Below are positions 1-35,042 of a stretch of 35,042 bases of DNA, one piece after another. The DNA comes from Verrucomicrobiales bacterium (lineage in GTDB: Bacteria > Verrucomicrobiota > Verrucomicrobiia > Limisphaerales > SXTU01). The translations under genes and the position numbers were made by a program. The notes under the pieces are model-generated. The model was not told where the DNA came from and ran no database searches. It saw nothing but the letters and a program-made list of their open reading frames with translations. The stretch's first letter is position 1. Each line of letters opens with the position of its first letter. Location of the stretch: the NCBI GenBank assembly GCA_005791875.1, contig SXTU01000251.1:1-35042 (forward strand). Reading direction: 5' to 3'.

Positions 1-1
1 C

Positions 2-1102
2 GACTGCCTCCGCGCGCTTGGCAAGTGGCCGCTCGCCTCACTCCCCGAGCGCCAGCAGCTCGATAAACTGCGCGTCATCCAAGTCAGCATCGCGCGCAAC
101 GGCCAGCCCTCCGCCGACGTGGTGAAGCTCGCCACCGAGAAGCTCAACGCCAGCTACCCGAACAAGAGCAACCTCGTGAACCGCGAGTTGTCCCAAGTGC
201 TCATCGCCCTCGCCGCCCCCGGCGTGGTGGACAAGACGCTCACGCTCATGGCGGGCGCGCTCACGCAGGAGGACATGGTTCATTACCTCTTCCACCTCCG
301 CACCGCGAAGAACTGGACCGCCGACCAGCGCCGCGAGTATTTCGGTTACTGGGCACAGGACCGCTCCCCCGCCGCGCACCAAGGTGACACTTTGAAGTGG
401 TTTGCCGAAGCCGGCCGCCCCTACGGCCACGGCAGCAGCTACAACAACTTTTACAAGAACTTCGCCAAAGAAGCCGGGTCCAACCTCACCGACGCCGAGA
501 AGGCTGAGTTCGGCCCGCTCGTCGCGAGCCTCACGGCCGGCCCGCCCGCGCGCAAAGGCGGCGTGAGTGAGTTCCCGGCGCTCCAACCGCGCACCTTCGT
601 GAAGGCGTGGACGATGGCGGACTTCGAGGCCGACCTCGCGCAGCCGCTCAAGGGCCGGAACTTCGAGAAGGGCCGCCAGGCCTTCGTGGACGCGCAGTGC
701 CTCGCCTGTCACCGCTTCGGCATCGAGGGCGGCGGCATCGGCCCCGACCTCACGGCGGTGAGCGCGCGCTTCAGCCGACGCGATGTGTTGGAGAGCATCA
801 TTGACCCGAGCAAGGTCGTCTCCGAGCAGTTCCAAAACACAAGCGTCTGGCTGAAGAACGGCGACGACCACACGGGCCGCTTGATGAGTGAAACCGCCGA
901 CCAGCTCGTGCTCGTGCCGAACCAACTTCAGCCCGACACGAAAGTCACCGTGAAGAAGAGTGACGTGACCAAGCGCGCCTTCTCGAAGCTCTCGCCCATG
1001 CCCGCGAACCTCGCCGACGGCCTGAGCAAGGAAGACATCCTGAACCTCCTGGCCTTCATCGAGAGCGCCGGCCGCAAGAACAGCGCGGCCTTCGCGAAGT
1101 AG
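2..1102 (+). CDS. Verrucomicrobium-type heme-binding domain protein (partial, 5' end missing)
   Basis: The reading frame is open from the left edge, so this is the C-terminal part of a larger protein; the first internal start (GTG at 119) is not the true one. A single CxxCH heme motif (CLACH) is encoded at 698-712 and is followed by a GGGIGPDLT stretch, a DVLESIIDPSKVVSEQF segment and a terminal LSKEDILNLLAFIES helix. This is the layout of the Pirellula/Verrucomicrobium putative heme-binding domain, in which a c-type heme is attached at the end of a large secreted protein, often behind a beta-propeller dehydrogenase and HEAT repeats. The part before it is helical and HEAT-like. It is expected in the periplasm, probably in sugar or alcohol oxidation; the substrate is unknown. 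Its TAG stop lies inside the GTAG head of a palindrome. Confidence 0.88.
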   Translation, partial: DCLRALGKWPLASLPERQQLDKLRVIQVSIARNGQPSADVVKLATEKLNASYPNKSNLVNRELSQVLIALAAPGVVDKTLTLMAGALTQEDMVHYLFHLRTAKNWTADQRREYFGYWAQDRSPAAHQGDTLKWFAEAGRPYGHGSSYNNFYKNFAKEAGSNLTDAEKAEFGPLVASLTAGPPARKGGVSEFPALQPRTFVKAWTMADFEADLAQPLKGRNFEKGRQAFVDAQCLACHRFGIEGGGIGPDLTAVSARFSRRDVLESIIDPSKVVSEQFQNTSVWLKNGDDHTGRLMSETADQLVLVPNQLQPDTKVTVKKSDVTKRAFSKLSPMPANLADGLSKEDILNLLAFIESAGRKNSAAFAK

Positions 1103-1588
1103 GCGGAGCGCCGGCTTCCAAGCCGGCTTGGGACGGGACGCGGCGATTGCGTGCGTCCGGCCAGTGGCCTGCGGCGCGCCGTTTGGTTGTCGCTCAACCC
1201 GAAATCCGAAACGCTCCGGCGGACTGATGACTGTAGCGCTGCTGTTTCGCGGGTTTTCAACCCGCAGAAGCCACGGACTTTTCTGAACGTCTCTGATTGC
1301 CGGCTGACTTGCCGACTGCAAGTCGGCGGAAACGGCAGGCTACAAGCCTGCGCTACGGTCGCAGCGCAGCGCGAGTTCGGACCTCGGGTTGATCCCGAAC
1401 TCCGAAGTCGAGGCTGAAAGCCTCAGACATGACAGCCCGGGGCAACGCCCCGGGTAGCGGGATAGAATGATCGCAGCCCTGAAGGGGCGGAACATTTTGC
1501 GTCGCTCTTTCAGCTTGGAATCTCCTTGCCGGGTAACCCGGGGCGTTGCCCTGGGCTGGTTTGTGATGCTCCTTCGGAGCGCCACAGA
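1099..1588. repeat. Intergenic block of short palindromes
   Basis: No gene is seen in this roughly 490-base gap. It is packed with hairpins of 5-8 bp arms and 2-3 base loops. Examples are GCCGGCTT/AAGCCGGC (1110-1127), GCGGGTT/AACCCGC (1249-1265), GCCGACT/AGTCGGC (1311-1327), GCAGGCT/AGCCTGC (1335-1351), CCCGGGGC/GCCCCGGG (1436-1454) and gccct-gaa-ggggc (1476-1488), followed by a variant of the CCCGGGGC palindrome near 1538. GTAG tetranucleotides lie at 1099-1102, 1233-1236 and 1454-1457, and CTAC at 1353-1356, next to several hairpins, as in REP elements. The stretch near 1196-1215 (repeated CCGAA words) is another repeat type. Open frames across it are by-products of the repeats. Confidence 0.8.
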
Positions 1589-2539
1589 TCAGTCGTCGGT
1601 GGTGGCGACGGTCCACATCCCCGTTTGTGCGGCCAGGTCAGTTCCTGTCCCGAGGGTCTTGATGGGCTGGATTTGTGAAACGTGGCCGTCCGCAAACGAG
1701 TAGCCCAGCACATACGCCCCGTGGAGCAGATTGGAACTGGTGCCCGTGACCGGCGCGCCGCCAATGATCGGCTCGAACTGGAGGTTGGGGCGCGTGATGA
1801 CAGAACGGAGCGAGGAGTATCCGGCGCCCGCAAAGTTTTCCGAGGAGACTTTCTCGCCGTAGACGATGGAATTCGCAGGATTGTTAAAGGACGTGACGCG
1901 GAATGAGGCCTGGGGCTGAATGTTGATCGTTCCTGTCGGCCCAACCCAATTGACCGCATTGATGGTGGCGGGCTGGCCGCCAAGGCCGCCGATGTCCCAG
2001 CCCAGGCCGGGGCCGGTGAGGTTGCCTGGGCCGGGCGGCCAGTCCCGGGCGGTGACGGGAGGCGGCGAGTTGCCAAACTGCCACGCAAGCATGTTGTGCG
2101 CGTTCATTGAGTAGGTGCGCCGGACGCCGCCCAGACCGCCAGCTGAAATCGGGTTCACGAAAGTGGGGTTGCCATTCACTTTGTCAGCCGGACACTTGAG
2201 CATCTTGGGAGCGCGTTCGGCCAACATGACCTGGTTGTTCATCTCCGCCTGAGAGAGATTCACGCCGAGGTTGCTGGCAAGGAGGTCGTCCCACGTGATC
2301 TGGACTCCTCCCACTGGGCGCAGGAACGCATAGGGGAACTTTCCATCGTTGTCGCTCTCATACATGGCGTTCGCAGTGGCGACCTGTCTCTGGTTGCTGA
2401 TGCAGGCGGCTGACTGGCCCTTAGCTTTCGCCTTGCCCAAGGCGGGCAGCAACATGCCGGCTAGGATCGCGATGATCGCAATGACGACCAGCAGTTCGAT
2501 GAGTGTGAAACCACTTTTGGGTGCGGGGTGCGCATGCAT
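1589..2539 (-). CDS. Type II secretion/pseudopilin-like protein with prepilin N-terminus
   Basis: The 316-residue product starts with a short basic leader ([10 protein letters not shown]) followed by [18 protein letters not shown], the class III prepilin signal: cleavage after Gly, methylation of Phe, and Glu at +5. The hydrophobic helix would hold it in the inner membrane until assembly. The remainder is a long globular part with CxxN near residue 50, a LKCPADK segment and, near the end, a [12 protein letters not shown] stretch. That DGHV-type motif is typical of the very large Verrucomicrobiota/Planctomycetota pseudopilin paralogue family (DUF1559-like). Such proteins are thought to form secretion pseudopili or surface fibres; the cargo is not known. 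It follows a small lipoprotein-like gene by 16 bases, so the two are probably cotranscribed. Confidence 0.88.
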
Positions 2540-2555
2540 GGCTGGCTCGGGGAGA

Positions 2556-2855
2556 TCATTCGGTTGCAGTCCGTTTTCTCACGACTGACGTGTCGCCTTG
2601 CAGGATCGGCTTTCCTGTTTGCGCGTCCATTCGCAGCGGCGGGGCGACATTGTTGGTGATTGCCGGGGCGGGGGCCAAGATCACGACCGATCCGCCTGCC
2701 TGGACTGCCTTGGGCGCGCTCGATTCCACTGCGGTTTCAGACGTGGCCTCAACTGCGGGCTTGGCGCCGCGGCGACAGCCTTCGGACGAGACGACGAAAA
2801 GCAGCAGGAGCAATACCTTGAGAAGGGTCGCAGCGGGGAAATATGGAGTTTTCAT
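2556..2855 (-). CDS. Small secreted, probably lipid-anchored protein
   Basis: This 99-residue protein has a typical signal peptide ([27 protein letters not shown]). The Cys at the cleavage site is followed by two Arg, but the residues before it (SEG) make a weak lipobox. The mature part is low in structure and rich in Ala, Pro and Val. No family is recognised. It is the first gene of a two-gene unit with the pseudopilin downstream. A similar arrangement, a short Cys-Lys/Arg-rich, Pro-rich lipoprotein followed by a pseudopilin, occurs again at 10544-11685, which suggests a functional link such as a pilotin or anchoring factor. That role is inference. Confidence 0.6.
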
Positions 2856-2867
2856 GAGACAAAGTAA

Positions 2868-2895
2868 TTTTTAGGGGGCGGATTGGCCAATGCAA
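2868..2895 (-). promoter_or_regulatory. Possible promoter for lipoprotein-pseudopilin pair
   Basis: Reading the minus strand, TTGCAT (2890-2895) and TAAAAA (2868-2873) are separated by 16 bases and end 12 bases before the ATG at 2855. The 16-base spacing recurs at other candidate promoters in this window. The match is moderate and untested. Confidence 0.35.
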
Positions 2896-2923
2896 CTAGA
2901 TATTTTGGCTCCAGAATCACGGC

Positions 2924-2971
2924 CACGATCGCGCCTGCGATCATGCGGAGCCGGCCGGTTCAATTCCCGGC
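2924..2971 (-). terminator. Two hairpins after thrC, possible terminator
   Basis: GCCGG/CCGGC (2954-2971, loop of 8) covers the thrC stop codon, and GATCGC/GCGATC (2927-2942, loop of 4) follows it. Neither is followed by a clear U-tract on the minus strand, so an intrinsic terminator is only a possibility. Confidence 0.3.
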
Positions 2972-4321
2972 GTGCCGCGCAAGGAGGTAGGCGCGGAACT
3001 GCTCGTAGTCTGCGCCCATGCGGTCGTAATCCTCGGGCATTTGCAGGCCGGCGGTCATCGCAGCAGGCACGTCGGGCGCCCAGCCTACGACCTTTTCGAC
3101 TTCCTCCGGGAATTTCGCCGGGTTCGCAGTCTCGACGATCACGGCAGGGGTGTTGCCCAGCGGTTCCACCGCGCACCAATCGAGGAAGCCCTGCCACGCG
3201 ACGACGCCGTGCGGTTCAAGCAATATCTGATACTTGTTCCAAAACTCGCGGAGCGACGTGCGCGTGCGCTCGTCGGTGATCGAGCTGGAAAAGATGTCGC
3301 GGCGCATGGCGACGAGATCGGGTGGGCGGTGGATTTTCCCGGTCTCATCCATGTGCCCGCCATAAACCGCGACGAGTCGCGCGAGGTTGCTCGGGTGGCC
3401 GACGTTCATCGCGTTCGAGACGGAGTTGCGTGAGGGGGAGACTTTTTCGTAGCTCCCGCTAGCGAGGTAGCGCGGGAACGAGTCGTTGTCGTTGACAGGG
3501 GCGATAATTTTGCGAACAGGCAAACCCATCTCGCGCGCGACTACCGCGCCCATCATATCGCCGAAGTTGCCGCTCGGGATGCTGAAGACCATCGGCTGGC
3601 CGGGCCACGCAAGGCGCGAGGCGGCGTAGAAGTAATACACGCTCTGCGGCAGGAGGCGACCGATGTTGATGGAGTTCGCGGAGGAGAGATGGATGTGTTC
3701 GAGCGCGGGGTCGGCGAAGGCGCGTTTCACCATCGCCTGGCAGTCGTCGAACTTGCCGTCCACGGCCACGGTGCGGACGTTCTCCTTGAGCGTGGTCATG
3801 AGCTTGCGCTGGCTCTCGCTCACTTCGGCGAGGGGGAAGAGCACGATGACGCGGACGCCGGGCACTTCGTGAAACGCATGCGCCACGGCGGCCCCGGTGT
3901 CGCCGCTGGTGGCGGTGAGAATGGTCACTTGCCCGCCGACCTCCTGCAGGAAGCGCGCAAACATCTGCGCCATCATTTGCACGGCGAAGTCCTTGAAGGA
4001 CGCGGTGGGGCCTTGGTCCAACCGCATCAGATACACGCCGCGCTGGATGACTTCGAGCGGGACGCCGAAGTCGTAGGCCTGGTCGCACATCACGGCGAGG
4101 GCGTCGTCTTGGATGACGCCGTCAGTGAACTTGCGCAGCACGCGGAAGGCGACTTGCCGATAAGGCAACCCGGCGAACTCGGCGATTTCCGCCGGCGTGA
4201 TGTGCGGGAACCGCTCGGGCAGGTAGAGACCACGGTCGGGCGCCTGCCCAGCTAGAAAGGCCTCGCGGAGGTTGATGGCGGGCGACTGGCCGTTCGTGGA
4301 GCGGAAGAGAAGCGTGCTCAT
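2960..4321 (-). CDS. thrC: Threonine synthase
   Basis: The 453-residue product converts O-phosphohomoserine to threonine with pyridoxal phosphate, the last step of threonine synthesis in the cytosol. The N-terminal segment (STNGQSPAINLREAFLAGQAPDRGLYLPE) is that of the longer bacterial/fungal threonine synthases. The PLP lysine is expected at Lys110 in the GPTASFKDFA motif, followed by the TATSGDTGAAVAHAF phosphate-binding loop. Other family landmarks are SANSINIGRLLPQ, IPSGNFGD and SNAMNVGHPSN. Length is normal and all core motifs are present. The ATG (4319-4321) directly abuts the hom stop codon with no gap, so translation is probably coupled in a hom-thrC operon. Confidence 0.97.
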   Translation of the reverse strand: MSTLLFRSTNGQSPAINLREAFLAGQAPDRGLYLPERFPHITPAEIAEFAGLPYRQVAFRVLRKFTDGVIQDDALAVMCDQAYDFGVPLEVIQRGVYLMRLDQGPTASFKDFAVQMMAQMFARFLQEVGGQVTILTATSGDTGAAVAHAFHEVPGVRVIVLFPLAEVSESQRKLMTTLKENVRTVAVDGKFDDCQAMVKRAFADPALEHIHLSSANSINIGRLLPQSVYYFYAASRLAWPGQPMVFSIPSGNFGDMMGAVVAREMGLPVRKIIAPVNDNDSFPRYLASGSYEKVSPSRNSVSNAMNVGHPSNLARLVAVYGGHMDETGKIHRPPDLVAMRRDIFSSSITDERTRTSLREFWNKYQILLEPHGVVAWQGFLDWCAVEPLGNTPAVIVETANPAKFPEEVEKVVGWAPDVPAAMTAGLQMPEDYDRMGADYEQFRAYLLARHAGN

Positions 4322-5638
4322 TTACTCAAAGCTCTCGACGCGAATCATTACGGGCGCGGACTTCACCACCGGCAGTTTCGCCAAGGCCGCGAGCGCCTTG
4401 CGTATCGCGGCGTTGGGCGCGTCGTGAATCATCAAGATGACCGGCACCGTCACGCCATCGTGGCCCTCCGGTTGGATGATGGAGGAGATGCCAATCTTTG
4501 CCTTCGCGAGGATGTCGGCGATTTTCGCGAACACGCCCGTCCGGTCCTCCACCGTCAGCCGCACATAGTAGCGCGACACAACGTCGTCCATCGGCAGCAC
4601 CGCACCGTCTCGCTCGTGCGGGACGAAGGGCGGGACGCGGTTCTTGGTGCCGCACTTTAGGTCGAGCGCGGCGTCGGCAAGATCGCTCAACACCGCGCTG
4701 GCCGTGGCGTCTTGGCCTGCGCCCTGCCCGTAGTAAAGCGTGTCGCCCACCACGTCGCCGCGCACGAGGATGGCGTTGAAGACGCCGTTAACGTTGGCGA
4801 GGACGTGCGAGTTCGGCACAAGCACGGGATAGACGCTGACTTGGATTGCCGATTTCTTGCGGCGGATGCCGCCAGCAAATTTTACGCAGCCGAGCAGACG
4901 AATCGAATAGCCGAGCTTCGCCGCGAACTCGATGTCGTGCCGCGTGATGTTGCGGATGCCTTCGGTGTAAATCTGCTTGGGGTTCACCCAGAATCCGTGC
5001 GCGAGACTAGCGAGAATGCCGGTCTTGTGCGCGGCGTCGTGGCCGTCAATGTCGAGGTCCGGGGGCGACTCCGCGTAGCCCATGCGCTGGGCCTGCGCGA
5101 GCGCGTCGGCGAAGTCCGCACCCTCGTCCTTCATGCGCGTGAGGATGTAGTTGCAGGTGCCGTTGACGATCCCGAAGAGCCGCGTGATGCGGTTCCCGAT
5201 GAGGCCCTCGCGCAGCACCTTGATGATGGGAATGCCGCCGGCGACGCTCGCCTCGTAGTAGAGATTCGTCCGGTGCTTCTGGGCCGCAGCGAAGAGTTCT
5301 TCACCATGGGCGGAGAGTAATGCCTTGTTCGCCGTGACGACGGGCTTGCCGAGCTTGAGTGCCGCGAGCACGGCCTGCCGCGCGATCGTGGTGCCACCCA
5401 TCAACTCGACGACGAGGTTCACTGCTGGGTCCGAGACGACGCTTTGCCAGTCGGTCGTCAGCAGACCGGCGGGAATTTTCACGGTGCGAGATTTCTTCAA
5501 GTCGCGCACGGCAACACGCGCAACAGTCAGGGACACGCCGAGGCGCGAAGCCATGAGCGCACCGTTCCGCTGGATGGCCTGAAACACCCCACCGCCAACG
5601 GTGCCACCGCCAATGATACCCAGATTTACCTGCCGCAT
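4322..5638 (-). CDS. hom: Homoserine dehydrogenase with C-terminal ACT domain
   Basis: The product reduces aspartate semialdehyde to homoserine with NAD(P)H. The Rossmann motif GIIGGGTVGGGVF is at the N-terminus, followed by VVTANKALL, YYEASVAGGIPII and the GTCNYILTRM and GYAESPPDLDIDGHDAAHK segments of the catalytic domain. The last 80 residues (YYVRLTVEDRTGVFAKIADIL onward) form an ACT domain, which in this family carries feedback control by threonine. The frame stays open up to 5710, but the added 24 residues resemble no family member, so the ATG at 5636-5638 is preferred; a promoter-like pair lies just upstream. It is the first gene of the hom-thrC unit. Confidence 0.95.
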   Translation of the reverse strand: MRQVNLGIIGGGTVGGGVFQAIQRNGALMASRLGVSLTVARVAVRDLKKSRTVKIPAGLLTTDWQSVVSDPAVNLVVELMGGTTIARQAVLAALKLGKPVVTANKALLSAHGEELFAAAQKHRTNLYYEASVAGGIPIIKVLREGLIGNRITRLFGIVNGTCNYILTRMKDEGADFADALAQAQRMGYAESPPDLDIDGHDAAHKTGILASLAHGFWVNPKQIYTEGIRNITRHDIEFAAKLGYSIRLLGCVKFAGGIRRKKSAIQVSVYPVLVPNSHVLANVNGVFNAILVRGDVVGDTLYYGQGAGQDATASAVLSDLADAALDLKCGTKNRVPPFVPHERDGAVLPMDDVVSRYYVRLTVEDRTGVFAKIADILAKAKIGISSIIQPEGHDGVTVPVILMIHDAPNAAIRKALAALAKLPVVKSAPVMIRVESFE

Positions 5639-5648
5639 AGAGGCGCGG

Positions 5649-5676
5649 ACACTACTTGATGACAGCGGCCAGACAA
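5649..5676 (-). promoter_or_regulatory. Possible hom-thrC promoter
   Basis: On the minus strand TTGTCT (5671-5676) and TAGTGT (5649-5654) are 16 bases apart and end 10 bases before the preferred hom ATG. The -10 match is weak. It would support the downstream start because it lies inside the longer open frame. Confidence 0.3.
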
Positions 5677-5721
5677 TTCCTTTTTGCCCGCCAGACAAGG
5701 GCGCAACCACCGCCAGCGGTG

Positions 5722-7191
5722 TCAGGCAAACGCCTCGCGGATCGCCTTGGCTGTGCCCGCCACTCCCGTGAGCCGCTCCGGCCGGCCGTTGTGCTCAAAG
5801 AACAGGTCGTCGCTGGCTAGACCCATCGCGTGAAGAATGGTCGCGTGAAAATCTTTGACTGACTTCGGGTCCTGCTCCGCGCGCAAGCCGATGGCGTCGG
5901 TCGTGCCGATACTTTGCCCGCCTTTCACGCCGCCGCCCGCGAGCCAGCCGGTGAACCCGTAGGGGTTGTGGTTACGGCCCGCACCGCCTTGCAGCATCGG
6001 CGTGCGTCCGAACTCACCCGCCCACACCACGAGCGTGTCGTCGAGCATCCCGCGCTGCCGCAGGTCCGTGAGCAAGGCCCCGGTGGCCTGGTCGGTCTGG
6101 TGGGCGTTGCGCTCGGCGTATTCCTTGTTGTTGTCGTGGCCGTCCCAGCCGTATTTGTCCACGCCCTGATAGACCTGCACCACACGCACGCCGCGCTCCA
6201 GCAACCGCCGCGCGAGCAGGCACTGGCGGCCGTATTGCGCCTTGATGCGCTTAGGATCGTTCACGCCGTAAAGCTCCAGCGTCGCCGCCGATTCGCCGGA
6301 CAAGTCGCCGACCCCCAGCGCCTCGGACTGCATCCGATACGCCAGTTCGTAGGCGGCAATGCGCCCGTCCAGATCGAGCAATCCGGGCCGCGCGTCGCGA
6401 TGCGTCTGGTTGAACGCCTGTATCAAGTCCAGTGTGTCGCGCTGCGTGCCAGCCAGCTCGGCGGGGGGCTTGAGGTTGAAGACCGGTTCGCCCGCGTGCC
6501 GGAACTTCGTCGCTTGAAACGCCGCCGGAAGAAACGCGTTCGACCAGTTCGCCGTGCCGCCAAACCCACCAACCTGGAACAGCACCACGAAGCCCGGCAG
6601 GTTCTGGTTCTCCGAGCCGAGGCCGTAAGTCAGCCACGAGCCGACGCTGGGCCGGTCGCCGAGGATGACGCCGGTGTTCATCTGGTAAGTCGCGGGCGCG
6701 TGATTCGAGGACTCGCAGTGCAGCGAATTGATGAAGCACAACTCGTCCACCTGCTTCGCCGTGTGCGGCATCAGGTCGCTCACCCACGCGCCGCAGCGGC
6801 CGTGCTGCGCCCACTTCCACGGGCCGGCGAGCAGCTCGTTCTTCGACGAGTTGAAGACCCCGCCGACCTTGTCCTTGATGCTCTTGATGCTGTCCGGCAC
6901 CGGCTTGCCGTGGAGCTTCTGTAGGTCGGGCTTGTAGTCGAACAAGTCCATCCCCGGCGGCGCGCCGTATTGGAAGAGCCAGAGGACGCGCTTGGCCTTG
7001 GCTGGGAAGTGCGGCTGGCGCGGCGCGAGCGGGTTCATCAGATCGATGCGGCGGTTCTGCGCGAAGTTCTGCCCGCGCGCGGAGTCCGCCAGCAATGCGG
7101 ACAGCGCAAGCGCGCCCGCGCCGCCACCGCAGCGGAGCATGAAGTCGCGGCGGGTGCGGAGGTTTGGCTGCAAGCCGGGGCAGATGTTCAT
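5722..7191 (-). CDS. DUF1501 family exported protein
   Basis: This 489-residue protein belongs to the sulfatase-like DUF1501 family, greatly expanded in Planctomycetota and Verrucomicrobiota. The N-terminus carries a twin-arginine signal (TRRDFMLRCGGGAGALALSALLA), so it is expected to be exported folded by Tat. Family landmarks are KAKRVLWLFQYGAPPGMDLFDYKP, ELCFINSLHCESSNHAPATYQMNTG, the GWDGHDNN segment, VVWAGEFGRTP and the NHNPYGFTGWLAGGGVKGG motif near the C-terminus. The fold is related to alkaline phosphatase/sulfatase enzymes, but no reaction has been established. It lies three bases after the PSCyt1/DUF1549/DUF1553 gene, the usual partner, and the two are probably translated together. 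Confidence 0.93.
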   Translation of the reverse strand: MNICPGLQPNLRTRRDFMLRCGGGAGALALSALLADSARGQNFAQNRRIDLMNPLAPRQPHFPAKAKRVLWLFQYGAPPGMDLFDYKPDLQKLHGKPVPDSIKSIKDKVGGVFNSSKNELLAGPWKWAQHGRCGAWVSDLMPHTAKQVDELCFINSLHCESSNHAPATYQMNTGVILGDRPSVGSWLTYGLGSENQNLPGFVVLFQVGGFGGTANWSNAFLPAAFQATKFRHAGEPVFNLKPPAELAGTQRDTLDLIQAFNQTHRDARPGLLDLDGRIAAYELAYRMQSEALGVGDLSGESAATLELYGVNDPKRIKAQYGRQCLLARRLLERGVRVVQVYQGVDKYGWDGHDNNKEYAERNAHQTDQATGALLTDLRQRGMLDDTLVVWAGEFGRTPMLQGGAGRNHNPYGFTGWLAGGGVKGGQSIGTTDAIGLRAEQDPKSVKDFHATILHAMGLASDDLFFEHNGRPERLTGVAGTAKAIREAFA

Positions 7192-7194
7192 GAC

Positions 7195-10100
7195 TCAATC
7201 CACATACACAAACTCGTTCACGTTGAGCAGCGCGCGGCAGAACTCGGGCAGCGCGGCGTTGCCGTGCTTCGCGAGGAACGTGGCGGCTTGCTGGCGCTCG
7301 TTAGCCGTGGGCGCTCGACCGAGCGTAAGCCAGACGGCGCGCTCGATTTGCTTGCCCGCATCTTCACCCGCCTCGGTGGTGACGCGGGCGGCGAGGGCTT
7401 TCGCGGTGCGCAGCGAGAAGTTGCTGTTCAACAAGTTCAGCGCCTGAGGCGCGACCGTGGTCACGTCGCGGCGGGCGCAGGAGAAGGAGGTGTCCGGCAA
7501 GTCGAAGACTTGCAGGAACGGCAGGGGCACGCAGCGCTTCTGGATGAGGTAGAGCGAGCGCACGTCGCAGTCCTCCTCCTTGTCCGCATACCACCCTTGG
7601 CGGCGGCCGCTGTCCTTGCCTTCGAGGCCTTCGAGCACGCCGGGTTGGGCCTTAAGAATTTCGTCCGGTAACGGTGGCCAGAGCGGCTTGCCACCAGCGT
7701 AGGGGCGAAGCTTGCCGGAGACGGCGAGCAAGGTGTCGCGCATCGTCTCGGCGTCGAGGCGGCGGGGGGTTTGCCGCCAGAGGAGGTGGTTGTCGGGGTC
7801 GAGCCCCACACCCGTAGCAGCCGACGTGAGGAGGCTCTGACTCTTGCCTGATTTTGAAGTGAGCCTCCTCACGTCGGCTGCTACGGAAGCCTGCCGATAC
7901 GCCGCGCTCGTCACCATCAGCCGGTGCATCGCCTTCACCGACCAGCCGCGCGCGACGAACTCCGTGGCCAGCCAGTCGAGGAGCTCGGGGTGCGTGGGCT
8001 TGGGGCCGGCGTAGCCAAGGTCGTTCGGGTTCGCGAAGAGACCGGTGCCGAAGTGGTGTTGCCAGAGCCGGTTCACCAGCACGCGCGCGGTGAAGGGATT
8101 CGCCGGCGAGGCAATCCACTGGGCCAGCGCGAGCCGGCGGCCCGTGGTGTCGGCGCGCGGGGCCTTCACTTTCGCGGGGTTCGGGTCCAGCACGGAGAGG
8201 AAGCCAGGGGCAACCTCGTCGCGTGGCTCGGTGAAGTCGCCCTGGTAGAAGAGCTTCGTCGGCTCCGCGTTGCCGTCGTTCACCGCCATCGCGACAGTGA
8301 AGGCGCGCTTTTGCTTCTTGAGCGCGTCAACCTTCGCAGTGGCTTCAGCGTGAAGTTTCTTGCCCGCGTCGTCGAGCGCGGCGAGGGCGTCCTTGTCGCT
8401 GACCTTCACCTTCACCAAGTGCGGCTCCAGCTTCTTCTTCGTGGCGTCGTCGCGCTGGGATTCGTCGGTCTTGAGCAGCTCTTGAATGTCGGCGGGTAGC
8501 TTGGCGATGCGCTCGGCACGCAGCTTCTCCCGGGCGGGCTGGAGCAAGTCGTCAACCGGCCGCTGCGCCTCGGCCACCTGTTTCTCCACGCCGACATTGT
8601 GCGCCTTGATGGCGTCCTGCTCGGGCGCGAGGTCAATGGGTTGGTCGTCGCGTGACTTCACGGCGGCGAAGAAGGCACGGAAGCGGAAGTGGTCGGCCTG
8701 CGAGAGCGGGTCGTATTTGTGGTCGTGGCAATTACAGCAGGAGAACGTCAGACCGAGGAACGCGCTACCGGTCGTGTTCACGAGGTCCGCCATCAGGTCG
8801 TTCCGTTGCTTGCGGTCCTCTTGGAAGATGCTCGCCGTGCTGTCGTAAGTGCCAAGCCGCAGAAAGCCCGTGGCGATGAGCGCATCCGCCTCGGCAGGCG
8901 TGCGCGGCGCGGCGGCGACGAGTTCATCCCCGGCAAGCTGCTCGCGGATGAAGCGGTCGTAGGGCTTGTCCTCATTGAGCGAGCGCACGACGTAATCGCG
9001 GTAGCGCCACATCTCCGGGCGGAACTCGTCGCGCTCGTGGCCGTTCGAGTCGGCGTAGCGGACGACGTCGAGCCAGTGCCGCGCCCAGCGCTCGCCGTAG
9101 CGCGGAGAGGCGAGGAGTTTGTCCACGAGATGCTCGTAGGCACCGGTGGACTTGTCGGCCACGAAGGCCCTCACTTCCTCGGGCGTCGGCGGAAGGCCGA
9201 TGAGGTCGAAGTAAAGGCGGCGGATGAGCGTGCGTGGGTCGGCTTCGGGCGAGAAGGTGAGTTTCTTCTCGGCGAGCTTGGCGAGGAGGAAGCGGTCTAT
9301 GGGATGGGAAGGATTCAGTGTCCAGTTCTCAGTTTTCAGTGGGGAAGCCTTGCTTCCAATCGCGCCTTTGCTGCCGGGCGCACTCTTCGCTGACTGAACA
9401 CTGGACACTGAATACTGAACACTTCCCCCCGGCACCTCCGGTCGCACGGGCTGCTTCAGCGACCACAGGTCCAACCGCTCGCCGCGCCAGATTTTGCGAA
9501 TGGGATTTTCTGGGTCCGTCCAGGCGTCGCCGAGCGGCTTCGTGGGCGCGGCGACTTTGAGCGCGAGTTGGCCGTTGCCGGGGGCGTAGGCGTCGAGGCT
9601 CTCTAGGTCCACGCCGAGGAGGACGCTGTCGAAGAAGGCTTCGTCGCCCTTGTCGCAAGTGGGTGCGAGGCCGGTGAGCGTGCAATCGCCAAGGTCCTTC
9701 CACAGGTCCACGGTCACGACGGTCCACGCCGTCGGCGCGGTGTCGCTCACGGAGATGGCGGCCCAGCCGGTCGTGTTCGGGCCGGCGACATAGCGGCCTT
9801 TGGGGTCTTTCGCGTCGGGCCACTTGCCGCTGCGGGCCAGCTCGATCATCACACTGCCCTCGCCGCGCTTCTTCCACGCGAGCCGCAGGAAGCGCACCTG
9901 TCCTGCCGTCGGCTGCTCGCGGACCTGGAAGTTCCAGCCCGGCACTTTCGCGGCCTCGCGCTGGAGTGGCGTCATGCCCAGCGCGGCCTTACCGCGAAAC
10001 ACGTCGTCGGTCACGAGGCGAGCCTTGCCGTTGCCGCTGGTGAGCACGCTGAGGAATTCCGCTTCGTCCTCGAAGAGAACCGCCACTGGCTCAGGCCACG

Positions 10101-10446
10101 GCGCGCCGGCCTTCACCCAGGCTTCGAGCGTGGCGATATCTTTCGCGGGCAGCTTTTCCTTCGGCGGCATCGCGAGGTCCTTCGTCGTGTGGCGGACGGC
10201 TTGGAGCAGGAGAGATTTCGCGGCGTCGCCGGGGACGAACGCGGGGCCGTGCTCGCCGCCCTTGAGCGCGGCGGCGCGGGAGTCGAGGCGGAGGCCGCCC
10301 TTCTGCTTGTCCGGGCCGTGGCAGCCGACGCATTTGCTGTCGAGGAGTGGCCGGACTTGGTCGCCGAAGCGCGCTGGGTCCGCGTGGAGTTCCCCACAAA
10401 GCAACAGCGCGCAGAGGGAAGTCCAGAAAGTTTGGGCGCACAGCAT
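7195..10446 (-). CDS. PSCyt1-DUF1549-DUF1553 (PSD1) exported cytochrome-like protein
   Basis: The 1083-residue product has a signal peptide (about 1-22) and a PSCyt1 domain with CVGCH at residues 39-43 and the GGLRLDSR and AMPPKEKL motifs. Next comes a segment of about 160 residues (roughly 130-300) that looks beta-rich and is not part of the minimal family layout. DUF1549 follows from about residue 380 (HPIDRFLLAKL, RRLYFDLIGLPPTPEEV, RWARHWLDVVRYADSNG) and includes a second CxxCH-type motif, CCNCHDHKYDP. DUF1553 closes the protein (PFTARVLVNRLWQHHFGTGL, HPELLDWLATEF, RLDAETMRDTLLAVSGKL). Two repeat elements lie in frame, at about residues 342-378 and 854-879, each between conserved blocks. 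Linked with the DUF1501 gene, it is probably periplasmic; its electron partner and substrate are unknown. Confidence 0.93.
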   Translation of the reverse strand: MLCAQTFWTSLCALLLCGELHADPARFGDQVRPLLDSKCVGCHGPDKQKGGLRLDSRAAALKGGEHGPAFVPGDAAKSLLLQAVRHTTKDLAMPPKEKLPAKDIATLEAWVKAGAPWPEPVAVLFEDEAEFLSVLTSGNGKARLVTDDVFRGKAALGMTPLQREAAKVPGWNFQVREQPTAGQVRFLRLAWKKRGEGSVMIELARSGKWPDAKDPKGRYVAGPNTTGWAAISVSDTAPTAWTVVTVDLWKDLGDCTLTGLAPTCDKGDEAFFDSVLLGVDLESLDAYAPGNGQLALKVAAPTKPLGDAWTDPENPIRKIWRGERLDLWSLKQPVRPEVPGGSVQYSVSSVQSAKSAPGSKGAIGSKASPLKTENWTLNPSHPIDRFLLAKLAEKKLTFSPEADPRTLIRRLYFDLIGLPPTPEEVRAFVADKSTGAYEHLVDKLLASPRYGERWARHWLDVVRYADSNGHERDEFRPEMWRYRDYVVRSLNEDKPYDRFIREQLAGDELVAAAPRTPAEADALIATGFLRLGTYDSTASIFQEDRKQRNDLMADLVNTTGSAFLGLTFSCCNCHDHKYDPLSQADHFRFRAFFAAVKSRDDQPIDLAPEQDAIKAHNVGVEKQVAEAQRPVDDLLQPAREKLRAERIAKLPADIQELLKTDESQRDDATKKKLEPHLVKVKVSDKDALAALDDAGKKLHAEATAKVDALKKQKRAFTVAMAVNDGNAEPTKLFYQGDFTEPRDEVAPGFLSVLDPNPAKVKAPRADTTGRRLALAQWIASPANPFTARVLVNRLWQHHFGTGLFANPNDLGYAGPKPTHPELLDWLATEFVARGWSVKAMHRLMVTSAAYRQASVAADVRRLTSKSGKSQSLLTSAATGVGLDPDNHLLWRQTPRRLDAETMRDTLLAVSGKLRPYAGGKPLWPPLPDEILKAQPGVLEGLEGKDSGRRQGWYADKEEDCDVRSLYLIQKRCVPLPFLQVFDLPDTSFSCARRDVTTVAPQALNLLNSNFSLRTAKALAARVTTEAGEDAGKQIERAVWLTLGRAPTANERQQAATFLAKHGNAALPEFCRALLNVNEFVYVD
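7812..7886. repeat. Perfect 26-bp inverted repeat, in frame inside PSCyt1/DUF1553 gene
   Basis: Arm 7812-7837 is the exact reverse complement of arm 7861-7886, with a 23-base loop. The tips contain GTAG (7814-7817) and CTAC (7881-7884), so it looks like two GTAG-headed REP units facing each other (a REPIN). The element is 75 bases, exactly 25 codons, contains no stop in the host frame and adds residues 854-879 between the conserved AYRQAS and LDPDNHLLWRQ blocks of DUF1553. Confidence 0.9.
9313..9423. repeat. Wordy inverted repeat (CAGT-type), in frame inside PSCyt1/DUF1553 gene
   Basis: The left arm (9313-9340) and right arm (9393-9423) are built of repeated TTCAGT/CCAGT words and match each other in inverted orientation, for example ATTCAGTGTCCAGT against ACTGGACACTGAAT. 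A small palindrome, GGAAGC/GCTTCC (9343-9357), lies between. It encodes Ser/Val/Gln-rich filler (residues about 342-378) before the DUF1549 domain and keeps the frame. Confidence 0.8.
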
Positions 10447-10500
10447 GGGCTTCAGAGAGACGAGGGAGGGACAATGTCGCTTCAGCAGGCGAAACTCAAC

Positions 10501-10528
10501 TTGCGACGCGGCCCCGGCTCGCTATCGT
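10501..10528 (+). promoter_or_regulatory. Possible promoter for 10544 lipoprotein gene
   Basis: TTGCGA (10501-10506), a 16-base spacer and TATCGT (10523-10528) lie 15 bases upstream of the ATG at 10544. It sits in the divergent gap shared with the PSCyt1 gene. The match to the housekeeping consensus is partial. Confidence 0.35.
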
Positions 10529-10543
10529 GCGGACACACTTCAT

Positions 10544-10900
10544 ATGAAAGCTGTCGTCGTCCTTGTCTCCGTCGGGCTGCTTTTCGTCGCATGCAAGCGC
10601 CGCACGCCCGCAGCGCCGCCAGCCCCGGCGACGCCCCCGGTCGCAGAACCTGTCGCCAAGCCCCCGCCCGCGCCGGCAACCGGCGGCTCATCGCGTATCA
10701 TGGCTGGCGATCAGAATCTGCCGGCGCTCAACACCGCGTTGAAGGCTTACCTGGCCAAGCACAAGAAAGCCCCGGCGAAGCTCGATGACCTCGCGACGGA
10801 GAAGTTCATTCCGTTTGTGCCGTTCGCGCCGCCGGGGATGCGCTACGAGTTGGATGCGGCGCGCGGCGAGGTGAAGCTCATCAATCAGATGACGAAGTGA
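10544..10900 (+). CDS. Small proline-rich lipoprotein
   Basis: The 118-residue product starts at the ATG just after the candidate promoter; the frame is open further upstream but without a signal peptide. MKAVVVLVSVGLLFVAC is a lipoprotein signal with Cys17 as the lipid site, followed by KRR and a Pro/Ala-rich spacer (about 22-48). The C-terminal 65 residues (LPALNTALKAYLAKHKKAPAKLDDLATEKFIP, then PPGMRYELDAARGEVKLI) resemble the short alpha/beta piece after the helix of pseudopilins in this phylum, where a variable number of residues are followed by a strand ending in a Tyr-rich turn. It precedes a pseudopilin gene by 83 bases. Function is unknown; a partner in the same pseudopilus system is inferred. 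Confidence 0.75.
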   Translation: MKAVVVLVSVGLLFVACKRRTPAAPPAPATPPVAEPVAKPPPAPATGGSSRIMAGDQNLPALNTALKAYLAKHKKAPAKLDDLATEKFIPFVPFAPPGMRYELDAARGEVKLINQMTK

Positions 10901-10949
10901 GTCCAGCCCACACCTGCAAGTCGGCGGCAGGGAGAACGCGTTTTCGCCC

Positions 10950-10977
10950 TTGCGTGCGATAGGCTCGCGCCTAAATT
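10950..10977 (+). promoter_or_regulatory. Possible promoter close to pseudopilin start
   Basis: TTGCGT (10950-10955), 16 bases, then TAAATT (10972-10977), only six bases before the ATG at 10984. If used, the mRNA would be essentially leaderless. It would give the pseudopilin its own promoter apart from the lipoprotein gene. Confidence 0.35.
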
Positions 10978-10983
10978 CCCCAC

Positions 10984-11685
10984 ATGACCCGCCAATCAGC
11001 TCTTACCCAGCGGCCCACCGCGGCCTTCACTTTGATTGAACTCCTCGTGGTCATCGCGATCATCGCGATACTTGCCGGGATGCTCCTGCCGGCACTGGCG
11101 AAGGCGAAGGCCAAGGCTGACGACGCCTACTGCCTCAACAGCAACAAGCAGATCGGGACCGCCATCCTGCTCTACTCGATGGACTACGGGGAGAGGTATC
11201 CCACCCCGGTGAATTGGGGTCGCGCCTGGGGCACGAGCTTTCAGTCGGCGGGGACCTTGAACAATGTTTGGCTGCCGGAGTTGATGCAGCCCTACATTGG
11301 CACAAACCGGGAAATCCAGACGACGGTCGCCGCCCTCACCAAAGGGATTTGGAACTGCCCCGCCGGACTCAAGATCAAGAACGATCCAGTCATGGGCGTG
11401 AACCGAATCAGGGACAATCAAACCAGTTACGTCTGGACGCACATCTACAACCGGCCTGGCTTTGGCTATCGCCTTGATAACCCCGTCAGCGGCCGGCACA
11501 CGATCAACGTGGTGGACGCCTCCAAAGCGACTTTGCTCTGGGAGATGCCCTACTGGAACGGGCCGACCATGCCGCACAACAAGGGCATCAACGTCGTCCA
11601 CGCCGACGGTTCGGCGTGGTGGTTTCGCGGACCTCCAGGAGCCGGCGACTGGTGGGTAACTTACTCGTGGGAAGGCTGGGAGTAG
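10984..11685 (+). CDS. Pseudopilin-like protein with prepilin N-terminus
   Basis: The 233-residue protein has the class III prepilin signal: a leader ending in TAA before [21 protein letters not shown], with Glu at +5 of the mature form. The leader ends in Ala instead of the usual Gly, which prepilin peptidases sometimes tolerate. The body carries CLNSNKQIG, a NCPAG segment, a [11 protein letters not shown] block and [12 protein letters not shown] near the end, the DG-type motif of the family. It is shorter than the paralogue at 1589-2539 but has the same plan. The role is probably an assembled pseudopilus or surface fibre subunit; partners beyond the small lipoprotein upstream are not in the window. 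Confidence 0.87.
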
Positions 11686-11692
11686 CCCCTCC

Positions 11693-12946
11693 CTACTTCC
11701 CGATCTCCAGCGCGAAGAGCTGCTTCTTGTCGCGCTGGTAAATCTTTCCGTCCGCAATCGCCGGGTGGCTCCAAGTGTTGCCGCAGACCTGGATGCGGCC
11801 CAGTTCCTCGAACTTCTCCGGGCTAGCCTTGAGCAGGAGCATCGTGCCGGTCATGTCCTGCACGAGCAGCTTGTCCCCGGCGGCGATGACGGCCGCGTAA
11901 TCGCCAAAGCCGGGCTGGCTCCACTTCAGGTCGCCGGTCTTGAAGTCCACGCAGATGAACTCGGTCTTGCTGCCGCCGGTGCCCAGGCCGTAGAGGTGGC
12001 CGTTGACCAGCACGGGCGTGGCGAGCGTCACCTTGACCTTGTCGTTCTTCCAAGCGGGCTCGAGCTTGAAGCCGCCGCTGTCCTTGCTGACGGAGAACTT
12101 GGTCAGGCCGACGGACGAGGAGGAGATGGTCACGGAGTCGTCCGCAAGGACAGGGGTGAGCACATGGCGCTTGGCCCCGGTCTTCACGGGCGTCTGCCAG
12201 AGGATTTTGCCGCTCGCCACGTCCACGCCCATGAGCGAGTCCGCCGTGAGATGCACGACCTGCTTGGTGCCCGCCAGCGTGCCCATCATGAGCGAGGAAT
12301 AGGCGGTGTTCTCCTTGCCGGCGGTCCACAGCACCTTGCCGGACTTCTTGTCGAAGGCGACGAGCGTGCCCTTGGTCGGGCTGCCGACGGCGACGAAGAT
12401 GCGGTCGCCATCAATCACGGGCGACCCGTTGTTGCCGTGGCGGCGGGAGGCGGTTTCCTTGGCCTCAGGCGCGTTGCTCGAGTTGCCGAAGAACGGCGCG
12501 GCCCAGTCCTTGTCAAAGCTCGTCTGCCAGATCGTCTTGCCGTCCGCGAGCGCCAGGCAGCGAAAGTCGCCCTTGCAGGTCTGCACATACACGCGGTCGC
12601 CGTCCACGAGCGGCGTGCAACGCGGGCCGGTGCCGTAGGCGTTCGAGAAGGCCTCCGACTCGCCGACGACGGCCTGCCAGAGTTCCTTGCCGGTCTTGAG
12701 GTCCACCGCGTGCGCGACCTCCTGGCCAGTTTGCTCGTCGAGGTAGATCAGCTTGCCGCCGGCGACGAGGGGCGAGGCCTGGCCGTTGCCGACCGGGATG
12801 CTCCAGAGTGTCTTGGCCTCCTTGGGCAGCGCGGCGATGCTGGCGCTGACGTGCCCGTCGCGGTTGGGGCCGCGCCACTGCGCCCAGTCGGCGGCGTGAA
12901 GGCTGGCGGCGGCGAGAAGGGCGGCGGAGCAGAGCGGTGTTTTCAT
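11693..12946 (-). CDS. Secreted PQQ-type beta-propeller protein
   Basis: The preferred start is the ATG at 12944-12946, where a clear signal peptide begins (MKTPLCSAALLAAASLHA); the frame remains open to 13072 without any recognisable sequence. The 417-residue product starts with DWAQWRGPNRDGH, the usual opening of these proteins in Planctomycetota and Verrucomicrobiota, and then has repeated blades with AVDLKTGKELWQ, LALADGKTIWQ, AFDKKSGKVLWTAG, GVDVASGKILWQ and CVDFKTGDLKWSQ. These are the PQQ-like or BamB-like repeats. Proteins of this type are usually non-enzymatic; a dehydrogenase role cannot be shown because no heme motif or cofactor residues are evident. It is convergent with the pseudopilin gene, with a gap of only seven bases. 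Confidence 0.9.
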   Translation of the reverse strand: MKTPLCSAALLAAASLHAADWAQWRGPNRDGHVSASIAALPKEAKTLWSIPVGNGQASPLVAGGKLIYLDEQTGQEVAHAVDLKTGKELWQAVVGESEAFSNAYGTGPRCTPLVDGDRVYVQTCKGDFRCLALADGKTIWQTSFDKDWAAPFFGNSSNAPEAKETASRRHGNNGSPVIDGDRIFVAVGSPTKGTLVAFDKKSGKVLWTAGKENTAYSSLMMGTLAGTKQVVHLTADSLMGVDVASGKILWQTPVKTGAKRHVLTPVLADDSVTISSSSVGLTKFSVSKDSGGFKLEPAWKNDKVKVTLATPVLVNGHLYGLGTGGSKTEFICVDFKTGDLKWSQPGFGDYAAVIAAGDKLLVQDMTGTMLLLKASPEKFEELGRIQVCGNTWSHPAIADGKIYQRDKKQLFALEIGK

Positions 12947-13055
12947 TTGTGTGCGCGGATATTGACGGCGGCCAGTGCGCTGGCAATCAAGTTCCCGATC
13001 AGGTGGCGAAGCCCCGCCGTTGACAAGCGCCCGTCCAATGCGGACAACTCCGCGC

Positions 13056-14111
13056 ATGACGAAGGTCGCCATCGTGGGTGCGTCGGGTTACTCCGGCGAG
13101 GAACTGGTGCGGTTGCTCCTGTCGCACCCGCACGCGGAGCTGGTCGCCGTGACCTCGCGCCAGCAGGCGGGGCAGACGGTGGCGCAGGTGTTCCCGAAGT
13201 TCGCCAGCCACGCGCGCGCGAAGTCGCTGCGCTTCCTGGAGCCAAACGCCGACCTGCTCGCGACCCAGGCGGAGGTTGTCTTCCTCGCACTGCCGCACGG
13301 CGTGGCGGCGGAGTTTGCTGTGCCGCTGTTGAATGGTGGCGCGCGAGTCATTGACCTGAGTGCGGACTTCCGGCTCAAGAGCGCGGCGATCTACAAGGAG
13401 TTTTACGCGCACGACCATCCCGCGCCGGAGCTGCTGGCGAAGTCTGTCTATGGCCTGCCTGAAGTGCATCGCGCCGCCATCAAGGGCGCGACGCTCGTCG
13501 CCTCGCCCGGCTGCTATCCCACGAGCATTCTGCTCCCAACACTTCCGCTCCTGCGCGCCAGCCTCATCAAGCCGCAGGGCATCATCGCCGACTCGATGAG
13601 CGGCGTAAGCGGGGCGGGCCGCAAGGCGGAGCTGGACTACCTTTTTGTCGAGTGCAACGAAAGCGTGCGCCCCTATGGCGTGCCCAAGCACCGGCACTTG
13701 TCGGAGATCGAGGAGCAGCTCGCGCTCGCGGCGGGCGGGCCGGTGACGATTCAGTTCACGCCGCACTTGATCCCAGTCAACCGCGGCATCCTCACGACCC
13801 TTTACCTCGCGCCGGTAACAAATTTCTCCACCGCCGAGGAAGCTGCCGCGCTCGGCGCGCAGATCACCGCGTGCTACCAGGCTGCATATGCGAACGAGCC
13901 GTTCGTGCGCGTGCTGGAGGGCAAGGCGCTGCCCGACACCAAGAACGTCGTCGGCACCAACGTCCTCGAACTCGCGTGGCGGCTCGACGCGCGCACGGGC
14001 CGGCTCATCGTCATGAGCGCCGAGGACAACATCGTTAAGGGTGCCAGCGGCCAGGCGGTGCAGAGCTTCAACGTGATGTGCGGCTATCCAGAGACGGCAG
14101 GGCTGCTCTGA
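13056..14111 (+). CDS. argC: N-acetyl-gamma-glutamyl-phosphate reductase
   Basis: The 351-residue enzyme reduces N-acetyl-glutamyl phosphate to the semialdehyde with NADPH, the third step of arginine synthesis. The start MTKVAIVGASGYSGEELVRLL gives the normal family N-terminus and Rossmann motif; an ATG six codons upstream is less likely. The catalytic Cys is Cys153 in VASPGCYPTS. SGVSGAGRKAEL, KHRHLSEIE and the HLIPVNRGILTTLYL segment with the active-site His are all present. No other arginine genes are adjacent. A TTGACA lies at 13020-13025, but the -10 that would fit is poor. Confidence 0.97.
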   Translation: MTKVAIVGASGYSGEELVRLLLSHPHAELVAVTSRQQAGQTVAQVFPKFASHARAKSLRFLEPNADLLATQAEVVFLALPHGVAAEFAVPLLNGGARVIDLSADFRLKSAAIYKEFYAHDHPAPELLAKSVYGLPEVHRAAIKGATLVASPGCYPTSILLPTLPLLRASLIKPQGIIADSMSGVSGAGRKAELDYLFVECNESVRPYGVPKHRHLSEIEEQLALAAGGPVTIQFTPHLIPVNRGILTTLYLAPVTNFSTAEEAAALGAQITACYQAAYANEPFVRVLEGKALPDTKNVVGTNVLELAWRLDARTGRLIVMSAEDNIVKGASGQAVQSFNVMCGYPETAGLL

Positions 14112-14183
14112 GGTAGGGAGTTGAGCGTTGAAAGTGGGGCGCTCGGCTCCTTTGGAAATCGTGTGTTGGACGTTGGAGGTCTC
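14112..14183. repeat. GTTGA/GTTGGA-word repeat after argC
   Basis: Words of the type GTTGAGCGTTGAAAGT (about 14119-14135) and GTGTTGGACGTTGGAGG (about 14163-14179) follow the argC stop directly. This wordy repeat is of a type known in many environmental genomes and yields spurious minus-strand peptides such as TFNAQLPTSE. The rest of the gap up to 14285 shows nothing clear. Confidence 0.6.
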
Positions 14184-14285
14184 TCTCCCTCCAGCAGTTC
14201 GCCGCTTGTCAGCAGCCGCCCGCCCTCGCATCCTCCGAACACCCGCTGAATGGCCCGGGACGTCGCGCCGTCCGCGCTTGAGCAC

Positions 14286-16805
14286 ATGAATCGCCTTGCC
14301 TTCCCAATCCTTGCCGCCGGCCTCGCCTTCGCCCTCGCTGCGCACGCGGACCACGACACGCCCGCCGGCCAGTCGCTCCACGGCGAGGCCTACAACGAGG
14401 GGCCGCGTCAGCAGGCGCACCTCATGCCGGGAATGGGCAACGTGCACTTCCCCATCGCGACGAAGAACCCGCTAGCGCAAAAATTCTTCGACCAGGGCAT
14501 CGGGCAGTTGCACGGCTTCTTCTACTTGGAAGCGGAGCGGTCGTTCCGGCAGGTGGCGGCGCTGGACCCGTTTTGCGCCACGGCCTACTGGGGCATTGCG
14601 ATGGCCAATGTGAACAACGCCAAGCGCGCGAAGGAGTTCATCAAGACCGCCGAGAAGTATCAGGCTGGCGTCAGCCCGCGCGAGCAGCAGTGGATCGCCG
14701 CGCTCGCAAACTTCCATCGCGACGACAAGAAACCGGAGAAGGACCGTCGGCAGGAATACCAGAAGGCCCTCGAAGCCATCGTGAAGAACTTCCCCGCCGA
14801 CGTGGAATCCAAGGCGCTGCTGGCCGTGGAGTATTGGGCGGGCAACTCCAAGGGTGTCCCCTACGGCGACAAGAAGAAGGTGGACGCGCTGCTCGACCCA
14901 ATCCTCGCTGCCAACCCGCTCCACCCCGCGAACCACTATCGCATCCACCTTTGGGACGAGGGCGCGCGCGCGACCAACGCGCTTGTCTCCGCCTCGAACG
15001 ACGGCGCGTCCGCCCCTGGCATCGCGCACATGTGGCACATGAGCGGCCACACTTACTCGGCGCTCAAACGCTACTCCGATGCCGCGTGGCAGCAGGAGGC
15101 CAGCGCCCGCGTGGACCACGCCTACATGATGGGCAACTACGTTCTGCCCGACCAAATCCACAACTTCGCCCACAACAACGAGTGGCTCATCCGCGATCTG
15201 AACCACATCGGTGCCATGCGCCGCGCCGTGGACCTGGCCAAGAACATGATCGAGCTCCCGCGCCACCCGAAGTTCAACACGCACTCCAAGGGCAGCTCCA
15301 GTTACGGCTACCAGCGCCTGCTCGAAACCCTCGTCCGCTTCGAGCTGTGGGACGAACTCCTCTCGCTCGGTGGCACCGTCTATCTTCAGGCCACCGAGAA
15401 CAACGACCACGAAGCTCGCCGCTTCCACGCGTTCGGCCTCGCGTCGCTGAACACCGGCGACATCACCGCTGGCAAAAAACAAATCGCCGCGCTCGAAGCC
15501 CTCGCGAAGAAGGTCACGCCCAAGCCCACAACGAACGCCCCGGCGGCGAAGCCCGCGGAAGCCCCCAAAGTAGGTCAGGCTTCCAGCCAGACAACTAACT
15601 CCTCAAGCGGTGCCCTTTCTTCCAAGGCCGGCGACTCGAAGCCCACCACCTCTTCCTCCCTCGCCCCCACCGGGGGAGAGGGCCGGGGTGAGGGGGCTGC
15701 GCGCACCAACGCAACGAGCGCGCCCAAGCCCGCCACACCGCCCACTCCTGCAACTGCCCCGAAGTCCGACACGAAGAAAGCCGCTCCCTCCGGCGGTTAC
15801 GGCGGCGGAGCCGCGCTGCTCGCCACCGGCAACACCAACTCCATCACCGGAGCCATTGCCGAGTTGCGCATCCTCATCGCGTTGAAGGAAGGCCAGTTCG
15901 CCGCCGCCAAGGAGCAGCTCGCCAAAGCCACCGGCATTCCCAAGGAGCGCCTCGCCCGCCTCCACTTCGCCGCCGGCGACAAGGCCAAGGCCGAGCAACT
16001 CGCGCAGGAGGCGATGAAGTCCGCCGAGCACCAAGTCCAGCCGCTCGCCAGCTACGTGGACCTCGCCTACCGCAGCGGTAAGTTCAAGGAAGCCTACGAG
16101 GCGTTCTACAAACTGCGCGAGTTGAGCGCCGAGGCTGACCTCACTGCGCCCGTGTTCCGCCGACTCGCGCCCGTGGCGAAGGACTTGAAGCTCGCCGCCG
16201 ACTGGCGTCTGCCGCTCACGCGCCCCTCGGACTTCGGCAAGCGCCCGAGCCTCGCGTCGCTCGGGCCGTTTCGCTGGCAGCCCTCCGCCGCGCCGGACTT
16301 TTCGCTGCCCGATGGCGAGGGGAAGAAGGTTTCGCTCCGTCAGTTTAGGGGCAAGCCGGTCATCGTCATCTTTTACCTCGGTGCCGGCTGCGCGCACTGT
16401 ATCGAGCAGCTTGTGGCGTTCGCGCCGGAGGCCGAGGCGTTCAACAAGGCCGGCATCTCGCTCGTGGCCGTGAGCACCGACAGTGTCGAGGGTCTGAACT
16501 TCACGGTGGAGAAGGCGAAATACAATGGCGGCTTCCCCATCCCGCTGCTCTCGGACTCGGGGCTGAAAGCATTCAGGGCCTTCCGCACGCACGACGACTT
16601 CGAGCAGCAGCCGCTGCACGGCACGTTCCTGATTGATGGCGAGGGCCTCATCCGCTGGCAGGACATCAGCTTCCAGCCCTTCATGGAGACGAAGTTCCTC
16701 CTCACCGAAGCCCAGCGCCTGCTCAACCTGCCGAAGAACAACGGTTCAACCCCGCCGATGAAGCTGGCGGGGCAGAAGCAGGAGAAGGCGTTGAACTGCC
16801 GGTGA
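14286..16805 (+). CDS. Secreted TPR protein fused to a peroxiredoxin/thioredoxin-like domain
   Basis: The chosen ATG at 14286 opens a signal peptide (MNRLAFPILAAGLAFALAAHA); 839 residues follow. Residues about 50-400 form a TPR-like helical region with FFDQGIGQLHGFFYLEAERSFRQVAALDPFCATAYWGIAMAN, a segment often seen in periplasmic copper-related TPR proteins, and HMWHMSGHTY. A low-complexity linker of about 95 residues (409-502), rich in Pro, Ser, Thr and Gly, contains two translated repeat elements. After a second short helical part, the C-terminal 190 residues are an AhpC/TSA-Redoxin fold (PDFSLPDGEGKKVSLRQFRGKPVIVIFYLGAGCAHCIEQL) with Cys702 and Cys705 as a CxxC. It is probably a periplasmic thiol protein; the substrate is unknown. 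Confidence 0.9.
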   Translation: MNRLAFPILAAGLAFALAAHADHDTPAGQSLHGEAYNEGPRQQAHLMPGMGNVHFPIATKNPLAQKFFDQGIGQLHGFFYLEAERSFRQVAALDPFCATAYWGIAMANVNNAKRAKEFIKTAEKYQAGVSPREQQWIAALANFHRDDKKPEKDRRQEYQKALEAIVKNFPADVESKALLAVEYWAGNSKGVPYGDKKKVDALLDPILAANPLHPANHYRIHLWDEGARATNALVSASNDGASAPGIAHMWHMSGHTYSALKRYSDAAWQQEASARVDHAYMMGNYVLPDQIHNFAHNNEWLIRDLNHIGAMRRAVDLAKNMIELPRHPKFNTHSKGSSSYGYQRLLETLVRFELWDELLSLGGTVYLQATENNDHEARRFHAFGLASLNTGDITAGKKQIAALEALAKKVTPKPTTNAPAAKPAEAPKVGQASSQTTNSSSGALSSKAGDSKPTTSSSLAPTGGEGRGEGAARTNATSAPKPATPPTPATAPKSDTKKAAPSGGYGGGAALLATGNTNSITGAIAELRILIALKEGQFAAAKEQLAKATGIPKERLARLHFAAGDKAKAEQLAQEAMKSAEHQVQPLASYVDLAYRSGKFKEAYEAFYKLRELSAEADLTAPVFRRLAPVAKDLKLAADWRLPLTRPSDFGKRPSLASLGPFRWQPSAAPDFSLPDGEGKKVSLRQFRGKPVIVIFYLGAGCAHCIEQLVAFAPEAEAFNKAGISLVAVSTDSVEGLNFTVEKAKYNGGFPIPLLSDSGLKAFRAFRTHDDFEQQPLHGTFLIDGEGLIRWQDISFQPFMETKFLLTEAQRLLNLPKNNGSTPPMKLAGQKQEKALNCR
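15570..15592 (+). repeat. GTAG-headed palindrome, translated in the linker
   Basis: GTAG (15570-15573) is followed by GTCAGGCT-TCC-AGCCAGAC (15574-15592), palindromic except for one pair. It encodes part of KVGQASSQTTN in the linker of the TPR-peroxiredoxin and does not disturb the frame. Confidence 0.7.
15651..15696. repeat. G/C-rich palindrome of the CCCTCGCCCCC type, translated in the linker
   Basis: A C-rich half (to about 15672) and a G-rich half (from about 15673) form a near-palindrome around CACCGGGG. This is a widespread bacterial repeat whose opposite strand reads LTPALSPGGGEG. Here it is read in frame as SSLAPTGGEGRGEG in the linker. Confidence 0.85.
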
Positions 16806-16830
16806 GCTATGCGCAATCTCGCAATGCTGG

Positions 16831-17019
16831 GTGTCCTTGTGCGAATGGCCGCTGCTGTATCCGGCGCGTTTCGCCGGAGTGAGGCGCGTCAACTTCCGGC
16901 GCTTTCCTTACGGCCTCTTCTACATCGTCCGGCCTGATGAAATCTGGGTCTTGGGCGTGCTCCACGGTGCTCGAGACTCGGAGGCAGAGCTGGCCCGGCG
17001 GCGAAAGGGTTTCTCCTGA
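16831..17019 (+). pseudogene. Remnant of a ParE/RelE-family toxin gene
   Basis: The open frame encodes about 60 residues, of which RRVNFRRFPYGLFYIVRPDEIWVLGVLHGARDS matches the C-terminal core of ParE/RelE toxins: the basic strand RRFPYxxxY and the next strand ending in a VLH motif. Family members are about 90-105 residues, so the N-terminal third or more is missing; upstream the frame is open but has no start or recognisable sequence. No antitoxin gene is adjacent. It sits 25 bases after the TPR-peroxiredoxin gene and is best read as a decayed fragment. Confidence 0.65.
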
Positions 17020-17051
17020 CTCCCCCGCGCCTTCGCGCCTTTGCGTTGAAT
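17020..17051. repeat. C/T-rich wordy repeat before asnB
   Basis: The stretch with CGCGCCTTCGCGCCTTTGCGTTGAA words is of the kind that yields RREGAKA-like peptides on the opposite strand in many genomes. It lies just upstream of the possible asnB promoter. Confidence 0.45.
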
Positions 17052-17075
17052 CCCGCACGCGTCTTGCGGTTTAAT
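17046..17075 (+). promoter_or_regulatory. Possible asnB promoter
   Basis: TTGAAT (17046-17051), an 18-base spacer and TTTAAT (17070-17075, five of six consensus bases) end 13 bases before the ATG at 17089. The leader would be only a few bases. Confidence 0.4.
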
Positions 17076-17088
17076 CCCGCCGCTACTC

Positions 17089-19005
17089 ATGTGCGCCATC
17101 ACCGGCATCGTTCACTTCGACCATCGCCCCGTCGTGGAGTCCGAGCTGGTCACGATGCGCGACGTGATGTTCAACCGCGGCCCGGAGCACGGTGGCCAGT
17201 GGCTCGGCGGACACGCGGCGCTCGGCCATCGGCGGCTGCGCATCATTGACCTCTCCCCGCTCGGCAACCAGCCGATGACCAACGAGGACTCCACCATTTG
17301 GGTCACCTTCAACGGCGAGATTTACAACTTCCAGTCGCTGCGGAAGGAGCTCGAAGCCAAAGGTCACCAATTCCGCTCGCACTCCGACACCGAGGTCATC
17401 GTCCACGGCTTCGAGGAATGGGGCGAGGGCGTCGTCGCGCGCATGGACGGCATGTTCGCCATCGGCATCTGGGACACGCGCCGGGACACCCTCTTGATCG
17501 CCACCGACCGCTTCGGCAAGAAACCCCTCTACTACTCGCAGCACGGCGCGACCGTCCGCTTCGCCTCCGACAGCAAGTCCTTCTGGTCCCTCCCCGGTGC
17601 GGCGCTCACGGTGAACCACGCGGCGATTGACTGCTACCTCCACCACCTCGCCGTCACCACGGACCACACGATTTACAACGAGGTCAGCAAGCTCCCGCCC
17701 GCGCACTTCAAGGTCTTCGAGCGCGACGCGTCCGGCGGCGTGCGCGCCCGCGAAGTGCGTTACTGGCAACCCAACTTCCGCGACAAAATTAACGTCACCG
17801 AGGCCGAGGCGCTGGAGCGCATCGACGCCGCGCTCAAGGAAGCCGTCCGCAAACGCATGATTGCCGACGTGCCGCTCGGCGCGTTCCTCAGCGGCGGCGT
17901 GGACAGCAGCCTGGTCGTCGCGATGATGAGCCAGCTTTCCAGCAAGCCGGTGAAGACGTTCAGCATCGGCTTCGAGGAACAGGACTTCTCCGAGCTGGAA
18001 TACTCCGACGCCGTCGCCGCGCGTTACAAAACGGAGCACCAGCAAATCCGCCTCAAGCCCGACGTGCTCGAAATCCTCCCGTCGCTCGTGTGGGAATACG
18101 GCGAGCCGTTCGCCGACTCCTCCGCCATCCCGACCTACTACGTGTCGAAGGCTGCGAAGGAGTTCGTCACCGTCGCGCTCACCGGCGACGGCGGCGATGA
18201 ACTCTTCGGCGGCTACGACATCGCCCGCGCGTCCTTCCACGCGATGCGTTACGAGGCGCTGATGCCCGGCTTTGTGCGCGGCCCGTTGGAACACTGGCTC
18301 TTCGCCGCCGAGCGCAGCGGTTTCGCCCAAAAGCTAAAAACTCTCGCCACCCACGCCAGCCCGGACCCCGCGCGCCGCCACGGCTACTCGATGGCCTTCA
18401 ACCAACGCCAGCGCGAGGCGCTCTACACGGACAGTTTCCGCGCGTCCCTCGGCGCGCATTGTCCGTGGCACATCTACGAGCGCCACGCGGCGGAGATGGC
18501 GGAACTGAACATCCTCGACCAAAACCTCTACCACGTCCTCATGGCCCGCCTCTCGAACGACTACCTCGTGAAGGTGGACGTGGCCTCGATGAAGGTTGCC
18601 CTCGAGCTACGCAGCCCCTTCCTCGACACCGACCTCTGCGCGCTCTCCAGCTCCCTCGACCCGTTGCTCAAGGTGAAGGGCGGCGTGCAAAAGTATCTGC
18701 CCAAGAAACTCGCCGAGCGCTACCTGCCCTGGGAAGTCATCTACCGCCCGAAGAAAGGTTTTAGCCTCCCGCTGAAACACTGGCTCCTCACCGACCTCGC
18801 CCCCGTGCTGAACCAGCTGCTCCCCGACGGCAACCTCGTGCAGACCGGCTGGTTCCATCGCGCCGAAATCCAGCGCCTCATCAGCGAGCACACGAACGGC
18901 GGGGCCCAGCACACCCACCGCCTCTGGTCCCTCCTCTGGCTCGAGCTCTGGCACCGCATCTTCGTCGAGCGCTCGATGACGGGGCGGGAGAGTTTGCGCT
19001 CGTAG
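17089..19005 (+). CDS. asnB: Asparagine synthase (glutamine-hydrolysing) type amidotransferase
   Basis: The 638-residue protein has an N-terminal class II glutamine amidotransferase domain with catalytic Cys2 (MCAITGI), FNGEIYN and HSDTEVIVH, and a C-terminal synthetase domain with the pyrophosphate loop SGGVDSS at 268-274 and TGDGGDELFGGY. The usual RGPDxxG motif reads RGPEHGG (30-36). In the classical reaction aspartate becomes asparagine. Enzymes of this length in glycan loci (WbpS and WbtH types) are instead thought to amidate sugar uronic acids. Here it is convergent with a polysaccharide cluster that contains wbpA- and wbpP-type genes, so that role is possible. The TAG stop lies in a GTAG-headed palindrome. 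Confidence 0.93.
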   Translation: MCAITGIVHFDHRPVVESELVTMRDVMFNRGPEHGGQWLGGHAALGHRRLRIIDLSPLGNQPMTNEDSTIWVTFNGEIYNFQSLRKELEAKGHQFRSHSDTEVIVHGFEEWGEGVVARMDGMFAIGIWDTRRDTLLIATDRFGKKPLYYSQHGATVRFASDSKSFWSLPGAALTVNHAAIDCYLHHLAVTTDHTIYNEVSKLPPAHFKVFERDASGGVRAREVRYWQPNFRDKINVTEAEALERIDAALKEAVRKRMIADVPLGAFLSGGVDSSLVVAMMSQLSSKPVKTFSIGFEEQDFSELEYSDAVAARYKTEHQQIRLKPDVLEILPSLVWEYGEPFADSSAIPTYYVSKAAKEFVTVALTGDGGDELFGGYDIARASFHAMRYEALMPGFVRGPLEHWLFAAERSGFAQKLKTLATHASPDPARRHGYSMAFNQRQREALYTDSFRASLGAHCPWHIYERHAAEMAELNILDQNLYHVLMARLSNDYLVKVDVASMKVALELRSPFLDTDLCALSSSLDPLLKVKGGVQKYLPKKLAERYLPWEVIYRPKKGFSLPLKHWLLTDLAPVLNQLLPDGNLVQTGWFHRAEIQRLISEHTNGGAQHTHRLWSLLWLELWHRIFVERSMTGRESLRS

Positions 19006-19147
19006 GCGCAGCCTTCAGGTTGCGAAATCAAACCTCTAGCGGCGTTGTGCGAGCGCCGAGTTGTGCAAACGGGGGTTGCCGGCCGGCGGTCACAGACCGC
19101 CACTACAGTTACAGACCGATTCGCAGGCTGAAGCCTGCGCCTACGAC
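18999..19147. repeat. Three GTAG-headed palindromes between asnB and the glycosyltransferase
   Basis: Plus-oriented: GTAG at 19002-19005 followed by GCAGCCT/AGGTTGC (19008-19023). Minus-oriented: CTAC at 19141-19144 preceded by GCAGGCT/AGCCTGC (19123-19138), and CTAC at 19103-19106 preceded by GGCGGTC/GACCGCC (19085-19101). The first and last are near-identical copies facing each other, and the TAG stop codons of asnB and of the minus-strand glycosyltransferase both come from their GTAG heads. Confidence 0.85.
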
Positions 19148-20304
19148 CTGCCTTCGCACGCTTCCTCCAGCACGGACATGTAGCGCTGCGTGGTTTGCTC
19201 CCACGAGAACTGCGCGGCGTGGCGGAGGATGGCGTCGCGGGTCGAGGCTTCCATGAGAGTCTGGCCGAGGGCCTTCTCCAGAGCGTCCACATCGGCTCCC
19301 GAGACAAGGCGGCCGAGGAAACCCTTGTCGAGCACCTCGGGGATGCCGCCGACACGCGTGGCGACCACACGCAAGCCGCAGGCAAAGGCCTCGAGAATGA
19401 CGTTGGGCACGCCCTCCTGCTTGCTCGGCACGCAGAGGAGATCGGCGGCTTGCATGTAGCGCGGGACTTCTGCTGGCGACTTGCGGCCCACGAAGCGGAC
19501 GTTCGCGCCAAAGCCGAGCTTGCCGGCGAGCCGGCGGAGTTTTCCTTCGAGCGGGCCGGAGCCGATCATCACCAGCTCGCAAGGCTCGGCGGAGATGCGG
19601 CAGAGCTTGGCGTGCGCGCTGATGAGCAGCAGCGGGTTCTTCACCGGCAGGAAGTTGCCAACGTAGAGAATCATCTGCGAGTCCGGTGGCAGACCGAGTT
19701 CCTTGCGCGCCGCGAGGGCATCGCCAGGGCGGAAGGTGGCGGTGTCCACGCCGTTGTAAATCGGGCGCAGCTTCATGAACGGCACGCCGGCTTCGTGAAG
19801 GCGGGTCGATAGGTCCTTGCTGCGCGTGATGGTGGCAGCGGCGCGGCTGAGGGCTTGCACGATGGCGTGTCGCCGCAGCGGCATGTGCAGGTAGCTGTGG
19901 ACATCGGTGCCCTGTGCGATGGCGACGAGCGGGGCCTGCAACTCAGCGTCCAGCAAGTCGAGCGCGCAGGCGTCGGGATAAACCCACGCGCCGAGGACGA
20001 CATCGAAGGGGAACTCCGCGCGCACGCGGCGCACCGGTTCGCGGAGGGCGCGGGCCATGAGGCGGTGGTTCCATGGGCCGCCGAACTTCGGGACGTAGAA
20101 GGTGCGGACGTAGAGGGGTTGGAAAATCTTGTCCTTGTCGCGCGGCGTGCGGCCCCGCCAGCTCTTGAACGGCAGCATCGGCCGCGGCGCGATGACACGA
20201 ATGTCGCAATGCCGCGCGAGCTGGTGCAGCACCGTGGCGTTGACCTGTCCATGACCCGGGGCAGACGAGTCGGGGAACAGGTTCGACACGAAGAGGAGTT
20301 TCAT
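19141..20304 (-). CDS. GT4-family glycosyltransferase
   Basis: The ATG at 20302-20304 overlaps the stop of the upstream gene (ATGA), which fixes the start; the longer open frame is a shadow. The 387-residue product has the GT-B two-domain plan. The N-terminal half opens with MKLLFVSNLFPDSSAPGHGQVNATVLHQLA, the acceptor-side glycine-rich loop. The C-terminal half has ILYVGNFLPVKNPLLLI, ELVMIGSGPLEGKLRRLA, NVRFVGRKSPAEVPRYMQAADLLCVPSKQEGVPNVILEAFACG, with the GT4 E-x7-E signature, and ends with the usual amphipathic helix. It transfers a sugar from a nucleotide donor onto a growing surface glycan on the cytoplasmic face; donor and linkage are not predictable. Confidence 0.92.
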   Translation of the reverse strand: MKLLFVSNLFPDSSAPGHGQVNATVLHQLARHCDIRVIAPRPMLPFKSWRGRTPRDKDKIFQPLYVRTFYVPKFGGPWNHRLMARALREPVRRVRAEFPFDVVLGAWVYPDACALDLLDAELQAPLVAIAQGTDVHSYLHMPLRRHAIVQALSRAAATITRSKDLSTRLHEAGVPFMKLRPIYNGVDTATFRPGDALAARKELGLPPDSQMILYVGNFLPVKNPLLLISAHAKLCRISAEPCELVMIGSGPLEGKLRRLAGKLGFGANVRFVGRKSPAEVPRYMQAADLLCVPSKQEGVPNVILEAFACGLRVVATRVGGIPEVLDKGFLGRLVSGADVDALEKALGQTLMEASTRDAILRHAAQFSWEQTTQRYMSVLEEACEGRS

Positions 20305-21770
20305 TGCGTCTGCGCCGGTGGAGCACTCGGCTCGCTTGAGCGCTTCCAGTCGAACCACCGCCACTTCGCGCCGCGCTCGTCGCTTTCGCACTTGGCGATG
20401 CCGAAGAGGAAGGAGGCGTGCGAGTTGGTCGTGCTGGTGTCGAAGCGCAGGAGGTTCCAGAGCAGCGAATGACTTTCCGCACCGGTGCGCGGGTTCTTCT
20501 CGTAGCGGAAGATGGACCAGACCGGCGACCAGTTGCGCTCGATGGACTTGTTGTTCGGCACGAGCGGCTCCAGCGGGGCAAAGAGTTGGAAGCGCTCGCG
20601 GCCGTCCAGTTCCGTCCTCGCGGTGAAGATGGGCCACAGGTCCACGCGGGTTTTCGCTTCGCCGGTGACGATGTTCTTCTCCGAGAGGTCGCTGTAGAGG
20701 AAGAGCAGGAAACGCGTGCGCTCGCGGTCGAGCGGGGCGGCTTGGGCGCGGTTGTATTTGTAGAAGGGCCAGAGAATGAAATCGCTGGTGAGGATGGCGT
20801 TGGTGGCGTGGCTGTAGAAGGGCCAAACGCGGTTCATGTGCTTGCCCTCGCCGCGTGCGAAGGCGACGAGCGGCCAGGGCGCGCCCCACTCCTGATACTT
20901 ATTCTCGCGGTCGTCAGTGAACGTGAAGAACGGCCAGAGGTAGGTGGAGGAGTCGCGTTGCGGTGAGCGGTAGTGGCTGTAGAGCGGGAGCAAGGCCTGC
21001 TGGTGGACGGGGTTCGTCGAGCCGACGCCGCTGTGGTTGTTGAAGAAGAACGGCCAGCCGATGAAGAGCCGGTCGTGGCCGGGCGTGAGCTGTTCGAGGC
21101 CGAGGTAGTTCGTGCGGGTGAAGGGGTCGCGGTGCTCGTGGCCCATGAGCGGCCAGAACTGCCAACCGTCGAGCTGCGTGCCGTGGCGGAGGTGGAGGAA
21201 GGGGAAGGCGAAGTTTTCCGTGACCACGTCCTTCTTCACCGTCCGTGAGTAGAGCGGGAAGAGGCGGAACGTGATTTCATCGCGGAGGAGACGATCCTTG
21301 AGCGTGCCCCAGAAGGGCAGTAGCGCGGTGTAGTTCAGCGCCGGGTCAGCGGCACGCCGCTGGAAGTAGAACGGGAAGACGGTGAACTTGTCGGAGCGTT
21401 GCTCGTCCTGCGTCTGGCCGCCGGAGAAGTTCAGAAGCTGGAAGAGGTGCCAGCGGTATTCCGCGCCGAAGCGGTCGTAGGAAAGGAACGGATAGAGGAC
21501 ATCGTATTCCTCCATCTCGACATCCGGCTTGACGGTCCGCGACCAGAACGGCGGGATGGCCCAGGTGGTTTGACCTTCGGAAACTTCCTTGTAGTAAAGC
21601 GGCCCGAGCCATTCCTCGCGCGTGCCGGGGGACAGCGTCAGGGAGAACTCATGCGCGAACGGGCCAGCGGCCCACTCGGCCCCGACAAGCCAGCCGCCAC
21701 CCACAGGCATCAAACACAGGAGGAAAGCCAGACGGATGCGTCCCAAGAAATTGGCGGTGCGATGAAACAC
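20301..21770 (-). CDS. Aromatic-repeat exported protein, probably outer-membrane
   Basis: No named family is recognised. The preferred GTG start at 21768-21770 gives a normal signal peptide (MFHRTANFLGRIRLAFLLCLMPVGGGWLVGA) and lies eight bases after a promoter-like pair; GTG 21875 and ATG 21845 would add an unlikely leader. The 489-residue product is built of repeated short strands centred on aromatic words: YPFLSY, FPFYFQRR, LLPFWG, LFPLYSR, FPFLHL, FWPLMG, GWPFFFNN, LLPLYSH, LWPFFTF, VWPFYSH, LWPFYKY, LFLYSD and LWPIFTA. Spacing of about 25-35 residues suggests paired beta strands, as in a barrel or propeller. Its stop overlaps the glycosyltransferase start, which ties it to glycan assembly or export. 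Confidence 0.75.
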   Translation of the reverse strand: MFHRTANFLGRIRLAFLLCLMPVGGGWLVGAEWAAGPFAHEFSLTLSPGTREEWLGPLYYKEVSEGQTTWAIPPFWSRTVKPDVEMEEYDVLYPFLSYDRFGAEYRWHLFQLLNFSGGQTQDEQRSDKFTVFPFYFQRRAADPALNYTALLPFWGTLKDRLLRDEITFRLFPLYSRTVKKDVVTENFAFPFLHLRHGTQLDGWQFWPLMGHEHRDPFTRTNYLGLEQLTPGHDRLFIGWPFFFNNHSGVGSTNPVHQQALLPLYSHYRSPQRDSSTYLWPFFTFTDDRENKYQEWGAPWPLVAFARGEGKHMNRVWPFYSHATNAILTSDFILWPFYKYNRAQAAPLDRERTRFLLFLYSDLSEKNIVTGEAKTRVDLWPIFTARTELDGRERFQLFAPLEPLVPNNKSIERNWSPVWSIFRYEKNPRTGAESHSLLWNLLRFDTSTTNSHASFLFGIAKCESDERGAKWRWFDWKRSSEPSAPPAQTQ

Positions 21771-21778
21771 GCAGGAGG

Positions 21779-21806
21779 ATGGTAGGAGAGCAGGGTTTTG
21801 GGTCAA
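21779..21806 (-). promoter_or_regulatory. Possible leaderless promoter of the aromatic-repeat gene
   Basis: On the minus strand TTGACC (21801-21806), 16 bases and TACCAT (21779-21784) precede the GTG at 21770 by eight bases, so transcription would begin within one or two bases of the start codon. Confidence 0.4.
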
Positions 21807-21860
21807 GTTTCGCCGCCGCAGACCTTTGCGCGGCGGGTGGGGCATAAGGATTCTGCTTAA

Positions 21861-21888
21861 TTGACATTCATTCACTGGCCACTACGAT
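21861..21888 (+). promoter_or_regulatory. Promoter for candidate small RNA
   Basis: TTGACA (21861-21866) is a perfect -35, followed by 16 bases and TACGAT (21883-21888, four of six). Transcription would start near 21895. There is no plus-strand gene downstream, only a strong terminator. Confidence 0.45.
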
Positions 21889-21894
21889 TCTGTC

Positions 21895-21970
21895 AGTTAG
21901 TTGAGGTTCCAATTGTCCCCGGGTCCTCAAGCCCAGTGGCGGGCGTGCATTCCCGTCACTGGGCTTTTTC
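21895..21970 (+). ncRNA. Candidate orphan small RNA
   Basis: The stretch between the promoter-like pair and a strong intrinsic terminator contains no coding frame worth reporting. TTGAGG (21901-21906) can pair with CCTCAA (21925-21930) to form a first stem. A terminator stem of 15 bp follows and ends in a U-rich run. The predicted RNA is about 75 bases. Its 3' half is antisense to the last codons of the MMPL gene, whose stop codon lies in the stem. A dead remnant or an mRNA-end structure for the minus strand is the alternative, but the minus-strand reading has no U-tract. Confidence 0.4.
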
Positions 21971-21975
21971 TTTTC
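21929..21975 (+). terminator. Strong intrinsic terminator
   Basis: Bases 21929-21943 pair with 21952-21966 (15 bp, one G-U), loop of eight, then TTTTTCTTTTC on the plus strand. On the minus strand the same stem is preceded by A-rich sequence and followed by GGACC, so its polarity is plus. Confidence 0.75.
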
Positions 21976-24655
21976 TCCAGCCGAGTTTCAGTAGCAGTTG
22001 CAGCATCGCCGGCAGGAAAGTCAGTGCTGCCGCCATGCAAGTCGCCGTGCCCACGGCCATGACGTAGCCGAGGCTCTCGATGCCCTGGTGCTTCGCCAGA
22101 ACGAGGCTGCCGAAGCCCGCGATGGTGGTAAGACCCGACACGAGCACGGCGAGGCCGGTGCTGCGGGCGAGGATGGACGGGTTCTTCTCCTCGGCGAAGC
22201 GGTTCAAGATGTGAATGCCGTTGGTCACGCCGATTCCCACGACCAGCGGCAGCGTCATGATGTTCGCCGGGTTGAAGGGGATGCCAAACCAGCCCATGAA
22301 GCCCACCATCCACACCGTCCCGATGGCCACCGGCAACAGCGCCAGCACCACACACACGAGCGACCGGAAGTGCAGCAGCACCATCAGCGCGATGGCCGCC
22401 GTCGCATACCACGCGGCCTCGATGTAGCTGTCCTTGAGCAGCGTGGTGTATTCGAGGAGCTGGACGGGCGTGCCGGTGACGTTCGCGTCCACGGTGCGCA
22501 ACTCTTGCACGAAGGCCGCCTGCGGCTCGCGCTGCCACACGTCGCCCTTCGGGAAGACTTGCAGCAGATACTTCCCGGTCATGCCGATGAAGCGGTTGCG
22601 CAGCGGCGTCGGCAAATCCTCCACCCGCAGCGCGCTAGCCTGCTGGCTCGCGAGCGCGGTGAAGGTGTCCTGCAAATCGTCGAGCAACGCCTGTTGGTAA
22701 AACGCCGTCTGCTGAGCCGCCTGCGCCGGGGGCGCAGCTACCAGCGCGTTGCGCCACGCTTGCACGGCCTCCTTCAACGAGCGGAATTGCTGCGCCAGCT
22801 TCGCGTCGCCTTCCTTCCGCACCATGTCCTCCGCGAGGCCGACGAAGCCTTGGAACGAGAACAGCACCTGCAACAACTCCGGCACGTTTGCTGGCTGTAG
22901 ATCGAGCTTCGCGAACTGCACCGCGCCGGCGTCCGCCTTGACTTGCCGGATGAGCGCGAGCTTCGGCGTCGTGTCCTCGGCGAGGAACTGGCTCATTGAG
23001 CGCACGTTCGCGACCGTCGTGAGGTTCGTCAGCTTCTGCTCCAGTTGTGCGGCCTGCTCTAGGTTCGTCGCCACCACGGCACCGAACAGCACGGAGTTCG
23101 ACGCGGTGTTGATGAGCTTGTGCTCGAACACCACCGCCGGAAGCCCCGCCGACTGCATGTTCAGCAAGTTGTAATCGAAGCGAACCTTATCGAACCGCGC
23201 CACGCTCAACACGCACAGCCCCGCCGTGACTGCCAGCACGGCGATGGGGCGGTTCAGCCAGATGCGCTCGATGCGCTCGCGGCGGTCCACCGGTGGCGCG
23301 ATATGGTCAATGACGTTCTGCTTCCCGCGCAGCAGCAGCACGGGCAGCAGCGTCATCATCGGCACCAGGCACACGATGAGGCCGCCGCCCGCGATGATGC
23401 CCATCTCCTGGATGCCCTTGAAGTTCGTGATGCCCATCGCGAAGAACGCCGCCGCCGTCGTGGCCGCGCCGGTGAAGATGCCTTGCCCCGTGTTCACCAT
23501 CGCCAGCGTGATGGCTTCGCGCTCCGTTTTCCCCAGCCGCAACTCCTCCTCGAACCGCGCGACCAGATGCGCGCCGAAGTCAATCGCCAGCCCAATCAGC
23601 ATCGGCGCGAACGTGATCGTCAGGATGTTGAGGTGCCCGACGGTCAGCGTGGTGTAACCCATCGTGTAAACCAGCCCGACCACCAGCACCGCGTTGGCCT
23701 TGAGCGGGCGGCCCGTCTCCGCGTAGCCGTAGATGAAGATGATGAGCACCAGCACCAGGGAGACGATGGTCGCCACCGTCGTGTCCACCTGCGACTGCGC
23801 CATCTCATCGAACTCCAGCACCGGCTCGCCCGTGATGCCCACGCTCACGCCCGGCACCTCGCGCTTCGTCTCCTCCACCAGCGCGCGCAACCGCTCCACC
23901 GCGTCGCCGTTCAGCGCCTCGTGCTTCGCGTGCGCGGTCACGAGATACATCCGGCCGTTGCCAAAGGTGATATACATCTCGCGCTCCGCCTCCGGCCCGC
24001 CGCCGAAGAGCGCCGTCACGCCCGGCGACGGTGCCTTCCCCGGCCGCTGCAAACTTTCCCGCGCCTCGCCCACGATGCGCTCCAGCGCCGGCAGCGCGCC
24101 GAGCATGGATTCGTTCTCCGCGTTCGTCTCCTGCTTCGCCGTGCGGAACTGCTTGTTCAGGATGGTGAAGAGCGAGACGAGGTTGGTCGCCTGCGAGAAG
24201 TTTTGGATGAACGGCTGGTAGTTCTTCACCTTCTGCTGCAACTCCACGAGATCGGCCTGGGGCACGAAGAGCAGCGCCTTGGTGCCCATCAGCTTGAGGT
24301 CGCCCTTGTAGAAAACGTCGGTGAAGAGATTCGTCTCCGCCTCGAGCTTCGCGCCGAGCCGCTCGACGAACTGCCGGTTCTTGTCCTGCCGATCGCTCTC
24401 GACGATGACGACGAGATCGTCCTGACCGGGGAACTCCTTCTTAAACTCGAGGAAGTTCTGGTGATACTTCTTGTCCGAGCCGACGAGGTCGTTGCGGCTG
24501 GTGCTGAACTCCAGATGCCGCACCGTGTAGAGCAGGCACACGGCGAACAGCGCCACCTGCGGATAGAAGAACGCGCGCGGGTGCAAATACACCGCGTCCG
24601 CCAGCCGGGTGAGGAGGCGTTGGACAAGCGACGGGTTGGGCGGTTCAGCGGCCAC
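21956..24655 (-). CDS. MMPL/RND-family transporter (HpnN-like)
   Basis: The product of about 899 residues has the two-fold RND plan: a single N-terminal helix (FYPQVALFAVCLLY), a large periplasmic loop, a bundle of five helices (TIVSLVLVLIIFIYGYAE to LIVCLVPMMTLLPVLLL) containing LIGLAIDFGAHLVARFEEE, then the same arrangement repeated (RPIAVLAVTAGLCV; IALMVLLHFRSLVCVVLALLPVAIG; GIGVTNGIHILNRFAEE). HpnN-type lipid (hopanoid) exporters have this length and layout, but no hopanoid genes are present. The frame is open to 24721 with a TTG codon; GTG at 24655 is preferred. It follows wzt by 72 bases (six if TTG is used), so it is probably part of the export operon. Confidence 0.88.
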   Translation of the reverse strand: MAAEPPNPSLVQRLLTRLADAVYLHPRAFFYPQVALFAVCLLYTVRHLEFSTSRNDLVGSDKKYHQNFLEFKKEFPGQDDLVVIVESDRQDKNRQFVERLGAKLEAETNLFTDVFYKGDLKLMGTKALLFVPQADLVELQQKVKNYQPFIQNFSQATNLVSLFTILNKQFRTAKQETNAENESMLGALPALERIVGEARESLQRPGKAPSPGVTALFGGGPEAEREMYITFGNGRMYLVTAHAKHEALNGDAVERLRALVEETKREVPGVSVGITGEPVLEFDEMAQSQVDTTVATIVSLVLVLIIFIYGYAETGRPLKANAVLVVGLVYTMGYTTLTVGHLNILTITFAPMLIGLAIDFGAHLVARFEEELRLGKTEREAITLAMVNTGQGIFTGAATTAAAFFAMGITNFKGIQEMGIIAGGGLIVCLVPMMTLLPVLLLRGKQNVIDHIAPPVDRRERIERIWLNRPIAVLAVTAGLCVLSVARFDKVRFDYNLLNMQSAGLPAVVFEHKLINTASNSVLFGAVVATNLEQAAQLEQKLTNLTTVANVRSMSQFLAEDTTPKLALIRQVKADAGAVQFAKLDLQPANVPELLQVLFSFQGFVGLAEDMVRKEGDAKLAQQFRSLKEAVQAWRNALVAAPPAQAAQQTAFYQQALLDDLQDTFTALASQQASALRVEDLPTPLRNRFIGMTGKYLLQVFPKGDVWQREPQAAFVQELRTVDANVTGTPVQLLEYTTLLKDSYIEAAWYATAAIALMVLLHFRSLVCVVLALLPVAIGTVWMVGFMGWFGIPFNPANIMTLPLVVGIGVTNGIHILNRFAEEKNPSILARSTGLAVLVSGLTTIAGFGSLVLAKHQGIESLGYVMAVGTATCMAAALTFLPAMLQLLLKLGWRKEKAQ

Positions 24656-24727
24656 GTTCCGGGTCGAATTACAGCGCGCGGATGATGCACCGAAGGCCGC
24701 GACGGTGTCCAACTCGCGCAACGAGGG

Positions 24728-25930
24728 TCAGAACGTCACTTCGCACTCCAGCTCCACCAGCCCGCGGAAGTGCGCGGCGTAGGGGGCCAACTCGCCTTCC
24801 TTCGTCGCGGCGCTCACGGTCAGCGAGGCGAGGTCGTGGTAGTCGCTGTAATACTCAGAACAGTGCATGAAGAGGCCGACGCGGTAGTCGCCTTCGACGA
24901 GCGGGAAGTTCTTGATGCGGCCCGTGCAGCGGAACGGCTGATCCGGCGCGATGGTGAACTGGCCGGTGGGCTTGCGCAGATCGAGGATCGCCACGCGCTG
25001 GCCATAGACGCTGTAAATCAGGATGGCGCAGTCAATGAGCTGCGTGCGCTGCTTCGCGCCGAGTTCGAGCGTGAACTCCAGCGGCTGCCCGCTGACGATG
25101 GGGTTCGGCATGAACTCCAGTTGCCGGCACTCGACGATCTTGCCCAGCGGGACGGCGGTGTCGGTGCGCGGCTTCTTGATCTCGCCGAGGTAGGCGGCGA
25201 TTTGCGTGTCGGGATTGCCGTCGCCCAGCACGCGGCCGGCGCCCATGTGGATGATGCGGCCGCAGAGGGCCTGAACGGCGGCCATGTTGTGGCTCACGAA
25301 GAGGACGGTGCGCCCACGGTTCTTGGCCACGTCCTGCATCTTGCCGAGACACTTGTTCTGGAACGCGGCATCGCCGACGGCCAGCACCTCGTCCACGACG
25401 AGAATCTCCGGCTCCAAGTGCGCGGCGACCGCGAAGGCCAGGCGCACATACATGCCGGAGGAATAGCGCTTCACCGGCGTGTCGAGGAACTTGCCGACCT
25501 CGGCGAACTCGACGATCTCATCGAACTTCGCGCGCACTTCGGCCTGCGTCATGCCGAGGATGACGCCGTTGAGGAAGATGTTTTCCCGGCCCGTGAGTTC
25601 CTGATGGAAGCCGGTGCCGACCTCGAGCAGCGACGCCAGCCGACCGCGCAGGTAGATCTCGCCCTCGGTCGGCTCGGTGATCTGGCTGAGGACCTTGAGC
25701 AACGTGGACTTCCCTGCGCCGTTGCGCCCGATGACACCGATGACCTCGCCGGGCTGCACATCAAAGGAGACCTCGCGCAATGCCCAGAAGGAGTCGTTCG
25801 CATCTGGCTGCTCCTTCCCGATGTTCTTCGCCCAGTGCGTGAGTTGGTCGCGCAAAGTGTCCTGCGACTTGGCCGCACCGAGCCGATACTGCTTGGAGAT
25901 GCCGCGAACGCTGATGATGGGCTTGGCCAT
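24728..25930 (-). CDS. wzt: Polysaccharide ABC exporter ATPase with glycan-recognition domain
   Basis: The 400-residue protein carries a nucleotide-binding domain of about 250 residues with Walker A GRNGAGKST (68-76), signature YSSGMYVRLAFA (about 156) and Walker B ILVVDE (176-181). The EVLAVGDAAFQNKC segment after Walker B is typical of Wzt/TagH-type exporters of O-antigen, capsule or teichoic acid. The C-terminal 140 residues, with strands ending in LVELECEVTF, form the immunoglobulin-like domain that in Wzt proteins recognises the modified end of the chain. With the permease upstream it would move a lipid-linked polysaccharide across the inner membrane. The gap to wzm is filled by an inverted repeat. 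Confidence 0.95.
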   Translation of the reverse strand: MAKPIISVRGISKQYRLGAAKSQDTLRDQLTHWAKNIGKEQPDANDSFWALREVSFDVQPGEVIGVIGRNGAGKSTLLKVLSQITEPTEGEIYLRGRLASLLEVGTGFHQELTGRENIFLNGVILGMTQAEVRAKFDEIVEFAEVGKFLDTPVKRYSSGMYVRLAFAVAAHLEPEILVVDEVLAVGDAAFQNKCLGKMQDVAKNRGRTVLFVSHNMAAVQALCGRIIHMGAGRVLGDGNPDTQIAAYLGEIKKPRTDTAVPLGKIVECRQLEFMPNPIVSGQPLEFTLELGAKQRTQLIDCAILIYSVYGQRVAILDLRKPTGQFTIAPDQPFRCTGRIKNFPLVEGDYRVGLFMHCSEYYSDYHDLASLTVSAATKEGELAPYAAHFRGLVELECEVTF

Positions 25931-25949
25931 GCTGGTTCAGAAATGGGAA

Positions 25950-26090
25950 GCCACAGATGGACACAGATGGACACAGATGAACTGATAGCTATTCCGATCA
26001 TCAAACTGATTCCCCAAGCGCGTCGGCGCCAAGCGAGACAAGCCCTCGCCCTGTTTCCATCTGTGCCTATCTGTGTTCATCTGTGGCTCA
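25950..26090. repeat. CACAGATGGA-word inverted repeat between wzm and wzt
   Basis: The left arm (25950-25982) has three copies of a CACAGATGGA-like decamer; the right arm (26058-26090) is its inverted counterpart with GTTCATCTGT words. The arms are about 33 bases each and 75 apart. The wzm stop codon (TGA, 26088-26090) abuts the right arm and the left arm ends about 20 bases from the wzt start, so the element fills the gap. The repeat type (peptide ICVHLWL on one strand) is widespread in this phylum. Confidence 0.9.
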
Positions 26091-26969
26091 AATCACATCC
26101 GCAAACGTCTTCTCCGCGCGGCGGAAGTAGAGCGCGCCGCTGACCAGCAGCGCGGCAATGACCGCGATGCTCACCCAGAAGCCCGGCCAATACGGCTCGA
26201 ATGCCCCGCCTAGCACGCCCCAGCGGAAGCCGTCTATCACCCCGACCATCGGGTTCAGGCTGAAGAGGAAGAACACCTCGTCGCCGAACTTCTCGCGCAC
26301 GAGGCTGGACGGGAACGCCACCGGGCTGGCGTAGAGGCCCATTTGCACGATGAACGGCACGATGTATTTCACGTCGCGATACCGCACGTTCAGCGCCGAG
26401 AGCCACAGCCCGATGGCAAATGCCGCCGCGAAAGCCACGAGGAAAAACACCGGCAGCAGGAGCAAGTGCAGTTGCCAGTTCACGCCCGCCCAAAGCATCA
26501 CGCCGAACAGAATCACCAGCCCGATGGCGAAGTCCACCGCGCCGCTGATGACCGCGCTGGCCGGGATGATGAGGCGCGGGAAGTAGATTTTGGAAATCAT
26601 GTTCGACGAGCCGACGAGCGAGTTGCTGCTCTCCGCCATCGCGTTGGCGAAGAACTGCCACGGGAGCAGCCCGGCCAGCGTCAGCACCGCGTAGGTCTCG
26701 AAGTTCATGCCCTTCTTCTCCGAGAAGCCCGCGAGCTTCCCGAAGACGATGGTGAACACGACCATGGTGAGGAACGGCTTGAGCACCGCCCACGCGACGC
26801 CGAGCACGGCCTGCTTGTAGCGCACAAGGATGTCGCGCCAGGCGAGGAACCAGAACAGCTCGCGGTAGCGCCACAACTCATCGAAGTCCACGGCCACGAG
26901 CCCCTTCTTGGGCCGGATGACGCGCTCGTAGTCGGCGAGTTCGTTGACGTGCGGTTCAGGGGCGGTCAT
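26088..26969 (-). CDS. wzm: Polysaccharide ABC exporter permease
   Basis: The 293-residue protein belongs to the ABC-2 permease family. A cytoplasmic N-terminus ends in the amphipathic DELWRYRELFWFLAWRDILVRYKQAVLGVAWAVLKPFLTMVVFTIVFG, the start of Wzm/TagG-type permeases. Six hydrophobic helices follow, with ALNVRYRDVKYIVPFIVQ and FLFSLNPMVGVIDGFRWGVLGG between them. It forms a homodimer with two Wzt subunits and moves the undecaprenyl-linked chain outward. The TGA stop lies at the edge of an inverted repeat. The nested-palindrome element lies immediately upstream. Confidence 0.95.
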   Translation of the reverse strand: MTAPEPHVNELADYERVIRPKKGLVAVDFDELWRYRELFWFLAWRDILVRYKQAVLGVAWAVLKPFLTMVVFTIVFGKLAGFSEKKGMNFETYAVLTLAGLLPWQFFANAMAESSNSLVGSSNMISKIYFPRLIIPASAVISGAVDFAIGLVILFGVMLWAGVNWQLHLLLLPVFFLVAFAAAFAIGLWLSALNVRYRDVKYIVPFIVQMGLYASPVAFPSSLVREKFGDEVFFLFSLNPMVGVIDGFRWGVLGGAFEPYWPGFWVSIAVIAALLVSGALYFRRAEKTFADVI

Positions 26970-27016
26970 GCGGAGACGAGGCTGAACGAAGCGAGGCGAG
27001 ATTCAAGTCTGGCGCA

Positions 27017-27182
27017 CCTCTCATTAGCACCGGGCTTCAGCCCGGTGTCAGGTCGGAGCAAGGAGCAAAGCCGTTTCAACGGCTTCCCGGGGCATCCTCG
27101 GCCCACGAGGCGGAAACCGTTGAAACGGTCTCCTCGCCTGCAACGCACCACACCCGGCTGAAGCCGGGTGCTAATGAGAGGG
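27017..27182. repeat. Nested four-palindrome element
   Basis: Four hairpins are nested as two mirror pairs. Outer: CACCGGGCT/AGCCCGGTG (27028-27047) and CACCCGGCT/AGCCGGGTG (27151-27170), with flanks CTCATTAG and CTAATGAG. Inner: AAGCCGTT/AACGGCTT (27068-27085) and ACCGTT/AACGGT (27116-27129). All loops are TC or GA. The 166-base unit fills most of the gap between the TerB-like gene and wzm. No coding function is seen. Confidence 0.9.
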
Positions 27183-27204
27183 GCAGTCGAAAGCGGGAGG
27201 CAGT

Positions 27205-27579
27205 TCACGGCATCTGCAACGCCTCGCGGACGACGGCCAGGAAGCCGCACTCCTTCGCGGCGATGCTTTGGTCGCTCGTCACCAAGTCGTCGAGCACGTC
27301 GAGGACTTTGCGGCGGTGCTCTGGCGAGGTGAACTCCCTCCCCAACTGCATGGCGTGGGCGCGCGCGGCGTCCGCCGTGGTGGAGTGTCGGCTGATGCGC
27401 GAGACGGAGGCGTCGTAGTGCTTGGCGCGGTCGTAGTCGGTGTCGCAGCCCAGCGCGGTGAGCAGACGGCCGATGCACTCGTCCTCGACGGAGGCCAAGT
27501 GGGCATCAGCGTAGGCGGCGAGCATGGCCAAATCGAGCAGGGCCTGGCGTTGGGCGTCGTTGAAGTCGGTGATGTTCAT
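27205..27579 (-). CDS. TerB-like protein
   Basis: The 124-residue, entirely helical product resembles the TerB/tellurite-resistance fold: an N-terminal helix with ALLDLAMLAAYADAHLASVEDECIGRLL, acidic metal-binding-type residues in the first helix pair, and a C-terminal LVTSDQSIAAKECGFLAVVREAL segment. TerB domains in other bacteria bind metal and act as membrane-linked scaffolds. No other tellurite genes are present, and it sits between the sugar-nucleotide and export genes of the polysaccharide cluster. The function here is unknown. Confidence 0.7.
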   Translation of the reverse strand: MNITDFNDAQRQALLDLAMLAAYADAHLASVEDECIGRLLTALGCDTDYDRAKHYDASVSRISRHSTTADAARAHAMQLGREFTSPEHRRKVLDVLDDLVTSDQSIAAKECGFLAVVREALQMP

Positions 27580-27618
27580 GGTGTGATGGCGAGGCGGCGC
27601 GATGGTGGTTCGCAGGGA

Positions 27619-28647
27619 TCAACCCACATTCGCCACATACCAGTCCAGCGCGAGTTCGAGGCCTTGCGGCATCGTGTGCGTGGGCGCGTAGCCGAGGAGG
27701 CGGCGGGCCTTGTCCACGTTCGCGAGCGAGTGGCGCACGTCGCCGACGCGGAACTCGCGGTAGGTGGGTTTCTGCTCGGGCAGGGACGGGTTGCGCCGTC
27801 GCAGTCCGTCGTGGATGGCGCGGTAGAGGTCGTTGAGCGTGGTGCGGTCGCCCACGGCGATGTTGTAGGCTTGGTTTACCGCGTCCTCGTTAGCCGTGGT
27901 GGCGGCGAGCAGGTTCGCTTGCACGACGTTTTCCACGAAGCAGAAGTCGCGGCTGGTCTCGCCGTCGCCGTTGATGAAGACGGGTTCCTTCTTCAGCAGC
28001 GAGGCGACCCACTTGGGGATGACGGCGGCGTAGGCTCCGTCGGGGTCCTGACGCGGTCCGAAGACGTTGAAGTAGCGCAGGCCGATGGCCTTGAAGCTGT
28101 AGGTGCGCGCGAAGACGTCGGCGTAAATCTCGTTGAACTTCTTGGTCGCGGCGTAGGGCGAAAGGACGTTGCCAATCTTGTCCTCAACCTTGGGCAGGTC
28201 CGGGTGGTCGCCGTAGACGCTGCTGCTGGAGGCATAGACGAGGCGCTTCACCTTCGCGTCGCGCGCGGCGAGCATGATCTTCAGGAAGCCGAGGACGTTC
28301 GCCTCGTTGCTGGTCACGGGGTCGGCGACTGAGCGCGGCACGGAGCCGAGCGCGCCCTGGTGCAGGACGTAGTCCACGCCGGCGCACGCCTCGTGGCAGA
28401 GGTGGCCGACGCGGAGGTCGGCGTCGAGGAAGCGGAAGCGCTCCCACTGGCTGGCGGTGACGAGGTCCTTGAGCTGATTGAGGTTCTTACGGTGCCCGGT
28501 GGCGAAGTTGTCGAGGCCCACGACGCGCTGATCGAGCTTGAGCAGTGCCTCGACGAGGTTGGAGCCGATGAAGCCAGCGGCCCCGGTGACGAGCCAGGTG
28601 CGGGGGGATTTCTTCAGCTCGGCGCGGAGGGTTTCGTTGGCGGACAT
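27619..28647 (-). CDS. wbpP: UDP-N-acetylhexosamine C4-epimerase (WbpP/TviC type)
   Basis: The 342-residue short-chain epimerase has the NAD loop [10 protein letters not shown] (21-30), [12 protein letters not shown] typical of this subgroup, Ser141-143 and Tyr165-x3-Lys169 as catalytic residues, and [21 protein letters not shown] and [24 protein letters not shown], characteristic of WbpP and TviC. These interconvert UDP-GlcNAc and UDP-GalNAc, or the corresponding uronic acids. With the dehydrogenase upstream it would lead to UDP-GalNAcA. Length matches the family. The gap to the upstream gene is filled by a repeat. Confidence 0.95.
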
Positions 28648-28713
28648 GGGGTTACGTGTTACGCATTACGAGTTGCGCGGTTGGGCTGGAGTATAACGTA
28701 ATGCGTAAGGGCG
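28648..28713. repeat. TTACGCATTACG inverted repeat between wbpA and wbpP
   Basis: TTACGCATTACG (28659-28670) is the exact inverse of CGTAATGCGTAA (28697-28708), with more wordy TTACG/TAACG sequence around. The element fills the whole 66-base gap: it starts next to the wbpA TGA and ends before the wbpP ATG. Confidence 0.8.
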
Positions 28714-29997
28714 TCAGGCCTTCCACACCTTCCCCGCCTTGACCTTCACGTCGGCCATCGCGTTGCGCGTGTCCACGATGACTTGGGCCCAGTCGGCGAG
28801 CTCCTGGTTGTTGGCCTTCTTGTGGTTCGTGGAAATCACCACCACATCGTAGCTCGCGATGCTTTCCTTGGTCCATGGCACGGACTTCGTGCCGGCCCAG
28901 TGGCCGTGCTCGCGGCTGGGGCGGATGACGGGGACATGGGGGTCGAAATAAGCCATCTTCGCGCCGCGCTCCTTGAAGAGGTCGAGCAGCGTGTAGCTGG
29001 GGGACTCGCGGTCGTCGTCCACGTTGGCTTTGTAGGCCAAGCCCATGATGAGAATCTTGCTGCCGTTGATGGACTTCTTCTTGGCGTTGAGCGCCTCCTG
29101 CACGCGGTGGACGACATACATCGGCATCGCGGTGTTCACCTCGCCGGCCAGCTCGATGAACTTCGTGTTCTGCCCATACTCGCGCGCCTTCCACGTCAGG
29201 TAGAACGGGTCAATCGGGATGCAATGCCCGCCGAGGCCGGGGCCGGGGTAGAAGGCCATGTAGCCGAACGGCTTGGTCTTCGCGGCGTTGATGACCTCCC
29301 ACACGTCGATGCCCATCGCGGCGTAAACCTGCTTGAGCTCGTTCACCAAGGCGATGTTCACGCCCCGGAAGATGTTCTCGAGCAGCTTCGTCGCCTCCGC
29401 CGCGCGGCAGGAGCTGACGGGCACGACGGTCTTGATGGCCAGGCCGTAAACCTCGACGGCGCGCTTCAAGCACGCCGGCGTGAGGCCGCCAACGACCTTG
29501 GGAATCTGCGCGACGATACTATTCGGGTTGCCGGGGTCTTCGCGCTCAGGGGAGAAGGCGAGGTTGAAGTCCACGCCCGCCTGCAAGCCGCTGCGCTCCA
29601 GCACAGCGCGGAGGTCTTCGTCCGTCGTGCCGGGGTAGGTGGTGGATTCGAGGACGACGAGCAGGCCCTTGTGGACGTGCGGCAGGATGGCCTCGCCGGA
29701 CTTGATGATGTAGCTGATGTCCGGCTCGCGGTTCTTGTTGAGCGGCGTCGGGACGCAGATGATGACAGCGTCTAGTTGCTTGATGGCGGAGAAATCGGTC
29801 GTCGCGCGGAAGCGCCCGGCGTTGACCTGTTCCTGAATTGCCGCCGCCGGGATGTGCTCGATGTAGCTGCGCCCGCCCATGAGCGCGACGACCTTTTTGT
29901 CATCCACGTCGAGGCCGGTGACATCCACTCCGGAGCGCGCGAATTGCAGGGAGAGGGGGAGTCCGACGTAGCCGAGTCCGATGATGCCGATTTTCAT
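28714..29997 (-). CDS. wbpA: UDP-N-acetylhexosamine 6-dehydrogenase (WbpA type)
   Basis: The 427-residue enzyme oxidises the C6 hydroxyl of UDP-HexNAc twice to a uronic acid with NAD. The N-terminus MKIGIIGLGYVGLPLSLQFA is the Rossmann loop, followed by the SYIEHIP segment of the WbpA subgroup and CVPTPLNKNREPDISYI. The catalytic Cys is Cys259 in GPGLGGHCIPIDPFYLTW, and the C-terminal part has the UDP-binding GLAYKANVDDDRESP motif. All key residues are present. It heads the minus-strand polysaccharide cluster. No clear promoter match was found upstream. Confidence 0.96.
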   Translation of the reverse strand: MKIGIIGLGYVGLPLSLQFARSGVDVTGLDVDDKKVVALMGGRSYIEHIPAAAIQEQVNAGRFRATTDFSAIKQLDAVIICVPTPLNKNREPDISYIIKSGEAILPHVHKGLLVVLESTTYPGTTDEDLRAVLERSGLQAGVDFNLAFSPEREDPGNPNSIVAQIPKVVGGLTPACLKRAVEVYGLAIKTVVPVSSCRAAEATKLLENIFRGVNIALVNELKQVYAAMGIDVWEVINAAKTKPFGYMAFYPGPGLGGHCIPIDPFYLTWKAREYGQNTKFIELAGEVNTAMPMYVVHRVQEALNAKKKSINGSKILIMGLAYKANVDDDRESPSYTLLDLFKERGAKMAYFDPHVPVIRPSREHGHWAGTKSVPWTKESIASYDVVVISTNHKKANNQELADWAQVIVDTRNAMADVKVKAGKVWKA

Positions 29998-30200
29998 GTG
30001 ATAGTTCGACAGTCAGGCCGCGTGACCGGGCGTTGGCCCCGCTGTAAGCGGGTTTCGTCGCGCGTGCCTTCGCGGGTGGTTGTATCTGCCGGGCAAATTG
30101 ATGGAAAGCAAAACCTGCCCCGCTGCCCGTTCTCGCCGCTCGCCGCTCTGCGGGTGGCATGGAACTTCCTCTACGGTTTCGGCCGTAGTTTTACGAACGC
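29998..30200. other. Intergenic region between divergent wbpA and response regulator genes
   Basis: No gene is seen in this 203-base divergent gap. CCCGCT-GTA-AGCGGG forms a hairpin near 30040-30055. CTACGG/CCGTAG (30171-30188, loop of six) is followed by TTTT and lies 12 bases from the response regulator start; it could be an operator, a leader hairpin or a short terminator. Confidence 0.5.
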
Positions 30201-30611
30201 ATGAGCGCCGCCACCCACTCCCTTCCCGCCGCATCGCACGCCGCACCGGTCATCTTCATCGTGGACGACGAGCCGGTCTCCGCCGAAATCGTCGCCGAAC
30301 TGCTTCAGCTCGCTGGCTACCACACGCGCGTCTTCCACGACTCGCAGCTCGCGGCGGAGGCACTGAGCAACTCCGCCGTGAAGCCGGACGTGCTGCTCGC
30401 GGACTTCAAGATGCCCGGCATGAACGGACTACAGCTCCTCGCTCGCGGCAAATCGGAGATTCGCGGCTTGAAGACGGTTCTTATGAGCGGCCTCGCGTCT
30501 GACCCGGCGCTGAGGGAAAAAGGGTTCAGCCCGGACCAATGGGTGACGAAGCCCTTCCCCGTGACGACCCTGCTCAAGTCCGTCCGCACCGCGCTGGCCT
30601 CGCCCGGTTGA
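30201..30611 (+). CDS. Single-domain response regulator
   Basis: The 136-residue protein consists of a receiver domain with a short N-terminal tail. Asp22-Asp23 bind magnesium, Asp68 in LLADFKMPGMNG is the expected phosphorylation site, Ser96 in LMSG is the switch residue and Lys117 in WVTKPF completes the active site. There is no output domain, so it would act through protein contacts, as CheY or relay proteins do. No histidine kinase is adjacent. It is divergent from the polysaccharide cluster. Confidence 0.93.
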   Translation: MSAATHSLPAASHAAPVIFIVDDEPVSAEIVAELLQLAGYHTRVFHDSQLAAEALSNSAVKPDVLLADFKMPGMNGLQLLARGKSEIRGLKTVLMSGLASDPALREKGFSPDQWVTKPFPVTTLLKSVRTALASPG

Positions 30612-30678
30612 AGACAGTGGTGGCCCGCGGACAACACAGCTGACACGGATGGCTACAAATCCGTGACGGGAATTCCAC

Positions 30679-30707
30679 TTGGCCCGCGCAAATCGTTGGC
30701 CTACTCT
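30679..30707 (+). promoter_or_regulatory. Possible promoter of the NfeD-FloA operon
   Basis: TTGGCC (30679-30684), 17 bases and TACTCT (30702-30707), seven bases before the ATG at 30715; a weak match, but placed like other candidate promoters here. Confidence 0.3.
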
Positions 30708-30714
30708 CCGCACC

Positions 30715-31170
30715 ATGGTTCTTGTCATCACACTGCTGCTTGCGGGCGCGGTGCTGTTGCTTGCGGAGACGGTGCTGCCGGGCTTGGTCGCCGGCGTGCT
30801 CGGCGTGCTGTGCCTCATCGGCGGGGTCATGATGGGCTATCAGGAGTTCGGCGTTGCGACGGGCAACTGGATTCTCCTCGGCACGCTGGTCGGGCTCCTC
30901 ATCGGCTTCGTGCTGTGGGTGACATATTTTCCAACCAGCCGGTTTGGGCGGCTTTACACCTCCAGCGGCGTGGTGGGCGACATCGGCACGGAGCGTCCGG
31001 AGCTTGTCGGGCAGCCCGGCATGGCGCACACGGCGTTGCGTCCGGCGGGCGTCGCGATCATCGGCGGCCACCGGGTGGACGTGGTTGCGGAAGGCGCGAT
31101 GATCGAGCGTGGCGACGCCGTGCAGGTCATTGCCGTCGAGGGCCTGCGCGTGGTCGTCCGCAAGACTTAA
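30715..31170 (+). CDS. NfeD-like membrane protein
   Basis: The ATG at 30715 starts the hydrophobic N-terminus [37 protein letters not shown]; a further helix ([18 protein letters not shown]) follows. The last 60 residues ([54 protein letters not shown]) are the OB-fold domain shared by all NfeD proteins, with the GxxGxxxTxLRPxG signature. At 151 residues this is the short form without the protease domain. NfeD proteins partner flotillin-like proteins in membrane microdomains, and floA follows 38 bases downstream. Confidence 0.92.
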
Positions 31171-31208
31171 TTTTTTCCCGGTCAAACAGCAAACAACACG
31201 AACAACCT

Positions 31209-32255
31209 ATGGAACTCACACCGCTTCTCGCCGAAATCGATCCCAAAATCATGGTCGTGCTTTACGGCGCGATGGGCCTCGCCGCATTCGTCTTCGGCAT
31301 TCTCGTGCTGAACTTCGGAATGATTTGGGTGCGCGCCTGGACCTCCGGCGCGCGCGTGACTTTCCCGGAACTGATCGCGCTGAAACTCCGCAGCGTGCCC
31401 GTGGGCCTCATCGTGGACACGCGCATCACGGCGGTGAAGTCTGGCATCCCACTGAGCATTGACGACCTCTCGAACTACTACCTCGCCGGCGGCAATGTCG
31501 AGGCCGTGGTGCAGGCGCTCATCGCCGCGAAGAAGGCCGGCATCCATCTCGACTTCGACCGCAGTTGCGCGATTGACCTCGCCACCAAGGGCACTGGCAA
31601 GACCGTGCTCGAAGCCGTGCGGACCTCTGTGAACCCGAAGGTCATTGATTGCCCCGCCGCGTCCTCCGGCAAGGTGACGATTGACGCAGTGGCCAAGGAC
31701 GGCATCGCCGTGAAGGTGAAGGCCCGCGTGACTGTGCGCACGAACCTGGACCGCTTCGTCGGCGGCGCGACGGAGGAAACCATCATCGCGCGCGTCGGCG
31801 AGGGCATCGTGACGACCATCGGTTCCTCCGTGAGCTACAAAGCCGTGCTCGAAAACCCCGACCGCATTTCCAAGACCGTGCTGGAGAAGGGCCTCGATTC
31901 CGGCACCGCCTTTGAAATCCTCTCGATTGACATCGCGGACGTGGACGTGGGCGAGAACGTCGGCGCGAAGCTGCAGGCTGAGCAGGCCGAGGCGAACAAG
32001 CTCATCGCGCAGGCGCAGGCCGAAGTCCGCCGCGCCGCCGCCGTGGCGACCGAGCAGGAGATGGTCGCCCGCGTGTCCGAGATGCGCGCGCGCGTCGTCG
32101 AGGCCGAGGCGCAGATTCCGCTGGCCATGTCCGAGGCGTTCCGCAGCGGCAATCTCGGAGTCATGGACTATTACAAGATGAAGAACGTGCAGGCCGACAC
32201 CGGCATGCGCGACAGCATCGCCACGGCCGGCGCCACGCCACAGGTGAAGAGCTGA
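31209..32255 (+). CDS. floA: Flotillin-like protein FloA
   Basis: The 348-residue protein has a membrane-inserted N-terminus ([30 protein letters not shown]), a long SPFH-type domain with [51 protein letters not shown] and [26 protein letters not shown], and a C-terminal Ala/Glu-rich coiled coil ([33 protein letters not shown]). This is the FloA (YqfA) family, which oligomerises in functional membrane microdomains. The start is set by the family N-terminus; the upstream open frame is a shadow. It lies between NfeD and a membrane-anchored Pro-rich protein. Confidence 0.95.
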
Positions 32256-32275
32256 TTCAACTGAGCCTTGCGCGT

Positions 32276-33007
32276 GTGAACGAACTTGCTCCCATCAGTG
32301 ACGGTGTTGTCTTCGCTGGCTTGCTCGCCGCCATCGACAACATCTGGGTGATGCTGGCTATTGTCGTCATCTCGGCGCTGTCGAGCTGGTTCCAGAAGCG
32401 CAACCAGAAGGACGGCCAAGCGGAACCGTGGGGCGGCGAGGACGAGGAAACTTACCGCCAGCAACAGCAGCGCTCAGGAGGCAACCCGTCCGCACCAAAT
32501 CCCAACCAGCCGTTGAACTGGGAGGAGGAACTCAAGCGCTTGCTCGAAGGCAAGCCGCCGCTCGACGGCACCGCCGGGACGCCGCCTCCGCCTCCGCCCA
32601 TCGTGCGCCGCGTGCCGGCCCCCCCGCCGCTGCCGGAGACGGTGTCCCGCGAGTCCGAGGGCATTGACGAGGAGAGCATCGCCTCCCGCGAAGGCTCCTC
32701 GCCCTGGTCGGACACCGCCTACGACAGCCTGCCCGAGCCGACCAAGCCGCTCGCCAACCTCGAACGCCATACGCAGGCGTATCAACGCGCCACGCAGCTC
32801 CACGAGGCCGTCGCCGCGCATATGCGACATGTGGGTGAGCAGACCGAGAAGCACGGCAAGCCGCTCGCCGTTTCGCACGTTCTCCGCCGGGACCTCGGCT
32901 CCCCCGACGCCCGCGCCGTGGTTGCGCTCCTGAGCCAGCCCGCCACTGTGCGCCAAGCCCTGCTCGCCTCCTTCGTCCTCGCCCCGCCGAAGGCGCTAGA
33001 AAGCTGA
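32276..33007 (+). CDS. Membrane-anchored proline-rich protein of the floA operon
   Basis: A GTG start at 32276 lies 20 bases after floA. The 243-residue product has one N-terminal transmembrane helix (WVMLAIVVISALSSWF), then a charged, low-complexity stretch with a Gln run, NPNQPLNWEEELKRLLEG and PPPPPP/APPPLP segments (about 100-120), and a helical C-terminal part ending in DARAVVALLSQPATVRQALLASFVLAPPKALE. No named family is recognised. Its place after NfeD-FloA suggests an adaptor recruited to the flotillin assembly; this is inference. Confidence 0.75.
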   Translation: MNELAPISDGVVFAGLLAAIDNIWVMLAIVVISALSSWFQKRNQKDGQAEPWGGEDEETYRQQQQRSGGNPSAPNPNQPLNWEEELKRLLEGKPPLDGTAGTPPPPPPIVRRVPAPPPLPETVSRESEGIDEESIASREGSSPWSDTAYDSLPEPTKPLANLERHTQAYQRATQLHEAVAAHMRHVGEQTEKHGKPLAVSHVLRRDLGSPDARAVVALLSQPATVRQALLASFVLAPPKALES

Positions 33008-33190
33008 TTGCCCAAAATGTCGCTTGCGTCGTTGCACGCGACTGGTGCAAAGGAGCGACGCGGTCCACGCGGCGAAGTTTCCTCACCGGCCTCTGCTCGG
33101 TGGTGAAATCTACAAATGCGTCGTTGTCGCGGAAGCTCTGCCAACGGTCGCTACCTCACTTCCCCTCGCCTTCTCACGCCACAGACTCTT
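33008..33190. other. Gap between convergent genes
   Basis: No gene is seen in this 183-base gap between two convergent genes. CACCG/CGGTG (about 33084-33103) is a small hairpin without a U-tract that might act in termination. Confidence 0.35.
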
Positions 33191-34882
33191 CTACCGCGCG
33201 ATGTGCTGGTGGGTGTGGGTGCCGTGGACGGTGTGGTAGCTGTGGCAGGTGGCGCAGTTGTGCGTGACGCCGCCGGCGGGGCTGTGGCATTCCGTGCAGC
33301 TCTGCTTGTTGGGCAGCAGAATGTCCGCGGTGCGACGGCTGCTCGCGGCGTCGTGACATTGCGCGCAATTGACGAGGGTGTGCTTGGCATGGTTGAACTC
33401 GCCGCGGATGAGCCAGCGGTCGGGCGTGAAGACGAGGGCGATGTGCGGCAGGCCGTCGGCGCCGCCGGGCTTCACGTCGTGGCAGTAGGCGCAGCCGGCG
33501 AAGCGCGCGCGAGGCGTGGCGTTGCCGGGGCTGGCACCGATGGCGAGCTGCTTCGAGGGGTCGCTGGCGAAGAAGATTTGTTGCTCCAAGTTCTCGCCGC
33601 TGAAGGCGCGCTCGCGGAGCTGGCGCATCTGCTCGGTGACGAATTTCTCCGTCTCGGCCTGCGCGGTCACGCCCGAGCGGCGGGCGAGGTCGGCGTATTG
33701 CGTGGGGAGACTGCGGAGGTAGGCACGGACACCGACGGGGTCGCCGTGGGGGATGCGGAGTTGCGGGTTGCGGGCATCGAACTGGAGGGCGTGACAGCTC
33801 TGGCAGTGCTTGGCGAAGGTGATGGCTTGGAAGTGCGCGCCGGCGGCGGCGGGCTGATGGCAGTCGGCACAGGCGAGGGGTTGGCCGTTGCGCTTCACGA
33901 GGTCGGAGAGATGGAGCGAGTGGTTGAAGGCGAGCGTGTTGGTGTCCTTCAACTTCTGTGAGTGGACTTGAAACTCCGGGTGATCGTCGGCGAAGGACTT
34001 GAAGACCACCGTGTAGCCTTGGTCCGGACGCGGCACTTGGAAGAGCACGCGGCCCTCCGCCTGCCGGAAGTTGAACGCTGTGAGCGGGAGCTTCTCGCCC
34101 TGCTTGAGCGAGGCCTCCATCACGGTCGCGTTGCCGTGGCAGGAGAGGCATTCCGTGTCCGCCGGCGCGGGCATTCGGCCGCGGCCCTGGTGCTCGCGGT
34201 GGCACGCGGAGCACGAGTGGTCGCGGATGACGTTTGGCTGGTGGAACTTGTGGCCCGGGTGGCAGGCGAGGCAGTTGCGGTCTATCTCCGTCATGTCCCC
34301 TGCGGTGACGGTGTGGAGGCGGTGTGGCTCCAGCGGGCCGGGCCGGGCAAGGAACGCGGCGCGCACCCACTCGTGGAGGTCGCCGTGCGCGGCGGTGTGG
34401 CAAGCGCCGCAGCCGTCGCTGCCGGGCCAAGAGTGCTTCATCTGCGAGAAGACAACGCCGTGGTGGTGCGAGGAGACCGGTCCCGCCGAGATGAAGCGCC
34501 ATTGCCAGGGGCCGAAGAAGCCGACGAGCAGCACGGCGAACGTGACGGCGGTCGCGGCGATGCACAGCTGCCCGCGCATGTTGCGGAGCGTCCGGCGCGG
34601 CTGGCAGGTCGGGATGGGGCAACCGCAACTGCCGTCAGCCTGCGGGCCGTCTGGGCAGGGGCCGCCGTGCTCCTTGGGCCGCGTGCAGCGCCAGCGGCCT
34701 TTCGCTTCGCCTTCCTTCTTCTCCAGCACGGGCCGGCACTCGGCGGTGGCGCGGCACGCGCCGGAGGGCGAGGGGCCGATGCGGCAGGGGCAGCCGTCGC
34801 ACGTCCAGCCGCACTCCCAATCCTGATTGGGCCGCTCGTAGCGGCTGCGGTCGAAGTCGGGCGATGGGAGCTGGTCCTTCAA
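33191..34882 (-). CDS. Ten-heme membrane cytochrome c with Cys-rich cytoplasmic head
   Basis: The 563-residue product starts at TTG (34880-34882), the only start in frame before a stop in the upstream repeat. Residues 1-105 are hydrophilic with eleven Cys (WECGWTCDGCPC, RWRCTRP, GGPCPDGPQADGSCGCPIPTC), suited to metal or Fe-S binding. A transmembrane helix follows at about 107-126. The rest holds ten CxxCH motifs: residues 158, 204, 224, 245, 338, 360, 464, 506, 529 and 543, with His-rich spacers (FNHSLHLSDL, FNHAKHTLV) that can supply distal ligands. It would pass electrons between the membrane and the periplasm. The family is cytochrome c3-like; the donor is not in the window. Confidence 0.88.
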   Translation of the reverse strand: MKDQLPSPDFDRSRYERPNQDWECGWTCDGCPCRIGPSPSGACRATAECRPVLEKKEGEAKGRWRCTRPKEHGGPCPDGPQADGSCGCPIPTCQPRRTLRNMRGQLCIAATAVTFAVLLVGFFGPWQWRFISAGPVSSHHHGVVFSQMKHSWPGSDGCGACHTAAHGDLHEWVRAAFLARPGPLEPHRLHTVTAGDMTEIDRNCLACHPGHKFHQPNVIRDHSCSACHREHQGRGRMPAPADTECLSCHGNATVMEASLKQGEKLPLTAFNFRQAEGRVLFQVPRPDQGYTVVFKSFADDHPEFQVHSQKLKDTNTLAFNHSLHLSDLVKRNGQPLACADCHQPAAAGAHFQAITFAKHCQSCHALQFDARNPQLRIPHGDPVGVRAYLRSLPTQYADLARRSGVTAQAETEKFVTEQMRQLRERAFSGENLEQQIFFASDPSKQLAIGASPGNATPRARFAGCAYCHDVKPGGADGLPHIALVFTPDRWLIRGEFNHAKHTLVNCAQCHDAASSRRTADILLPNKQSCTECHSPAGGVTHNCATCHSYHTVHGTHTHQHIAR

Positions 34883-34888
34883 GGCAGT

Positions 34889-35004
34889 GATGAATTATGA
34901 ATGATGAATTATGAATGATGAATTATGAATGAGCGACGGCGGCTCGACGCGCCTCGACGCGCTTGCCCTCCGTTCATTCTTCTTAGTTCATCGTTCTTCA
35001 TTTC
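34889..35004. repeat. Tandem 14-mer (x3) and inverted wordy repeat upstream of the cytochrome gene
   Basis: GATGAATTATGAAT occurs three times in perfect tandem (34889-34930). After a 42-base G/C-rich middle, a GTTCATTCTTC/AGTTCATCGTTC run (about 34973-35004) repeats the words in inverted orientation. The tandem ends six bases from the TTG start of the cytochrome gene, so it forms the whole leader. Confidence 0.85.
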
Positions 35005-35007
35005 AGT

Positions 35008-35042
35008 TCACCACGCTCCTGCGGAGAAGCCATAGACCAGCA
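35008..35042 (-). CDS. Possible 3' end of an upstream gene (partial)
   Basis: On the minus strand the last bases read LVYGFSAGAW then TGA (35008-35010). The hydrophobic, aromatic end would suit a membrane protein of the same operon as the cytochrome, but eleven codons cannot establish a gene. Confidence 0.2.
   Translation of the reverse strand, partial: LVYGFSAGAW

Follow-up and report, generated by a model that had tools for sequence, protein, structure and literature searches.

A REPIN carried in frame by a DUF1553 gene of a Verrucomicrobiales bacterium, and protein loops that hold different palindromes in related genomes

A protein-coding gene on contig SXTU01000251.1 of a Verrucomicrobiales bacterium carries a perfect palindrome, and we asked what kind of element this is and how a reading frame came to accommodate it. 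The window analysed is the whole stretch of 35,042 nucleotides from this contig. The arms of the inverted repeat 7812-7886 (7812-7837 and 7861-7886) are complementary at 26 of 26 positions and lie 23 nt apart, which confirmed the mismatch-free 26-bp arms with GTAG/CTAC tips reported in a preliminary description of the locus. The host gene (7195-10446, minus strand), assigned from its ORF and Pfam matches, codes for 1083 residues with DUF1549 (PSCyt2) and DUF1553 (PSD1) domains, and the in-frame site within the DUF1553 part, between AYRQAS and LDPDNHLLWRQ, was found as that description had placed it.

Arm comparison, folding and codon positions revealed that the palindrome as first delimited is a REPIN plus 2 bp on each side that match host sequence. 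The true repeat unit extends for 71 bp from GTAG to CTAC (7814-7884) and forms residues 855-878 of the host protein, read in frame from the minus strand; in the 75-bp version the additional CC and GG at the ends belong to codons 854 and 879, and the bases beyond GTAG and CTAC vary among the copies read. The unit is composed of a type A REP arm on the plus strand (7814-7837), in which GTAG is followed by an imperfect stem-loop, a spacer of 23 nt (7838-7860) delimited by arm comparison, and a second REP arm in inverted orientation on the minus strand (7861-7884), so that GTAG ends both arms. Both arms were identified by arm search and shuffled windows, and the first also by covariation; 100 shuffled windows gave an expectation of 0 chance matches to the 24-nt arm. 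The palindrome folds at -36.7 kcal/mol as single-stranded DNA (z -11) and at -58.5 as RNA (z -12), and an Rfam search of the window returned no family reaching the gathering threshold. With two GTAG-type REP repeats placed head to head, the window element is a REPIN.

The window contains further inverted repeats. A second palindrome of an unrelated family lies in the same DUF1553 gene at 9310-9416 (residues 344-379, encoding QYSVSSVQ..TENWTL); among the orthologues it is present in G004, shortened in G002, replaced by a short and different sequence in G003, and the site is bare in G001. A GTAG-ended inverted pair of a different REP family (GTAGGCGCAGCCTTCAGG..) was observed at 19000-19026 and 19120-19146, and 1433-1558, 25949-26088 and 27014-27184 each hold a further long inverted repeat that differs in sequence from these, with complementarity of 90-96%.

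Search of the genome of the window (G000) with the arm sequence gave 106 sites with up to three mismatches, and the reversed control pattern gave 0. From part of these sites (the listed C264 and C275 being left out) 69 elements were read, namely 48 head-to-head pairs, with GTAG-to-CTAC lengths of 66 to 99 bp, and 21 single arms. Three main arm types were recognized, GTAG-CAGCC..GGCTC, GTAG-GAGAC..GTCTC and GTAG-CCGCC..GGCGG, with the inner stretch GACGTGAGGA in common. Among 38 distinct arms, all picked for GTAG and this inner stretch, stem covariation was 0.256 against 0.110 in shuffles, a value reached by 0 of 500 shuffles and exceeding all six slid versions, though the patterns used to collect the arms had fixed some of the stem columns. 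Pairing was found in 76.8% of the stem cells of these arms, and the outermost stem pair is missing in 16 of the 38. A degenerate arm pattern is present in 31 of the 58 genomes of the order that were searched, G000 included, and in a named collection 78 of the 80 records with an arm among the matches listed bear Verrucomicrobiota names, counting some genera that we take to belong to this phylum. Also among the matches listed was a contig from a metagenome bin (L306) titled Klebsiella pneumoniae, which carries the otherwise verrucomicrobial repeat; this title may be wrong.

RAYT-like ORFs, found with a home-made profile grown from one RAYT, adjoin the repeat at six loci, with repeats on both sides at five of them and on one side at the sixth. 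The candidate of G000 lies on contig C143 (L013 1501-2270) between two REPINs and encodes some 193 residues from a start at L013:1624; its TAG stop codon is contained in the GTAG of the REP that follows. Functional features of RAYT (TnpAREP) proteins are an HxH motif and a conserved tyrosine, and H72, H74 and Y131 are invariant in all six candidates. A profile of the six compared with solved structures (PDB) ranked TnpArep 4er8 first (E 7e-4). Pfam Y1_Tnp scored below its cut-off in all six (best 17.4 bits against 23), one giving no match at all, and the AF2 model of the C143 protein was unusable (pLDDT 39). The C143 protein may be the one that moves the window element. A search with PF01797 gave 2 matches in G000 and 33 in 10 relatives, some of them adjoined by other GTAG hairpins. 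The two of G000, the Y1_Tnp genes L031 (contig C232) and L032 (contig C79), each have their own, different GTAG hairpins on both sides, a hint of several REP/RAYT systems in one genome.

The reading of the palindrome as a mobile element is right, and its class is already known. By description, which is the only basis on which the window family was likened to the 24 families reported there, it resembles the GTAG REP dimers of Opitutus terrae (Di Nocera et al. 2013, PMC3733652) in its GTAG end, short stem-loop, head-to-head dimers and RAYT association. According to the same account, these REPs likewise belong to Verrucomicrobiota, are abundant inside genes, uvrA included, and encode 20-30 residues. 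The inverted doublet forming one hairpin and the association with a RAYT are also described for the REPINs of Pseudomonas fluorescens (Bertels and Rainey 2011, PMC3116915); those, however, are given as nearly all extragenic, with 14 of 1,067 16-mer occurrences overlapping genes, while 24 of our 69 elements are in genes. The window copy and 23 others thus depart from the extragenic position that the REP definition literally names, which does not bar them from the class because PMC3733652 lists intragenic units and counts them as a feature of GTAG repeats. In the REPtrons (TnpAREP systems) of E. coli, Stenotrophomonas and Marinomonas the repeats also adjoin the RAYT gene, and TnpAREP is reported to cleave beside the REP, with GTAG mattering for recognition or cleavage (PMC8266576); these systems were demonstrated biochemically, whereas the candidate described here is distant, lies below the Pfam cut-off and is known from its sequence.

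Copies were counted as gene-borne when Pfam matches lay on both sides or spanned them, or when orthologues matched both flanks, and 21 of the 48 pairs and 3 of the 21 single arms were so placed. Long ORFs had supplied 37 candidates, 30 of which were run against Pfam. Four pairs (C151 16699, C187, C195 47336 and C74) and one single arm (C195 49985) in long ORFs lacked two-sided support and were not counted, and copies on C1 and C107, scanned and found near the N terminus, were excluded. Codon-usage scoring of the 240-bp flanks had been tried and proved too weak, the window copy being classed as coding on one side, and was replaced by the Pfam and flank evidence. The hosts are UvrA (three inserts), MutS, UvrD/AddA-like (two), OGG-like, TRCF, an HrpB-like helicase and HsdR, together with IleRS, ArgJ, a sulfatase, YdjM, an HI0933-like protein, four HEAT/DUF7133 proteins and five DUF1553 proteins, with our own assignments where a name goes further than Pfam.

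The preliminary description had proposed that a unit whose length is a multiple of three and which is free of stops could spread inside genes. The many further arm sites, the in-frame position and the absence of this copy from the orthologues of G001-G004 support a dispersed palindrome of mobile type that is carried in frame. Neither of the two outcomes named in that description as refuting was obtained, since the homologues read do not conserve the inserted residues and further copies are numerous. The proposed properties of the unit did not hold. The lengths of the 48 pairs fall into 7, 21 and 20 for 0, 1 and 2 modulo 3, and one of the three entry frames through the window unit contains TAG and TGA. 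Since the unit is neither a fixed multiple of three nor stop-free, the frame must be kept insertion by insertion, presumably by selection. In the gene-borne copies entry phase and length combine to hold the frame, and the stop-bearing entry frame is used by 0 of the 21 gene-borne pairs, a result given by construction, as the G000 candidates were picked as open ORFs. The independent test of frame is provided by the corresponding sites of relatives.

The DUF1553 loop was read in detail. In G000, 50 loops from YRQxS to DPxN (those in the sequence stretches read, 93 match pieces being listed genome-wide) comprised 29 bare loops of up to 11 aa, 4 intermediate ones and 17 of at least 20 aa. The loop holding the window REPIN has 28 aa against about 9 aa in bare paralogues. 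Three long loops of G000 hold the window-type REPIN with identical arms and different spacers, and other long loops contain different palindromes. Over all genomes read, with the loops of relatives mostly best matches or hand-picked, 40 of 45 long loops contain a significant inverted repeat (beating all 40 shuffles), as do 2 of 90 control windows drawn from those genes. Long loops are on average periodic at 7 bp, with identity of 0.40 at lag 7 versus 0.29 in controls. Degenerate 7-bp-repeat inserts, often accompanied by their reverse complement, were seen in DUF1553 loops (e.g. L099, L140, L153 and L156) and in ArgJ loops (L216 and L228), and some short loops contain only the direct half of such repeats.

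In G001-G004 the window protein has orthologues of 81-86% identity, all of which carry another insert in this loop, and no empty orthologous site was found among these four. The earlier statement that exactly 25 codons had been inserted therefore goes too far, given also the 71-bp unit and its variable outer bases, and a clean insertion into an intact loop cannot be demonstrated because the orthologues read hold other palindromes there. A structure model of the host protein gave confidence of about 55-63 for the insert and near 90 for its flanks, as would be expected of a floppy loop, which it does not prove.

Orthologous sites were compared for 14 of the 21 gene-borne pairs in seven genomes of the same genus, each flank being matched separately with no requirement for a single frame. 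Flank pairs below 140 bits were discarded, and one empty site (HI0933 in G005) stands outside the 69 slots obtained. An insert of at least 36 nt was present at the same place in 53 of the 69, and the intervening length was a multiple of three and free of stops in 69 of 69. Tested with 40 shuffles each, 43 of the 53 filled slots beat all shuffles as inverted repeats and ten had no significant palindrome. The flanks themselves showed an insertion of such size in 2 of 190 matches, which derive from 95 site-locus combinations, 15 of them from G000 itself, with some loci overlapping. Flank identity at filled slots had a median of 91% and was at least 85% at 43 of the 53. The contents were window-type REPINs, clearly different GTAG palindromes and palindromes of 7-bp period, often unrelated at one site; these family names rest on simple patterns, which missed a few REPINs spotted by eye.

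The gene-borne sites look like reusable permissive slots. PMC3733652 states that the REPs found in genes of a given functional category occupy differing sites, with recB of two Xanthomonas as the exception; in the sister species studied here, by contrast, unrelated palindromes fill the same sites. A likeness in behaviour is offered by the Rickettsia elements RPE-4, -6 and -7 (PMC3767692), in-frame palindromes of which different groups occupy one orthologous site and whose hosts include IleRS and the recB family; they belong to other bacteria, have other sequences, and show no RAYT link in the published account as far as consulted. In a limited literature search, nothing came up on palindromes within DUF1553 or on verrucomicrobial slots shared by palindromes without relationship. 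What appears to be new is that unrelated palindromes use the same protein loops again and again while keeping the frame.

The IleRS slot was followed across the order and beyond. One of the 64 loci (G042) was left out, its flanks lying on two contigs. Among genomes from the order's other families, 27 gave matches to both flanks, and in 18 of these the junction is only 6-21 nt; in 29 genomes of other orders it is 0-24 nt. A type A REPIN occupies it in G000 and in G035, a member of another family, and a different GTAG REPIN in G012; six other genomes carry inserts of 36 nt or more that show no significant palindrome, and in G023 the junction measures 33 nt. The inserts that are not palindromic favour a loop that is permissive in general over a strict target site. 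An MshEN domain of about 80 residues (PF05157, E ~2e-22) occupies the slot in G001 (L243) and G005 (L238), and inspection by eye showed repeat arms flanking it.

We consider it highly probable that these observations reflect the following course of events. The REPIN, in which two GTAG-type REPs lie head to head, would be a non-autonomous miniature mobile element, most likely copied or moved as a single-stranded hairpin by a RAYT, for which the C143 protein is the candidate. It would have entered a variable loop of the DUF1553 protein, probably recently, and entry phase, spacer length and junction would together have preserved the frame without a stop, so that the host gene survived and the REPIN would be translated as about 24 residues, perhaps neutrally. 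Selection would purge insertions that break genes, and gene-borne copies would therefore gather in a few permissive loops, in which different palindrome families would come and go.

Common origin is the reading against which this turnover has mainly to be weighed: each slot would have received one old palindrome, and the present contents would be its diverged or partly converted descendants. The sulfatase and UvrA2 slots do look inherited, for a type C element with similar spacers is common to G000, G005 and G010 in the former, and type A (G005) and type B arms enclose similar spacers in the latter; the orthologous DUF1553 loops of G003 and G004 also hold one kind of insert. The authors of the Rickettsia study favour common origin and leave hot spots possible (PMC3767692). 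As a general account it is nevertheless unlikely, since GTAG repeats and 7-bp-period palindromes without relationship occur at one place, and the IleRS junction is bare in most of the other-family genomes, yet filled by a type A REPIN in both G000 and G035.

That the inserts are kept for a function, as mRNA hairpins tuning expression or as loops altering the protein, is distinctly improbable, even though the hairpin is strong in both DNA and RNA folds and DNA repair hosts (UvrA, MutS, UvrD-like, OGG-like and TRCF) are frequent, with a similar bias described in PMC3733652. No sequence is common to the contents of one slot, and many relatives have bare slots, which suits a tolerated site better. 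A short, palindromic and dispersed element could also be a MITE derived from a conventional cut-and-paste insertion sequence, which would bring terminal inverted repeats and a target duplication. This origin is very improbable: a covarying stem and a GTAG end are found in each arm separately, the enzyme linked to the repeat is RAYT-like, and inspection by eye of the junctions read showed no constant duplication. Intron-like removal after transcription or bypass in translation, which inserts of 20-40 and up to about 137 residues within IleRS, UvrA and other conserved proteins might suggest, was rejected as scarcely credible, because frame and stops would then be irrelevant, contrary to the evidence from all 69 orthologous slots.

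Insertion of a RAYT-moved REPIN into permissive loops thus remains the preferred reading. A bolder version, which we put forward tentatively and hold to be somewhat less probable than its converse, is that fixed landing-pad loops in housekeeping and DUF1553 proteins swap unrelated palindromes in frame faster than their flanks diverge, and sometimes carry cargo. Slots in near-identical genes of this genus make the rate and direction of turnover measurable, which would distinguish single old insertions from sites hit repeatedly, and the linked RAYT is offered as a test object for these repeats. Loops in UvrA, MutS, IleRS and other proteins seem to tolerate 20-40 foreign residues, and the arms about the MshEN domain indicate a possible route by which repeat arms carry a protein domain into another protein. 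If the landing-pad version is true, REPINs would be more than extragenic repeats and would generate new protein loops and domain fusions.
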